Virus record (IMG/VR): IMGVR_UViG_3300049810_000816
Location: 1-53,987 of that record
Reading direction: 5' to 3' (one strand)
Origin: a virus
Length of the DNA stretch: 53,987 nucleotides
Shown: one piece after another, positions 1 through 53,987 of the stretch
Position numbering within the stretch: the stretch's first letter is position 1
Layout of the letters: the number at the start of each line of letters is the position of its first letter
Notes under the pieces: model-generated
The model's database searches: none
Seen by the model: the letters and a program-made list of their open reading frames with translations, nothing else
Told to the model about the DNA's origin: nothing
Program-made: the position numbers and the translations under genes

Positions 1-51
1 AGACGTATGGGAATAACTATACACCCACCTACTAGACATTTTGACGAATGA
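1..51 (+). CDS. C-terminal end of an upstream gene (partial)
   Basis: Frame 1 is open from the window edge and stops at TGA 49-51, giving a short tail ending in HFDE. The stop overlaps the ATG of the next gene (ATGA), the usual packing of this phage's operons, which is the main reason to accept it as a real gene end. Too short to identify. Confidence 0.5.
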   Translation, partial: RRMGITIHPPTRHFDE

Positions 52-893
52 TTGAATATACTCCTATACACTGTGAAGATAATATACACTTTAAACGTGA
101 GGACTTATACGCACCCTATGGTGATTCGTTTATCTCGGGTGGTAAGATTCGACAGTGTAGAGACCTTGTTGAACGGAACTTAGATTATATTCGGAAGTCA
201 TGTGGGTCTACCATTGCGACCGCAGCGAGTATTCATTCACCACAGAGTCCTATTGTAGCACGTGTTGCGAAGGAGTTTGACTTAGACTGCATTATAGGGT
301 TTGGGAATACCACTGTTGAGAAGTCGTTGAAACAGATTCCTATGCAGTGGTGTCATGAGTTAGGTGCAGAGTTAGTTGTCTTATCAGAGTCACAAGGGTT
401 TAACAATGTGTTATATTCTAATCTGAATAAATTACAACAGACGCGACCTTTCTTTCCAATACTCTTTGGGTATGCAGCTCAGACCCACCGAGAGAGTATT
501 GTTGAACGTATCTCTGAACAGGTGCAGAACATACCCCCGAATATCCGTGTCTTGTATGTTCCAGTCGGGTCGGGTGTCACCTTAGCAGGTGTCTTAGAAG
601 GTCGTAGGAAGTATGGTGGGGATTATTCTATAGTAGGACTCCAACCCTTTGGTTATGACAGAGTAGGGACAGTGACAGGGATTTGTGAGGGTATGCAGTT
701 TGAATACGACTATGAGTTTCGTAAAGGTGATTATCCCTATGCAAAATTACATGAACGTCACGTAGGGTCTATCGAACTGGATATGATATACGAGTCTAAG
801 GCGTTCGATATGGTGGATTGGAAGAAAGATAATACGGAGTGTTATTGGATTATCGGTAATACAAATAAATTAAGGAAAGGTTATAATGGTTAA
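48..893 (+). CDS. PLP-dependent enzyme, ACC deaminase / D-cysteine desulfhydrase-like
   Basis: 281 aa. The N-terminal KREDLYAP segment followed by SGGKIRQ (candidate Schiff-base Lys33) matches the fold-type II PLP family of ACC deaminase and D-cysteine desulfhydrase, where the lysine sits in a GGNK-R motif. A glycine-rich VPVGSGVTLAG segment near residue 170 fits the phosphate-binding loop. Slightly short for the family (about 320-340 aa). The start overlaps the preceding stop by 4 nt. As a phage gene it would act on small amino acids or sulfur amino acids in the infected cell; the substrate cannot be told from sequence. It heads a run of auxiliary metabolic genes. Confidence 0.7.
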   Translation: MIEYTPIHCEDNIHFKREDLYAPYGDSFISGGKIRQCRDLVERNLDYIRKSCGSTIATAASIHSPQSPIVARVAKEFDLDCIIGFGNTTVEKSLKQIPMQWCHELGAELVVLSESQGFNNVLYSNLNKLQQTRPFFPILFGYAAQTHRESIVERISEQVQNIPPNIRVLYVPVGSGVTLAGVLEGRRKYGGDYSIVGLQPFGYDRVGTVTGICEGMQFEYDYEFRKGDYPYAKLHERHVGSIELDMIYESKAFDMVDWKKDNTECYWIIGNTNKLRKGYNG

Positions 894-1182
894 AGAAGTG
901 TTTGATAAAAAAGAATTAGCGAATAGTAATAGAATATTTAAATCTGCAACCCCTAAATATACCATAGATTGGTATGTGAAGTGGACTGCAAGTTTCTTTA
1001 TATTAATATCTATGAGTATGCGTGGAATTGAGGGTTTACAATTTATAGACCTCTGTTTCTCGTTGATTGGTGTCACGGGTTGGTGTATAGTAGGTGTCCT
1101 ATGGAAAGATAGAGCACTCATACTATTAAACGGGGTCGGTGTTGCACTTTTACTGAGAACTTTATTTGGAACAATCGTATGA
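886..1182 (+). CDS. Small membrane protein, unknown function
   Basis: 98 aa with about three hydrophobic segments (roughly residues 33-47, 52-72 and 76-95) after a polar N-terminus of about 28 residues, so probably an inner-membrane protein. The start overlaps the end of the PLP enzyme and the stop overlaps the next start by 4 nt, so it belongs to a translationally coupled trio of small membrane proteins. No family recognised with confidence. Confidence 0.7.
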   Translation: MVKEVFDKKELANSNRIFKSATPKYTIDWYVKWTASFFILISMSMRGIEGLQFIDLCFSLIGVTGWCIVGVLWKDRALILLNGVGVALLLRTLFGTIV

Positions 1183-1367
1183 ACGAATTAATATTATTAC
1201 CTTGGACAACTTTTAAATATATATTTTCACTTCTTTTTTGGGGATTATTATTTTTTTCTATTCACCACCAGTGGGTGAAACACGATTGCACCGAATGGTC
1301 ACTGGGTAAACTCAAACAATTGAATAAAACCAAGAAAGAAGATAAACCCGAGGACTATATAGTATAA
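1179..1367 (+). CDS. Small single-pass membrane protein, unknown function
   Basis: 62 aa. One hydrophobic segment (about residues 8-28) is followed by a charged, lysine-rich tail (KTKKEDKPED). Overlaps both neighbours (ATGA with the previous gene, TAATG with the next), which supports it as a real gene. No function can be assigned. Confidence 0.65.
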   Translation: MNELILLPWTTFKYIFSLLFWGLLFFSIHHQWVKHDCTEWSLGKLKQLNKTKKEDKPEDYIV

Positions 1368-1555
1368 TGGAAACGGATTTATTACTCATACACTTGGTCT
1401 TTATTGGTGCATGTGTCTTTTTTTCTTACCGAAGTGGTTTTAAAGAAGGGAAAAGACGTTTATTCGAAGAACTCACCCACGAAGTTGTCGATTTACAAAG
1501 AGTCAACACTGCAATCAAAGAGAAAATTGCACAAACAAAAGAAAAAGAATCTTAA
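1367..1555 (+). CDS. Small membrane-anchored coiled-coil protein
   Basis: 62 aa. An N-terminal hydrophobic segment (residues 4-22) is followed by a charged helix with coiled-coil character to the end. The layout (anchor plus periplasmic or cytoplasmic helix) resembles an i-spanin, but there is no partner lipoprotein next to it, so a lysis role is only a possibility. Its ATG overlaps the upstream TAA; the carbamoyltransferase gene follows after 15 nt. Confidence 0.6.
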   Translation: METDLLLIHLVFIGACVFFSYRSGFKEGKRRLFEELTHEVVDLQRVNTAIKEKIAQTKEKES

Positions 1556-1570
1556 ACACGGAAATATATT

Positions 1571-2791
1571 ATGAAAATCATTGGAATTAATTCAAGCCAC
1601 GACACTTCCTTATGTCAATACGATACTGAGACTGGTATTTTAGACTTCATGCACGAAGAAGAACGTTTCAGACGTGAAAAATACTGGACACCTCTTGCAA
1701 TGCAACAAGGTGACGAGGGTTTTGAGACAACCTACCCCGACCAACTCCAGTGTATCCATAAAGGTGGTGTAGAGACACCCGATAAACTGGTCATGGCAAG
1801 TTTTGACAGACGTAATATCCAACTCCACATTAACAACGAGAAACTCATGGAGAATCGTATGTTGTCTATTGAGGTTGCAGATTATGTTCGTAGTGAACCT
1901 ATGACCAATCAAAGGTGTGAAGACTTTTGTGAGAAGTTTGGTGAGTTTGGTGTTGTTGACGGAATAGGTTTTGGTGGTGAACACGTAGAGGAATATATTC
2001 ATGACGGGTTCGCAGGTCAGTTCGAAGGTGTAGACGATTATTATTTTTGGTTTGAACACCACATATATCACGCATATTGTGGTTATCACTTAAGTCCGTA
2101 TATAGAACAAAAGGAAGACGCAATCGCAATCGTTATGGACGGGGGTGGTGCAAGGTTGAACTATGACACTATGGCGGGGTATCAAGAGATTGAGTCTATC
2201 TATAGAATGTCACCCAACCAACCAGCAAAACGTCAATGGGTCTTATCAAGTAATCATAGATTCCTTGGTGATTTAAAAGGTTCAAACTTTCCGAATCAAC
2301 AGGAAGGAACACTAGATTATATGGGTGAGAACCTCGTAGAGGACGTAGACGGAGTTATCTATGAGTATACGTCACGTGCGTCCAATGGTATGGATTTCAG
2401 TAATATGAGTCATGCACTGGGTTGTGACGACCAAGGACGTGCCGCAGGAAAGGTCATGGGTATGGCAAGTTATGGTATTGTTGATTCAGATTATAAACGT
2501 TTTAATAAATTCTCCATATCACAAGAGTTAGAACTCAATGCATTTGAAGAGACTTGTAAAACAATTCAAAAAGGAATCGACATGAATCCCGACTGTAAGA
2601 ATATATTATTAAGTGGTGGATACGCACTTAACTGCACGAACAACTACAAATATTTAAGTCGTTTCCCCGAACACCAATTTTACGTAGACCCTATTCCGCA
2701 TGACGGAGGAACTGCTTTTGGTGCTTGTATACACTTAGAATATTTAATGAAAACTGGAGAAGAGAATAATGCTACTAACACGGATACATAG
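1571..2791 (+). CDS. Carbamoyltransferase, N-terminal catalytic part (NodU/CmcH family)
   Basis: 406 aa. Begins MKIIGINSSHDTS, the typical start of the NodU/CmcH/TobZ family, with the EEERF motif near residue 30 and a histidine-rich FEHHIYHAY segment near residue 160 that in TobZ-type enzymes binds metal and the carbamoyl-adenylate intermediate. A Kae1-like LLSGGYALNC motif lies near residue 345. The ORF stops where the second domain would begin; that domain is on the next ORF, which overlaps by 23 nt in the +1 frame. Full-length members are about 550-600 aa, so the enzyme is split here. It would transfer a carbamoyl group from carbamoyl phosphate to a sugar or other small hydroxyl compound. 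Confidence 0.8.
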   Translation: MKIIGINSSHDTSLCQYDTETGILDFMHEEERFRREKYWTPLAMQQGDEGFETTYPDQLQCIHKGGVETPDKLVMASFDRRNIQLHINNEKLMENRMLSIEVADYVRSEPMTNQRCEDFCEKFGEFGVVDGIGFGGEHVEEYIHDGFAGQFEGVDDYYFWFEHHIYHAYCGYHLSPYIEQKEDAIAIVMDGGGARLNYDTMAGYQEIESIYRMSPNQPAKRQWVLSSNHRFLGDLKGSNFPNQQEGTLDYMGENLVEDVDGVIYEYTSRASNGMDFSNMSHALGCDDQGRAAGKVMGMASYGIVDSDYKRFNKFSISQELELNAFEETCKTIQKGIDMNPDCKNILLSGGYALNCTNNYKYLSRFPEHQFYVDPIPHDGGTAFGACIHLEYLMKTGEENNATNTDT

Positions 2792-3383
2792 AAATTTAAA
2801 TGATGTTCTTGAAGAGATAATCGAGAACAAACAAATCGTTGGAATGTTTCAGAACACTTCTGAGTGGGGGCCTCGTGCATTGGGTAATCGTAGTATTCTC
2901 TTTGACCCACGTCACCCACATGCAAAACAAATTGTTAACGAAGTTAAGAAACGTGAAGACTATCGTCCCTTCGCAGGTTCAATCCTTGCAGAAAAGGCTC
3001 ATGAGTATTTCGAAATGTTGCAACTTAAAGAATCACCGAACATGTCTTTTGCGATTCAAGCAAAACAAAAAGCATATGACGAGATTCCTTCACTGGTTCA
3101 TGCAGACGGAACATGTCGTATACAGACAGTGACCGAAGAACAGAATCCTAATTATTATAATTTAATTAAAGGGTTTGGTGAATTAACAGGGACACCGATT
3201 ATATTTAATACTTCATTCAACTTAGGTGGTGAATCATTGGTTGAGAATATCTATGACGCAATCTCTACATGTAATCGTTCAGAGATTAATCATTTATATA
3301 TTCCCGAAGACCAAGACATTCATATCCCTTACGAATTAATTGCAGATAAAAGAACGAACTATCCTAAGAAGAAAGTCAATTAA
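2769..3383 (+). CDS. Carbamoyltransferase, C-terminal domain on a separate ORF
   Basis: 204 aa. Contains the hallmark WGPRALGNRSIL (near residue 33) and the FNTSFN segment near residue 147, matching the C-terminal carbamoyltransferase domain. The ATG lies inside the end of the N-terminal ORF, with a strong Shine-Dalgarno-like GGAG about 9 nt upstream, so it can start on its own; the two chains would then assemble. A +1 frameshift, a recent mutation or a sequencing error are the alternatives. Confidence 0.8.
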   Translation: MLLTRIHRNLNDVLEEIIENKQIVGMFQNTSEWGPRALGNRSILFDPRHPHAKQIVNEVKKREDYRPFAGSILAEKAHEYFEMLQLKESPNMSFAIQAKQKAYDEIPSLVHADGTCRIQTVTEEQNPNYYNLIKGFGELTGTPIIFNTSFNLGGESLVENIYDAISTCNRSEINHLYIPEDQDIHIPYELIADKRTNYPKKKVN

Positions 3384-3391
3384 CATAAATA
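3384..3391 (+). promoter_or_regulatory. Late-promoter-like box CATAAATA
   Basis: One mismatch from the T4 late consensus TATAAATA, overlapping the end of the carbamoyltransferase gene. Five nucleotides separate it from the ATG of the Fe-S protein, the same spacing as at 34432 and 52396, so the transcript would start at or next to the ATG. Confidence 0.45.
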
Positions 3392-3396
3392 ACTCT

Positions 3397-3723
3397 ATGA
3401 TAGAGGTTTCAGACATTGCAATCCAAAAACTACTAGAAAGAAAAGTTGAGTCAGTAAGACTTGGTGTCACTGGTGGTGGTTGTGCTGGTTTCGAATATGT
3501 TTTTGCAGAAGACAATTATCAAGAGGGAGACGAAGTCATAGACTATGGTAAGTTCTCTTTTCTTATAGATAAAAACAGTCAACCTTTTTTAGAGGGTATG
3601 ACATTAGATTATATTAAAGAAGGATTAAATGAATTTTTTAAATTCATAAATCCAAATGAACAATCAGCATGTGGTTGTGGAGTGAGTGTGCAATTCAATG
3701 AAAACATCATCAGCAAAAGCTAA
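3397..3723 (+). CDS. A-type iron-sulfur carrier (IscA/ErpA/HesB family)
   Basis: 108 aa from the ATG at 3397; an in-frame ATG at 3340 would lie inside the upstream gene and add a tail unlike the family. The three cluster ligands are present: Cys29 in GGGCAGFEY and Cys92/Cys94 in ACGCG, with the same C-x(62)-C-x-C layout as IscA. Such proteins carry or deliver Fe-S clusters. The window also codes for a radical SAM enzyme and an RNase/nuclease set, so supplying clusters to phage or host enzymes is a reasonable guess. It overlaps the following nuclease gene by 26 nt. Confidence 0.85.
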   Translation: MIEVSDIAIQKLLERKVESVRLGVTGGGCAGFEYVFAEDNYQEGDEVIDYGKFSFLIDKNSQPFLEGMTLDYIKEGLNEFFKFINPNEQSACGCGVSVQFNENIISKS

Positions 3724-4036
3724 AGGAAGAAAACTACAACAGTGGTTTGCAAATGTCCTTGTAGAGACACTAGGACTCGATTCAGAGGATTTAGAATCAA
3801 GACCTATGGGTTCACAAGGGGAAGACATTATACTCGGTAGACAGAGTCGAGACGTTTTTCCATTTAGTATAGAATGTAAGAATCAAGAAGCCGTCAACGT
3901 ATGGAAAGCATACGAACAAGCTTCTGAAAATTGCAAAGGGTATGAACCCCTTGTAGTTATAAAAAGGAATCGTCACAAACCATTAGTGGTTATAGACGCA
4001 GAAAAATTTGTTCAATTAATTAAACATGAGGAATAA
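3698..4036 (+). CDS. Putative PD-(D/E)XK nuclease, Holliday-resolvase-like
   Basis: 112 aa from ATG 3698, inside the 3' end of the Fe-S gene. An acidic residue in MGSQGEDI (near residue 38) is followed by FSIECKN (near residue 57), the D...E-x-K pattern of the PD-(D/E)XK fold, then a helix with a conserved-looking WKAYEQA. Length and pattern resemble small resolvase or VRR-NUC-like nucleases of marine T4-like phages. DNA branch cleavage or recombination is likely but substrate specificity is unknown. Confidence 0.55.
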   Translation: MKTSSAKAKGRKLQQWFANVLVETLGLDSEDLESRPMGSQGEDIILGRQSRDVFPFSIECKNQEAVNVWKAYEQASENCKGYEPLVVIKRNRHKPLVVIDAEKFVQLIKHEE

Positions 4037-5453
4037 AAACTTGTTATCTTTCAACGAACTCATTACTGAGGAAAAAAGTAATGATAAACCATACCGACTT
4101 GTAATCATTGCAGAACGTCGCATGGTCAAGAAGGCAAAGAAGAATGCAGACAAACCTGTAGTAAAGAAACCCAGTTCAACTTCCAGTAAACTATTTACTA
4201 TTGCAAAAGAAAGTGGTTGTGAAGTGTATAGTGTTAAAGTGAATGGTGCATATATTGAACGTGACGATAACGGAGTCATTACGATTCACAACCAAGATGA
4301 CGAAAAAGGATTTGAATTAGATGCAGATACACTTGTTATGGTTCGTGGTGCTGTCACAGCAAAAGATTCATACTTAGATTTAATCAGTCAGATAGAAAGA
4401 TACGGATTCCCTGTAGTTAATTCAAGGGAGTGTATCGAAGTGTGTGCAGATAAGTTTAGAACTTATTTGAGACTACAAGAAATTGGAATGAACCAACCGA
4501 AAACAGTTTTGATTCCAAACGAAGATTCTGAGACTGTAGACTTAGCTGCAAAAAGACTAGGAAACAAATTCCCAATGGTTCTAAAGACACTTCAAGGTGC
4601 AAAGGGAGTTGGTGTATTACTTGTTGAAACGGAACGTTCTCTGCAGTCTACAGTGAGTCTAGTGTATAAGATTGACCCTAATTGTGATATCCTAATTCAA
4701 GAATATATTGAAATGGAATATGATGTTCGTGTTATGATTAATAACAAACGAATCATAGGTGCAATGAGAAGAAATAAAATCATTGACGATTTCCGTTCTA
4801 ACATTTCACAAGGTGCAGAAGCAGAAGAGATTGAATTAACAGAACTAGAAAAAGAAACTTGTCTTATCGCTGCAAAAGCAGTAAACGGACAATGGGTTGG
4901 TGTTGACTTTATTCCTGCGAAAGACAGAGAAAAAGATTCACCTTATATGTTAGAAGTCAATCAGTCGCCAGGTTCACAAGGAATCTCTGATGCGATTGGT
5001 GAAGAAGTTTGTGAAACAATTATAGAAGACTACATGGACAGAAACATATGGAAGAAGAGTGCAACTGAATGTGGTGTTCTCGAGACCATAGAGGTCGATG
5101 GTGAGACGATGACTGCAAAGCTAGACACTGGGAACAGTGCAGCTGCTTGTGCCCTTCACGCAGACTCTTATGAGATTAAAGGTAAGGTTGTTCACTTCAC
5201 ACGTAATGGTAAAAAGTTTAAAAAACCTTTGGTCAGAAAACTTACATTACTCAAACCTGCTGAAACTCGACCAGTGGTTAAGTGTGAGTTAAACTTCTTA
5301 AATACTATATATGAACAAGAAGTCAGTTTAGACCAAAGAGGTAAAATCCCTTTTCTTGCAAATAGAGATTTTATGAATCGTGCAAACTTAATGATTAACC
5401 CGTCTAGGAAATTCCTATTGACCAACAAACACGATACTGCAGAAGAAAACTAA
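4026..5453 (+). CDS. RimK-like ATP-grasp ligase fused to a RimB-like aspartic protease domain
   Basis: 475 aa. Residues about 100-330 form an ATP-grasp ligase of the RimK type: a lysine-containing KFPMVLKTLQGAKGVGV segment, IQEYIEMEYDVRVM, and the Mg-binding MLEVNQSPG. Residues about 350-470 match the putative ATP-dependent zinc protease family (RimB-like, PF05618) with the retropepsin-type motif KLDTGNSAAA near residue 365. RimK adds glutamates to the C-terminus of ribosomal protein S6, and RimB is its usual partner; here both sit on one chain. The first 95 residues are variable and basic. It overlaps the nuclease gene by 11 nt. Confidence 0.8.
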   Translation: MRNKNLLSFNELITEEKSNDKPYRLVIIAERRMVKKAKKNADKPVVKKPSSTSSKLFTIAKESGCEVYSVKVNGAYIERDDNGVITIHNQDDEKGFELDADTLVMVRGAVTAKDSYLDLISQIERYGFPVVNSRECIEVCADKFRTYLRLQEIGMNQPKTVLIPNEDSETVDLAAKRLGNKFPMVLKTLQGAKGVGVLLVETERSLQSTVSLVYKIDPNCDILIQEYIEMEYDVRVMINNKRIIGAMRRNKIIDDFRSNISQGAEAEEIELTELEKETCLIAAKAVNGQWVGVDFIPAKDREKDSPYMLEVNQSPGSQGISDAIGEEVCETIIEDYMDRNIWKKSATECGVLETIEVDGETMTAKLDTGNSAAACALHADSYEIKGKVVHFTRNGKKFKKPLVRKLTLLKPAETRPVVKCELNFLNTIYEQEVSLDQRGKIPFLANRDFMNRANLMINPSRKFLLTNKHDTAEEN

Positions 5454-5454
5454 C

Positions 5455-5484
5455 TTGACAATGACTTAAACTTTTTGTTATAAT
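5455..5484 (+). promoter_or_regulatory. Sigma70-type promoter TTGACA-18-TATAAT
   Basis: Perfect -35 (5455-5460) and -10 (5479-5484) hexamers with an 18-nt spacer that ends TTTTTGT. The next ATG is 7 nt after the -10, so the expected transcription start is at or next to A5492 and the message would be leaderless. Promoters of the same design lie at 13204 and 13856. Confidence 0.85.
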
Positions 5485-5491
5485 TTATTTT

Positions 5492-6208
5492 ATGAGTATT
5501 GCAATTAATAAACCAACAATCCAAGAACGAATGCAGACGAAGGCAGAACGTGCCTTGGACGAAGTAGAAGCACAAATAGATAAACTTATGGATAAGAAGA
5601 CAACTTCTTTTTCTATGTATAACTATTTAACGAAACTTGAATACAGTGGAAAGGTAGTCAAGTATATGAAAGGATTCACACAAGATATCGTGTATGAGAT
5701 TAAGAACGAAGAATCGTGTGAACAGTTAGAAGAAGCCTATAACTTTTTAACACCTAAACAGAAAGTAAAAGTTATTAAACACCTAGAGTTGTTTGAAAAA
5801 GACATAGACAAATATGTCTCTGAATACAAACCTATTAAGAAACCACGTAAACCTAAATCACCAAAACAGTTAGTCAGTAAACTTCCGTTTCTAAAACAAC
5901 ATGGAAAGTATCACTCGATTGACCCCGAAGAAATTATTCGTGCAACATATTTGTTCACTTATAATATTGCAAGTAAGAAGTTCACCAAGTTTGAAACCTA
6001 TGGTGGTCTATCAGTTAAAGGGTCAAGAATAGTTGATTACAACTCATGTCAAGAAAAGACCTTGACAGATATGAAGTTGCTTGATAGAATATATAAAGGT
6101 GGTAATATTATTGCAAAGAATTTTATAGACGAGATACCTCGTTCTAAACTAAAAGACGGAAACGATTTATTGACCAAAAATACATTATTGATAAAAGTGA
6201 TTAAATGA
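5492..6208 (+). CDS. Conserved hypothetical protein, basic
   Basis: 238 aa, rich in lysine, with a helical N-terminal half (coiled-coil tendency, residues 10-40) and a basic KPIKKPRKPKSPKQ linker near residue 115, so nucleic-acid binding is possible. It comes straight after a strong promoter with no room for a Shine-Dalgarno site and overlaps the RNase H start by 4 nt. Its place before rnh suggests a replication or recombination role, but no family was recognised. Confidence 0.7.
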   Translation: MSIAINKPTIQERMQTKAERALDEVEAQIDKLMDKKTTSFSMYNYLTKLEYSGKVVKYMKGFTQDIVYEIKNEESCEQLEEAYNFLTPKQKVKVIKHLELFEKDIDKYVSEYKPIKKPRKPKSPKQLVSKLPFLKQHGKYHSIDPEEIIRATYLFTYNIASKKFTKFETYGGLSVKGSRIVDYNSCQEKTLTDMKLLDRIYKGGNIIAKNFIDEIPRSKLKDGNDLLTKNTLLIKVIK

Positions 6209-7041
6209 TACTTATAGATTTTACTCAAACCATAATTGCTGGTTTGATGGTTCAGTTGAAACTGAATGGTGGTGAATTAAACGAAGACAAACTTCGTCCA
6301 ATGATTCTTAACTCGATTAGAAATTACCAAAAGAAATATGCACCCGAATACGGACAGATAGTTCTTTGCACAGACGCAGGTAATCCATGGAGGAGAGAAT
6401 ACTATCCTCAGTATAAAGCAAACAGAAAGAAAGCTCGTGATGCAGATGATAAAGATTGGGGAACAATCTTTAATACACTACAGGTTATCAAAGACGAACT
6501 CAGAGATAACTTTCCATACAGATACATGTATGTTGAGAAGTGTGAAGCAGACGATATCATTGCAGTGTTAGTTAAACATGCAAAGGAACCAGTTCTCATT
6601 GTGAGTGGTGATAAAGACTTCCAACAATTACATGCATATAATGATGTGAGACAGTGGAGTCCTAATCTAAACAAGTTTATCGATTGTGTTGACCCACAAC
6701 TCTTTTTAAAAGAACATATATTAACGGGTGATAAGTCAGACGGAATCCCTAACATACTCTCAAGTGATGATTGTATGGTAGAGGGAATCAGACAGACACC
6801 ATTACGTAAACCAATCAAAGAAAAGTATCTCAGAATATCGATTGAAAATGACGATAAATACTATAGGAACTATTTAAGAAATCAAACACTTATTGATTTT
6901 GATTTCATTCCACCGAATGTGGAAGATAGCATTTTAAGTGAATTTGAAAAGACTGCACCTGTAAGAGGTAAAGTTTTTGACTACCTAAGAACTCATAGAT
7001 TAAATGAGTTGTTAGATAACATAGGAGATTTTTCGTTATGA
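6205..7041 (+). CDS. rnh: RNase H / 5'-3' exonuclease (T4 Rnh-like, FEN family)
   Basis: 278 aa. The acidic metal-binding motifs of the FEN/T4 RNase H family are in order: LIDFTQT (residue 3), CTDAGNPWRREYYPQYKANR (about 55-75), EADDIIAVL (about 113), SGDKDFQQL (about 134) and LTGDKSDGIPNI (about 173). T4 RNase H removes RNA primers and some adjacent DNA from lagging-strand fragments and works with gp32; gp32 is encoded further along in the same direction. Length is close to T4 RNase H (305 aa). Confidence 0.9.
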   Translation: MILIDFTQTIIAGLMVQLKLNGGELNEDKLRPMILNSIRNYQKKYAPEYGQIVLCTDAGNPWRREYYPQYKANRKKARDADDKDWGTIFNTLQVIKDELRDNFPYRYMYVEKCEADDIIAVLVKHAKEPVLIVSGDKDFQQLHAYNDVRQWSPNLNKFIDCVDPQLFLKEHILTGDKSDGIPNILSSDDCMVEGIRQTPLRKPIKEKYLRISIENDDKYYRNYLRNQTLIDFDFIPPNVEDSILSEFEKTAPVRGKVFDYLRTHRLNELLDNIGDFSL

Positions 7042-7556
7042 CGGAAACAAAGAAAAAAGGAAGGGGTAGACCAAAAGGTGCTCCCAATAAACCAAAACTA
7101 GAACTCATTACAAAGAGAACTGAATTACCTAAAGACGCAGACGTGTATGAAATATTATGTCAAGCAGAATTAGTTGCAAAAGAATCTGAAGATTTAGCTG
7201 CACAAGGTATTAGAGTTTTCTCAGAAAGAAATGGTGCAGTGAAACTAGTCTTACAATGGGTGTTTGATGATAATATCAATTCAACATTGCCTGAAGGTAA
7301 GACACCTTACAATAGAGACGAAGCACCAGCTTCAGACCTTGCACAAACTTCTTTAAGATTTGAGTCTAGACAGTTTAAATACTTTGTCACTGAAGAGGTT
7401 CCACAAACTCGTAGAGAAACAATGTGGATTCAATTACTAGAAGGTATACCTCAAATGGAAGCAGAGTTAATGGAATTGGTAAAAGACGGAGTATGGCCAT
7501 TTAAGAACATTACTAAAAATGTTGCACAAAAAGCCTTCCCCGAAGTTATAAAATAA
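7038..7556 (+). CDS. Conserved phage protein with AT-hook-like N-terminus
   Basis: 172 aa. The N-terminus carries KKGRGRPKGAPNK, an AT-hook-like GRP core that binds the minor groove of AT-rich DNA in other proteins. The rest is helical and acidic with tryptophans near residues 70, 133 and 155. Overlaps rnh by 4 nt. Similar proteins next to rnh are common in marine T4-like phages as far as I recall; the function is unknown. Confidence 0.7.
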   Translation: MTETKKKGRGRPKGAPNKPKLELITKRTELPKDADVYEILCQAELVAKESEDLAAQGIRVFSERNGAVKLVLQWVFDDNINSTLPEGKTPYNRDEAPASDLAQTSLRFESRQFKYFVTEEVPQTRRETMWIQLLEGIPQMEAELMELVKDGVWPFKNITKNVAQKAFPEVIK

Positions 7557-7661
7557 ATAAATATTAATGTCCTCAGAGACTATACATAAAATAAAAGGAA
7601 GTTTAATATTAACTTCTATGTGTAAACTTCTAGTCGAGTAGGACTCCATGGAGTATAATTA
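7557..7661 (+). promoter_or_regulatory. Leader region with inverted repeats and a palindrome over the Shine-Dalgarno site
   Basis: Non-coding apart from a possible 24-codon ORF (7567-7641). GAAGTT (7598-7603) pairs with AACTTC at 7611-7616 (loop 7) or with a second AACTTC at 7625-7630. ACTCCATGGAGT (7643-7654) is a perfect 12-bp palindrome that contains the GGAG Shine-Dalgarno site (7650-7653) of the next gene. Confidence 0.5.
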
Positions 7662-9200
7662 ATGGACAACAATGTGAACCCAACGTTTGCCTCACAGCAA
7701 GCACCTACAGAACCAACTGAACTGGAACGAGTTCAGCAACGTATTGCAAATTACAAGATTGCACTTGCACCTAGTTCTGCACAAGCAATATCTACACTAC
7801 TACAATTACATTTGAAGAGTGGTCAAATTAAGATAGACGAACTTGATGCAGTGATTGGAGTAAGGAACGAAATCAACAAAGGTCTAACCGATTACAATCT
7901 TGCAGTTGAGACTGCACAAAGACAATTGAATTCATTGGTTGAAGCAGATAGAATTGCAAAAGCAGAAGCAATCGAAAAAGAGAAAGCAGAATTAGTTGAC
8001 AAAATTAGAGACCAACGTAAACTAAGAAAAGCAGAAGAGATTAAAGTTGCACAACTAGAAGCAATCCTTGCGTCACATGGAGTTAATGTTGACTTAAATG
8101 GTGACGGAGTAATTGGTGTTAAAGCAGGTGACTTAAATGCAGACGGATTTGTAGAACTTACTAAAGAAGAAGCTGCAACACTCGCTGCAGACCATGGAGT
8201 CACAATACCACCTCAAACAATTCAAAAGGGAACTAGGACTGAAGCACCTAAGAAGACTTCTAAAGCATTTGAAATGGCAAGACTTCTTAATCCCGAAGGT
8301 GAGTCAAACACTCAACCACCAGTCACTAACATATCAACAGACGAAGGTTTTAATAATTACGTAGAATCTGCAAAGGAAAAAGTTAACACTTGGGAAGAAC
8401 AAACAGAAACAGAAGTTCCCCAAGAAGAAATGTTATTCGGAAGTGATGAAACAGAAGAAGACGGATTTGATTTACCAATAGAAGAATCTATTACAATCGA
8501 ATTACCAGTTCCCGAAGATGCAAAAGGTATTGAAGCATTCTTAGAAGAAGTTGACAGAGTAGAATCTGAATCAGAGATAGATGAACTAGACCAAGCTGCA
8601 CAAGACTTAATTGACGAAGAACAATTCAATCAATCATTTGAAGACACTGCAGAACAAGAAGGTAAAGAAATTTACAGTGGTGCATGGTCAAGTGGTGAAG
8701 ACACAATGCCTGATATAAAGGTTGCAGAAGAAGACACTACAACAGAACCTACTTATGCTAAACCAGCAACAACTGGTGCAGTCCCTATTACAAATTCTAA
8801 CGTTGGTAAGAAAACATTGAAAACTGGTGATAGTATAGAAGCACCTATTTCACAAGAACAAAAAATCAACACCTACTCTTCTGAAGAAGAAATGATTGAG
8901 TCAGTTCAAGCAAAAATTGACGCTGCAAAAGAACAAGAAGTTGAAGAAGAGTTTGAAGAGTTAGTTATCCCTAGTGCAGACGAACTAAAGGGAATGACTA
9001 AATCTAAGATTAAAGAAGTTGCAGAAGGTCTAAACTTTGAAGTGTCAACAACTGATACTAAAGATGCAATGATTGAAAGTATTGCAACTCAAACAGAAAG
9101 TCTAATTGAGTCTTTACAAGAAACTGATGAATTTGTTAGTGCAACTGAAACAGTAAAAGGAGAAGACGATGATAATAGACGAGATGGTGGATACTTCTAA
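7662..9200 (+). CDS. Large acidic coiled-coil protein with calcium-loop-like motifs
   Basis: 512 aa, unknown function. The N-terminal 130 residues are helical, with a coiled coil from about 80 to 135. Residues about 143-175 hold two DxNxDG loops (DLNGDG and DLNADG) like EF-hand or dockerin calcium-binding loops. The middle (180-430) is very acidic and low in hydrophobics, so probably disordered. Residues about 437-485 (SADELKGMTKSKIKEVAEGL...) look like a HeH/SAP-type helix-extension-helix motif, which often binds nucleic acid. It could be a scaffold or virion protein; no homologue of known role was recognised. Confidence 0.75.
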   Translation: MDNNVNPTFASQQAPTEPTELERVQQRIANYKIALAPSSAQAISTLLQLHLKSGQIKIDELDAVIGVRNEINKGLTDYNLAVETAQRQLNSLVEADRIAKAEAIEKEKAELVDKIRDQRKLRKAEEIKVAQLEAILASHGVNVDLNGDGVIGVKAGDLNADGFVELTKEEAATLAADHGVTIPPQTIQKGTRTEAPKKTSKAFEMARLLNPEGESNTQPPVTNISTDEGFNNYVESAKEKVNTWEEQTETEVPQEEMLFGSDETEEDGFDLPIEESITIELPVPEDAKGIEAFLEEVDRVESESEIDELDQAAQDLIDEEQFNQSFEDTAEQEGKEIYSGAWSSGEDTMPDIKVAEEDTTTEPTYAKPATTGAVPITNSNVGKKTLKTGDSIEAPISQEQKINTYSSEEEMIESVQAKIDAAKEQEVEEEFEELVIPSADELKGMTKSKIKEVAEGLNFEVSTTDTKDAMIESIATQTESLIESLQETDEFVSATETVKGEDDDNRRDGGYF

Positions 9201-9585
9201 AGATTCAGAAGTAAAACCTATTCACCCAGTAAGTCCTAGATATCAACCACAATTAAACCATGAGGGAATTCGTTTAGAAATCCCTTATGCATACGCCATG
9301 AAGAGTGGTCTTCTTTATAAGGAAGAAGTAATTGTGTATGAAGAAGATAACTCTCTTCTTATATCATGTCTACACTTAGATACCAAAACACAACCAAATT
9401 ATCTACCTACATACTATTATAAGATTGGAGGAAATCCTATGAGTGAACAACTAGACGAGTTAACGTGTTCAGTGTTCATTGCATATCCCTCTAACTTTTT
9501 TAATATAGGAGATAAAATTCGTTATGAATATCAAAGTGAAAAACAAACAGGAACAGAAAGACACGTCAAGTGTAGTCTCTGTTAA
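9169..9585 (+). CDS. Conserved hypothetical protein
   Basis: 138 aa, mostly beta-type composition. The start at 9169 is supported by AAGGAG at 9157-9162, six nt upstream, and the gene overlaps the 3' end of the acidic protein by 32 nt. Two cysteines at the extreme C-terminus (KCSLC) are notable. No function recognised. Confidence 0.65.
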   Translation: MIIDEMVDTSKDSEVKPIHPVSPRYQPQLNHEGIRLEIPYAYAMKSGLLYKEEVIVYEEDNSLLISCLHLDTKTQPNYLPTYYYKIGGNPMSEQLDELTCSVFIAYPSNFFNIGDKIRYEYQSEKQTGTERHVKCSLC

Positions 9586-9588
9586 ACC

Positions 9589-10515
9589 ATGGAATCTAGA
9601 AATATCCCAATTACAGCAGTTGACCAATTCGATTTTCTTGAACATAGGAAAAAACAGGAAGCACTCCATTGGAACTCAGTCCAAGGTAAGTCACCTTTAG
9701 ATTCTATTCTCACTGTAGAGATTAACACTACAGAACTTTGTAATAGAACTTGTGTGTTTTGTCCACGACACGACCCTAAAGTTTTCCCTAACAGAAACCT
9801 ACACTTAACCATTAAAGGTGCAACAACGATTGCAGAAGAACTTGCAGACAATGGATTCAGAGGTAAGATATCCTTTAGTGGGTTTGGTGAGAACTTACTT
9901 AACCCCGACTTCATAGAAATCGTAAAGGTGTTTAGATATAACTTACCTTATGCAACACTAGAGTGTAATACTAACGGAGATAAGTTAGACATAGATTACA
10001 TTAACGGATTGTATAAGAGTGGATTAGATTTACTTTATATCAATCTGTATGACGGGATAGAACAGATGCAACACTTCGACACTATGTTAGCAGAAGCAAG
10101 AGTGCATGAAGACCAATACAGATACAGAATGCATTGGGGAGACTTTGAGAAACACGGACTGATACTTAACAATCGTAGTGGTGTCGTTGATTGGGTTGGT
10201 GTTGAAGACGACACTGTAGAGAATCTAAAAGGTAAACCATGTCACTACCCTTTCTATAAAATGTTTGTGGACTGGAATGGTGACGTATTGTTCTGTAGTA
10301 ATGATTGGGGAAGAGAACATGTCGTAGGGAATCTATTGACTATGTCTTTACATGACGTATGGTTCTCTAAACCTATGACAAAGATTAGGAAACGTTTAAT
10401 GAAGGGAGACCGAAGTAAGTCCCCGTGCAACAAGTGTAGTGTAGACGGAAGTTTATTTGGTAAGCCGTCATTTGATATTATAAAAGATTATTATGAATCA
10501 CCAAAGAATAAATAA
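9589..10515 (+). CDS. Radical SAM protein with C-terminal SPASM-like cysteines
   Basis: 308 aa. The CxxxCxxC motif (CNRTCVFC, Cys51/55/58) binds the 4Fe-4S cluster that cleaves S-adenosylmethionine. The glycine-rich FSGFGENLL segment near residue 100 fits the SAM-binding region. C-terminal cysteines (about 217, 237, and a CNKC pair near 284-287) form a SPASM/Twitch-like auxiliary cluster site, which is common in peptide-modifying enzymes. The next two genes are a 2OG oxygenase and an SDR-like protein in tight overlap, so the three probably act on one substrate. The phage's IscA-type protein could help mature the clusters. Confidence 0.85.
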   Translation: MESRNIPITAVDQFDFLEHRKKQEALHWNSVQGKSPLDSILTVEINTTELCNRTCVFCPRHDPKVFPNRNLHLTIKGATTIAEELADNGFRGKISFSGFGENLLNPDFIEIVKVFRYNLPYATLECNTNGDKLDIDYINGLYKSGLDLLYINLYDGIEQMQHFDTMLAEARVHEDQYRYRMHWGDFEKHGLILNNRSGVVDWVGVEDDTVENLKGKPCHYPFYKMFVDWNGDVLFCSNDWGREHVVGNLLTMSLHDVWFSKPMTKIRKRLMKGDRSKSPCNKCSVDGSLFGKPSFDIIKDYYESPKNK

Positions 10516-10999
10516 CTTTCTACCAAGAGAGATATTCGAAAATTTACAGAAAGACTTAATGGGTGGAAACTTCCCATGGTTTTATAGACATGCAATGACA
10601 GACCCCCAAGATACAGAGGGGTTTCTTTTTGCAACAGTCATAGTGAATGATGAAGAAGTTGATGACACTGGAATGTTTCAAGAGATAGGTGTTCCAATAG
10701 TAAGTCGGATACCTATGACTAAATTAATTCGTATGAAAATAAACTGTCACCCAAGACAGACACTTAGAGGTGAAGAAAATTATCCTATGTGTAGATATCA
10801 TGTGGATATGAATGAACAACATACAGTTGGGATTTTAGGTATAAACACTTGCAATGGTTATACAGAATTAGAAGACGGAACTAAATTAGAATCAATTGAA
10901 AATTCTTTAGTTGTCTTCAATGGAGATATTAAACATCGTAGTGTCGGACAGACAGACGAAAATATCAGAGTGAATATTAATATAGATTGGATTGAATAA
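10493..10999 (+). CDS. 2-oxoglutarate/Fe(II)-dependent oxygenase
   Basis: 168 aa. The double-stranded beta-helix metal triad is visible: His103-x-Asp105 (YHVDM) and His148 (GDIKHRS), with Arg159 (ENIRVN) placed to bind 2-oxoglutarate. Resembles the small prolyl-4-hydroxylase-like oxygenases common in marine T4-like phages. Overlaps the radical SAM gene by 23 nt and the SDR gene by 1 nt. The substrate (protein, sugar or small molecule) is unknown. Confidence 0.8.
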   Translation: MNHQRINNFLPREIFENLQKDLMGGNFPWFYRHAMTDPQDTEGFLFATVIVNDEEVDDTGMFQEIGVPIVSRIPMTKLIRMKINCHPRQTLRGEENYPMCRYHVDMNEQHTVGILGINTCNGYTELEDGTKLESIENSLVVFNGDIKHRSVGQTDENIRVNINIDWIE

Positions 11000-11580
11000 T
11001 GAGAATAGCAATAACAGGAAGTAGTGGTCTTGCAAAGATAATTAAAGACACACTAGAAGCAACACCACATTTAGGGGACACCTTTAGAGTAGACCCAATT
11101 CGTTGTGAAGACATAACAATGAATGGAAGGAACTGTTGGGTATTCGGTGGTTATCAACCTGCTGATGTTCTAATCAATCTTGCACATGAAGACCAAGCAA
11201 AGATTCTATCCATTGCACATGAAGCGTGGGAAGGTGAGAAGACAAAATACATTATCAATATCTCCAGTCGTGCAAGTCAACCAAACATATCAAAAGGTTA
11301 TATGTATGCAAGTGAGAAAGCACAACTCAATCACCTTGCAAATAATCTACAATACAATTCTAAGAAGAGATATAAAATGACCACAATCAATTTAGGTCTT
11401 CTCAACGATGAGAATCTACCTAGTGTCAAACACCAAGACGTTGCTGGACTTATCTACAAACTGATTACGTCCTATCCCGACTATGAGATTGCAGACGTGA
11501 CACTACAAGCACATGCAAACTACCAGTCAGTTCAGAGTGATAAAGAAACACTCAGAGACATGGATAGGTTTACTAAATAA
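10999..11580 (+). CDS. NAD-dependent epimerase/SDR-like protein
   Basis: 193 aa, shorter than typical SDR epimerases. The N-terminal MRIAITGSSGLA is a Rossmann nucleotide-binding start, INISSRAS near residue 86 fits the active-site serine strand, and Tyr103-A-S-E-Lys107 is the YxxxK catalytic pair. It lacks the long substrate-binding C-terminus of sugar epimerases. Forms an operon with the radical SAM and oxygenase genes. Confidence 0.75.
   Translation: MRIAITGSSGLAKIIKDTLEATPHLGDTFRVDPIRCEDITMNGRNCWVFGGYQPADVLINLAHEDQAKILSIAHEAWEGEKTKYIINISSRASQPNISKGYMYASEKAQLNHLANNLQYNSKKRYKMTTINLGLLNDENLPSVKHQDVAGLIYKLITSYPDYEIADVTLQAHANYQSVQSDKETLRDMDRFTK
11572..11579 (+). promoter_or_regulatory. Late-promoter-like box ACTAAATA
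   Basis: Two mismatches from TATAAATA but with the same 5-nt spacing to the following ATG (11585) as the boxes at 3384, 34432 and 52396. Overlaps the end of the SDR gene. Weak evidence on its own. Confidence 0.3.
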
Positions 11581-11584
11581 TACT

Positions 11585-11833
11585 ATGAGTATAGAATACA
11601 ACGATTTTGGTTTTACTGCAATGGACGCTGACGAACTTGCGTCAGTTGACACTAAGATAATAGAAAAGACCACAACTGCAACTGAAGTTATCAAAAACCT
11701 TGACGACTTTATTAGACCACTCCTTGAGAATCTTGCAAAGGATTCAGACAAGGAATACATCTACTGGCCTAACAGGATTGAGATTATCAACAAGAAGATT
11801 GCAGAATTAGATGAAATACAAAAAACCCTCTAG
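11585..11833 (+). CDS. Small hypothetical protein
   Basis: 82 aa from ATG 11585. Helical and acidic; the C-terminal part (YWPNRIEIINKKIAELDEIQ) is amphipathic. An in-frame ATG at 11513 would lie inside the SDR gene, so the later start is preferred. The stop codon is within the stem of the following terminator. Confidence 0.65.
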   Translation: MSIEYNDFGFTAMDADELASVDTKIIEKTTTATEVIKNLDDFIRPLLENLAKDSDKEYIYWPNRIEIINKKIAELDEIQKTL

Positions 11834-11851
11834 TCAATAGAGAAGTTTTTT
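11821..11851 (+). terminator. Rho-independent terminator, merged with a -10-like element
   Basis: AAAAACC, then CTCTA (11828-11832), loop GTCAA, TAGAG (11838-11842), then AAGTTTTTT. The A-tract and T-tract extend the stem, so it could work in both directions. TATAAT follows at 11854-11859, directly after the T-tract, giving the same TTTTTTGTTATAAT string found in the 5455 and 13856 promoters; its -35 (TAGTCA) is poor. Confidence 0.7.
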
Positions 11852-11933
11852 GTTATAATAATACTATAAATTAAAATTCAATTTTTTCTTTTACAAGGTA
11901 TAAGAAATATTTGATTTAAGACAAGGAGTAAAT

Positions 11934-13202
11934 ATGTCAATAAATGACAAAGAGTTATATCCGCTCAAACTAAAGGATAGACCCGAACCTAGAGTTATCA
12001 AGAAGGCAATCGCCGCAGGACTCTTTAGAACAGACAAATACCATTCTGCAGAATATAAATCTCATGGTATACAACAACCCCCTCTCTCACAAATAGATTT
12101 TTACTATGACCAATATGGTAATCGTATTCAACCTTTTAGGGACGGACTTCAATTACTGGAAGATTATGTAGAAACAAAACTTCCAAATATGTTTGACCAT
12201 TCTTTTGATTACAACAAACCCATTGGTGTAGTTTTATTAACTCACGCAGTTAAAGACAAAAATGGAAATATTGATTTTGATAAATCTAGTTATAGAGTTA
12301 TTGTTGGAACACATAGAACTGCATTCTATAAAAGTATAGATTTAGAATGTATGGCATATGAAGTCATAGAAGCAGACGACATGAACTTAGGTATTATTGG
12401 ATTAGGTTCTAATATAGAAATACCAAAAGGTATAGAAGGTAAAGGTGGTTCTACAGTTGTATATGTTGCACAAATGATAAGAAAACGTAAACTGATTAAA
12501 TCTAAAAAAGCAATTGCAGAATACATTGATAAAATTATGCCTAATGCACATGGTAATAATAAAAACAAAATAATTAAAGAGTGCATGACAGCTGCAAAAG
12601 TTCAATCTCAGATTACAAGTCTTACTGCAAAAGCAATCGAAAGGTTGCATGAGAAGTATAAAAAAACTTGGGGTAAGTATACACTCGAAATGAAATACAA
12701 TGACAAGTTAAACAAATATGGAACAACCTTTACTAAGGATTATGCAGATAACACTTTCTTCGATGCAATTGTTAAATTTGTTCAAAGTGAAATAGGAACA
12801 CAAGCAAATGTATATGTCACTGATAAATTTATGAAAGAAGAAAATCCATGGTTATCACGTGCTCAAATTGTCAATGAGTATAATCTTGCACTAGAAAGAT
12901 TCAATAAGTTATTAGACTATGCAAGAAAAAATCCAAATCTAAAAATGGAAGATATCATTTCGTTAGGTGTGATATATCCTCAGATTGCACAACACAATAC
13001 ACTTGATGAAGAACTTCCTAATGAAGAGATTCCTTTGAATCACCCTCTTCTTTTAAAAGAGTTGAAGACTATTCAAAAGAAAGCACTCAAGAAAAAACTA
13101 AAGACTGCAAAGGGAATTAAGAAAAGTAATGTTGGTCAACAACAAGTTAGTGAAACACTTAATGAAGTTCTTTCAATGAATTTAGAAAACTTTATAAAAT
13201 AG
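11934..13202 (+). CDS. ParB-like domain protein
   Basis: 422 aa. Residues about 119-150 contain YRVIVGTHRTAFYKSIDLEC followed by MAYEVIEADD, which resembles the G-x-HR-x-A and following strand of ParB/Srx-type nuclease-fold domains. The middle (200-330) is helical and lysine-rich, and the C-terminus (about 375-400) is strongly basic, fitting DNA binding. No ParA partner and no obvious parS repeats are nearby, so partitioning is unlikely; phage ParB-like proteins can act as nucleases, CTPases or modification-linked factors. Good Shine-Dalgarno site (AAGGAG) upstream. Confidence 0.6.
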   Translation: MSINDKELYPLKLKDRPEPRVIKKAIAAGLFRTDKYHSAEYKSHGIQQPPLSQIDFYYDQYGNRIQPFRDGLQLLEDYVETKLPNMFDHSFDYNKPIGVVLLTHAVKDKNGNIDFDKSSYRVIVGTHRTAFYKSIDLECMAYEVIEADDMNLGIIGLGSNIEIPKGIEGKGGSTVVYVAQMIRKRKLIKSKKAIAEYIDKIMPNAHGNNKNKIIKECMTAAKVQSQITSLTAKAIERLHEKYKKTWGKYTLEMKYNDKLNKYGTTFTKDYADNTFFDAIVKFVQSEIGTQANVYVTDKFMKEENPWLSRAQIVNEYNLALERFNKLLDYARKNPNLKMEDIISLGVIYPQIAQHNTLDEELPNEEIPLNHPLLLKELKTIQKKALKKKLKTAKGIKKSNVGQQQVSETLNEVLSMNLENFIK

Positions 13203-13203
13203 C

Positions 13204-13233
13204 TTGACTATGACTATCAGTTTTTAGTATACT
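13204..13233 (+). promoter_or_regulatory. Sigma70-type promoter TTGACT-18-TATACT
   Basis: The -35 TTGACT lies at 13204-13209 and the -10 TATACT at 13228-13233, with an 18-nt spacer holding TTTTTAG before the -10. Starts right after the ParB-like gene and drives the block of small genes from 13263. Confidence 0.75.
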
Positions 13234-13262
13234 AGTAGTATAGAAAATCAAGGAGAAACACT

Positions 13263-13466
13263 ATGAATATAGAACATGCAAAACTAATTGCACAACAAAC
13301 AGATGGTAAGTTATCAGCAGATGATGTTATGAATCTTGCAACTTATGGAACAACCAATGCACAAGACATGAATCCTTTTCAAGGTGACATGTTTGATGAT
13401 GATACATGTATGTGTGGGATTAAAGATTGTCCCGATGCATATGCACACATGACGAGTGGGTGTTAA
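13263..13466 (+). CDS. Small acidic protein with C-terminal cysteines
   Basis: 67 aa. Three cysteines (CMCGIKDC) lie near residues 49-56 and one is the last residue, so a small metal site is possible. Good Shine-Dalgarno site (AAGGAG, about 13250-13255) after the 13204 promoter. Function unknown. Confidence 0.65.
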   Translation: MNIEHAKLIAQQTDGKLSADDVMNLATYGTTNAQDMNPFQGDMFDDDTCMCGIKDCPDAYAHMTSGC

Positions 13467-13467
13467 T

Positions 13468-13731
13468 ATGTCAATCTATAGTAGAAACGAAGACAAGATT
13501 GTGCGTATGGGTAGAAATCTCATAACACTTGCAGAGAAGAATGAACTATTCCCTAAGAATGATGAGTTATGGAATGCAGCTGTGACTGCTGGAAATAAAC
13601 TGGTCACTATTGGAACTACATGGACTAGTTTCAAATCCTTCTCAGATTTAAATGATATGGAAACAGAAGCAGTTTACACTTACTTAGATGAGTATGGTAT
13701 AGACCACCCTTCTATTCCTATCGAATTTTAG
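13468..13731 (+). CDS. Small hypothetical protein
   Basis: 87 aa from ATG 13468, one nt after the previous stop; a GTG at 13456 is in frame but less likely. Mixed helix, no known motif. Second gene of the 13204 transcript. Confidence 0.6.
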   Translation: MSIYSRNEDKIVRMGRNLITLAEKNELFPKNDELWNAAVTAGNKLVTIGTTWTSFKSFSDLNDMETEAVYTYLDEYGIDHPSIPIEF

Positions 13732-13739
13732 GAGACAAT

Positions 13740-13850
13740 ATGGAAATTGGATTTTTAGGTGGAACCTTACTATGTATCATTATGTTTAGTATGGTATTTG
13801 TAGGATTACACATTAACAAACCCTTCCCATGGGAGAAAAAAGATAAGTAA
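13740..13850 (+). CDS. Very small membrane protein (36 aa)
   Basis: The ATG follows AGGAGA by a few nt. The product has one hydrophobic segment (GFLGGTLLCIIMFSMVFVGL) and a basic tail ending KKDK, fitting a single-pass inner-membrane peptide. Too short for function calls; supported by its own ribosome site and by gene packing. Confidence 0.55.
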   Translation: MEIGFLGGTLLCIIMFSMVFVGLHINKPFPWEKKDK

Positions 13851-13855
13851 AAAAC

Positions 13856-13885
13856 TTGACAATGGGTGTCACTTTTTGTTATACT
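13856..13885 (+). promoter_or_regulatory. Sigma70-type promoter TTGACA-18-TATACT
   Basis: TTGACA at 13856-13861 and TATACT at 13880-13885, with the string TTTTTGT before the -10 and ATG after TTGACA, as in the 5455 promoter. Transcribes the gene at 13916, which has its own AAGGAG site. Confidence 0.8.
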
Positions 13886-13915
13886 ATGTATATAATGAAA
13901 AAACAAGGAGATAAT

Positions 13916-14284
13916 ATGAAACTTTCAGAACTAGTAAACGAGGTTAATACCGAACAAGAGTTATCACAACTATGTGACAAACTGGTTGCAGACTTAACCG
14001 AGGAACACTTAAGACAATACCCTACACTTACAGAGTATTCTTATGAATACAAAGTGTCTAGGAAGTATATCAAAGTCATTATGAACAGTGGAAACCAACG
14101 TTCAGTTTGGGGTTTCATTAACAAATCAGATTGGACTAAATCAAGTGGAATCACATTCAAATGTGGTGACGTTTTAATGTCTGCTGGTTGGAATACACCA
14201 GCGTTGAATGCACCAAGGGGAAACCTTTTCGATGGATACCAAATTACTGGTATGAGAAAATACGGCCCCGATTATTTAAGATAG
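13916..14284 (+). CDS. Hypothetical protein
   Basis: 122 aa from ATG 13916, just after AAGGAG. An earlier ATG in the same frame is close to the -10 and would begin in the leader. Mixed alpha/beta; nothing recognised. First gene behind the 13856 promoter. Confidence 0.6.
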   Translation: MKLSELVNEVNTEQELSQLCDKLVADLTEEHLRQYPTLTEYSYEYKVSRKYIKVIMNSGNQRSVWGFINKSDWTKSSGITFKCGDVLMSAGWNTPALNAPRGNLFDGYQITGMRKYGPDYLR

Positions 14285-14293
14285 GAGAAAGTT

Positions 14294-14683
14294 ATGATAA
14301 TTAAAGATTACGAAGTTTGTTCTCCCGATATGACATCGGGTGGAACTTCCCTAAAGGGATATAAATTTACAACCTACGACAGGTTGGTTGCAGTGTTGGG
14401 GCCTCCAACGTTCACTAGTGCAGACCCATATGACAAAGTGTCATGTGAGTGGGTCATTGATGCAAAGTATTATGATGCAAACAATGTTGACGAGATTGAT
14501 TATGACGACTGGGAATATGAAACAGTCACTATCTATGCATGGAAGTATGGGTATGTTCCTCTCGAAGAATGTCAATGGAATATCGGTGGAACTTCTTACA
14601 ATGCAACAGAGGTTGTTGATATGATTGTTGACAACTTTAATCGTAATGGTGAGAACTGGAACGGACAAAGGGAAGTTGCATAA
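14294..14683 (+). CDS. Hypothetical acidic protein
   Basis: 129 aa, rich in tyrosine, tryptophan and aspartate (a YYDANNVDEIDYDDWEYE segment near residue 58). Probably a compact beta-rich domain. AGGAGA lies upstream. Stop and next start overlap (TAATG). Confidence 0.6.
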   Translation: MIIKDYEVCSPDMTSGGTSLKGYKFTTYDRLVAVLGPPTFTSADPYDKVSCEWVIDAKYYDANNVDEIDYDDWEYETVTIYAWKYGYVPLEECQWNIGGTSYNATEVVDMIVDNFNRNGENWNGQREVA

Positions 14684-14769
14684 TGTATAATCAAAACGAT
14701 ATGATGAATTCCTTTATGATGGGAATGTTATTTGGATTTCTCTTATCATTAATTTTATTTCAACTATAG
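14683..14769 (+). CDS. Very small hydrophobic protein (28 aa)
   Basis: Starts in the TAATG overlap with the previous gene. Almost the whole C-terminal half (MLFGFLLSLILFQL) is hydrophobic and it has several methionines, fitting a membrane peptide. Possibly a toxin-like or inhibitor peptide; no support beyond packing and composition. Confidence 0.45.
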   Translation: MYNQNDMMNSFMMGMLFGFLLSLILFQL

Positions 14770-14777
14770 GAGTTATT

Positions 14778-15293
14778 ATGAAGACTGAATTAAAAATGAG
14801 ATATTACTATTTACTATTTGGTGCAATGTTAGGTTTTTTAACTGGTGCATTATCAATGAAGATAGAAGCCTCAGATGCAAACAATGAGATTTATTGTCTT
14901 GCACAAAACATTTATTTTGAAGCAGGTAATCAACCACTCGCAGGTAAAATTGCAGTGACACAAGTAGTGTTGAATAGGACTGAACACCCTAACTACCCAA
15001 CAACTGCATGTGGTGTTATCTATCAAGCAAAGTGGAAAACAAACTGGAAAGGTAATGAAGTTCCTATAAGGAATAAGTGTCAATTCAGTTGGTTCTGTGA
15101 TGGTAAGTCAGACGACCCAGTGGATAGTCCAACGTGGTTGTCTTCACTCAACATTGCAAGGAACGTAGTGCAAGGTGGATACGGAGATATCACTGAAGGT
15201 GCAACACACTACCATAGTGTATACGTTAATCCGTATTGGTCAGACTCATTGAATGAGACTGTAGTTATCAACGAACACATCTTTTACAAATGA
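14778..15293 (+). CDS. Cell wall hydrolase, SleB-like (Hydrolase_2 family)
   Basis: 171 aa. An N-terminal signal-anchor (about residues 10-28) is followed by a SleB-type domain: AQNIYFEAGNQP with the catalytic Glu, AVTQVVLNR, a CQFSWFCDG segment and ATHYHSVYVNPYW near the end. The family cleaves peptidoglycan glycan strands. The signal-anchor implies export to the periplasm, so this is the best candidate in the window for the lysis enzyme. AGGAG lies upstream. The phage gp5 lacks a lysozyme domain, so wall cutting is carried by separate proteins. Confidence 0.8.
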   Translation: MKTELKMRYYYLLFGAMLGFLTGALSMKIEASDANNEIYCLAQNIYFEAGNQPLAGKIAVTQVVLNRTEHPNYPTTACGVIYQAKWKTNWKGNEVPIRNKCQFSWFCDGKSDDPVDSPTWLSSLNIARNVVQGGYGDITEGATHYHSVYVNPYWSDSLNETVVINEHIFYK

Positions 15294-15451
15294 AAAAACA
15301 AAAGGTATCAACACTAACACATACAACTAGAGAAGTTGCAATAGACTTTTTAAGGTGGAGAGAAGAACAAAAAAACAAATCAATGATAGGACACAATGGT
15401 TGTCCATTTGATGATGACGACAACATAAAGATAGGAGAAAATTATGTATGA
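15290..15451 (+). CDS. Small hypothetical protein (53 aa)
   Basis: Overlaps the hydrolase stop by 4 nt (ATGA) and runs into the start of the next gene. Basic helical N-terminal half, then a CPFDDDDN segment. No promoter or structure of its own. Confidence 0.5.
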   Translation: MKKQKVSTLTHTTREVAIDFLRWREEQKNKSMIGHNGCPFDDDDNIKIGENYV

Positions 15452-15782
15452 TAAAAAAGAAAATGCACAACTCTCAAGACGAGAGAGAGTATTGTTAAAT
15501 CCTTTAGAGGCAAGTCAGAATAGTGACAGTCCTTTTAGGAAGTTTTTAAAAGAGACTAACTATGTTCATGGTGGAGTGCAACATGTCTACAAATTTCCAA
15601 ATGGTTATGGTGCTTCGATAGTTAAACATGACGGAAGTTATGGTGGTAAAAGTGGTTTGTGGGAATTAGCGGTTCTCGAAGGAGAAGAGTTGTGTTATAC
15701 TAGTGGTATAACTGAAGATGTTGTCGGACACTTGACATGGGAAAATGTCGAAGAGTTCTTACTGGAGATTAAACAACTATGA
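15444..15782 (+). CDS. Hypothetical protein
   Basis: 112 aa; the N-terminus is charged, and the C-terminal 70 residues look like a small beta domain ending in an acidic helix (ENVEEFLLEIKQL). AGGAGA upstream, 4-nt overlap with the next gene. Confidence 0.6.
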   Translation: MYDKKENAQLSRRERVLLNPLEASQNSDSPFRKFLKETNYVHGGVQHVYKFPNGYGASIVKHDGSYGGKSGLWELAVLEGEELCYTSGITEDVVGHLTWENVEEFLLEIKQL

Positions 15783-16318
15783 ATTTATTTTACTTAGACG
15801 AAGACCCATGGATTAGTGCAGAACTGCATTGTGACAAACACGTAGTCAAAATGATTATTGAGTATGCACAAATGTTATCCACTGCACATAGAATGTTAGA
15901 TGGAGAACAATATACAGATTCTTCTAGTGGACGTAGAATCCAAAGGTGGGAACTAGAAAATTCTAACATGGACGAAGTTCTATACAAAGCTTCACATATC
16001 AATCACCCTTCTACACGTTGGGTCAGAGAAAATGCAATTCAATATCAGTATGCATATGATATGTTTACTGCACTATGTGATGAATACACATATCGTTATG
16101 AGAAGACACACTTAACTGATACTAAGCTTAGGGGTCTACTCAATAGATTACCACATAATATACCACTTGGGGATTGGTCAGAACCACCTCAGTGTATGCC
16201 TGAAGATGTTAAGTCAGAATCAACACTTGATGCATACCATAAATACTATGCAATCTACAAGAAAGAATTTGCAAGGTGGACAGACAGACCAGTTCCACAT
16301 TTTATGAGTATAGTATGA
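15779..16318 (+). CDS. Conserved marine-phage protein with CDKHVVKM motif
   Basis: 179 aa. The start MNLFYLDEDPWISA followed by HCDKHVVKMI and LSTAHR is a pattern seen in many T4-like phages of aquatic hosts. Conserved Asp, Cys, His and Lys near the N-terminus suggest an enzyme or metal site, but no reaction is known to me. Overlaps both neighbours by 4 nt. Confidence 0.7.
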   Translation: MNLFYLDEDPWISAELHCDKHVVKMIIEYAQMLSTAHRMLDGEQYTDSSSGRRIQRWELENSNMDEVLYKASHINHPSTRWVRENAIQYQYAYDMFTALCDEYTYRYEKTHLTDTKLRGLLNRLPHNIPLGDWSEPPQCMPEDVKSESTLDAYHKYYAIYKKEFARWTDRPVPHFMSIV

Positions 16319-16494
16319 GAGTGTTAGTTGAGAGTTATGGTGATATTAGAATCTTTTCAGATAGACCATTCGGTTATAAAAGATATCACGTTCAATGGGA
16401 AGACGGAACTGAATCAATGTTCAGTGGTATTTGGTATTCCGAAAAGAAAGTCATACAGATTGTAGAACAACATATTCAAGACAGAGGTATATAA
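16315..16494 (+). CDS. Small hypothetical protein
   Basis: 59 aa from ATG 16315, overlapping the previous stop (ATGA) and the next start (TAATG). Beta-rich with an amphipathic C-terminal helix. Unknown. Confidence 0.55.
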   Translation: MRVLVESYGDIRIFSDRPFGYKRYHVQWEDGTESMFSGIWYSEKKVIQIVEQHIQDRGI

Positions 16495-16805
16495 TGCCGA
16501 CTTACACATTCCAAAATTTGGAAACAGATTGTATCGAAGAGAGAATTATGTCTTACACTAAGTTAGACCAATTCAAAGAAGACAATCCACACCTTAAACA
16601 AGTTATCCTTACTGCACCCGATACAGTTGGTGGACATGGAGACAGAGTTAAAACCGATAGTGGGTTTCAAGAAGTAATGTCTAAGATTGCCTCTAACAAT
16701 ATTGATACTCCACTGGGAGAAAGGTATCATAGAAAGTCTACAAAAGAAGTTCAGACTAGAGATACTATTAAAAAACATATTGACATACAGTCAAGAAAGA
16801 AGTAA
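16494..16805 (+). CDS. FmdB-like small protein lacking the zinc cysteines
   Basis: 103 aa. The start MPTYTFQNLETD resembles the FmdB regulator family (MPTY-F), and the later MSYTKLDQFKEDNPHLKQV is the spacing seen in phage members. The CxxC zinc-ribbon cysteines of cellular FmdB are absent; only one cysteine remains. The C-terminal half is basic. Function unknown. Confidence 0.55.
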   Translation: MPTYTFQNLETDCIEERIMSYTKLDQFKEDNPHLKQVILTAPDTVGGHGDRVKTDSGFQEVMSKIASNNIDTPLGERYHRKSTKEVQTRDTIKKHIDIQSRKK

Positions 16806-16814
16806 AATAGATAC

Positions 16815-17498
16815 ATGACACAATTAAAAACAACTTTAGTAGATTTATCAGACTTAGAGTTATTAGATTTAAAAACAACAAACAAAGATGGTAAGAGATA
16901 CTACACTGATACAAACGGAAGTTTCTACTACCCAAGTGTCACGAGTGTCACTGGTCTACTATCACGTGACCATATTAAGTTATGGAGAAAACGTGTAGGT
17001 GAAGAGACTGCAAACAAGATTACTGCACAAGCAACTAAACGTGGAACCAACTTCCATTCATTAGTAGAAGATTATTTAAGAAAAGAAAAAGAGTTTATAG
17101 AGTTTGATAACGTTCTACAGGAAGGAATGTTTAAAGCTATGCAACCAGTATTAGACGAGGTCATACCGATTGCACTTGAAGCACCACTCTATTCAAACGT
17201 ATTACAAATGGCTGGACGTGTAGATTGTGTTGGAATATTCAACGACCAGTTAAGTATCATAGACTTCAAAACCAGTGCAAAATTCAAAGAGGATTATATG
17301 GCAGAAAGTTGGTTTATCCAAATGACTGCATATGCAATAATGGTTGAAGAACTTACAGGTCAAGCAATCGAAGAGATTACTGCACTAGTAGCTATAGAAG
17401 GACATAACTCCTTTCAGATATTTTCTGCAGACCCACTTGACTATGTTGATAAACTAAACGACTTACGAGTCAGATATAAAAACGTATACGGAGTATAA
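16815..17498 (+). CDS. PD-(D/E)XK exonuclease, Cas4/MGME1-like
   Basis: 227 aa. YPSVTSVTGLLS at the start, a GTNFHSLVEDYL helix near residue 77, then AGRVDCVGIF (acidic residue near 137) and IIDFKTS (D-x-K near 150) give the full active-site pattern of the PDDEXK_1 / RecB-like nucleases; the QMTAYAIM helix follows as expected. Relatives include single-strand exonucleases (MGME1) found in T4-like marine phages. A role in DNA degradation, recombination or processing is likely. Confidence 0.8.
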   Translation: MTQLKTTLVDLSDLELLDLKTTNKDGKRYYTDTNGSFYYPSVTSVTGLLSRDHIKLWRKRVGEETANKITAQATKRGTNFHSLVEDYLRKEKEFIEFDNVLQEGMFKAMQPVLDEVIPIALEAPLYSNVLQMAGRVDCVGIFNDQLSIIDFKTSAKFKEDYMAESWFIQMTAYAIMVEELTGQAIEEITALVAIEGHNSFQIFSADPLDYVDKLNDLRVRYKNVYGV

Positions 17499-17499
17499 A

Positions 17500-17805
17500 A
17501 TGAGTGAAGTGAAAGAATTTAATTTAGAAGGAGATTTCAATTGGAATAAGATAATCTCTAAAGGTGATGAGTGGGTTGAGTCTCAAGCATACGATAGTGC
17601 ATATGACACACTATTAGAGTATCTTGGAATTGACAGTGAGGAAGATATAACAGAAGAAGTGTTAGACAAAGCAGACCATCTTATCGAATATCTAACAACT
17701 GATTATGCAAAAGGTGGTCTCGGTGTTCACGACACTAGTCCAACTTACTATGCATACTATAGTATCGTTAGAGACTGGAATGATAACTTTCATTATGGAG
17801 AATAA
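17500..17805 (+). CDS. Hypothetical acidic protein
   Basis: 101 aa, rich in Asp, Glu, Tyr and Trp; helical. Follows the exonuclease by one nt, so co-translated. Nothing recognised. Confidence 0.6.
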   Translation: MSEVKEFNLEGDFNWNKIISKGDEWVESQAYDSAYDTLLEYLGIDSEEDITEEVLDKADHLIEYLTTDYAKGGLGVHDTSPTYYAYYSIVRDWNDNFHYGE

Positions 17806-17806
17806 A

Positions 17807-18262
17807 ATGCAAATTGAAGTTGGAAAAGAATATCATATCTACCCAAAGTTTAAAAAGTCTTACACTGAACGTGAAGTGTTTAAGAACAATGACAATGAAG
17901 ATAGAGTAGTCATAGAAGCACTATGGAGAAGTGGTGCATATATCGTTAAGATTACTAACGAGGAAGAGAAGGAACAACTAGAAGCATATCTTTCAGAAGA
18001 TGCAACTGGTGATATGGAACCATGTGAGTTTGAAGAGAACGAATTCATAGAATCCTTTGACGAGTGTGGACGTGATTATTATATCCACCTTGCAGAAGGT
18101 AGTGAAGCAGACGAAGACGAAATGGAAGAACTACTTGAAGAAGAAGGACATGACTGGTTATTTGAAAACAACTATGACTCATGGGATTGTGAACACTTCT
18201 TTGGACTGCCTTTAATTGCAGACGAAGTAGACCCCGATAACAGATACAACACAAGGTTTTAA
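17807..18262 (+). CDS. Hypothetical very acidic protein
   Basis: 151 aa from ATG 17807. The second half has long Glu/Asp runs (SEADEDEMEELLEEEG), giving a strongly negative surface of the kind seen in DNA-mimic inhibitors; that role is only a thought. GGAG upstream. Confidence 0.6.
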   Translation: MQIEVGKEYHIYPKFKKSYTEREVFKNNDNEDRVVIEALWRSGAYIVKITNEEEKEQLEAYLSEDATGDMEPCEFEENEFIESFDECGRDYYIHLAEGSEADEDEMEELLEEEGHDWLFENNYDSWDCEHFFGLPLIADEVDPDNRYNTRF

Positions 18263-18263
18263 T

Positions 18264-18503
18264 ATGATTACCCGTAAAGAATTTTCAGAACAAGTAGAAC
18301 GTTTAATAGTCAGAGGAAGGGGTGCAGATATCATGTCTGCAATTGTAAAAGTTTGTGAACTAAACAATGTAGAACCCGAGTCTGCAAAGAGGTTATTGTC
18401 TCAACCTCTTAAAGAGAAACTAGAAGCAGAAGCAGCTGGTCTCAATTTAATTAATAGAGGTAAGAATCCTAAAGGAACAATATCCAGTTTCTTTTCAGAC
18501 TAA
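18264..18503 (+). CDS. 33: Late-transcription coactivator gp33
   Basis: 79 aa. The order FSEQVERLI, MSAIVKVCELNNVEPESAKRL, LKEKLEAEA and a short hydrophobic C-terminus (GTISSFF) lines up with the core of T4 gp33 (VEE-x-MSYLEA, EKIQSEA, C-terminal LDFLL). In T4, gp33 bridges RNA polymerase and the sliding clamp gp45 at late promoters, with the C-terminal hydrophobic tail touching the clamp; here that tail would be SSFF. The family is also known as Trans_coact. Gene order 33-x-59-32 copies T4 (32, 59 and 33 adjacent), which supports the call. TATAAATA boxes elsewhere in the window are its expected targets. Confidence 0.75.
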   Translation: MITRKEFSEQVERLIVRGRGADIMSAIVKVCELNNVEPESAKRLLSQPLKEKLEAEAAGLNLINRGKNPKGTISSFFSD

Positions 18504-18514
18504 TAGGAGTTATT

Positions 18515-18802
18515 ATGAAAAAAGGTGATATAGTAGCAGTAGTTGCTACAAGTGGTGAGTATGTTGGTGAGTTGGTTTCTAGTAAACCAGTGACACTTGC
18601 AAACCCCAAAATGATTGTCAACACACCCGAAGGAGGAATGGGTTTCTCTAAAGGTGTTGCAGTGACAGGTGAAGTAAATCCAACTGAAATGATTTTCGGT
18701 TCATACGTCTTTATTGCTAAGTGTAATAAAGAAGTGTCGGAAGCACACTTGACTGCAGTAAGTGGTATCGAAATTCCAAAGGAAAAGAAGATAATAACTT
18801 AA
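18515..18802 (+). CDS. Small beta-barrel-like protein, unknown
   Basis: 95 aa. Starts MKKGDIVAVVATSGEYVGELV with short alternating hydrophobic strands, which resembles a small SH3/Sm-like barrel. Lies between gp33 and gp59 with AGGAG upstream and a 1-nt overlap with gp59, so probably part of the replication/transcription module. No assigned function. Confidence 0.6.
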   Translation: MKKGDIVAVVATSGEYVGELVSSKPVTLANPKMIVNTPEGGMGFSKGVAVTGEVNPTEMIFGSYVFIAKCNKEVSEAHLTAVSGIEIPKEKKIIT

Positions 18803-19392
18803 TGACAAGTCGTGAAGGATATGATGCATACACTCTTTATCTTGGAATAAAATTACATTTCCATTCTAAAGATTATGACTTTATCAAATATAATGGTAAA
18901 GTCAAAAGTGATATAAACTCATTTCTTAAACGGAAGGACAAATACCATTTTGGTAAATTGTTCAAAACCCACAAACAAGAATTGCAAGACTTTTACATTG
19001 CAAACTTGTCTCTGAAAGACTTATGGGCGGGAGACTTACTTGATAACGAGTGTGTCAAAGTCTATAAGGACTGGAAGAACAGAAATCAGAAACTAACGTA
19101 TCTTTTTGAAACGGAAGTTGCTGATTTACTTCGTAAGAGGAATATCAATAAAGTGTTAGAAGTGAAAAACGGACAACACCCTATACTCTTAAAAGAGTTC
19201 TTAGGTAAAAAGATATCCCTCGAGACGATGTGTATTTTAGATGAAATCATTGGTTATACTAATGATTGGGAACGATTGATTTCAGAAAACTTAGTCTATC
19301 CCGATATACAGAATAAGATAAACAAATACAAGTCCTTTGTATCTGTAGACATTAAGAAGTATAAAGGGGTATTGATTGAGTTGTGTCAGTAG
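18802..19392 (+). CDS. 59: gp59, loader of gp41 DNA helicase
   Basis: 196 aa. Matches T4 gp59 along its length: YTLYLGIKLHF near the start, YDFIKYNGKV, KRKDKYHFGKLFK, LWAGD near residue 75, then a helical C-terminal domain with ISLETMCILDEI. T4 gp59 (217 aa) binds forks and gp32-coated DNA and loads the gp41 helicase. Directly upstream of gp32, as in T4-like gene clusters. Confidence 0.85.
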   Translation: MTSREGYDAYTLYLGIKLHFHSKDYDFIKYNGKVKSDINSFLKRKDKYHFGKLFKTHKQELQDFYIANLSLKDLWAGDLLDNECVKVYKDWKNRNQKLTYLFETEVADLLRKRNINKVLEVKNGQHPILLKEFLGKKISLETMCILDEIIGYTNDWERLISENLVYPDIQNKINKYKSFVSVDIKKYKGVLIELCQ

Positions 19393-19425
19393 ATTCTAAG
19401 AAACACTAAATACGAATGTCGATTA

Positions 19426-19463
19426 AAAACCCTCTTGTATTCTTATACGAAAGGGTGTATAAT
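19426..19463 (+). promoter_or_regulatory. Promoter of gp32 with inverted repeat across the spacer
   Basis: TTGTAT (19435-19440), 17-nt spacer, TATAAT (19458-19463). An imperfect inverted repeat (ACCCTCTTGTAT, TCTT, ATACGAAAGGGT, 10 of 12 positions pairing) spans about 19429-19456, covering the -35 and spacer. The rest of the 117-nt gap before gp32 shows only the TAGGAG ribosome site (19498-19503). Confidence 0.65.
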
Positions 19464-19509
19464 AGACATATACAATGCTAATAAAATGTTAATACAATAG
19501 GAGAATACA

Positions 19510-20409
19510 ATGTCAACATCATTAGATAAACTAAGAGCAGCCATGGAAACGGCTTCACCTACAGAAGGTGCTAAAAAATCCTACTCAGACGACACTATGT
19601 GGAAACCCGAACTAGATAAAACTGGTAATGGTTATGCAGTGGTTCGTTTTTTACCTACTCCCGATGGAGAAGAGATGCCTTGGGTATCATACTTTGACCA
19701 CGGGTTCCAAGGGCCAGGTGGTTGGTATATTGAGAAGTCTTTAACGACTCTTAATAAACAAGACCCTGTCTCTGAATACAATTCAACGTTGTGGAATACA
19801 GGTATCGAAGCAAATAAAGAGATTGCACGTAAACAAAAAAGACGTTTACATTATGTGTCAAATGTCTATGTTGTTTCAGACCCTAAAAATCCCGACAATG
19901 AAGGTAAAGTCTTCAAATACAGATTTGGTAAAAAAATCTTTGAACAACTCAAAGAAGCTATCTCACCTGCGTTTGATGACGAAGCTCCAATCAATCCTTT
20001 TGATTTGAGAGGAGAAGGTGCAAACTTTAAAATCAAAATCAGAAAAGTAGACGGATACTGGAACTATGATAAATCAGAGTTCGAAAGTCCTTCACCACTT
20101 TTTGATGATGAAAATAGGTTGAATGAGATAAATAATTCAACATATTCTTTATCAGATGTAATTGCACCTAGTGAGTTCAAGTCTTATGACGAACTAAAAG
20201 AGAAACTCGATAGAGTTCTCGGACTCACTGGAAGTGTATCTACTGCTACTGCAGAATCAGTTGCTGAAGACCTAGACGAAGTGCCTTGGTCAAATGTAAA
20301 CACTGAGACTGTTGCAGAGGAACCTGTAATCGCATCAGCAGAATCTACTCCACAAGTTGAAGAAGATGACGCGATGGATTACTTTAAGAAACTAGCTTCT
20401 GATAGTTAG
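19510..20409 (+). CDS. 32: gp32 single-stranded DNA-binding protein, zinc-free variant
   Basis: 299 aa. Residues about 100-170 match the T4 gp32 core (YVSNVYVVSDP, NEGKVFKYRFGKKIF, GANFKIKI), and the C-terminal 60 residues are acidic, the segment that binds partner proteins. T4 gp32 holds a structural zinc with three Cys and one His; this protein has no cysteine at all, so the zinc site is lost. It coats single-stranded DNA during replication, recombination and repair. Own promoter upstream. Confidence 0.9.
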   Translation: MSTSLDKLRAAMETASPTEGAKKSYSDDTMWKPELDKTGNGYAVVRFLPTPDGEEMPWVSYFDHGFQGPGGWYIEKSLTTLNKQDPVSEYNSTLWNTGIEANKEIARKQKRRLHYVSNVYVVSDPKNPDNEGKVFKYRFGKKIFEQLKEAISPAFDDEAPINPFDLRGEGANFKIKIRKVDGYWNYDKSEFESPSPLFDDENRLNEINNSTYSLSDVIAPSEFKSYDELKEKLDRVLGLTGSVSTATAESVAEDLDEVPWSNVNTETVAEEPVIASAESTPQVEEDDAMDYFKKLASDS

Positions 20410-20419
20410 TTTCTACATG

Positions 20420-20575
20420 GGGTAGTCGTTTAATTCATTATGAATAATTTGAAATGACGACTACAACACTAAGGTCGTGGACATGGGGATACTTAGTAAG
20501 GGAAAGGTCAATAGCATAAGCGGATTGGTCGGTGAAGAACGGGTTGCTGTAAGGCGTGGGGTGACTTCACACTAT
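20420..20575 (+). ncRNA. Putative structured RNA between gp32 and methyltransferase
   Basis: This gap of about 180 nt has no ORF and is visibly richer in G than its surroundings. Stems: GTAGTCGT (20422-20429) with ACGACTAC (20457-20464), enclosing ATTCA/TGAAT (20433-20445); ACTAAG (20468-20473) with CTTAGT (20492-20497); GTGAAG (20532-20537) with CTTCAC (20565-20570). ACGAC could instead pair with GTCGT at 20474-20478, giving two exclusive folds. No T-tract follows, so it is not a simple terminator. It may be the 3' end of gp32 mRNA, a leader of the methyltransferase, or a separate small RNA. Confidence 0.55.
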
Positions 20576-20588
20576 TTAAGATTATATT

Positions 20589-21476
20589 ATGAAAAGTGAA
20601 TACTACAAAAACATACTACCATGGAATGAGAACGAGAGGGTTATTGACCAGTTTGGTTGGAACCCACAATCAGTTATCACTCCAACTAAATCGTCTAAGA
20701 ACAATTGGGACGATGCATACTTAACTGCATACGAAGAGAAGAGAGGAGTTTGTCCTCGTCTTCCTAACGGGTTAATGATGAGTGAGTTTCATGCTGGTTT
20801 ATGTGAGAACATAGTTCACTATTGGTCTATGGTTGGTGATACAATCGTTGACCCTTTTGCTGGAAGAATGACACGTGCATTTGTGTCTGCTTCATTAGGA
20901 AGAGATTATGTTGGTTATGACGTATCTTCTGAAACAGTAAGTAAAGTCAGAGAGGAAATGGGAAGACATTCCTTTGACGGATACTACGATATTGTAGAGA
21001 GTGACGGGTGTGAAATGTCTCATACAGATGATGAGAGTGCAAACCTAGTTATGACTTGTCCACCTTATGGTGATATAGAAAGATACGAAAGTGCAGAAGG
21101 TCAGTTATCCGACCTAAGAAAGTATGAAGACTTTTGTAATAGGATACAAGTTTGTGGAGATAACATAGAACGAGTTTTAAAGCCAGGAGGTTTTGCAGTT
21201 TGGGTTTGTGGTGATTGGAGAAGAGACGGAGAATACAAACCTTTTCATTCAGACACTATAAATATGTTCACTAAGTCGGGTCTGAAATTACATGATATAA
21301 TTGTAATGAAGAACGACACTATATTTGCAGCTTTACAAGCAGGTAAATGTGCAAGTAAAAGATACACTGCAAAGGTGCATGAATTCATCTTAGTGTTTCG
21401 TAAAGAAGGGGAACTAGAATATAGTTCAGATAAAATAAAAAACAGAGAGGAATCTTTAGAACAATTTTTCAAATAA
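20589..21476 (+). CDS. DNA methyltransferase (N4-cytosine/N6-adenine type)
   Basis: 295 aa. Motif I-like [14 protein letters not shown] (near residue 82) is followed by CPPYGD (near 155), the catalytic PPY motif IV, and then [13 protein letters not shown] as in phage modification methylases. Motif I precedes IV, consistent with a gamma-type order. No restriction partner nearby, so an orphan phage methyltransferase that could protect phage DNA or mark it. No Shine-Dalgarno site is seen before the ATG; the preceding leader is the structured stretch above. Confidence 0.8.
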
Positions 21477-21477
21477 T

Positions 21478-21723
21478 ATGCCAAGTGTTAAACCAAGAGT
21501 AAATCCAAAGAATAGAATGGAAGAACCATTCGATAAAGTGTTAAGACGCTTTAAAAAAGAATGTGAGAAGAAAGGTATCGTGCAAGAATGCAGAGATAGA
21601 AAGTATCACGAGAAACCTAACGACACTAGGAATCAGAAGAATCAAGAATTAAAAAGAAGAAAGAAACTCAATAAGAAGAAATCATTACTAGAACAAAATC
21701 GTAGAGTTAGAGGAGTTAGATGA
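21478..21723 (+). CDS. rpsU: Ribosomal protein bS21
   Basis: 81 aa. [16 protein letters not shown], then [14 protein letters not shown] and a lysine/arginine-rich C-terminus are the bS21 signature. Slightly longer than cellular bS21 (about 70 aa) because of an N-terminal extension of about 15 residues. bS21 sits near the anti-Shine-Dalgarno end of 16S rRNA on the 30S platform and affects initiation. Phage-borne bS21 is known from marine phages and is proposed to replace host copies on ribosomes. One nt after the methyltransferase; overlaps the next gene by 4 nt. Confidence 0.9.
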
Positions 21724-21896
21724 GAACAAAAAGAGAGAAACGAATCATTAGACAATTTCTCATCTCTGCAACTATCGGGATACTAGGATTGATTGGTGCA
21801 ATCTATATCTACTTAAACTATCAACCACCATTGAATACACCTAAAGATTATATTGATTCACCTATACAGGAAACAGCAGAAGAGAGATACACATGA
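21720..21896 (+). CDS. Small single-pass membrane protein
   Basis: 58 aa. Basic N-terminus ([11 protein letters not shown]), one transmembrane segment (about residues 13-33) and an acidic tail. Overlaps bS21 and the next gene by 4 nt each. Unknown. Confidence 0.6.
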
Positions 21897-22090
21897 ACTG
21901 GCACGGAGGGAAAGGTTCCAAAAGAAGGAACTCAGACGATAAACTCTACTCAGATAACTGGGAGAAAATCTTTGGCAAACCTAAACCCGAAATCTCTGTT
22001 CGTAAAGAAACACCTACCCATGGGTCTACTCAGATTCATAAAGATAAAACAAAGACAATCCCTCGTAAAGAGAAGTATAAAACTATTTAA
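21893..22090 (+). CDS. Small basic conserved protein
   Basis: 65 aa, starts [16 protein letters not shown], a pattern seen in T4-like marine phages as far as I recall; probably disordered and basic. Last plus-strand gene before the minus block; its stop abuts the stop of the convergent tape-measure-like gene with no gap. Confidence 0.65.
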   Translation: MNWHGGKGSKRRNSDDKLYSDNWEKIFGKPKPEISVRKETPTHGSTQIHKDKTKTIPRKEKYKTI

Positions 22091-24538
22091 TTACCAAGTT
22101 GGAACTGGAGATAACTTACCTTGTGTAGGTTCGTCATTCATAGTCTTAGGTGCATTAACATTGGTATAAGTTTGTCCACTGTTATTGTTAGTGACATTCG
22201 ACATAACATTTGAATTGGTTGTTGTGGTTCCACTTGCAGAGTAAGTGTCCATTCTTTGACCTTTGATATTATTACCAGTGTTTGGATTTCCAGCTGCAGT
22301 TATTTGTGCTTCAGTATACAAGCCAGGATACTTAGCATTGTGTTCCATCATTCTTTGTTGAAGTTTATTGTATCTTTCTCTCTCTACAATAAATTCGTTT
22401 CGCACCTCTGCCATTTCCATAGACATTGCAGAATCCGACGCAGGTTGAACATAATCTCTGTCTCTTTTAGTTTTTCTTCTTACAAGTTTCTCTTGAGGTT
22501 CATTTATTGCCATTTTGTCTCTGTCTCTTTGAGTTTCTTTTCTTATAAGTTTCTCTTCGGACTGTTCCATTTGACCTTCAATTCTTTCTTGTTCGGTAGT
22601 TCCCATAACTTTACCAGCAAGACCTTTCATCTTTTCATACCAAGACAATTCTTTAGGGACACCTTTGTCAAGTCTAATCATTGCTTCTGTTAGTGTGTCT
22701 ATTGCTTCTGAGAAATTATTAAGGTTCTTGGTTGAAGGTTTTAAATTCTTAAACATGGAAATTACATTACCAACACTACCTAAGTTTTTGAATGCTTCAC
22801 CTAAGTCAAGTAGAGGTTTCATGTTTACATCTTCTAAACCTTTTGCAAACTCAGTGACCTTTTCCATTGGTGATTTTGCACCAAATAAACTTCCTAAACC
22901 TTCAAGTAAACTTCCTATAAGACTACCACCAGTCATTGCTACTAGACCAGCACCGATTGCAGCTAATCCAGCACCGACTGCTATAAGGTTTAATCCGTCA
23001 ACTTGACTTAACTGCATTATGTCTGGCACAAAATTTCCGAATGCTGTTGCAGCTAAGTCAGCTGCATATGCAAATGGAATTAAAGATGCACCTAGTAAAC
23101 CAATTGCAAGAGCTCCTAGTGCAATTAGTGGAACAAAACTACCTAGTAATGCAGCTGCAACACCTAGTGTTATTAATGCAGCTGCAATAACACCTATGGT
23201 TCCAAGTCCAACGTCTTTCATTAAGTTAAGTGAAAATGCAAGTGGAACCATTGCAGCTCCAAGTGCTAAAACGGCTAATGAACCTTTGAGCATTGCACCT
23301 GTTGACCTTCTTAACATTTTTGCAAGTAAAACTAATCCAGTCATTGCAATTAGACCTTTACCCATTTGTTTAAAGTCTACACCATTAAATTGTTTTAATC
23401 CTATTGCAAGTAGTCCTACTGAACCTCCTAATAGTGCCATAGAGACTGCACCTTTAAGAACTTTACTATCTCCAAACTTCTTAACACCTTCTGCAATACT
23501 TTTTAGGAATCCACCACTCTTACTTCCTTTAGAAGGTATGATTGATTTGTCTGCAGTCTTTGGTAGTGCCTTTGCCATTGCACCTTCTTTCTCACCCTTC
23601 TTACCACCGAGTATACCCGAGAGGAATCCTTTACCTTTAGATTTTTTCTTAGACTTATCTGCAGACTCTTCTCCTCTCTTAAAGACACTAGTAATACCAT
23701 CAAGTGCAGGCCCGAACTTCTCTTTGAATTTTTTCACGGGACTACCCATGAATTCTCCAATACCTCTCATTACATCACCGAATGCATTTACCTTTTTAGT
23801 AAAGGTGTCTGCCATTCCAAGTAAGTCAATACCTATTAGTTCGTCTAGTCCTTCACTGAACTTGGTCATTCCTTTGAAGTCAGTAGTCTTCTCTAATTGT
23901 GTTTTATAATCTTCTGTAAACCCGTCTAACTTAGTTTTTCGTTCTTCAAGTTTTTCTTTTTCAAACTCTAAACCTTTGTCATACTTGTCATTAACTATTT
24001 TTTGTGAGGCTGCATTCTCTTCTTCAAACTTTGCTCGTGCTTCATTGAATTCTATTGCATTAATTTTTCCACTTTCGTATGCCTTTTCGGCTGCACGGAA
24101 TGTCTCTCTAGATTCTTTGGTTTCTTTTAGATATGCAGCTTGTTTGTTCTTTTCTATTTTATTAACAGTTTCTTGTGTTTTGTTAAATGACTGTTGTGCA
24201 ATTCTCATTCCAGTAAAGTTGAAACCAGTTTTAACTCCGTCAACTTCCGTTGCAAAGTTCTTTTGCATCATTTCAGCTTCTTTTGCAGAGAGTTCTACAC
24301 CACTCATATATTTGTCAACTATACCACTAAGACCCTTTAACTTCTTAGTTGCTAATGCACCCTTAAAGGTGTCTTTACTAGACGCTCTAAAGTCTGCAGT
24401 AATCTTTGCAATCTGAGGGGAAGCTTCTTCTAGACTATTAATAATCTTTTGAAATCCAGGCTTTAACTCGGAGTTAACGTCCCGTATTTCTTTTGCAAAT
24501 TCCTTTCTCTGTTGCTCTATAGTTTTGTCATCAGCCAT
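22091..24538 (-). CDS. Probable tail tape measure protein (gp29-like role)
   Basis: 815 aa. Long helical, charged N-terminal region (about 1-260, coiled coil), then a glycine/lysine-rich part, then a hydrophobic stretch with several membrane-like helices (about 375-560), and an asparagine/threonine-rich C-terminus. This order is typical of tape measure proteins, which set tail length and reach the membrane on injection. It lies downstream of gp26 and its frameshift extension, as tape measures lie downstream of tail chaperones. No direct match to T4 gp29 was recognised. Shine-Dalgarno-like AGGA upstream. Confidence 0.65.
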   Translation of the reverse strand: MADDKTIEQQRKEFAKEIRDVNSELKPGFQKIINSLEEASPQIAKITADFRASSKDTFKGALATKKLKGLSGIVDKYMSGVELSAKEAEMMQKNFATEVDGVKTGFNFTGMRIAQQSFNKTQETVNKIEKNKQAAYLKETKESRETFRAAEKAYESGKINAIEFNEARAKFEEENAASQKIVNDKYDKGLEFEKEKLEERKTKLDGFTEDYKTQLEKTTDFKGMTKFSEGLDELIGIDLLGMADTFTKKVNAFGDVMRGIGEFMGSPVKKFKEKFGPALDGITSVFKRGEESADKSKKKSKGKGFLSGILGGKKGEKEGAMAKALPKTADKSIIPSKGSKSGGFLKSIAEGVKKFGDSKVLKGAVSMALLGGSVGLLAIGLKQFNGVDFKQMGKGLIAMTGLVLLAKMLRRSTGAMLKGSLAVLALGAAMVPLAFSLNLMKDVGLGTIGVIAAALITLGVAAALLGSFVPLIALGALAIGLLGASLIPFAYAADLAATAFGNFVPDIMQLSQVDGLNLIAVGAGLAAIGAGLVAMTGGSLIGSLLEGLGSLFGAKSPMEKVTEFAKGLEDVNMKPLLDLGEAFKNLGSVGNVISMFKNLKPSTKNLNNFSEAIDTLTEAMIRLDKGVPKELSWYEKMKGLAGKVMGTTEQERIEGQMEQSEEKLIRKETQRDRDKMAINEPQEKLVRRKTKRDRDYVQPASDSAMSMEMAEVRNEFIVERERYNKLQQRMMEHNAKYPGLYTEAQITAAGNPNTGNNIKGQRMDTYSASGTTTTNSNVMSNVTNNNSGQTYTNVNAPKTMNDEPTQGKLSPVPTW

Positions 24539-24550
24539 TTACGTTATGTC

Positions 24551-24934
24551 CTATTTTCCACCGAATGCTTTACCAGCTTCACTGATACCGAATGCACCAA
24601 GTGTCACTACCACAAATGATGTGTAGATTGTTTCTGAAACTTTTAAATCCATATCAAATAATAATGCAGTTAGTAGGTCTGTTATACCAAACACTACCAT
24701 TAAAAAGAAAGATATAAAACCTATAATAGATTTCTCATTTATGTCATTGTCATCTAAAAACAAATCCATTACTTTTCTTTTAGGGGGTTCTAATCCAGCA
24801 CGTGCCTTCTTAGCTTCCTCTTGCATTTCTTTAATGTTGTCTTCTTGTTCATCGAGTTTATCGATAAGAGCCATGTATTTCTCTAAGGAAATCTCTACTT
24901 CATTGGTTGACTTATCCTTTTCTTTATCACCCAT
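24551..24934 (-). CDS. Membrane protein of the tail module, unknown
   Basis: 127 aa. Acidic coiled-coil N-terminus (about 10-50), then two hydrophobic segments (about 72-92 and 103-120). Lies between the gp26 extension and the tape-measure gene, 13 nt from the latter; AAGGA upstream. Unknown function; it may take part in tail assembly or injection. Confidence 0.65.
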   Translation of the reverse strand: MGDKEKDKSTNEVEISLEKYMALIDKLDEQEDNIKEMQEEAKKARAGLEPPKRKVMDLFLDDNDINEKSIIGFISFFLMVVFGITDLLTALLFDMDLKVSETIYTSFVVVTLGAFGISEAGKAFGGK

Positions 24935-24951
24935 AATACTATCCTTCTTGA

Positions 24952-25155
24952 TTATCTACGAGACTTTGCGTTCTCCGCTTGTTGTCTCTGTTTTTCTTCT
25001 TCAAGATGTTGCATGAGAAGTTTAATGTAAATTTCTCTTTCCCAAGGAATCATATTATCTAATTCAGTTAATGAATACTTGTGGTGTTGCATTAACTGAA
25101 AGTTAGTGTTATAATGATTGAACACACTTTCATGAGAAAGAGCTATTAAAAAAAA
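24952..25155 (-). CDS. gp26 -1 frameshift extension (tail-chaperone-like C-terminal segment)
   Basis: Open frame of about 65 codons downstream of gp26 in the -1 frame, ending at 24954-24952. It has no start codon near its upstream end (the first usable ATG, at 25092, gives only 46 aa), but its frame joins gp26 exactly at the slippery run T-TTT-TTT (25155-25149) directly before the gp26 stop. The peptide (SLTELDNMIPWEREIYIKLL, then a Glu/Gln/Arg-rich helix) resembles the C-terminal part of frameshifted tail assembly chaperones. A stem (GAAAGT+GTGTT with AACAC+ACTTTC, two-nt bulge) begins about 17 nt after the slippery site. A fused product would be about 299 aa. Confidence 0.65.
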   Translation of the reverse strand, partial: FFLIALSHESVFNHYNTNFQLMQHHKYSLTELDNMIPWEREIYIKLLMQHLEEEKQRQQAENAKSRR

Positions 25156-25850
25156 TTCTGTATTCCTTCTAGCTTCGTCTTGTTCTCTTCACTACAAGTT
25201 TTGCAATTCCACTCTACTGTTGCATTGAGTTTTGGTAATTTATCATACCAGTCACCTAACACTTCTAGTTGAGGGAAAGTCAATGATTCTACAAATTCAT
25301 TTATCTCAACTCGAGTTAAATCTGCACCTTCATAAACCTGTTCTTCATCAAATATGTTTACTATAGATTCTTTAATTAGTTCTACCGACTGGTTGGACTC
25401 GTCAAGGTCTTGTATCTTCTCGACATGTTCAACTGTTGGGACACTAAGTGTTAAACCCACTTTATCAGTAATCATGACTTCTTTTGATTCGGGAACTTCA
25501 CCATCTACTTGTATCTTGTCGAGATGTAGGACATAATCCTCTGTCTCTGAACATTCAGGATTTCCACAAGGGAACATTAATTTTGATGTTTCCCCTACTG
25601 AAACTTTCCTAACTTGAATGAATAACCATTCTAAGTCCGTAGTTGGTAAGTTCTCAATAACAACTTTGTCATTGGTCACTGCTTGCAATAATTTTTTAAC
25701 GGATTGCATAGTCCGTTTTGCATCTTCACCTTCCTTAGCTTGAACTAAGATATTCTGTTCTTTAACTAGAAATGGTCTGTATTCTATTGTTTGACCACTT
25801 ACAGGAAGAACTGTCGTATATGTCGGTGTTGCCTGTATAGGTAATGCCAT
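25146..25850 (-). CDS. 26: gp26-like baseplate hub / tail assembly protein
   Basis: 234 aa, matching the T4_baseplate (gp26) family in length and pattern: starts MALPIQATPTYTT, an LEWLFIQVRKVSVGE segment near residue 73, and four cysteines (95, 100, 216, 219) in CGNPEC and CKTC pairs that could bind zinc. T4 gp26 is needed for baseplate hub assembly. The coding end is AAT TTT TTT TAA, a slippery site; see the extension. GAGGA site upstream of the ATG. Confidence 0.8.
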   Translation of the reverse strand: MALPIQATPTYTTVLPVSGQTIEYRPFLVKEQNILVQAKEGEDAKRTMQSVKKLLQAVTNDKVVIENLPTTDLEWLFIQVRKVSVGETSKLMFPCGNPECSETEDYVLHLDKIQVDGEVPESKEVMITDKVGLTLSVPTVEHVEKIQDLDESNQSVELIKESIVNIFDEEQVYEGADLTRVEINEFVESLTFPQLEVLGDWYDKLPKLNATVEWNCKTCSEENKTKLEGIQNFF

Positions 25851-25875
25851 TATATTTTCCTCACTTTTTTAATTA

Positions 25876-26709
25876 TTAACCATCTCCACCAATTCCAAGA
25901 CCACGGATTGTTCGTCCTATGTTCCCAGCACGGGTAATTTGGGTATCTGCAGAACTTAACTTAGTTAAGTATTCTCCAGCCTTTGGACTAAACCTTGAAG
26001 CAACTTTGAGAGTATCAAGTGTTGCATCTAATAGTCCACGTCCTGTATTTATACCACTAGAACTACTTGCATCGTTAGTCATTGGTTCTATAACTCGTGG
26101 TTCGTCTGTATTTTCAGGATACGAGATAACAAAATCTGAATATGCCATATCTACTGAAAATTTTAATAGGGGTTCTTGACTGTCTGCATCTAATGACATT
26201 TCATTATAACTCAAAGGATATGCATTAAAGAATTCATATCTCATAGCAGGAGAACCACTTACTCTTAGTTGTTCTATCATCATTCCCCCAGCATATTCGT
26301 TATAATATCTCATGACTGGTTGACGTAGTGTTCCTCGGTTTTGTCCTGCTCTATTGTCTGCAGCGAAAGAAGCCTCTTTTGCAGACTGAATTGGTGTTCC
26401 TTCATATATCTTTTGTTGCCATTGTTCAAAAATGATTCTATCTAAGAAACTACTGGTGCATATAAACTCTAAAGTAATAGAATCTCCATAGTCTATTGTT
26501 CCATCAGGGATTTCTCTACTACCCGACCAACCTGTATCTTCAGTGTTTGTTCCTAATGTTATTCCAGGCAAGGTTGCAGATGTGCATCTAAAATTATGAC
26601 CTTCTGGCATTTTAATACCAGTAAATGGTATGTTAGTAATTGCTACATTGAATCTGTTAGCTCTTGCACCTTGGTCAAAGTGTGATAGTAATTGATTTAT
26701 TTCTGTCAT
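25876..26709 (-). CDS. 54: gp54-like baseplate tail tube initiator
   Basis: 277 aa. NRFNVAITNIPFTG, MPEGHNFRCTSATLPG and later MRYEFFNAYPLSYNEMSLD match the tail-tube-like fold shared by gp54, gp48 and gp19; context with gp48, gp53 and gp26 favours gp54, which starts tube growth on the baseplate. gp48 is the diverging gene at 29964, so the usual 48-54 pair is separated and on opposite strands. Overlaps the upstream gene by 4 nt; AAGGA upstream. Confidence 0.75.
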   Translation of the reverse strand: MTEINQLLSHFDQGARANRFNVAITNIPFTGIKMPEGHNFRCTSATLPGITLGTNTEDTGWSGSREIPDGTIDYGDSITLEFICTSSFLDRIIFEQWQQKIYEGTPIQSAKEASFAADNRAGQNRGTLRQPVMRYYNEYAGGMMIEQLRVSGSPAMRYEFFNAYPLSYNEMSLDADSQEPLLKFSVDMAYSDFVISYPENTDEPRVIEPMTNDASSSSGINTGRGLLDATLDTLKVASRFSPKAGEYLTKLSSADTQITRAGNIGRTIRGLGIGGDG

Positions 26710-27278
26710 GTAAATTTCCTTCTACTTTCTGAATACACTGTATTGGCATTCACTGTAAATTTTTGCATCGGCAACATTGCAACCAGTTCCCAATATTGAG
26801 AGGGGACTAAACTGAATTGACTTCTGATTTGACTGTAGAGATACTCCTTTAAACAAGGTCTAAAGTATTTCAATCGAGATACAGATTTTAACAAATCGTA
26901 AGTCATTCTAAACCTCGTAGATTCGTCCATGTTTGTGTTGTTTAAATACTCAAACATTTCGTTTAATAGAATCATTCTATAACGAGGTGCAATGTAATGT
27001 AAGTTAAGACCTATGAACCCTGTTGCATATTTTCTAATAGGAACCACTAAGGGAAACTTATCAAAATATGGTAGAGTGTCCTTATGTAATGCATCATAAT
27101 AATACATATACATTTTACCTAACTCTAAAGTGGTGACTACTTCACCTTCTCTTAGTGCTTGGTCTTGTCTAATTCTAATGTCTCTTACATTATTTCTAAA
27201 CCAATCAAGACTGTCTAGACTTCTCCTTTGCAATTCTGCTGGAGATTCATTATCAAGTTTTTCAAATAGACTAGTCAT
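26706..27278 (-). CDS. Conserved phage structural/assembly protein, unknown
   Basis: 190 aa. The FDKFPLVVPIRKYATGFIGL core followed by NLHYIAPRYRMILL (about 74-107) is conserved in many large tailed phages, usually among virion genes. Helical C-terminus. A CATAAATA late-type box lies 7 nt before the ATG. Its exact role is not known to me. Confidence 0.65.
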   Translation of the reverse strand: MTSLFEKLDNESPAELQRRSLDSLDWFRNNVRDIRIRQDQALREGEVVTTLELGKMYMYYYDALHKDTLPYFDKFPLVVPIRKYATGFIGLNLHYIAPRYRMILLNEMFEYLNNTNMDESTRFRMTYDLLKSVSRLKYFRPCLKEYLYSQIRSQFSLVPSQYWELVAMLPMQKFTVNANTVYSESRRKFT

Positions 27279-27285
27279 TGTCTAT

Positions 27286-27293
27286 TATTTATG
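27286..27293 (-). promoter_or_regulatory. Late-promoter-like box CATAAATA (minus strand)
   Basis: Read on the minus strand, 7 nt before the ATG at 27278. One mismatch from TATAAATA. Would start transcription of the unknown protein, gp54, gp26 and the tape-measure gene separately from the sugar cassette upstream. Confidence 0.4.
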
Positions 27294-27296
27294 TTT

Positions 27297-28160
27297 TTAG
27301 AAAGTTTTTATCACTTTAAATTTGTCACATTCCCATATCTTTTCTTCATAGGGTATGTTGAAGATATGTTTGAAATCTTCAAGTAGAAATATCTCGTTAT
27401 TTTTCATATGAATATTCAAACATTCTGTATTATCCATAGAGAAAGCTTCTTCAATCTTGTTAGTTTCTGCAACACCAAATAGTCTAGGTTTTTTGAAGTT
27501 AAAGATTTCAGATTGAATACGTTGTGCTGTCTTATAATAGTTTGGTCTATCTTCATCTACATGCCATTCTAAGAGAGGTTCTTCTGTGAAACCACCCTTT
27601 AGTGAACCATGTTCAGGCATGCCTCTAATATCAATCCATTGAGGTCTATCAACTTTGAACTTATCTTTCCATGTTTCATAATCAATTATCTCATGTTCGG
27701 GAAACAGTTCTGTCTCTCCACAATCCCATAAGAAAATCTCTTGTTCTCTCATATCACCTAAGACCATTGCATATTGTCTAATAGAGCCTGGGTGAAAGAA
27801 GATATCTTCAGTGCCTCTTACCACACCTTGGGGACAAGAATACCAACCTTCTTCTTTCCAAGTGTCTACAAGATATCTACATTTACTTGCATGAAAGAAT
27901 GCATTGTCTCCACTAGACTCTAATCTTTTCATGTTCTTTTCATTAGTATCAACTTTCCATGGTTCTAAGTCTGCATAATTACACATACCCCTTCCGTATT
28001 GATACATATTATTAACTATACTCTTCCAATGTTTTTCAGGTAAATCTAATACATCTCCAAACGTCATTAGTTTGGGTTTAGATTTCAATCTGATTTCATT
28101 GAATATGGTTTCAATCTTATCGTAATCACTTTGTTTTTCTAACATTATTAGTGGGGTCAT
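27297..28160 (-). CDS. Hypothetical protein of the KdsB cassette
   Basis: 287 aa, soluble, rich in Trp, Cys and charged residues; no motif recognised. Its ATG overlaps the KdsB stop by 4 nt, so it is co-translated with KdsB and the HAD phosphatase. May be a glycan- or sugar-related protein by association only. Confidence 0.6.
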   Translation of the reverse strand: MTPLIMLEKQSDYDKIETIFNEIRLKSKPKLMTFGDVLDLPEKHWKSIVNNMYQYGRGMCNYADLEPWKVDTNEKNMKRLESSGDNAFFHASKCRYLVDTWKEEGWYSCPQGVVRGTEDIFFHPGSIRQYAMVLGDMREQEIFLWDCGETELFPEHEIIDYETWKDKFKVDRPQWIDIRGMPEHGSLKGGFTEEPLLEWHVDEDRPNYYKTAQRIQSEIFNFKKPRLFGVAETNKIEEAFSMDNTECLNIHMKNNEIFLLEDFKHIFNIPYEEKIWECDKFKVIKTF

Positions 28161-28912
28161 TGTGTATTTCTCCTAATTATTTCTTCAACTCGTTTCAAGT
28201 CTTCAAGTGTGTCTACCGAGTATCCCTCGTCTTCAACTTTTATCATTCTAACTTTATATCCATTCTCTGTAAATCTAAACATTTCTACCGATTCACTTTT
28301 CTCTAAATCCCCAATTGGGAGTGTGGGAAAGATTTCTAAGAACTCTCTGTTAAATGCATAGAGACCTAATTGTTGTTTAACAATTGTCTCTTCCTTTTGC
28401 ACGTATGGTATACTTAGTCGTGAATAATATAGTGCATTATCATATGTGTCCGTCACTACTTTGACTACATTGTTATCATGTCGTTTTTCAGAATAGAAAT
28501 TAAGTTCAACATATGCATTAGATACACTACCTAGTGTATGAGACTCTACTAATTTGTCAATAGCTTCAGGGTTAATCAGGGGTTCATCTCCTTGTATATT
28601 AACAAAGACATCTCCTTCGATATCTTTAATTGCCTTTGCACACCTATCTGTTCCAGTAAAACAATCACCATTAACAATCAAACACTTCATGCGCATGGAT
28701 AAACAGAAGTCATAAATATCACTATTATCAGTTAACACTATAACACTAGCAAGTGATTTTGTCTGCATACACTGATTGTATACTCGTTGAATCATGGGAA
28801 TTCCTGAAATCATGGCCAGTGGTTTCCCTTCAAACCTACTTGAATGATATCTTGCTGGAATTAATCCAACAACTTTAGTAGGTCTATCGGACTTTCTATA
28901 CTCATCTTGCAT
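28157..28912 (-). CDS. kdsB: CMP-Kdo synthetase-like cytidylyltransferase (KdsB)
   Basis: 251 aa. GLIPARYHSSRFEGKPL (nucleotide-binding start), TDNSDIYDF, NIQGDEPLI (metal site) and the late SVDTLEDLKRVE are the KdsB/CMP-NeuA pattern. The enzyme activates Kdo, or a similar acidic sugar, with CTP for lipopolysaccharide or capsule. About the usual length (248-250 aa). Starts inside the upstream HAD gene (52-nt overlap); no internal methionine fits better. Confidence 0.85.
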   Translation of the reverse strand: MQDEYRKSDRPTKVVGLIPARYHSSRFEGKPLAMISGIPMIQRVYNQCMQTKSLASVIVLTDNSDIYDFCLSMRMKCLIVNGDCFTGTDRCAKAIKDIEGDVFVNIQGDEPLINPEAIDKLVESHTLGSVSNAYVELNFYSEKRHDNNVVKVVTDTYDNALYYSRLSIPYVQKEETIVKQQLGLYAFNREFLEIFPTLPIGDLEKSESVEMFRFTENGYKVRMIKVEDEGYSVDTLEDLKRVEEIIRRNTQ

Positions 28913-29475
28913 ACCACACCTCCTTCAACATCACCATAACCATAACTTGCATGGACAAAATCTATCCCAGCTCTCTCAGCTGCTTGTCTATCAACGTCCA
29001 TATCACCAACATAAAGTGTATCACTTGGGTCAACATTGCAGAATGCACAAGTGTAAAGTAGTTGGTCAGGTGAAGGTTTACCTCTCAGTCCTTGTTTGGG
29101 AGAACAGACATAATCAAACTTTGCAATTTTCTCTAGTATTTTGTTTGTTCTATCCATATCTTTAGAGGTGCAGATTGCAATCTTACGTCCTTTTATAACT
29201 GTAAGTGCAACAAGTAGTTCATGGACACCTTCAAATATCTTAATTTGGTCTAATAGTTCAGTAGAGGAAGTGTCGTATGTCTTTTTTATCGTAGAAGTGT
29301 ATTCTATACCCAAATCTTCTATGATATCTTTAAAAGGACGACCAATTCTCTTCTCATATTCCTTAAATGGGACAACTATATCGTGTATTTGACAAGTTTT
29401 TTCCCACGACAGTCTCATATTTGATATAGAATCTATCAAAACCCCGTCTAAATCGAACATTATTAACTTTTTCAT
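28861..29475 (-). CDS. HAD-family phosphatase
   Basis: 204 aa. FDLDGVLIDS (nucleophile Asp8), AICTSKD (motif II), GKPSPDQL (motif III Lys) and YVGDMDVDRQAA (motif IV) are complete; a helical cap sits between motifs I and II as in phosphoglycolate-phosphatase-like enzymes. With KdsB next to it, it may remove phosphate from a sugar such as Kdo-8-phosphate (the KdsC step), though KdsC usually has no such cap. Confidence 0.8.
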   Translation of the reverse strand: MKKLIMFDLDGVLIDSISNMRLSWEKTCQIHDIVVPFKEYEKRIGRPFKDIIEDLGIEYTSTIKKTYDTSSTELLDQIKIFEGVHELLVALTVIKGRKIAICTSKDMDRTNKILEKIAKFDYVCSPKQGLRGKPSPDQLLYTCAFCNVDPSDTLYVGDMDVDRQAAERAGIDFVHASYGYGDVEGGVVCKMSIESPIDLLKLLD

Positions 29476-29915
29476 TTTACTAAGTGGTCTTCCGTCAATA
29501 TTCTAAAACCATATTTCCTATCTTTGCAGTATTCACTTGCAGCCTTGAACTTTGCTTGGTTGACAACGTAGGTTGCAACCTCATTTAAGTATCTTTTAGT
29601 TCTTCTTATGGGTTCCTTTGGGGGTTTAAGTTGTTTCTTTGGTTTAACTTCTATGATTTCTCGTATAGATTGACCTTTTGCATTTACATACTTTATATAG
29701 AAGTCGGGAAAGTATCTATGAACCTTCTTATCTACAGGAGAACGATAAGGAATGATTATTTCTTCACTTCCCCACTCAATAATACTAGGATTATTGTCAC
29801 AATAGACCATAAATCGTCTTTCCCATAAGGAACGATAGATAATCTTTGTTGGGTCGCCTCTATATTTTTTATAGTTCTTTGGTTTAAACTTACCACTATA
29901 ACTTTTTCTAGACAT
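29472..29915 (-). CDS. 4: gp4 head completion protein
   Basis: 147 aa from ATG 29915 (MSRKSYSGKFKP); an in-frame ATG 9 nt upstream is possible. YRGDPTKIIYRSLWERRFM, IIEWGSEEIIIPY and RYFPDFYIKY with IIEVKPK are the T4 gp4 (gp50) signature. Shows a nuclease-like TnsA/PD-(D/E)XK pattern (PDFYIKY...EVKPK). gp4 completes filled heads so that tails can join. First gene of the minus-strand block, divergent from gp48. Confidence 0.85.
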   Translation of the reverse strand: MSRKSYSGKFKPKNYKKYRGDPTKIIYRSLWERRFMVYCDNNPSIIEWGSEEIIIPYRSPVDKKVHRYFPDFYIKYVNAKGQSIREIIEVKPKKQLKPPKEPIRRTKRYLNEVATYVVNQAKFKAASEYCKDRKYGFRILTEDHLVK

Positions 29916-29920
29916 AAATA
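29913..29920 (+). promoter_or_regulatory. Late-promoter-like box CATAAATA
   Basis: Plus-strand box 43 nt before gp48, overlapping the start of divergent gp4. A matching weaker minus-strand box (CCTAAATA, 29951-29944) could serve gp4, making the 48-nt divergent gap bidirectional. Confidence 0.4.
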
Positions 29921-29963
29921 ACACTAGTAATCATAATTTTAAGTATTTAGGTTAAAAAAATCA

Positions 29964-31016
29964 ATGCCATCTATCAACAAACTATTAGACAAAGTAAATC
30001 AAGCAACCAGTGCAGTTAAATCTCTAAAGGGGATTAAATCTAAACTTGAAGGAAAATCATATACAGGGTCATACGACAAAGATATGCTTGCCTCAGAAAA
30101 GGCAAAGGCAGAAAAATTATTAGATGACAGACGTGCTTCATTACAATCAAATTTAGATGCATCTAATAAAGCCAGACAATCTGCAAGAAGTGTTCCTCTA
30201 ACCAAGACTAGAGATTTACAATATCCTCTTGAAAGTCTAGACTCATATGTTGTCTTTACAACTAGACCAAGAAAAAAACGAGAAGGGTCAAAAAGTAATG
30301 AAGGTAATAATAAAAATTTATTGTCAAGTGAGAATGTTTCAATCGCATTATATGCACCCGAAAGTATAGACCAAGATGTAGACGTTAGTTGGACAACAAT
30401 GGAAATTGGTGCAAACAAAAGAAATCTAATCAATACCTTTAAAGGTGAAACAGGTTTTGGTCAAGCATTAGAAGAATTAATTCAAAGTGGATTATCTAAA
30501 CTAGCTAATACTGCAACTGGTGGAATATCAAATTTCATTGGAGGTAAAGCAACAAACCCTATGGAAGAACAAGTGTTTGAAGGTGTTGACTTTAGAGACC
30601 ATTCTTTTGATTATGAGTTCTATCCTAAAAGTAAAGACGAAGCTATAATGGTAGAAGATATATGTTGGTCATTTAAAACTGCAATGTTGCCAGACACTTA
30701 TGGTGCAGCTGAGGCAGACGGAGCTGCAGAATCTTATTTCAATTATCCTAACATTTTTGATATTACTTATGAAGGACTCATTCAAAAGAGATTTGAGGAT
30801 TTTTTACCTTGTGTATTGACAAGTGTAAGTGTTAATCATTCAACAAAAATGTTTGAAGATGGATATCCTGTTGCAACTGAATTGTCTTTATCATTTACAG
30901 AAATCAAACTCCTTACACAGGAAAACTATCAGACTATATCTAAGTCTACGAGAAGTGAAGGACATGACCTTGGTGGGGGTAGTGCCTCATTACTAGACCA
31001 ACAAACAGGTGGATAA
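29964..31016 (+). CDS. 48: gp48 baseplate tail tube cap
   Basis: 350 aa. YPLESLDSYVVFTTRPRKKR near residue 90, LYAPESIDQDVDVSW, and the C-terminal LPCVLTSVSVNHS / PVATELSLSFTEIKLLT match gp48 of T4-like phages, which caps the hub and connects to the tube. Similar length to T4 gp48 (364 aa). First gene of the long plus-strand baseplate operon. Confidence 0.8.
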   Translation: MPSINKLLDKVNQATSAVKSLKGIKSKLEGKSYTGSYDKDMLASEKAKAEKLLDDRRASLQSNLDASNKARQSARSVPLTKTRDLQYPLESLDSYVVFTTRPRKKREGSKSNEGNNKNLLSSENVSIALYAPESIDQDVDVSWTTMEIGANKRNLINTFKGETGFGQALEELIQSGLSKLANTATGGISNFIGGKATNPMEEQVFEGVDFRDHSFDYEFYPKSKDEAIMVEDICWSFKTAMLPDTYGAAEADGAAESYFNYPNIFDITYEGLIQKRFEDFLPCVLTSVSVNHSTKMFEDGYPVATELSLSFTEIKLLTQENYQTISKSTRSEGHDLGGGSASLLDQQTGG

Positions 31017-31018
31017 TA

Positions 31019-31741
31019 ATGGCAACTAAATTTTTTAAGAACTTTCCCGATATACAATACACTTTAGATAGTGGACGGGTTATTAATATTAAAGACTTCT
31101 TTAGAAAGTCTAAAGTAGACCAATCAGCAGTTAATAGTATAATAGAATATGAATACTTTGAACTACAGGAGGGAGATAGACCTGATGTAGTTGCAACTAA
31201 TCTTTATGGTGATTCAGATTTACATTGGACGTTCTTTCTAGTTAATGATTGGAATAACTACTATGAGTGGTGGAAAGACAATAGAAGTTTTGACAATTAC
31301 ATTAAGAAAAACTATGGTGGTAGGTATCTAACTGCACATCAGAAATCAGATATCGTAAGTGCAACAGGTAAATTTCTTTTGGGAGAATCCGTATCTTGTT
31401 TAAGAGATAGTGTCCGTCATGAAGGAACAATAACAAGTGTAGAACCTCAGTGGTCAAGAATAGGAATAGAGAGTGGTGACTTCAGACAAGATGATGTTAT
31501 CACGGGTAATATCAGTGGTCATAGTATGACCATTAAAAATTCTATTAATCAAACAGACGGAACTGCATACTATTATGATGTAAATGGAAACAAGTCAAAT
31601 ACCTTTGTCAATGGTATGTATGAAAAAACAATTTATGATAGTGAATGGGAAAAGAATGAAAAGAATAGAAGTATCAAAATTATTAAACCACAATATATCA
31701 GAAGGGTAGTATCAGAGTTCGGTAAAGTAATGTCATCATGA
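31019..31741 (+). CDS. 53: gp53 baseplate wedge protein
   Basis: 240 aa. The N-terminal part (IKDFFRKSK, ELQEGDRPDVVATNLYGDSD, LHWTFFLVNDW) matches gp53, which joins neighbouring wedges in the baseplate. Overlaps the next gene by 4 nt; follows gp48 by 2 nt. Confidence 0.85.
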   Translation: MATKFFKNFPDIQYTLDSGRVINIKDFFRKSKVDQSAVNSIIEYEYFELQEGDRPDVVATNLYGDSDLHWTFFLVNDWNNYYEWWKDNRSFDNYIKKNYGGRYLTAHQKSDIVSATGKFLLGESVSCLRDSVRHEGTITSVEPQWSRIGIESGDFRQDDVITGNISGHSMTIKNSINQTDGTAYYYDVNGNKSNTFVNGMYEKTIYDSEWEKNEKNRSIKIIKPQYIRRVVSEFGKVMSS

Positions 31742-33174
31742 GCAACTTAAAAGCAGGTGAGTTTTCAGTTGAGGCACTGGCGATTGTAAACCAAGAGGGT
31801 GATTCAATTGACGTGACTCAATTAACATTGGGAGTAGAACTCTTCGAGTCTATCTACAATAAATTCTGCACGGGTAATATATCTCTTTTAGACGGACTTA
31901 ATCTTTTAACAAACTTCCGATTCACTGGTCAAGAATTCATTCGTATCTCAATCAAACAGAAAGAAGGTCTTAATCAAGAACCCGAAAAGAAGTTCACCAT
32001 TGATAAGACTTTTAGAATATACAAAGCAAGTAATGTCAAAAGAGGAAGAGAGGGAACTCAAGTATACCAATTAAATTTTTGTGACCCAAGAATGTTCTAT
32101 GTAAGAAGAAAGAGAATGAGTAAGGTTATGAGAGGTTCTTATGACAGAATGTTGCAGAATGCATTGATAGAAGAAGCTAACCTTAAACCTTCAGAGTTCG
32201 ATTGGTTTGAGGAAACAGAACCTAAGAATCTACAATTCATATGTCCTAATTGGACAGTTGGAAGTTTTATTGACTACATTGTTGCAGAATCTAATATAGG
32301 TGAAAATGCAGAATGGAAAAATGGTATGTTCTTCTTCCAAACATTAAATGGTGGTTTTAGATTTAGTTCTATTGACACTATGTTTAGTAGAGAATTTCCA
32401 ATAGAGTTTTCATACAAACCAAGAACTGGTGATTTAGAAACTGAAAGTATTGATTTAAATGCAGCTGGTGGTTTAAACTCTATGATTACATCGTATTACA
32501 AACCACAACAGTTTGATACACTTAGAGGAACAGTTGGAGGTGCATATGCATCTCTACAAAAAACATACGACCCAGTTAGGAAACAAGAATTAGATTTTGT
32601 GTATGACTTAGACGAAACAATGAAACGTGGTAAACACCTATCAGGATTTCCTTTAATTCGAACTGGTGATTATGAGAAATCACTTACAACAGAGAACATG
32701 ATTGAGAGAACTAAGTCTCCTTCTGTGACAGAGGTTGATATTGATTTACCACCAAATAAAGAATTTGATAGTCTTGTCATTTATGATAACACTACAACAC
32801 ACCAATTCGATAATGAAACAACTGTTAGTTCACCTGAATCATTCTCAGGTTTAAAATATGTTGATAATGCAAAATTAGAAAGACGTGCATTACTTGAGAT
32901 ATTACAACAACATAAAATTATTGTCACTATACCAATGAGAACAGACTTAACTGTAGGGAACGTAATTAAACTTTTAATTCCTCAACCCGAATCAGGTGTT
33001 GGTAAAAATGATGAAGTGAATGACAACAGATATCTAATTACTGATTTATCTCTTATACTAGATATAGCAGGTAAAGAGGGTGAAATGAATTTAGAATGTG
33101 TTAAAGAAAGTTTTGCAAAAGAGATAACAGAAGCAAAACCATTACAAGAAGTTGAACCTTCGAGAGAAATATAA
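31738..33174 (+). CDS. Baseplate hub protein (gp27-like position)
   Basis: 478 aa. Starts in the gp53 stop overlap and ends in the gp5 start overlap (1 nt), the place of the hub. Pattern (FSVEALAIVNQEG, YQLNFCDPRMFY, PNWTVGSFIDYI) fits the gp27/gpD-like hub fold. gp27 makes the trimeric ring that holds gp5. Sequence similarity to T4 gp27 is weak by eye. Confidence 0.7.
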   Translation: MSNLKAGEFSVEALAIVNQEGDSIDVTQLTLGVELFESIYNKFCTGNISLLDGLNLLTNFRFTGQEFIRISIKQKEGLNQEPEKKFTIDKTFRIYKASNVKRGREGTQVYQLNFCDPRMFYVRRKRMSKVMRGSYDRMLQNALIEEANLKPSEFDWFEETEPKNLQFICPNWTVGSFIDYIVAESNIGENAEWKNGMFFFQTLNGGFRFSSIDTMFSREFPIEFSYKPRTGDLETESIDLNAAGGLNSMITSYYKPQQFDTLRGTVGGAYASLQKTYDPVRKQELDFVYDLDETMKRGKHLSGFPLIRTGDYEKSLTTENMIERTKSPSVTEVDIDLPPNKEFDSLVIYDNTTTHQFDNETTVSSPESFSGLKYVDNAKLERRALLEILQQHKIIVTIPMRTDLTVGNVIKLLIPQPESGVGKNDEVNDNRYLITDLSLILDIAGKEGEMNLECVKESFAKEITEAKPLQEVEPSREI

Positions 33175-34427
33175 TGAGACAGTTTTTTGGAATAGTAGAA
33201 GACCGACATGACCCTCTAATGATTGGACGTGTTCGTGTTCGTATACATGGAATTCATACAGATAATAAATTAAATATTGCAACACCCGACTTACCATGGG
33301 CTCAAGTTCTATTACCAACAACTTCTGCTGGTCTTTCAGGAATTGGAAGTCAACATGGATTAGTTGAAGGTGCAACAGTCTTCGGATTTTTTAGAGACGG
33401 GGATACATGTCAAGACCCAGTTGTCTTAGGTGTATCTACAGGTGTTCCACAATCAGGATATAGAGTTGATGCATTAGGTAATCAACAAACAAGAACTGTA
33501 GATAAAGGATTCAATGACCCACGTAGATTAACACTAGCAGACTATGACGGAACACCTGATGTTGCAAATCCTGAACAGGATTCTCGTAGACCACATGGTT
33601 TAACAAGTGCAATTGATTCACAACCAAAGTCACCAAAAGAAATAACAATCAATTATGATGCAACGGGTTCAACAATTACAGAGGTTGAAGCAACAGAGGA
33701 TATGCTACCATGGTATCCATTATACACTGAAGAATCAGATGTGTCAAGTATTGCACGTGGTGATTCTGTATTAGATAAGAAGATTGAAATAGAAGGACAC
33801 ACTTTCCCCGACTCAGTTGCAGAACCAGTATACCCATATAACAAAGTGTATCAATCAGAGTCAGGTCATGTTATTGAAGTGGACGATACACTTGGTAAAG
33901 AAAGACTTTCAACTTATCATAGGTCAGGAACGTTTCAGGAAGTTCACCCTGATGGAAGTGTAGTGCAACGAATCGTAAATGATAATTATCAGATAGTTGC
34001 AAAGGACGACAAGATTTATATAGCTGGTAATGCAGACTTAACAGTAGAGAAAGGAAACGTGACAATCAATGTTAACACTGGTAATGTAGATATGAAAGTG
34101 TTAAAGGGTAATGTCACTTCAGAGATTACAGAAGGAAATCTAAAAGCAGATATCCTCAAAGGAACAACAGACGTATTATCAGAAGGTAAGATTACAATCA
34201 CTGGTAATAACACAACAGAAATTATATCAGACACAACAATTACTGGAACACTAACAGTGTCAGACGCAACCACTTTACAATCGACATTAGATGTCAGTGG
34301 TAAACAGACAAATTCAAGTAGTATTACTGCAAGTGGAGAAGTCAAAGGTAAGGGTGTCAAACTTTCAACTCATAAACATACAATTGCTTCAGGTTCTTCT
34401 GCTGGAAAGACAAAGAAACCTGATTAG
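33174..34427 (+). CDS. 5: gp5-like baseplate spike without lysozyme domain
   Basis: 417 aa. The N-terminal OB-fold (MRQFFGIVEDRHDPLMIGRV, LPWAQVLLPTTSA, VFGFFRDGD) is followed by a linker and by a C-terminal beta-helix with short repeating units (KGNVTINVNTGNVDMKVLKG, about 290-400). T4 gp5 carries a lysozyme domain between these parts; here it is missing, as in many marine relatives. Forms the membrane-piercing spike. Confidence 0.85.
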   Translation: MRQFFGIVEDRHDPLMIGRVRVRIHGIHTDNKLNIATPDLPWAQVLLPTTSAGLSGIGSQHGLVEGATVFGFFRDGDTCQDPVVLGVSTGVPQSGYRVDALGNQQTRTVDKGFNDPRRLTLADYDGTPDVANPEQDSRRPHGLTSAIDSQPKSPKEITINYDATGSTITEVEATEDMLPWYPLYTEESDVSSIARGDSVLDKKIEIEGHTFPDSVAEPVYPYNKVYQSESGHVIEVDDTLGKERLSTYHRSGTFQEVHPDGSVVQRIVNDNYQIVAKDDKIYIAGNADLTVEKGNVTINVNTGNVDMKVLKGNVTSEITEGNLKADILKGTTDVLSEGKITITGNNTTEIISDTTITGTLTVSDATTLQSTLDVSGKQTNSSSITASGEVKGKGVKLSTHKHTIASGSSAGKTKKPD

Positions 34428-34431
34428 TTTG

Positions 34432-34439
34432 TATAAATA
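34432..34439 (+). promoter_or_regulatory. Late promoter TATAAATA before gp25
   Basis: Perfect T4 late consensus, 5 nt before the gp25 ATG and directly after the gp5 gene. Expected start site is at or next to A of the ATG; no Shine-Dalgarno site is possible. Confidence 0.8.
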
Positions 34440-34444
34440 GATAT

Positions 34445-34861
34445 ATGGTAGATTTAGTAAATAACGGAAAAACAGTTGCAACGAAGGATATCTATTCCGA
34501 TTTAGATATCTTCTTTCGTAAACACCCTATTACAGGTGACGTTGTAAGAAAAACCGATACAGATGCAATCAAAAGGTCAGTTAGGAATATTGTCTTAACT
34601 AATAAATTTGAAAGACCTTTTAAACCAAACTTTGGTGGTTCAATCAGAAACTTATTATTCGAATTGAATACTGATAGACAAATAAACAGAATGAAAATAA
34701 CACTTGCAAAAGAAATAGAGGTCTTAGAACCTCGTGTCAACAATGTTCAAGTTGCATTATCAAATCAAGATAATAACAAACTAGACATGACTATCTTTTA
34801 CAACATAACTAATGGTTCTCCTAATCAAGAGATAGAAATAAACGTTTCAAGGACACGATAA
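34445..34861 (+). CDS. 25: gp25 baseplate wedge protein
   Basis: 138 aa. DLDIFFRKHP, IKRSVRNIVLTNKFERPFKP and GGSIRNLLFE match the gp25 / lysozyme-like wedge family (T4 gp25 132 aa), which links wedge to sheath. Overlaps gp6 by 1 nt. Confidence 0.9.
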   Translation: MVDLVNNGKTVATKDIYSDLDIFFRKHPITGDVVRKTDTDAIKRSVRNIVLTNKFERPFKPNFGGSIRNLLFELNTDRQINRMKITLAKEIEVLEPRVNNVQVALSNQDNNKLDMTIFYNITNGSPNQEIEINVSRTR

Positions 34862-36732
34862 TGGCAGTAAACAGTTCACAATTAAACATTACAGATTTAG
34901 ATTTTGAGAATATTGCAGATAATCTTAAGAATTATCTCAAAGGACAAGAACAATTTAAAGATTACAACTTTGAAGGTTCAAGTATGTCAGTTCTTATTGA
35001 CCTACTTGCATATTCATCACACATTGGTGCAATCAACACCAACATTGCAGCCTCAGAACTCTTTTTAGATTCTGCTCAAATCAGAAAGAACGTTGTATCA
35101 CGTGCAAAGGATTTAGGATTCGTTCCTTCTTCTGAGTCATGTTCAACTGCAATAGTAAACCTTGAAATGAAACAAGTGAGAAATGCAGACGGAACTTCCC
35201 CGACAACTACTGAGATGCAATTACTCAGAGGAACAACCTTTGTGACAGTGTATGACGGAAGTTCATATAACTTTGTAGTCACAACAACAAAAAGACCAAC
35301 ACAAAACGGAACGTCATATAATTACAATGACGTAAGTATTGTTCAAGGAACTTATGCAACTGATTCATTTATTTTTGATAATCAACTTGCAAACCCTAAA
35401 TTCGTTTTATCAAATGAAAGAGTAGACAAAGGTAAGATGATTGTTTCAGTCACCAGTGGTGGTGCAACAGAAACATACACACTTTCTACAGGTATTTCAA
35501 ACATTACTACAACCTCTACTGTATATTATGCACAAGAGAATGAAGAAGGTTATATTGAAATATACTTTGGTGACGGAACATTAGGTAAGTCATTATTAGA
35601 CGGAGACGTTATAGATGTGACTTATATTATAGTTGACCAAGACCATGCAAATGGTGCTAGTCAATTTGCACTTAACGGAGTTGTAAACGGATTCACAAAC
35701 CATGCAGTGACTAACGTTTCACCAGCAAGTGGTGGTGCAGAAAAAGAAAGTATAGAATCAATTAAGTTTAAAGCAACAAAATTCTATACATCACAAAACA
35801 GATTAGTCACATTAAACGACTATAAAGCAAAGGTGCAAGAGTATTATCCAAATGCAGACGCCGTTGCAGTATGGGGTGGAGAAGATAATGACCCACCCGA
35901 ATATGGTAAAGTGTTCGTTGCACTTAAACCACAAAATTCAGATTATCTATCAGATACAGAAAAGTCATTGGTCACAAAAAAGTTAAACGATTTAAATATG
36001 TTAACTGTTAGACCTAAGATAATTGATGCAGAGATTGTTAAGATTTTAATTTCATGTGTATTCAAATACAATGAGAATGCAACGGACTTATCAATAGGTG
36101 AGTTGGAAGCAATCGTAAACACTGCAATTCAAAAGTTTGATACAGATAATCTACAAAACTTCGATTCCATTTTTAGACATTCTAATCTACTTAAATCAGT
36201 AGACGAATCTAACACTGCAGTTCTATCTAATACATGTAATATTAGATTAAGAAAAAATAATGCAATTAAAGTAGGAGAGACAAAAGGATACAATGTTCTT
36301 TTTGGTAATCAACTTTATAATCCACATACTGGTCACAACATGGACTCGGGTGGAATTACAACAACAACAGGTTTTTATGTCCAAGGTGACTCAGTCAATA
36401 TCAATTATTTTGATGATGACGGAAAAGGTAATTTAAGAAGATATTACCTATCAGGGTCAACTAGACTTTATCAGGATAGTGCAGCTGGAATAGTTGACTA
36501 TTCTACAGGAAAGATTACAATCAATGCCATTAATATTACCTTAACAGTTAATACTAATTCATCGATTGACTTCACAGTTATCCCTTCGGGAAATGATGTC
36601 GTTGCAACTAGAGGTAATCTAGTAGACATTTCTTCTGAAGATATTAAGGTGACAGGTGAAGTAGACACCATTAGTAGTGGTGAAAGCAGTGCTGGTGTAG
36701 GGTATACTTCTACCTCAACCAGTTCATATTAA
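34861..36732 (+). CDS. 6: gp6 baseplate wedge protein
   Basis: 623 aa, close to T4 gp6 (660 aa). The N-terminal YNFEGSSMSVLIDLLAYSSH and ASELFLDSAQIRKNVVSRAK, and the middle YIEIYFGDGTLGKSL, are gp6 hallmarks. gp6 dimers make the inner ring joining wedges. Translationally coupled to gp25. Confidence 0.9.
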   Translation: MAVNSSQLNITDLDFENIADNLKNYLKGQEQFKDYNFEGSSMSVLIDLLAYSSHIGAINTNIAASELFLDSAQIRKNVVSRAKDLGFVPSSESCSTAIVNLEMKQVRNADGTSPTTTEMQLLRGTTFVTVYDGSSYNFVVTTTKRPTQNGTSYNYNDVSIVQGTYATDSFIFDNQLANPKFVLSNERVDKGKMIVSVTSGGATETYTLSTGISNITTTSTVYYAQENEEGYIEIYFGDGTLGKSLLDGDVIDVTYIIVDQDHANGASQFALNGVVNGFTNHAVTNVSPASGGAEKESIESIKFKATKFYTSQNRLVTLNDYKAKVQEYYPNADAVAVWGGEDNDPPEYGKVFVALKPQNSDYLSDTEKSLVTKKLNDLNMLTVRPKIIDAEIVKILISCVFKYNENATDLSIGELEAIVNTAIQKFDTDNLQNFDSIFRHSNLLKSVDESNTAVLSNTCNIRLRKNNAIKVGETKGYNVLFGNQLYNPHTGHNMDSGGITTTTGFYVQGDSVNINYFDDDGKGNLRRYYLSGSTRLYQDSAAGIVDYSTGKITINAINITLTVNTNSSIDFTVIPSGNDVVATRGNLVDISSEDIKVTGEVDTISSGESSAGVGYTSTSTSSY

Positions 36733-36751
36733 TAACACATGAAACAAGTGG

Positions 36752-36766
36752 TCGGGAGTCCCCCGA
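36752..36766 (+). other. Intergenic hairpin before the 154-aa protein
   Basis: TCGGG (36752-36756), loop AGTCC, CCCGA (36762-36766), about 25 nt before AGGAGG. No T-tract, so not a standard terminator; may protect or process mRNA between gp6 and the next gene. Confidence 0.5.
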
Positions 36767-36806
36767 GTAGTTTCCCATTTAATTGGATTATAGGAGGAAA
36801 ATTAAA

Positions 36807-37271
36807 ATGGCAGATAAGAAGATAAGCGCATTAACACAGGTATCTGATACAGATATAGGTGCTGATGATTTACTACACATAGTAGATAACCCAGGCGGAA
36901 CACCCGTCAACAAAAAAATGACCATAGGTCAGTTATTCGAAAATATCCCAACTCATTTAGCAGTTGACGATATAACAGCTTTAACTGCAACTGCGTCTAA
37001 CCTTGCATCATCTTTTGCAAGTGAAATCACACTGACTGGTTCTTCAGCAGTTGAGTTTACTTTAGATGACGGAACAGACGTTGGTCAGATTAAAGTAATC
37101 TACAAGACAGATAGTTCTTCTGCAAATGCAGAAGTCACTGTTTCATCTTGGGGTTATTCAACAGATACAACAGACCAAATCATTCTTAATGGACAAGGTG
37201 ATGCAGTTATTTGTATTTGGAATGGTTCAAATTGGTTCCCAATTTCAAACCTAGGTGCAACTCTAAGTTAA
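36807..37271 (+). CDS. Small virion protein, fibre-base-like
   Basis: 154 aa from ATG 36807, with a perfect AGGAGG at 36792-36797. Starts MADKKISALTQVSDTD, a segment found at the N-terminus of many phage tail fibre and structural proteins, followed by a beta-rich domain. Lies between gp6 and gp7, so probably a baseplate or fibre accessory. Confidence 0.65.
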   Translation: MADKKISALTQVSDTDIGADDLLHIVDNPGGTPVNKKMTIGQLFENIPTHLAVDDITALTATASNLASSFASEITLTGSSAVEFTLDDGTDVGQIKVIYKTDSSSANAEVTVSSWGYSTDTTDQIILNGQGDAVICIWNGSNWFPISNLGATLS

Positions 37272-37275
37272 GACT

Positions 37276-40200
37276 ATGTCAAACTCTGATTTTAAAATAG
37301 AAAAACTAAGTGATAGACTAGTAGGTCTTTTACCTGATTACATTCAGGAAGAAGCTCCAGTTTTTGAACTATTCTTAAAATCATACTTCGAGTATCTAGA
37401 AAGTGAGATTATAACACTTTCTTCAGAGAGTGAATTAGACGGAATCATGATGGAAGACAGTTTGGGGTCTATTTTAGCAGAACCCCAAACTGTTCGACCA
37501 TCTCCTGATGCAGAGTCATCAAAATTAATTTATGAATCAAGTGGTGCAAACCCAACTGCAACTGCAGACCCTTGGAAGGTCGGTGAGTATGTTGTGGGTT
37601 CACAATCAAAATCAGTTGCAAAAATAACTTCCTTGAATGGATTACAGGTATATGTCAATACCATACACGGAAGAGGTTTCTCAACAGGGGAAACAATTAC
37701 AGGTAGAGAATCAAAACAGACTGGTGTAGTTGGTGATTATAAAGAAAATACTATCATTGCAAACAACAAGATTTTAGACTACTCAGATATAGACAGAACG
37801 TCTGAAGATTTTTTACAACACTTCCAAACAGATTTCTTACCTTCGTTAGACCTTAAACAAACACAAAACAAAAGGTTAACAATAAAAGGTATATCAGATT
37901 TATACAAAGAAAAGGGAACTGCAGAATCATTAAAATTCTTAATGAGGATTCTCTACAACGAAGATGCAGAAATTAGATATCCCGATAACGAAACAATTTA
38001 CACATCAGAATCAGATTACTCTCAAAAAAGAAGAGTGAATATTGAAATGAGTGACTTGAGAGTTGCACCAAGTTCAACAGACAAGATAACTCAATATACT
38101 GCTACAAATAGAATACAAGCAGAGTCAATTGTAGAAAATGTATTCCCAATCAATACAGAAACAGGGGAATACTCTTTAGAGATTACTGATAACCATCAAG
38201 GAACTTTCTTAAGAGACCAACAGGTCACATTAGTAGATAGAGATGGTGTCACAACAACAACAGGGGTATTAAAAGGTATCGTTTCAGATATCGGTAGTGA
38301 TTCCTCTTCTACTTATATTCAACATGACGATGACGGAGACATATTATTTGAGTCAGGTCTACCAGCAGAATTTTCTAGTGCATCACTAATCGCAAGTGGT
38401 GGAGTGTATGACGGAAGTCAATCAAATATAGAATCTAGTCATGGTGGTGGTATATTATTAGAACAATCAAATGTAGGTTCTCTATATTCTTTAAATGATT
38501 CAATAGAATTTTCAGGTGGAAAACTCAATCCTAATGCAACCATTTCTAAAACAGTTATCAATGGTCTTTTAGAAGGACAAGTTGATGAGATATTTATTGA
38601 AGATGGTGGAACAGGATATAAAGGTGGAGACCTAGTAGTATTTGAATCCACTAACAGAGGAAGTGGTGCAGAAGCTATGATTGGTTCCGTTGGGGACGAA
38701 ATCATATTAGAAGGTGCAACTGTTTGGGGTCAATATGAAATTACTGCAACAGCTGGACAAACACTATTCACAGGAAAGGATAATAATGGCAATTCAATTA
38801 TTTTCAATGACGAATCTGTTGAAGTTTATATAGACGGAATTATCAAAACACATGTCACTGATTACGAACACAAGAACGATAGAGTTATATTTGTAGTTCC
38901 ATTAAGTGGTGGTGAGTTGGTTGAAATCTACACGAAGAAAATGAGATTACTTAGTGAAGACGAACAACCAGTTCAATTAGAAACTACTAACTCTATGGTA
39001 AGAAGTGTCTTTGTTAAGTCAGGTGGTGTTGGTTATACAGAAGTTCCTAAAGTATTTGCTGGTGGTTATCTTTACTTTAAAGAAACGACAGGTTTCATAG
39101 AAGGTGAAGTTGTCACTGGAACAAATTCAAGTGCAACGGGAACTGTTTTAAAGGTTGAAGAAGAAAACAAACGACTGGTTATAAAAAGATTACCAAGTGA
39201 TACGGGTGCATTCCAAAATGGTGAAGAAATCACTGGTGGAACTTCTTTAACAGTAAGACTGAACACACAATCAACAGTGTCTAGTGGTGAAGGTGCAAAA
39301 ATATTTGCATATTCTGATACCATTGGAGGTGTTGGTTCACTTAATATTACAGAACAAGGACATAAGTTTACAGAAGATGCTGTTTTAAATTCAACTTCAG
39401 ACTTCCCTATGTTGATTACTACACCTAGTGCAAATCTAAACAAAGATGTAGCATTGGTGGGAAGAATATCAGGAACAACTGCAAAGGTTGTATCGTATGA
39501 TGCAGACCGACACATTTTAACATATACAGATTTAGACGGATTATTCTTATCTAATGAAACAGTAGACTTCAATTCAGTTGATACATTTAAGATTTTAAAA
39601 TCAAATCCTTATCAAGCTAGAGGTTTGGTTTCAGGTGAAGGTGTAATACAAGAACAATTACTTGGAGATAAATCTACACTTGATGCAAGTGCATCTAATA
39701 TACAAGATAGTTTATACTACCAAACACATTCATATGTTATTAAGGTTGGAGAAAGTATAAACAAATATAGGTCAGTTGTCAAGGATTTATTACACCCTGC
39801 TGGACACGTATTCTTTGGTGAAGTTGCAATCAAACAAACAGTTGATACAACTGTAGAAGAACAAATTAAATTTAGACCTACAATTGTAATGAATGGAGAC
39901 CCCGTCTTAACCAATCCAACTGCCTTTGCAAATTCAATGAGACAGATACTTCTTTGGACTACTGATGCAGAAATGAATGACCCATTGGTCGTTTTACAAA
40001 CCGAATCAATACCTTCACCCGATACAGACCCAAGAACTGGTGGTGCAATAACAGCACCGAACACTGAATATGGTGATTCGGAAATGAGAAGTAGACATTT
40101 AAATATTTTCAGAATCAAATCGGTTGCACTTGCAAGTTCATATCAAACAAGAAGAACAGAACAACGAAACGATATACAAACAAAAAATGTGTCAGTTGTC

Positions 40201-41091
40201 AATAATGGTTCTCAAAACGTATACCAAATAGACGGGGTGAACAATGCACCTTTAACTTTAAAGAATGGTCACATATATCACTTCACACACTCTACTGGAC
40301 ACCCATTCAAGTTTTCAACAACTGCAGACGGAACACATAACAGTGGTTCAGAGTATACAACAGGTGTCAGAGTTATTGGTAATAACATAGTTGAGATAAG
40401 AATTACTACAACTACACCAACAAATTTATATTACTATTGTCAGTTCCATAGTGGAATGGGTGGAAGTATTACTAAAGACAGTTCAGATGCAATGCAAACA
40501 GTTCTTGCATTAGATTCTGCAGACCACGATTACGTAGTAAGAAGTAATGAAAGAAGACCTTCTGATAAAGGTAAAGTAGTATCAGTTGGAAGTTCACAAG
40601 AAGAACTATTGATATTAGAAGATGGTGGTAGGATTGAGAACGAAGAAATCGTTTACACTTTTGCACTTGAACCAACAGATGCAGAGATGCAATCAGGTGA
40701 TATCGTAGGTGATTCATTCTTACTAGAAGATAATAGTAAGGTGATTATGGAAGACGAGACTTTTGATGACACTTATATAGAGAGATTCTTTACAGAAAGA
40801 GCTCATACCTTAGTATCATCTGCACCATTAGGTGGTTCTTTAAGAAGTCTAAATACCATAACAGGACAACAAGTTTATAACATATCTTACTATCTAAAAG
40901 AAGAAACAGATGGTGATGATTTTACATTAGAAGATGGAACAGGTAATATAATGAGTGAAGAATCTAAACCCGAGGGTATTAGTATTTCAGACCTTGACAC
41001 CTATTTCCCTAAACACACAGTTAACTATTATTCAGACGTTCCAAATTTAAGGACTAATATTGCATTTAGTTCTTACATTAAGTCTGCATAG
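37276..41091 (+). CDS. 7: gp7 baseplate wedge protein with cupredoxin-like insert
   Basis: 1271 aa (T4 gp7 1032 aa). Lies between gp6 and gp8. The N-terminus (LLPDYIQEEAPVFELFLKSY, later GISDLYKEKGTAESLKFLMR) is the pattern seen in gp7-position proteins of marine T4-like phages. Two beta-repeat regions follow (FIEDGGTGYKGGDLV, VKSGGVGYTEVP). Residues about 970-1066 look like a cupredoxin: a GHPF histidine, THNSGSEYTTGV, then YYYCQFHSGMGG with Cys, His and Met in copper-site spacing. gp7 anchors the outer part of each wedge. Confidence 0.75.
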   Translation: MSNSDFKIEKLSDRLVGLLPDYIQEEAPVFELFLKSYFEYLESEIITLSSESELDGIMMEDSLGSILAEPQTVRPSPDAESSKLIYESSGANPTATADPWKVGEYVVGSQSKSVAKITSLNGLQVYVNTIHGRGFSTGETITGRESKQTGVVGDYKENTIIANNKILDYSDIDRTSEDFLQHFQTDFLPSLDLKQTQNKRLTIKGISDLYKEKGTAESLKFLMRILYNEDAEIRYPDNETIYTSESDYSQKRRVNIEMSDLRVAPSSTDKITQYTATNRIQAESIVENVFPINTETGEYSLEITDNHQGTFLRDQQVTLVDRDGVTTTTGVLKGIVSDIGSDSSSTYIQHDDDGDILFESGLPAEFSSASLIASGGVYDGSQSNIESSHGGGILLEQSNVGSLYSLNDSIEFSGGKLNPNATISKTVINGLLEGQVDEIFIEDGGTGYKGGDLVVFESTNRGSGAEAMIGSVGDEIILEGATVWGQYEITATAGQTLFTGKDNNGNSIIFNDESVEVYIDGIIKTHVTDYEHKNDRVIFVVPLSGGELVEIYTKKMRLLSEDEQPVQLETTNSMVRSVFVKSGGVGYTEVPKVFAGGYLYFKETTGFIEGEVVTGTNSSATGTVLKVEEENKRLVIKRLPSDTGAFQNGEEITGGTSLTVRLNTQSTVSSGEGAKIFAYSDTIGGVGSLNITEQGHKFTEDAVLNSTSDFPMLITTPSANLNKDVALVGRISGTTAKVVSYDADRHILTYTDLDGLFLSNETVDFNSVDTFKILKSNPYQARGLVSGEGVIQEQLLGDKSTLDASASNIQDSLYYQTHSYVIKVGESINKYRSVVKDLLHPAGHVFFGEVAIKQTVDTTVEEQIKFRPTIVMNGDPVLTNPTAFANSMRQILLWTTDAEMNDPLVVLQTESIPSPDTDPRTGGAITAPNTEYGDSEMRSRHLNIFRIKSVALASSYQTRRTEQRNDIQTKNVSVVNNGSQNVYQIDGVNNAPLTLKNGHIYHFTHSTGHPFKFSTTADGTHNSGSEYTTGVRVIGNNIVEIRITTTTPTNLYYYCQFHSGMGGSITKDSSDAMQTVLALDSADHDYVVRSNERRPSDKGKVVSVGSSQEELLILEDGGRIENEEIVYTFALEPTDAEMQSGDIVGDSFLLEDNSKVIMEDETFDDTYIERFFTERAHTLVSSAPLGGSLRSLNTITGQQVYNISYYLKEETDGDDFTLEDGTGNIMSEESKPEGISISDLDTYFPKHTVNYYSDVPNLRTNIAFSSYIKSA

Positions 41092-41094
41092 TGT

Positions 41095-41102
41095 TATAAA
41101 TA
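41095..41102 (+). promoter_or_regulatory. Late promoter TATAAATA before gp8
   Basis: Perfect consensus 30 nt before the gp8 ATG; unlike the gp25 site this leader has a Shine-Dalgarno-like GAGGAG near 41117-41122. Confidence 0.8.
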
Positions 41103-41132
41103 GTATTAATATAGTCTGAGGAGATTAAAAAA

Positions 41133-42593
41133 ATGGCAGCAATAATAACGGAAAAGTTTCGAATCCATAATGCGAAACAATTTAAGGAAGACTTTGGTGA
41201 GAGTGCCTCATCAAGTTATATATTCATAGGACGTTCATTCGATTGGACTGATGAGAACAACCCACCAGCACCTGCGAATGCAGTTGGTGAGGAAATAGAT
41301 TCATATGCAGACATGATTGCAATGAAAAAGGTTTCTACATCAGACGTATCACATGGTCTAACAAGACATGATTGGACTTCAGGAACTTCATATGATGAGT
41401 ATTCACACGATTATAGTGCAACGAATACTTCACCAGCTTCTACAAGTAATAACTTATATGATTCAAGATTCTTTGTAATTACAGATGAATACCATGTGTA
41501 TAAGTGTATTAGAACTGGAAGAGATTCATCAGGTGCAGTCGTTGTATCAGATGTAAAACCAACAGGAACAAGTGCAACTACTTTGATAACAACTGCCGAT
41601 TCAAACGCTGCCTCAGGTCGTGGTTATGTATGGAAGTATATGTATACTATTTCTGCCTCAGAAACAATTAAATTCGTGACTAACGACTTTATACCAGTTA
41701 AAACAATTGGTGCAGTTGCCTCAGTAGACGGAACAGGTTCGGGTGGTGCAATTGGTTCAACTGCAACAGATGACGGAACAGGACAATGGGACGTAGAAAA
41801 CTCTGCAGTAAACGGAGGTATTCACCACGTATCAATCACAGCAGGTGGTTCAGGTTATACAGACGGAACGTATGCTAGTGTTCCATTAGCAGGAGATGGT
41901 TCAGGTGCAACATGTAGTGTTATCGTATCATCAGGTGCAGTGGTTCACGTAGATATCACAGCAGTTGGGTCAGGTTATAAACGTGCTTCAATTAATGTTG
42001 ATGGTATTTCAGGAATCGGTGGTGGTTCAGGTGGAATCTTAAAACCAATTATTTCACCATTCTATGGACATGGTGCAGACCCAGTTCAAGAACTTGGTGG
42101 AAACTTTGTTTGTGTTAATGCAAGATTAGAGTTTGCAGAAGGTGCTGGAGATTTCCCAATTGACAACGACTTCAGAAGGATTGGATTAATACAAGACCCA
42201 TTCACTGTAGGAACAACAACAGTTGCAACTGCAACTTCACTAGCTGCATATTCACAAATGACACTTTCAAGTGTGACGGGTCTTTCAGTAGACAACCTAA
42301 TACTATCTGCAACTGCAGATGGAACTGGTGTTGCAGTTTCTAGAGTTGTATCAATCAGTGGTTTAGTTGTTTCACATGTCCCAGTTGCAAATAGTGCTGG
42401 TGGTTATGTAGACTTCACTAGTTCTGATTCAGTTTATGTTGGTGGTTCTTCAGTAGGAAATGTAAATTCAGTAAACGGAACATTCCCCGAAGTAGAAAGA
42501 TATTCAGGTCAAATCATGTATGTTGAAAACAGAGGTGCAGTGACAAGAGCTGCAGACCAAATCGAAGATATCAAACTGATAATCGAAATGTAA
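41133..42593 (+). CDS. 8: gp8 baseplate wedge protein
   Basis: 486 aa (T4 gp8 334 aa). The N-terminal SSSYIFIGRSFDWTDENNPP, the YDSRFFVITDEYHVYKCI segment and RGYVWKYMYTISASE are gp8 hallmarks. The extra length is in a glycine/serine-rich middle part (200-330) with repeated AGGSGYTDG-like turns. Binds gp7 and gp10 in the wedge. Confidence 0.85.
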   Translation: MAAIITEKFRIHNAKQFKEDFGESASSSYIFIGRSFDWTDENNPPAPANAVGEEIDSYADMIAMKKVSTSDVSHGLTRHDWTSGTSYDEYSHDYSATNTSPASTSNNLYDSRFFVITDEYHVYKCIRTGRDSSGAVVVSDVKPTGTSATTLITTADSNAASGRGYVWKYMYTISASETIKFVTNDFIPVKTIGAVASVDGTGSGGAIGSTATDDGTGQWDVENSAVNGGIHHVSITAGGSGYTDGTYASVPLAGDGSGATCSVIVSSGAVVHVDITAVGSGYKRASINVDGISGIGGGSGGILKPIISPFYGHGADPVQELGGNFVCVNARLEFAEGAGDFPIDNDFRRIGLIQDPFTVGTTTVATATSLAAYSQMTLSSVTGLSVDNLILSATADGTGVAVSRVVSISGLVVSHVPVANSAGGYVDFTSSDSVYVGGSSVGNVNSVNGTFPEVERYSGQIMYVENRGAVTRAADQIEDIKLIIEM

Positions 42594-42599
42594 TTTAAT

Positions 42600-42616
42600 G
42601 GGGACACAAAGTCCCC
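42600..42616 (+). other. Intergenic hairpin before the 2237-aa protein
   Basis: GGGGAC (42600-42605), loop ACAAA, GTCCCC (42611-42616): a perfect 6-bp stem, 15 nt before the ATG, followed by AAGAGAG as ribosome site. No T-tract. Same kind of element as at 36752. Confidence 0.55.
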
Positions 42617-42631
42617 TACAAGAGAGTTAAA

Positions 42632-45600
42632 ATGGCAGAGAAAACTGATTTAAATATATCACCCTATTATGACGACTACAGTGAGAGTAAAAACTTTCAA
42701 AAAGTTTTATTCCGTGCAAGTAGACCACTACAAGCAAGAGAATTAACTCAATCACAATCAATCCTTCAAAATCAAATCGAAAGATTTGGTAATCATATAT
42801 TTGAAGAAGGGTCAATCGTCACTGGTGCTCAAACTGATATTGATATGGAACTTTACTATGTTAAAGTAAAGTCTTCCAATCCAAATATCAATGGTGATAC
42901 TTCAGTTGAAACATATAGAGAATCTTTCCACGGAAAAATAATACAAGGTAAAACAACAGGTGTTGTTGGTAAAGTAGTCACATCAACTGCAGAAACAACA
43001 GACGACAAACTTACATTGTTTGTCAGATATCAATCACAAGGAACCAACTCAAGTAATTCATTTACTTTCTCAGCAGGAGAAGAACTACAAGAAGTCACTG
43101 TAGACGAAAATGGTGCAATTTCAGCCAATTCATCAAACAATAATGAATTTACAGTAGATGCATTAACAGTTAGTTCAAATCCAACTGGAAGAGGTTCAAT
43201 TGCAAATATCTCTGAAGGTGTTCTCTTTATCAGAGGATTCTTTGTAAAGGTTCCAGCACAAGAACTTATTTTAGAAAAATATTCAGGTGCTCCTTCATAC
43301 AGAGTTGGTATAACAGTCACAGAGAATTTAATATCTTCTTCTGAAGACTCAAGTTTATTAGATAACTCACAAGGAACAACAAACGAAAATGCAGCTGGTG
43401 CTGATAGACTTAAATTCAATTTAGTCTTAAGTAAGTATACTCTTACTACAACTACTGATACAGATTTCGTAGAGTTAGTTAGAGTTAATAAAGGTTTAAT
43501 CGAACTCAAAGTAGATAAACCAATATACAATGAAATAGAACACACAATGGCACGAAGAACTTTCGATGCAAATGGTGATTTCGTTGTAAGACAATTCGTT
43601 CCAACTTTAAAAGAACACTTAGACGACTCAACTAATGGTGGTGTATACACTTCTACAAATGGTGGAGTTGAGAGTAATTTTGTTATGCAAGTATCGCCAG
43701 GTAAAGCATATGTCAAAGGATATGAAATTGATAAAATAGGAACAACCTCAATTCCACTGAAAAAAGCAAGAACAGCAATATCATTAGATAATGCAAACAC
43801 TCCAATAAGATTGGGGAACAAATTAAGAGTCACAAATATTCATTCATTACCCGAGTTTGGTAATGAGGGTGGTATAGATACATTAGACCCATATCAATTA
43901 ACAGAATTGTGGGATACTGCACCAGCAGTCGCAGGAGTAAAAGGAACTGGAAATCTTATAGGATATTCTAGAATTAGAAACATTGACGAACACACAACAG
44001 GTGTTTACAATTTATATCTATTCGATATTAAAATGTTTACTAGAGTCACATTTTCTGCACTATCCAGTGGACAAGTTGCAGTTAGTGATAAGTTAACAGA
44101 CCTCGCAACAGGTGCAACAGGTATTATTGCAGAGATTGATTTACCAAGTAAGTCAGTATTATTACATGACGTAGTAGGAACATTCCAAGTTTCCAGTGGT
44201 ATTGTAAGTGAAGGTATCACTGCAACAACAATAGTCAATGGAATTACTGCAGTTAGAACATACAATATTGATAGAGTTAGAGGTGTTTCTCAAGATTCAA
44301 ATAACTCAAACAGAGAAGTGTTTACTGCACATACAGTTTTAGATTCTGCATTTAATTTAACTGGAACTGCTATATATGATACTACAACTGGTATGACTGG
44401 TTTTGGAACTAAGTTTACTACAGAACTTAAAGAAGGAGACGTTGTTCATAACCCTGCTTCAGGTCAAGATTTAGTTATTAGTTCAGTTGCTAGTGACATA
44501 TCTGCAACACTTACAGTTGCTTCATCAGTAGCATATCAAGGTGGAGTTTCTAGATTACGTGCAACACTTTATGACCAAAACCAAACTGCAAACATATTTG
44601 CATGGCCAAGGAACTGGGTTAAGACACATACTGGTGAATCAATTCAAATACGAAGACAATTTACAGCTCAGTTAAGTGGTGGTTCATTCTCAGTAGATTC
44701 AGGTTCAAACGGAACCTTTGCACCAGTGAACAAAGATAACTTTACAATTGCAGTGATTGAAGCTGCTGGTGGTGGAAGTTTATCAGCAGGAGATTTAATT
44801 GACCCCGATTCAATCTCAAATTCAGTGACTTCTTCAGGTTCAGGTCAACAAATAACATTCAGTGGTATTAATGCAAATAACGATACTGCAGTTGTAAGAG
44901 TATCTTATACAATTACAATAACAGACCCCGTTAATAGAGATAAGACATTAAGAGCTGGAAGAATGTTGAAGGTCACAGGTTCAAAAACATCTTCATATAT
45001 GTATGGAACTGCATACGACCATAAAGAAATTACATTGGGTGTTCCTGATGCATACAAAATTCGTGGAATTTATGAAGGAGTTAGTGGTGATGCATTACCA
45101 CCTTCATTTATTACAACAACTACAACTGGAACCTTCGTTGTTAATGAAGAAGTTGTAGGACAAACTTCAGATGCACGTGCAAACATTGTCACCTTTAGTG
45201 GAGACACCAATGTATCATATTTTTATTACACAAATAATAATGTATTTACAGATAATGAAAATATTATTGGTCAGACTTCAGGTGCAGTAGGAACAATTGC
45301 ATCGGTCACAGCAGGTTCACCGAACATAACAAACAGATACTTCTTTGACAATGGTCAGAGAGATGGTTTTTACGATTTATCAAAATTAGTTTTAAAGCCA
45401 GGTGAACCAACACCAAACAATAAAATCATAATAATATTTGATTACTTCCAATCTTCAGGTGGTGGAGACTACTTTGATGTGGAATCATATTCCTCAATAC
45501 CTTACAAAGATATACCAGTCTATTCACCAAATAAAATAGACTTAGGTGGATTAGAACCCGATGGAACTTTTGAATTATCAGATTCAGTTGATTTCAGACC

Positions 45601-48600
45601 ACAAGTTGGTCAGATAATAGGGTCTACTACCTTTGCAACAAATGTGAGTCAAGACCCAACTGATGCAACTAGTGTTGTAGACTTATCAGATGCATCAGGT
45701 GTAGGTGCAAAATACGCACCTTTTGCCTATGCAACTGGACGTTCTTTTGAAAGTAGTAGAACAGGTATTGCAACCACTTTTGCAAGTGCAACAGACACAC
45801 CAGTATCAGGTTCAAGTGTTGTGGGTGATATATCATTCTATGTTGGTAGAATAGATAAAATATTCTTACATAAATCAGGAATGTTCCAAGTATCAACTGG
45901 AAATCCTTCAATATCACCAACTAAACCTAAAGCTATTGACGAAGCAATCGAAATGTTTGAATTGTCAATACCACCTTATACTAATAAGTTAAACCAAATC
46001 AGAGTAAGGTCACAAGACCATAGACGATATACTATGAAAGATATCGGAAAGATTAACAACAGGGTCACTAACTTAGAAAGAATCACTTCACTATCATTAC
46101 TTGAGAAAGATACTCAGTCAAAACAGATTTTAGATGCAGACGGATTCGACAGATATAAGTCAGGTTTCTTAGTAGATAACTTTAGAGGTCATAAGATTGG
46201 TGACGTAAATCACCCCGACTATAAGTGTTCTATCGATACTAAAATGGGTATGTTAAGACCTCAGTCTTATCAACAGTTCTTTGATATATCTTTAAATGAT
46301 GCTGCTTCAACAAACTATCAAAAAACTGGAGACTTAATAACACTTCCATATAGTGAAATTGCATACGTAGACCAAAGTAAAGCATCTCGTTCAATCAATG
46401 TTAACCCATACCATGTGTTTGCATTCGTAGGTAATGTCAAGTTGACACCCGAAACAGATATATGGCAAGATACAGAACAACTACCCGAAGTTAGAATCAA
46501 CAGAGAGGGTAATTTTGATGCAGTATTATCAGATAACACAAATGCACTTGGAACAGTGTGGAACTCATGGCAGACCACATGGGCAGGAGAACCTAGTGTA
46601 GTGTCTTCAGAAGTTCAAGCAACTTCAAATGGTTCATGGTCAGGAGACCCAGCACAAGGTGGTGAATGGGTTGCTGGTTTAGAAATTACTAGAGAAATTA
46701 CAGAGACACCTGAAATTCAAACAAGAACAGGTGTGACAACAAGTGTAGTAGAAGATTTCGTAGAAACAAGAAACGATAGAGTCGTATCAGTATCAATTGT
46801 TCCTTTCATGCGTGCAAGAACAATCGAAGTTGATGCAACTAACTTAAAGCCTGGTTCAAACCATTATTTCTATTTTGATAATCTAGACGTAAACAAATTT
46901 GTTAGACCTCATAGTGGAAGTTTCTCACAAGACGGAGGAACAACAGTTTCTTCAGGTTGTAAAACAGACGGAAACGGAAGATTACGTGCATTCTTTGAAT
47001 TACCAAACAATTCAATTCACAAATTCCCAACAGGACAGAGAGAATTGAGAATAACATCTTCTGCATACAACTTAAGTAATCCTGCCTCAAATGGTAGTGC
47101 AGTTTATCAAGCACAAGGATTATTACAGTCTTCACAAACTGAAGTTGTCTCTACAAGAAATGGTAGAGTGATTATGGAAAGATTACAAGGTTCAAGGTCA
47201 ATGTCTAGAAGGGGTGAGAATTTAAACTCTGCACCATTCGATTCTACAGCACCAGCACTACCTGATGCACCAGCAGATATAGTGAGAGTTAATGACCCAC
47301 CAGTTGACCAAGTGCCTGAACCAGCACCCGACCCAACTCCAGCGGTTCCCGACCCATTACCACCTATTCCAGTTGTGTCACCAATAGTGTTTGACCCACC
47401 AGTAGTATCGTGGCCAGACCCACCAATGGAACTTCCAATCATTATTGATGATGCAAGAGACAGGTTTGAAGGTGAGAGATTTGGAAGAGGTTCAAGATTA
47501 GACAGAGGTTGGGGAGACCCACTTGCACAATCATTCTTATGTGAAGCAGACGGAGGTATGTTCTTATCTTCAGTAGATACATTCTTTGAAACTAAAGATG
47601 CCTCTATGCCTGTTTCAGTAGAAGTTAGAACTATGGTTAATGGATATCCTGGCCAAACAGTATTACCATTCTCTACAGTCACACACAACCCTTCTGCAGT
47701 TAATACTTCTTCAGACGGGTCAGTTGCAACAACATTTACTTTTGATTCACCAGTATACGTAGAAGAAAACGTAGAGTATGCATTAGTTGTATATTCAAAT
47801 TCAAATGAATACAATATGTTCATTTCAAGAATGGGTGAGAAAGACCTTGCATCAGGACAAACAATCGCAGGTCAACCATACGCTGGTTCACTATTCTTAT
47901 CACAAAATGCTTCTACATGGACTGCAGAACAAACTGATGATATGAAAATTAAAATCAAAACTTGTAAATTTGATACTTCAAAAATATCAAACTTAAAATT
48001 TGAAAACGATGCATTACCTTCATCAAAATTACAAACAAATCCAATAGAAACATATAGTGGACAAAATTATGTTAAAGTATATAACTACTTACATGGAATG
48101 TATGATTCAGTAAGTAATAAAGATAATGTTGTAATGTCAGGTTTAACTGGTGATAAGACTGGAAGTGTTTTAACTTTAGGTAGTAATACAGTCAATCAGA
48201 CTCCAACAGACGGAACATATCTCAATAAATCGATTAGTTCAGGTTCACTTTCAGGGGTTGATGCAACATTTGACATAGTAGTTTCAAGTGGTGCAGTGTC
48301 TAGTGTGTTGATTAGCAATCCAGGCGGTGGATATCTTTCAACAGAGACCCTTGTTATATCAAGTTTTGATGGACAAGGAACAAATATATCAGTAGAAGTT
48401 GGAACAGTTGGAGAGACAATTGGTGGTATTCCAGTTGGGTCATTGAATGCAACATTCACACAAATTGCAAATAGAGGGATTGATTCATATACAGTAATAC
48501 CCGATATATCTGCATACGATTTAAAATCAGGATATACTGCATTAGTAGATACAGTTGGTGGTGGAAGTGTTGCAGTGTCAACAAGAAACTATTACTTTGA

Positions 48601-49345
48601 TGCAATTCACACAATGATTCCTTCTACTGCAGTTAAAAACACTCAGATTCTTGCAAGTGTTTTAACAACTCCAATGAGTTCACCCGAAGGATATGTAAAC
48701 GGAACTTCATATATAAGAAACACAACAAGTAATTTTATAACATTGAATGATAATGCATTCTTTGGTTCACCAAGTGTGGTTGCAAGTTCGATAAATGAAA
48801 CAAGTGAAATGTCTTCTTCAAAATCATTTCAGTGTCAACTACAACTTGCATCATTTAACCAAAATATTTCACCAGTAATTGATGTGGGAACAGTTGGTTG
48901 TATTGGTATTGCAAACAGATTAAATGACATTGACAGTAGTTCAGATGTCCCTACAGGAACCACATACATTGATTCTAATGAACCCGAAGGGGATTCTAAT
49001 GCAATGGTATATGTGACACGTAAAGTGAACCTTAAAACACCTGCTACAAGTATTAAAGTAATTGCAGATTTCTTTAGACCACCTACTACAGATTTAAAAG
49101 TCATGTATAAGATAATTAAAAATGACGAAGACATACCATTAGACGATATTGGATTTGAATATTTCAATACTAGTGGTGTTCCCGATACTTCTGTTGAGAA
49201 CGATGGTAGAAACTTTAAAGAATACGAATTTACTGCAAACGACTTACCCGAATTCAGTGCCTTTGCAGTGAAAATTGTGGGTCAAGGAACAAACACTTCC
49301 GTAGTCCCATTAGTGACTGCACTTAGGTGTATGGCACTTGCATAA
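42632..49345 (+). CDS. Very large baseplate/virion structural protein (DUF4815-type, gp10 position)
   Basis: 2237 aa. The N-terminal half (NISPYYDDYSESKNFQKVLF, RPLQARELTQSQSILQNQIE) matches the DUF4815 virion proteins of marine T4-like phages. Near residues 1553-1600 a proline-rich hinge (PEPAPDPTPAVPDPLPPIP) separates it from a C-terminal part beginning GWGDPLAQSFLC, a beta-sandwich-like domain with VEVRTMVNGYPG. Position after gp8 matches T4 gp9/gp10, so it probably forms the outer wedge and fibre attachment. A few glycine-rich repeats lie between residues 1850 and 1930. Confidence 0.75.
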   Translation: MAEKTDLNISPYYDDYSESKNFQKVLFRASRPLQARELTQSQSILQNQIERFGNHIFEEGSIVTGAQTDIDMELYYVKVKSSNPNINGDTSVETYRESFHGKIIQGKTTGVVGKVVTSTAETTDDKLTLFVRYQSQGTNSSNSFTFSAGEELQEVTVDENGAISANSSNNNEFTVDALTVSSNPTGRGSIANISEGVLFIRGFFVKVPAQELILEKYSGAPSYRVGITVTENLISSSEDSSLLDNSQGTTNENAAGADRLKFNLVLSKYTLTTTTDTDFVELVRVNKGLIELKVDKPIYNEIEHTMARRTFDANGDFVVRQFVPTLKEHLDDSTNGGVYTSTNGGVESNFVMQVSPGKAYVKGYEIDKIGTTSIPLKKARTAISLDNANTPIRLGNKLRVTNIHSLPEFGNEGGIDTLDPYQLTELWDTAPAVAGVKGTGNLIGYSRIRNIDEHTTGVYNLYLFDIKMFTRVTFSALSSGQVAVSDKLTDLATGATGIIAEIDLPSKSVLLHDVVGTFQVSSGIVSEGITATTIVNGITAVRTYNIDRVRGVSQDSNNSNREVFTAHTVLDSAFNLTGTAIYDTTTGMTGFGTKFTTELKEGDVVHNPASGQDLVISSVASDISATLTVASSVAYQGGVSRLRATLYDQNQTANIFAWPRNWVKTHTGESIQIRRQFTAQLSGGSFSVDSGSNGTFAPVNKDNFTIAVIEAAGGGSLSAGDLIDPDSISNSVTSSGSGQQITFSGINANNDTAVVRVSYTITITDPVNRDKTLRAGRMLKVTGSKTSSYMYGTAYDHKEITLGVPDAYKIRGIYEGVSGDALPPSFITTTTTGTFVVNEEVVGQTSDARANIVTFSGDTNVSYFYYTNNNVFTDNENIIGQTSGAVGTIASVTAGSPNITNRYFFDNGQRDGFYDLSKLVLKPGEPTPNNKIIIIFDYFQSSGGGDYFDVESYSSIPYKDIPVYSPNKIDLGGLEPDGTFELSDSVDFRPQVGQIIGSTTFATNVSQDPTDATSVVDLSDASGVGAKYAPFAYATGRSFESSRTGIATTFASATDTPVSGSSVVGDISFYVGRIDKIFLHKSGMFQVSTGNPSISPTKPKAIDEAIEMFELSIPPYTNKLNQIRVRSQDHRRYTMKDIGKINNRVTNLERITSLSLLEKDTQSKQILDADGFDRYKSGFLVDNFRGHKIGDVNHPDYKCSIDTKMGMLRPQSYQQFFDISLNDAASTNYQKTGDLITLPYSEIAYVDQSKASRSINVNPYHVFAFVGNVKLTPETDIWQDTEQLPEVRINREGNFDAVLSDNTNALGTVWNSWQTTWAGEPSVVSSEVQATSNGSWSGDPAQGGEWVAGLEITREITETPEIQTRTGVTTSVVEDFVETRNDRVVSVSIVPFMRARTIEVDATNLKPGSNHYFYFDNLDVNKFVRPHSGSFSQDGGTTVSSGCKTDGNGRLRAFFELPNNSIHKFPTGQRELRITSSAYNLSNPASNGSAVYQAQGLLQSSQTEVVSTRNGRVIMERLQGSRSMSRRGENLNSAPFDSTAPALPDAPADIVRVNDPPVDQVPEPAPDPTPAVPDPLPPIPVVSPIVFDPPVVSWPDPPMELPIIIDDARDRFEGERFGRGSRLDRGWGDPLAQSFLCEADGGMFLSSVDTFFETKDASMPVSVEVRTMVNGYPGQTVLPFSTVTHNPSAVNTSSDGSVATTFTFDSPVYVEENVEYALVVYSNSNEYNMFISRMGEKDLASGQTIAGQPYAGSLFLSQNASTWTAEQTDDMKIKIKTCKFDTSKISNLKFENDALPSSKLQTNPIETYSGQNYVKVYNYLHGMYDSVSNKDNVVMSGLTGDKTGSVLTLGSNTVNQTPTDGTYLNKSISSGSLSGVDATFDIVVSSGAVSSVLISNPGGGYLSTETLVISSFDGQGTNISVEVGTVGETIGGIPVGSLNATFTQIANRGIDSYTVIPDISAYDLKSGYTALVDTVGGGSVAVSTRNYYFDAIHTMIPSTAVKNTQILASVLTTPMSSPEGYVNGTSYIRNTTSNFITLNDNAFFGSPSVVASSINETSEMSSSKSFQCQLQLASFNQNISPVIDVGTVGCIGIANRLNDIDSSSDVPTGTTYIDSNEPEGDSNAMVYVTRKVNLKTPATSIKVIADFFRPPTTDLKVMYKIIKNDEDIPLDDIGFEYFNTSGVPDTSVENDGRNFKEYEFTANDLPEFSAFAVKIVGQGTNTSVVPLVTALRCMALA

Positions 49346-49554
49346 TGAAAGATATTGAATATATAAAAGTTGAAGGTCACTCACATTTAGTAAGAGACGA
49401 TAGTTCACACGGAATTGTTAATACAGATATAGAAAACTTTAAATTAACAATGAAACGTAGAGAACTTATGAAAACAACTCGTGAAGAGATAAATACATTA
49501 AAAGGTGATATGGACGAAATTAAATCCTTATTAACCAAACTTATAGAGAGATAG
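49345..49554 (+). CDS. Small virion-associated protein
   Basis: 69 aa from ATG 49345 (TAATG overlap with the large protein). IEYIKVEGHSHLVRDDSSHG followed by a helical C-terminus resembles the small proteins found beside structural genes in marine T4-like phages. Probably a chaperone or minor virion part. Confidence 0.6.
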   Translation: MKDIEYIKVEGHSHLVRDDSSHGIVNTDIENFKLTMKRRELMKTTREEINTLKGDMDEIKSLLTKLIER

Positions 49555-49555
49555 A

Positions 49556-50755
49556 ATGGCAAAAACAGTAGACCAATTTAGCACTATTGAAAACTTTAGG
49601 ACGAAGTATAATGAACTTGCAGTTGATGTTGGTGAGTTATCGGGTTTAAGAACTGAATCAACTACAAATGTGGTTGATGCACTTAACAGCCTTGAAGATA
49701 AGTCATTCTTTTTTCAAGAATTCCAATACGTTGCAACAGCAAATCAAACAGTATTTACGGGTAATGATTCAGACAATAACTCACTTGTTTTTAGAAGTGG
49801 AAGAATTCAAGTATTCAAAAATACAAACCTTTTAATATTAGGAACAGACTATTCAATCGGTGGTGTAGACGGAAACAAACATACAGAGATTACACTTAAC
49901 ACAGGTGCAAGTGTTGGTGATGTTGTATCAATTTTTGCATACACTGGTTCATATATTGGTAGTTCTATTGGTGCTGGTGGTGGAGAAGCTGGTCAGTTCA
50001 CTGAAACAGCAATAAACACAATTTACAATAAAAATGCAAATGGTGTTATCCTAAATGGTTCTTCAACTGGAAGAACTACTTCTTTATCAACAAGTGCAAA
50101 AATAGAATTTGATTCTAATGGAACTGGTGTATATTCACAAGAAGATATTACACTTGCAAATGGTAAGAATTTTGTTGGGAATCTAACTGGAAATGTCACT
50201 GGAAATGTGACTGGAAATGTTTCGGGAACTTCAGGTAGTTCAGGAACAGTTTCAAGTATATCTACACATTCTGCAAGTGGTTTATCAGACATTAATTATA
50301 CCACAACCCCAACAAATGGTCAAATTTTAGTATGGGATAATGCAAATGGATATTGGGAACCAGCAACTAACCAAGATATGTCATCATTAAGTGGTGATTC
50401 AGACGATATTACTGAAGGAACAACAAATCTGTTTTCAACTACAGAAAGAATTCAAGATGCAGCTGCATCAATGATTACAAGTGCAACACATAGTAATATA
50501 TCAGTTGCATATGATGATGGATTGGGAACACTTACCTTTACTGCTGGTGCAACATATTCAGATTCAGATGCAAGAGGTGCCCTTCAAGGTGGTGCTGGAC
50601 TTAATTACAACTCAACAACTGGTGAGTTCGGTGCAAATACCTCTAATGGAATTGAGATAAATAGTGATAGTATAGAATTAGATTACGAAATAGTTAATTC
50701 AGCACCTTCAACTGCAAGTGGAACCTCAGTGGGACACTTGTGGTTTGTTATATAA
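49556..50755 (+). CDS. Tail fibre-like structural protein
   Basis: 399 aa. A short N-terminal helix, then a beta-rich domain (residues about 60-150), then a glycine/serine/asparagine-rich shaft (NLTGNVTGNVTGNVSGTSGS) and a C-terminal part ending SGTSVGHLWFVI. Shaft-like repeats of this type form trimeric phage fibres. Follows the small protein by one nt. Confidence 0.65.
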   Translation: MAKTVDQFSTIENFRTKYNELAVDVGELSGLRTESTTNVVDALNSLEDKSFFFQEFQYVATANQTVFTGNDSDNNSLVFRSGRIQVFKNTNLLILGTDYSIGGVDGNKHTEITLNTGASVGDVVSIFAYTGSYIGSSIGAGGGEAGQFTETAINTIYNKNANGVILNGSSTGRTTSLSTSAKIEFDSNGTGVYSQEDITLANGKNFVGNLTGNVTGNVTGNVSGTSGSSGTVSSISTHSASGLSDINYTTTPTNGQILVWDNANGYWEPATNQDMSSLSGDSDDITEGTTNLFSTTERIQDAAASMITSATHSNISVAYDDGLGTLTFTAGATYSDSDARGALQGGAGLNYNSTTGEFGANTSNGIEINSDSIELDYEIVNSAPSTASGTSVGHLWFVI

Positions 50756-50764
50756 TGAGATGAA

Positions 50765-52390
50765 ATGTCAGACGAAATATACATTAATATAGGAACAACC
50801 TTACAACAACCATATCAAGGTCAAGTGCCTGCTAATGCTCAAAGTAATGAAGTAAAGCAAGCAGTTAGACAGATATCAGTAAATGCTCAGACAACATATA
50901 GAAGTCCGAGTCAGACTCCTACTACATACAGAAATCCAGTTAATGGTCAGTTATTGGTGCAAGATGCACGACAACCTAGTCCGTTCACTTATCAGAACCA
51001 ACAACAGAATCCATTTCAAAGTCCGTTTACATATCAACAGCCTGCGATATATAATCATCAAAATCAAAGAAGTAGTCCGTTTATCGACCAAGGGAGACAA
51101 CCTGTAGATTCATTTCAACAACCAACAGCTGCATATCGAAGTCCTACAGATGCCTCTAGACAACCAGTAGCTGCAGTTCAACAACCAGTAGCTGCTGTTC
51201 AAACACCTATTGGTGCAAGTAGACAACCAGTTCCAGTAGCTGCATTTACATATCAGAGTCCTATAGCTGCAGACCAGTCACCATTTATATCCCGAAGTTC
51301 TTATCGAAGTCCATTTACATATCAAAATGTCGCCCCTATTATTATTAATGCCCAATCGGTTAACTTTGCTAATAATAGACAGCCTGCAATTTATTATTAT
51401 CAGGTATTTCAAGCAAACATTGAACCTAAAGAATTCCCTAGACCTCCTACAGGAATTCCTGGCGAGGTAGCAGGAAACATGCAGTTTGCGAATCCTCAAG
51501 AACAAAGAACTCCAGTTGCAACTAGTGTTCAAGGTGCATATGTGTCTGCGCAACAACCTGTTTCAGCTTATCCAGCAAACAGACAGACCACCAATTTTTA
51601 TTTTAATCCATATAATGGTGAAGACTACCCGTATCAATTACCTACGACATATCAAAATGGTTCATATCAGTCTCCAATGATTACATTGGTCTCACAAAAT
51701 CCAGCCAATGCTCAACAATTATTGCAACAACCAAACCCAGCAAGACAACCACAAGCTGCAAGTAGACAACCAGTTGCAGTAGCAGCGTTTACATATCAGA
51801 GTCCTATAGCTGCATATAGACAACCAACAGATGCATATCGAAGTCCTATAGCTGCATATCAGAGTCCTATAGCTGCATCTCAACAACCAGTGGCTGCATT
51901 TACAACACCTATAGGTGCATTCCAGCAACCATTTACGTTTCAGAATCAACAACAGGTAAACGACCCTGTTATTGCAAATCAACAAACAACGATTCAAGCA
52001 AGGGGAGACGGACAAGCGTCAAGTCCTTATATTGCAAATGCACAACAACAACTTACAATTCAGTATAGGTCTCCATTTACATATCAAAATCCTGTAAATA
52101 AACAAGTTGCAACACAAAATATTGTTCAACAACCTTCAATATATCAAGCACCTTATCAGGTTTCCTATCAACATAGGTCTCCTTTCATTTATCAGACACC
52201 ATACACAACAACTAGAAGTATCGGCCCTATTGCAAAGGTGAAAGCAGTATATGTGAATAAAGATGGTGCTCAAGCAACACCCGAAAAACTAGAGGAAATG
52301 TATGTTAATAACCAAAATACTGCAGAGAAAATACACCAAACAGTTCCAACTGCAAGATTCTCTAAAAACCCTTCAAACACTCAACAATAA
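50765..52390 (+). CDS. Q/P/Y-rich repeat protein, possibly adhesive virion protein
   Basis: 541 aa made mostly of Gln, Pro, Tyr, Ser, Ala and Thr, with few charged residues until the end. Units such as FTYQ(S/N)P, YRSP, SPIAA and ASRQPVAA recur dozens of times with variation. The only ordinary-looking stretches are near residues 215-240 and at the C-terminus (KVKAVYVNKDGAQATPEKLE). No signal peptide. Context among fibre genes suggests a virion surface or fibre-linked protein. Unusual composition for a folded protein; it may be elongated or sticky. Confidence 0.75.
   Translation: MSDEIYINIGTTLQQPYQGQVPANAQSNEVKQAVRQISVNAQTTYRSPSQTPTTYRNPVNGQLLVQDARQPSPFTYQNQQQNPFQSPFTYQQPAIYNHQNQRSSPFIDQGRQPVDSFQQPTAAYRSPTDASRQPVAAVQQPVAAVQTPIGASRQPVPVAAFTYQSPIAADQSPFISRSSYRSPFTYQNVAPIIINAQSVNFANNRQPAIYYYQVFQANIEPKEFPRPPTGIPGEVAGNMQFANPQEQRTPVATSVQGAYVSAQQPVSAYPANRQTTNFYFNPYNGEDYPYQLPTTYQNGSYQSPMITLVSQNPANAQQLLQQPNPARQPQAASRQPVAVAAFTYQSPIAAYRQPTDAYRSPIAAYQSPIAASQQPVAAFTTPIGAFQQPFTFQNQQQVNDPVIANQQTTIQARGDGQASSPYIANAQQQLTIQYRSPFTYQNPVNKQVATQNIVQQPSIYQAPYQVSYQHRSPFIYQTPYTTTRSIGPIAKVKAVYVNKDGAQATPEKLEEMYVNNQNTAEKIHQTVPTARFSKNPSNTQQ
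51120..51960 (+). repeat. Degenerate direct repeats inside the Q/P/Y-rich gene
   Basis: A 21-bp unit beginning tatcagagtcctatag occurs unchanged at 51251-51271, 51794-51814 and 51857-51877, among many near copies (tatcgaagtcc at about 51137, 51303 and 51837; caaccagtagctgc twice near 51164-51195). Repeats in one reading frame could expand or shrink by recombination without breaking the gene. Confidence 0.7.
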
Positions 52391-52395
52391 TTTTG

Positions 52396-52403
52396 TATAA
52401 ATA
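52396..52403 (+). promoter_or_regulatory. Late promoter TATAAATA
   Basis: Perfect consensus, 5 nt before the ATG at 52409, directly after the repeat protein stop. Same geometry as the gp25 promoter; predicted leaderless message. Confidence 0.8.
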
Positions 52404-52408
52404 GTTAT

Positions 52409-52741
52409 ATGGCTATTATTGCAAATATATTTATCGACCAAGGAACAGATTTCAGTATCACTGTAGATGTCACGGACACTAGTGGTGGTGCATTAAATAT
52501 GAGTGGTTATTCTGCAGCTGCACAAATCAGAAAGACCTATGGTTCTTCTAGTGTCAGTTCAACGTTTTCTACTTCTATTGCAGAAAATACAGGTCAAGTC
52601 ACCTTATCACTTACTGATACTCAAACAACTGCTTTGGAATCGGGTAGATATGTTTATGATTTAAATGTGACAAGTGGTGGTGGACAGACTACTCGTGTGG
52701 TAGAAGGTCAAGCTATTGTCACACCAGGCGTCACGAGGTAA
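52409..52741 (+). CDS. Small beta-rich virion protein
   Basis: 110 aa. FIDQGTDFSITVDVTDTSG and AAQIRKTYGSSS, then LTDTQTTALESGRYVYDL match the small Ig/BppU-like N-terminal domains found in tail and baseplate proteins of many phages. Precedes another small fibre-region gene by 4 nt. Confidence 0.65.
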   Translation: MAIIANIFIDQGTDFSITVDVTDTSGGALNMSGYSAAAQIRKTYGSSSVSSTFSTSIAENTGQVTLSLTDTQTTALESGRYVYDLNVTSGGGQTTRVVEGQAIVTPGVTR

Positions 52742-52745
52742 TGAT

Positions 52746-52988
52746 ATGACAATTAAAGGAACATTAAGTAGAGTTGCAACTATTGGTGGTAAAGTCCAAG
52801 GACAAGGTAATATCCGTGCAAAACAAGTTGCAATCGGTAATTCATCTTCAAATGTAAATCTATCTGCAAAATCAATCAACGAATTATCAGATGTAGATGC
52901 AAGTGAAACAGATGACGGACTTTTATCTTATGATGCAACAACAGATAAATGGACTACTACAACAATTTTAGATGGTGGAACGTTCTAA
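52746..52988 (+). CDS. Small fibre-region protein
   Basis: 80 aa from ATG 52746. Residues 45-80 (INELSDVDASETDDGLLSYD) carry the SDVD-x-LxYD pattern common near the ends of phage fibre proteins. Probably a fibre accessory or connector. Confidence 0.6.
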   Translation: MTIKGTLSRVATIGGKVQGQGNIRAKQVAIGNSSSNVNLSAKSINELSDVDASETDDGLLSYDATTDKWTTTTILDGGTF

Positions 52989-53005
52989 GTTAGACGTTTC
53001 AATGT

Positions 53006-53013
53006 TATAAATA
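53006..53013 (+). promoter_or_regulatory. Late promoter TATAAATA before the last fibre gene
   Basis: Perfect consensus with a leader of about 160 nt, unusually long for this genome, containing three hairpins (53053-53133). Confidence 0.75.
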
Positions 53014-53052
53014 AAATACAGAACACACAAAGATAGACACACTTCAATCAAG

Positions 53053-53133
53053 GATACCAACCAGTGAGGTATCGACCCTCATAGTGAGAGGATAGTTTTA
53101 TATATAATGTATCTCTCGGGATAGTGAACGAGA
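53053..53133 (+). promoter_or_regulatory. Three consecutive hairpins with AGTGA loops
   Basis: GATACC (53053-53058) with GGTATC (53068-53073); CCTC (53077-53080) with GAGG (53088-53091); TCTCG (53114-53118) with CGAGA (53129-53133). Each loop contains AGTGA at or one nt from its 3' end (AACCAGTGA, ATAGTGA, GGATAGTGAA). A TATAAT lies at 53103-53108 between the second and third. No T-tract follows each hairpin, so terminators are unlikely. Confidence 0.55.
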
Positions 53134-53179
53134 ATTAATATTAACAATTTTAATTTTTTTAAAAAACTAGGAAATAAAA

Positions 53180-53987
53180 ATGGCAACAGTTATTCAAATC
53201 AAAAGAAGCACTGGCTTATCAGCTCCAACAGTCTCAGACTTATCGGAAGGTGAATTAGCGTATGTGCAAGATAGGGCTAACTCAGGAAATAGTGCAAAAC
53301 TTTTTATTGAATCCGTAGACTCAGACAACTCAACTCCATTAATACAAGCCATCGGTGGTAAGTATTACACGGACATGTTGGCTGGTTCAAGTGCAACCCC
53401 TGCTAACTTAAAAGTTGGTAATGGTTCTACTTCAGGTGGTTCATTAAAGTTAATGGAAGATTCAGACAACGGAACAAACTCTGTTGCTCTTAAATCTCCC
53501 GATACACTAGCTTCTGATGTATCCTTTACATTACCTTCAGCAGATGGTAGTGCAAACCAAGTTATGGCAACAGATGGTTCAGGAAACCTTTCTTTTGTCT
53601 CAACAACATCTTCACTAGAAGGTGCGTCTGATACAGATATCTCAAATCCAAGCACTGGACAAATACTTGTTCATGACGGAAGTGATTCATTTGACAACGT
53701 ATCAATGAGTGGTGATATAACAATGAATTCAGCAGGTGTCACTGTAATAGGTGCTGGAACTGTAGAATTCGCAATGTTAGATGGTGCGGTAGTCCAAACT
53801 TCAGGGGAATCATTCTCTGATGATGACGTATCATTAATGACATCTGCAGCTATCTTGGACAAAATCCAAGCAACTGCAACTTTAGAAGACTTAGACTTCG
53901 CAGGTGGTTCAGGAACAGGGTCAGTAGACCTAGATTCACAATCATTAACGATTGCTGGAACAGCTAACGAAATCGAAACTTCTGCTT
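53180..53987 (+). CDS. Tail fibre protein, N-terminal part (runs off the window)
   Basis: 269 codons seen, open to the edge. ATG 53180 follows TAGGAA. The start MATVIQIKRSTGLSAPTVSD followed by LSEGELAYVQD matches the N-terminal domain found in receptor-binding fibres such as Mtd and many marine phage fibres; the rest is a beta-rich shaft (VMATDGSGNLSFV, GQILVHDGSDSF). Its receptor end lies beyond the window. Confidence 0.75.
   Translation, partial: MATVIQIKRSTGLSAPTVSDLSEGELAYVQDRANSGNSAKLFIESVDSDNSTPLIQAIGGKYYTDMLAGSSATPANLKVGNGSTSGGSLKLMEDSDNGTNSVALKSPDTLASDVSFTLPSADGSANQVMATDGSGNLSFVSTTSSLEGASDTDISNPSTGQILVHDGSDSFDNVSMSGDITMNSAGVTVIGAGTVEFAMLDGAVVQTSGESFSDDDVSLMTSAAILDKIQATATLEDLDFAGGSGTGSVDLDSQSLTIAGTANEIETSA

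Follow-up and report, generated by a model that had tools for sequence, protein, structure and literature searches.

A structured RNA conserved 3' of gene 32 in uncultured marine T4-like phages

Locus and fold of the RNA

The window, a stretch of 53,987 nt covering the whole of IMG/VR virus record IMGVR_UViG_3300049810_000816, carries a gp32 gene followed by a gap, a methyltransferase-like gene and a gene for a bS21-like ribosomal protein, the identity of which was based on Pfam PF01165 matches in related contigs. The structured RNA lies in the gap, and the coordinates of all features are displayed in Table 1. The gap had been described as much richer in G than its neighbours, and this was borne out: G accounted for 27% of positions 20410-20588 and 31% of 20420-20572, compared to 20% of gp32 and 23% of the methyltransferase gene. 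As also stated, a T-tract is absent from the window at this site and no Shine-Dalgarno sequence precedes the methyltransferase ATG. As a neighbour of the RNA, the methyltransferase-like gene is mobile: it was absent between the RNA and bS21 in 63 of 103 contexts and located elsewhere in two loci (L054 and L055). Further downstream, 3' of bS21, a small basic protein with a KGSKRR motif is encoded at 21893-22090 of the window.

Table 1. Features of the gp32 locus and parts of the RNA, in window coordinates
Feature	Positions	Strand	Basis and remarks
sigma70-like promoter 5' of gp32, TTGTAT-17-TATAAT	19435..19463	+	by eye
gp32, single-stranded-DNA-binding protein	19510..20409	+	tblastn match to T4-like phage gp32; adjacent 5' neighbour of the RNA in homologues
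whole structured RNA	20417..20573	+	cmsearch with covariance model R1 (window sequence among its building set), 151 bits, sole match in window
P1	20422-20429/20457-20464	+	8 bp; unpaired GGG 5' of it; loop often UUAUGUGUCCKUGA in relatives
P2	20468-20476 with 20488-20490 and 20492-20497	+	A20491 bulged; loop with conserved GUGGA and GGGG
P2/P3 linker, unpaired purines AAGGGAAA	20498..20505	+	columns invariant or nearly so
P3	20506-20512/20524-20530	+	inner 2-bp 20514-20515/20520-20521; conserved GCGG
P4	20532-20537/20565-20570	+	encloses conserved CGGG, GGGG and covarying purine-pyrimidine pair A20539-U20562
P5, GCU-GUAA-GGC, GNRA loop	20546..20555	+	3-bp hairpin inside P4
methyltransferase-like gene	20589..21476	+	ORF; between the RNA and bS21 in 40/103 distinct contexts
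bS21-like ribosomal protein gene	21478..21723	+	ORF; next gene after the RNA in 63/103 distinct contexts

The RNA is about 155 nt long and is composed of four covarying helices and a small GNRA hairpin around a conserved purine-rich core. The three stems of the original prediction were located exactly where it had placed them, at 20422-20429/20457-20464 (8 bp), 20468-20473/20492-20497 (6 bp) and 20532-20537/20565-20570 (6 bp), while the fourth stem (P3) and the GNRA hairpin (P5) had been overlooked. The folding energy of the window sequence was only modestly better than that of shuffled sequences (z = -1.7, with 11 of 200 shuffles equally stable), so energetics alone would not settle the structure.

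Covariation, distribution and descent

Covariation was determined on an alignment (A1) of 48 diverse homologues, made by MAFFT from sequence alone, and the structure scored was a hand-derived one of 35 base pairs drawn from the window sequence. In A1, 88.0% of cells were paired, and 27 of the 35 pairs were doubly changed, with 304 doubly changed cells. The covariation score was 0.511, compared to 0.176 for shuffled alignments (sd 0.009), and none of 500 shuffles scored as high. When the pairing was slid along the same 48 sequences the score was at most 0.143, and here the derivation from the window favours the true over the slid pairing in the percentage paired, not in the doubly changed pairs.

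The single helices showed the same picture in A1. P2 was paired in 97.7% of cells with 6 of 9 pairs doubly changed, P3 in 93.8% with 8 of 9, and P4 in 98.3% with 5 of 6, and P5 was paired in 91% of cells with UG, UA and AU as the types of its loop-closing pair. The low figure of 62% for P1 was due to register shifts in the sequence-only alignment; after realignment to R1, a structure-fitted alignment, 98% of its cells were paired and all 8 pairs were changed on both sides. Unprompted, RNAalifold recovered P2, P3 and P4 and added the purine-pyrimidine pair inside P4, which was GC in 30 and AU in 17 of the 48 sequences and again GC in 47 and AU in 33 of 80. Additionally, the first linker base after P2 was coupled to P5 (AU 74, UA 5, CG 1), with few independent changes. 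In this way, the structured RNA proposed from one sequence was confirmed by covariation in homologous gaps 3' of gp32, well past the shuffle and slide controls. Missing covariation and a freely variable gap were both checked for, and neither was seen. As the shape has been conserved while the sequence diverged, these results suggested that the RNA is almost certainly functional, its fold having been kept by evolution as the letters changed.

The two exclusive folds that had been proposed for the gap did not stand. The alternative pairing of the ACGAC arm of P1 with GTCGT at 20474 is present in the window, but a complement of the P1 3' arm was found near P2 in just 1 of the 48 diverse homologues. 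The sequence of P1 varied freely, with compensating changes, and no complement to it was conserved near P2, so the two-state switch was rejected; conserved mutually exclusive folds of the kind expected of a riboswitch or leader were not detected among these homologues.

The distribution of the RNA was revealed by several searches. With the proteins encoded by gp32 and the methyltransferase gene as queries, 158 loci were obtained from IMG/VR, and relatives of the gap were found 3' of gp32 where gp32 was ~80-100% identical, even where the methyltransferase gene was lacking. Pattern scans of the whole of IMG/VR, made independently of gp32 and with the first viral pattern spaced for one subtype only, gave at least ~190 genuine matches, and among the matches listed with enough upstream sequence the motif lay ~96-168 nt 3' of gp32 in every one. 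An occurrence away from gp32 was considered and dismissed, since the 20 third-pattern matches without gp32, among the matches listed, were unrelated sequence. In the window and in each of three contigs, 130-146 kb long, R1 found one copy; a search of the three contigs for the photosystem family PF00124 was negative, so they are probably not typical cyanophages. In 257 Gb of bacterial genomes two pattern matches were obtained, about the number expected by chance. One (L379) held no RNA, and the other (L378; JAAXIF010000105.1, a Sphingobacteriales MAG) was a true match of 143.5 bits with the gene order gp32-RNA-methyltransferase-bS21. Because this order equals that of the window, the sequence is most likely a contig of a T4-like phage binned into the MAG. 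No significant match to the RNA was found in 50,697 phage records, nor in plasmid records.

A diverged element was detected at the same site in a sister lineage (lineage C), the gp32 of which is ~57-66% identical to that of the lineage of the window (lineage A). Retained in the lineage C element are the GGG before P1, the GUGUC of the P1 loop, a P2 loop with GGGG, the linker GAGGAAAG, the GCGG of P3, CGGU and the P4 core RGCGGG...GGGGCY, and an extra hairpin stands between P1 and P2. In an alignment of 25 members of this lineage (A2), 26 of 39 pairs were doubly changed and the covariation score was 0.389, compared to 0.179 after shuffling. With covariation past its controls in two lineages, functionless chance folding of a G-rich spacer, to which the unremarkable single-sequence energy (z -1.7) could have pointed, is already refuted, and its probability is negligible.

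The models of the two lineages also found each other at the syntenic site, with E-values that are rough and individually weak: R1, the lineage A model, detected lineage C loci in the gap after gp32 (L133 at E 1.7e-4; L138, L147 and L142 at E 0.07-0.28), and R2, a model of the lineage C core, detected lineage A loci at the RNA site (L090 at E 0.029 and L030 at E 0.29). Relatives without the RNA gave no match with R1 or R2. Given that weakness, it was the matching place and the gp32 tree that assigned both lineages to one family. In the midpoint-rooted gp32 tree, lineages A and C formed one group with support of 100/99, and T4-like phages without the RNA, Melnitz, HTVC008M, Mosig and cyanophages among them, lay outside. 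As one gp32 clade holds both RNA lineages and the RNA-less phages are outside it, the RNA likely had a single origin and then descended with gp32.

Transcription and candidate roles

Promoter-like motifs and gene order were compared between the two lineages. In lineage C, a T4-type late promoter motif, TATAAATA, was found 6-28 nt 3' of the gp32 stop codon in all 28 non-redundant loci and 97-112 nt before the GAGGAAAG core, with a chance expectation of ~0.004 per locus; the same motif was found in 0 of 252 lineage A loci. Beyond the RNA, nearly all lineage C loci with enough sequence carried a long convergent ORF of ~260-390 aa, which usually ended within ~30 nt of the RNA. Two loci (L131 and L133) had a small sense gene there instead, and a relative of the KGSKRR-motif protein appears to be encoded directly 3' of the RNA in the same two loci. 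Judged from the late motif and the convergent ORF, a late transcript of lineage C would mostly hold the RNA and no sense gene, and the RNA of this lineage appears to be transcribed on its own, leading no gene.

Lineage A was represented by 103 distinct contexts, in which the next gene was bS21 (63) or the methyltransferase (40), with start codons ~20-30 nt beyond the RNA. Eight of the 63 bS21 genes had their own promoter-like site between the RNA and the start codon. A T-run of five or more followed the RNA directly in 44 of the 103 contexts and was absent in 59, the window included. In the window, the sigma70-like promoter 5' of gp32 suggested that the RNA is probably made together with gp32.

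This arrangement in lineage A, with bS21 or the methyltransferase and then bS21 starting so close behind the RNA, could speak for a cis-regulatory leader of either gene, namely a riboswitch or a ribosomal-protein leader. It is set against the convergent gene after the RNA in most lineage C loci, the eight bS21 genes with promoter-like sites of their own, the occurrence of the same RNA before different genes and the lack of a conserved alternative fold. Since a sense gene is lacking downstream of the RNA in most lineage C loci, a 5'-UTR position was not found to be general, and a leader role is improbable; as a general role, that of a leader of the methyltransferase or bS21 was excluded by the contexts of lineages A and C. 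An elaborate intrinsic terminator or attenuator ending the gp32 operon would explain the T-runs right after the RNA in 44 contexts, but 59 of the 103 have none, and P1, P2, P3 and the conserved loops are unnecessary for termination, which made this explanation more improbable still.

The reading that we prefer, at a probability of roughly 0.55, is an RNP-type noncoding RNA of the phage that derives from the gp32 transcription unit, acts in trans and serves middle or late infection. The RNA would form the 3' portion of that unit, and in the sister lineage a late promoter of its own, just 3' of the gp32 stop codon, would provide an additional start. The RNA would then be separate, either processed from gp32 or initiated just behind it, and would act in trans, most probably by scaffolding an RNA-protein complex at the middle or late stage of infection. 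We infer the discrete transcript, the trans action and the protein binding. The late motif in 28 of 28 lineage C loci and the convergent ORF support this reading, as the RNA would there be made without a sense gene. Covariation in both lineages, the fixed site 3' of gp32, the single gp32 clade, the promoter-like sites of bS21 and the T-run after the RNA are also consistent with it. Against it, the late motif is missing from lineage A, where the RNA may be only a part of the gp32 or the downstream mRNA, and its unvarying association with gp32 would suit a cis-acting 3' UTR too.

Such a 3' UTR of gp32, which would shield the 3' end, set mRNA lifetime or feed back on gp32 synthesis with no role for free RNA, is the leading rival of the trans-acting RNA. 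The RNA lies directly 3' of gp32 and is inherited with it, whatever the next gene, and the T-runs of lineage A would suit such a role. However, the lineage C late motif stands between the gp32 stop codon and the RNA in every locus and would make the RNA without gp32, the conserved unpaired motifs surpass the needs of a protective 3' hairpin, and T4-like phages lacking the RNA have a plain hairpin and T-run after gp32 instead. We consider the 3' UTR possible, though on the unlikely side.

A bolder form of the trans-acting RNA is a new class of phage RNA (an RNP scaffold or a ribozyme) whose single origin would lie in an ancestral phage of one marine T4-like clade, which one lineage would express as an independent late transcript, and which would have an unusual tertiary core around conserved unpaired G-tracts; this was put forward as tentative. 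A G-quadruplex core formed by the conserved G-tracts is possible.

Several other candidates were rejected. Likenesses seen by eye to RNase P RNA (GAGGAAAG/ACAGA) and to 16S rRNA (GCGUGGGG) had no Rfam support, and for RNase P RNA the motif order differs as well. A CsrA sponge was set aside by eye, as the GGA motifs in conserved loops are too few. An encoded peptide was discarded, since lengths vary without regard to frame and the helices covary.

Relation to known RNAs and significance

In phage T4, gene 32 has an autoregulatory leader, a 5' element with a small pseudoknot and an unstructured site. Both it and the RNA described here are structured RNAs tied to gp32 of a T4-like phage. However, the T4 element is a 5' leader with a pseudoknot, and the present RNA, with its four helices, follows the gene on its 3' side.

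Rfam 15 at its curated gathering thresholds gave zero family matches in the window, with wcaG, manA and the known ribozymes and riboswitches among the families covered. Relaxing the limit to E 10 added a single meaningless match in the gap, to the microRNA mir-203, and for lineage C there was none at this limit. ARAGORN detected 0 tRNA or tmRNA genes in the window. The earlier view that the gap is not recognisable as a tRNA, tmRNA, hammerhead or common riboswitch was in agreement with these results.

Three RNAs of marine T4-like cyanophages, wcaG (RF01761), manA (RF01745) and PhotoRC-II (RF01717), came from comparative genomics and were described as lying upstream of metabolic or photosynthesis genes (PMC2864571). 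The gp32 RNA resembles them as a structured RNA of marine T4-like phages in marine metagenomes. In contrast to them, it follows a replication gene, and one of its lineages mostly lacks a sense gene downstream of the RNA; no match to them was found. Another structured RNA that lies 3' of a gene is the L17 downstream element (RF01708), which follows a bacterial ribosomal-protein gene, often with no annotated gene behind (PMC2864571). It differs in that the RNA here had no Rfam match, and the passage on it describes no promoter between gene and element.

Among related marine T4-like phages, Melnitz (L160) has a tmRNA as a structured RNA gene (PMC9004378), which lies ~2.3 kb upstream of gp32. The tmRNA belongs to a known family with a tRNA-like domain, none of which was found in the window by ARAGORN and Rfam. 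Passages of two papers on related phages (PMC9004378 and PMC7029224) describe a tmRNA, a glutamine riboswitch and bS21, and not an RNA 3' of gp32. Melnitz-like phages have a different conserved element after gp32 (L160:3877-4000; L145 from 3610; L150 from 3431; L158 from 3865), with the motifs GGTATAC..TAG, TATCCTTGgTGTG, AACACCACA and AGACTAGGTAGTAA and a terminator-like hairpin after it. This element gave no match to R1 and may be another structured 3' RNA.

No description of the gp32 RNA was found in the literature, in which the 2017 list of 224 candidate motifs (Weinberg et al.) was covered through Rfam only. The RNA is a new family, as compared with the 2017 motifs via Rfam, of a known general kind, the structured noncoding RNAs of phages. 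Its carriers are uncultured marine T4-like phages. Few large folded noncoding RNAs are known from lytic T4-like phages. The gp32 RNA occurs commonly in viral metagenomes of marine origin and covaries strongly in both lineages, while having no Rfam match and no counterpart among the phage records that were searched. With its sequence, boundaries, structure and the promoter motif of one lineage, it is a defined target for studying the role of such an RNA in a lytic phage, and it can be searched for at once in marine metatranscriptomes.

Follow-up and report, generated by a model that had tools for sequence, protein, structure and literature searches.

A slippery T-TTT-TTN heptamer at the end of gene 26 points to short and long tail assembly chaperones from one gene in relatives of phage T4

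In the lambda model of tail assembly, a short chaperone form coats the tape measure protein and a rarer long form recruits the tube protein; according to a review, long-tailed phages conserve the G/GT frameshifting behind the pair, 'except T4' (PMC5009743). T4 gp26 and gp51 are listed as hub assembly chaperones, and gp51 is required for assembly, yet absent from the particle (PMC3004832). Sullivan et al. (2010) found that cyanophage gp51 is about 20% of the length of T4 gp51, with the first ~200 residues missing, and that gp51 is missing in Aeromonas phage Aeh1 (PMC3037559). In phage Adele (Vandenendeviridae/Andersonviridae) a poly-T motif, GTTTTT, has been described at the 3' end of the TAC-N gene, and the passages of the Adele paper that concern T4-like phages credit Vladimirov et al. 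2022 with poly-T frameshift signals in TAC-N genes of this group (PMC12846349). In the citing passage of the PRFect paper, Vladimirov, Gautam and Davidson 2022 (Virology 566:9-15) is the source for T4-like phages with one short and one fused chaperone gene (PMC10885494). As far as these citing passages go, a poly-T chaperone frameshift in T4-like phages was apparently already reported in 2022.

The DNA analysed here, referred to as the window, is a 53,987-base IMG/VR virus record, and all window features given below lie on its minus strand. A 234-codon gene at 25146..25850 encodes a protein that matches the Pfam family PF12322 (T4_baseplate) with E 3.7e-51 and PHROG 150 (baseplate hub) with E 1.4e-52 over positions 5-232 of the 282 in the profile, and these matches identify it as gp26, the candidate short chaperone form (TAC-N, 'G'). 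The AlphaFold2 model of the protein (pLDDT 89) was searched against the PDB and retrieved nothing below E 0.001; the match to the HK97 chaperone (2ob9) was weak (E 4.3, prob 0.13, TMt 0.38), and phmmer against the PDB found no relative of gp26 or of T4 gp51. As no solved structure was significantly alike, a chaperone fold was not deduced from the model.

Around the end of the gene the minus strand reads ...CAG AAT TTT TTT TAA TAG CTC..., with eight consecutive Ts. The original prediction placed a slippery heptamer directly before the gp26 stop and an open -1 frame without a proper start behind it, and both were borne out. The heptamer T-TTT-TTT (25149..25155) lies in the zero frame of gp26 (AAT TTT TTT TAA), fits the X-XXY-YYZ pattern of a -1 frameshift site, and is followed immediately by the stop codon TAA (25146..25148). 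The -1 frame is already open upstream of the heptamer and first meets a stop at 24954-24952; from the slip onwards it encodes 67 residues and offers no usable start codon. Chance can be excluded as the source of the motif, since gp26 is the only one among the 65 window ORFs of at least 100 aa with T-TTT-TTN in its last 11 codons, and among 675 ORFs next to gp26 at non-redundant related loci the motif turned up in 3.

The -1 extension (24952..25155, 67 aa with both slipped Phe codons counted; TAC-C, 'T') has the peptide sequence FFLIALSHESVFNHYNTNFQLMQHHKYSLTELDNMIPWEREIYIKLLMQHLEEEKQRQQAENAKSRR (25155-24955) and matches PHROG 634, gp51 'baseplate hub assembly catalyst', with E 1.7e-27. It also covers positions 236-280 of PHROG 150, and therefore completes the profile that gp26 begins at positions 5-232. 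A short/long pair with a common N-terminal domain is thus present at the level of the reading frames, and both marks of the T4 gp26/gp51 family, the PF12322 domain and the gp51 C-terminal extension, are found in the window. The structure model of the extension is helical (pTM 0.47), and among relatives the extension is better conserved than gp26 (mean column identity 66% versus 46%). The likening of the extension to lambda GT-type chaperones holds by homology and architecture, the extension being gp51. Judged from sequence, gp26 most likely acts as the short form of a tail assembly chaperone, with the long form coming from the frameshift in the manner of lambda G/GT, and we put the probability of this reading at about 90%.

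The gene order around gp26 is compatible with the lambda model, with a gene of a tail-tube family upstream (25876..26709; PHROG 45, E 2.5e-28; PF06841, E 1.1e-06) and a large gene downstream. The latter encodes an 815-aa protein (22091..24538) that is tape-measure-like by position only, and is separated from the chaperone locus by an ORF of 127 aa (24551..24934). The phage HTVC008M has ORFs at both places. Its small ORF has no detectable similarity to the 127-aa ORF, and its larger one matches PHROG tape measure families (E 8e-12). The window protein of 815 aa showed no significant PHROG or Pfam family, no match by tblastn in phage records and no similarity to its HTVC008M counterpart, and its identification as a tape measure protein by sequence was abandoned on these three comparisons.

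To compare the gp26 3' ends of relatives, loci were collected by IMG/VR searches with the window extension and four extension sequences of other groups as queries, and annotated phage records were added. In the resulting 202 loci (167 distinct) both gp26 and the extension could be placed, and a non-redundant set of 104 loci was used for the start, stop and folding counts. The extension lies in the -1 frame at all 202 loci. Outside 17 Ackermannviridae and two Vibrio K364-type loci, T-TTT-TTN was found in the zero frame at 148 of 148 distinct loci. A calculated log10 P is disregarded, since the loci are related and their sites were located by means of this motif. Since most loci had been found via the extension, those chosen by gp26 similarity alone were checked separately; the -1 extension was present in 14 of 14, and the heptamer in nine, the other five belonging to the Ackermannviridae and Vibrio K364-type groups. 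The comparison suggested together with the original prediction thus shows the slippery run to be conserved as well as the -1 ORF, and the start codon shared by the downstream ORFs that was named as a possible refutation is not there, relatives having no conserved one.

The arrangement could in principle stem from a frameshift mutation or a sequencing error that broke a fused gene of the T4 gp51 type and left gp26 as a truncated relic, T4 gp51 being an in-frame fusion. The arrangement recurs, however, at all 202 loci, and these come from cultured phages as well as independent assemblies. Homopolymer error cannot account for such a recurrence, and we regard this explanation as having a negligible chance of being right. 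The substitution pattern is likewise incompatible with neutral decay. Stop codons are absent from the -1 frame of the extension in all 104 non-redundant loci and amount to about five per locus in each other frame; substitutions in the extension are strongly synonymous (pS 0.76-0.81 versus pN 0.19-0.20), and the pattern is reversed or gone when the same alignments are read in other frames. By these measures the extension is under selection at the protein level.

The T-run itself bears on another alternative, namely that transcriptional slippage inserts a base in some mRNAs and so yields the same fusion with no ribosomal slip. Long homopolymers can cause such slippage, and the window run has eight Ts. 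Six Ts are short for polymerase slippage, however, and 53 of the 104 loci have only six in succession, which makes this route unlikely. The run is moreover fixed in reading-frame register, a requirement of tandem tRNA slippage. The codon in front of it may stand for Ser, Asn, Asp, Ala, Arg or Thr, yet its third base is T in every case, and the first Phe of the heptamer is invariably TTT, with TTC making up 31% of the Phe codons elsewhere in these genes. We consider polymerase slippage highly improbable.

Another possibility is that the extension is a separate small gp51, translated by termination-reinitiation or from a weak GTG start, and that the T-run is incidental. Many GenBank records do annotate a short gp51, an ATG is found near the junction in 20 of the 104 loci, and the junction of the Vibrio phages K364 and K448 is a TAATG overlap. 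Nevertheless, 52 of the 104 loci have no ATG, GTG or TTG for the extension in the span searched (the open -1 region as far as the beginning of its conserved portion, first residues included), start positions are not conserved, a Shine-Dalgarno-like sequence was seen in only three of the 104 loci, and the heptamer is retained even where an ATG is present. In the window, the open stretch contains a single NTG, the GTG at 25125, which lies about eight residues into the conserved region; no Shine-Dalgarno-like sequence was found at this codon, and a start there would remove the invariant residues L6 and H8. In T4, furthermore, the extension is fused to a gp26-like domain, which indicates that the fusion is the functional homologue. 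A separate gp51 therefore seems improbable as a replacement for the frameshift product, and re-initiation could add free gp51 at the 20 loci with an ATG near the junction.

Programmed -1 frameshifting on the heptamer may be assisted by a possible RNA stimulator downstream, a frequent though not obligatory element of such sites. The original prediction included a bulged 11-bp stem about 17 nt downstream; this was misplaced, as the strong stem (25063..25100; TTCAGTTAATG / CATTAACTGAA, arms 25100-25090 with 25073-25063) starts 49 nt after the heptamer. Relatives do not conserve it uniformly, and its role is doubtful. Folding also brought out a small hairpin, CTTTC-TCAT-GAAAG (25127..25140), 9 nt after the heptamer, which is a possible stimulator. 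When the 104 loci were folded against shuffled sequences, the mean z was about -1.7 just downstream of the heptamer and -0.45 in a control stretch further on, and the structures differed between loci, with no shared structure downstream of the heptamer among them. We do not claim a conserved stimulatory stem on the basis of this modest average signal. The 11 loci with T-TTT-TTA fold best on average (mean z -2.5), and several relatives with this heptamer (L011, L024 and L037) have strong hairpins a few nucleotides past it, e.g. AGGGCTCTCACATGAGAGCCT. Perhaps this better folding compensates for a weaker slippery site.

T4 has no heptamer signal and two genes instead, gene 26 (208 aa) and gene 51 (249 aa), which are divergently oriented. 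Each of the two products matches the whole of PF12322 (gp26, E 8.8e-64; gp51, E 3.9e-52), and on PHROG 150 T4 gp51 covers positions 13-280, including the extension, whereas T4 gp26 ends at 235. The C-terminal part of T4 gp51 aligns with the -1 peptides across the frameshift junction. Coverage and alignment together make T4 gp51 the equivalent, fused in frame, of the frameshift product, and T4 gp26 corresponds to the short form; the two are paralogues, with gp51 as the in-frame long form. Aeromonas phage Aes508 has gp26 and gp51 as in T4. In a tree of 40 proteins, with moderate support and some long branches, gp26 and gp51 of T4 and Aes508 stand apart from all frameshift-type proteins (support 91/89), a topology that fits one duplication in the T4/Aes508 ancestor. 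The original prediction had set a chaperone role against T4 maps with gp26 as a plain hub protein; the role stands, but as both T4 proteins are already on the list of hub assembly chaperones (PMC3004832), it is not new for T4.

At the Ackermannviridae and Vibrio K364-type loci the -1 extension is kept and T-TTT-TTN is absent. In Ackermannviridae gp26 ends with [AG]TT TTC AT[TC] T[AG]A, which holds no heptamer for tandem slippage, and the overlap codon is ATG in three loci (L201-L203) and ATT or ATC in the others; either a single-tRNA slip or re-initiation may operate here. The -1 extension of the Ackermannviridae loci (L093, 3196-3300; L098, L101 and L187-L204) bears a MPWHLDxL motif. In the Vibrio phages K364 and K448 (L091, 3220-3225; L092, 3169-3174) gp26 and the extension overlap in TAATG with no T-TTT-TTN, and these phages may make the extension by re-initiation. 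Aeromonas phage Aeh1 (L208) reads GAT TTT TTC GAC TGA, and an unannotated -1 extension continues for 56 codons past the stop. The gp51 of Aeh1 thus lies in the -1 frame after gp26, which explains why it was 'missing' in 2010.

We infer the slippage itself, its rate, the ratio of the two forms and their binding partners and roles as follows. Most ribosomes would end at the TAA and release the 234-aa gp26, while a minority would slip by -1 on T-TTT-TTT, with the tRNA-Phe in the P-site and that in the A-site both re-pairing, and would read about 65 further codons to give a gp26-gp51 fusion of roughly 299 aa. On the model of lambda G/GT, the tape measure protein encoded downstream would be coated by many copies of the short form, and the helical extension would enable the few copies of the long form to recruit subunits of the tail tube. 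In T4 and its close kin the same two products would come from the separate paralogous genes 26 (short) and 51 (long). The marine T4-type phage of the window and nearly all its relatives except T4's close kin thus appear, from their sequences, to make a short and a long chaperone from one gene by a -1 slip.

On balance we lean towards a T-TTT-TTN frameshift being ancestral in the T4 superfamily (Kyanoviridae, Pelagibacter, Methylophilales and Sinorhizobium phages, Aeh1, CC2/65, KVP40-like phages, pf16 and Xanthomonas X1), replaced once by duplication in the T4/Tulanevirus ancestor and by a different, non-heptamer signal in Ackermannviridae. If this is true, hundreds of records in which gp51 is short, absent or 'hypothetical' carry the unannotated tail of a frameshift protein. 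The data also suggest that the frameshift has been retained in the marine and basal relatives of T4, and that T4 itself is the exception and derived. The T4 genes 26 and 51 can then be understood as coding for the short and the long version of a single chaperone, and the gp51 of several hundred cyanophage records calls for annotation as a -1 fusion with gp26 instead of a gene of its own. The existence of closely related frameshift and duplicate versions offers a handle on how the ratio of the forms sets tail assembly. Three points may go beyond the record cited above: how broadly the loci were surveyed, why gp51 seemed to be 'missing' from Aeh1, and the Ackermannviridae exception.

Among known systems, T4 is related by homology: the window gp26 is homologous to both T4 gp26 and T4 gp51, and the -1 extension to the C-terminal part of T4 gp51. 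The difference is that T4 uses two genes for the short and long forms, and the window one gene with a proposed -1 frameshift. The 'short gp51' of cyanophages is the same peptide as the window -1 extension, but was treated as a reduced separate gene (PMC3037559); a -1 extension seen without its gp26-like part fits the description by Sullivan et al. Phage Adele resembles the window in having a poly-T slippery motif at the 3' end of TAC-N and a -1 frame that is open throughout (PMC12846349), although it belongs to other phage families and is likened by the slippery motif and the open -1 frame. Lambda G/GT, like the G-T frameshift of long-tailed phages, shares with the window a short/long pair with a common N-terminal part, and a -1 shift, predicted in the window, near the 3' terminus of the gene for the short form. 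The lambda frameshift genes lie upstream of the tape measure gene, as the window locus lies upstream of a gene that is tape-measure-like by position only. The two systems differ in that no sequence similarity between them was shown, and in that the window has a T-TTT-TTN site and a larger N-terminal protein.
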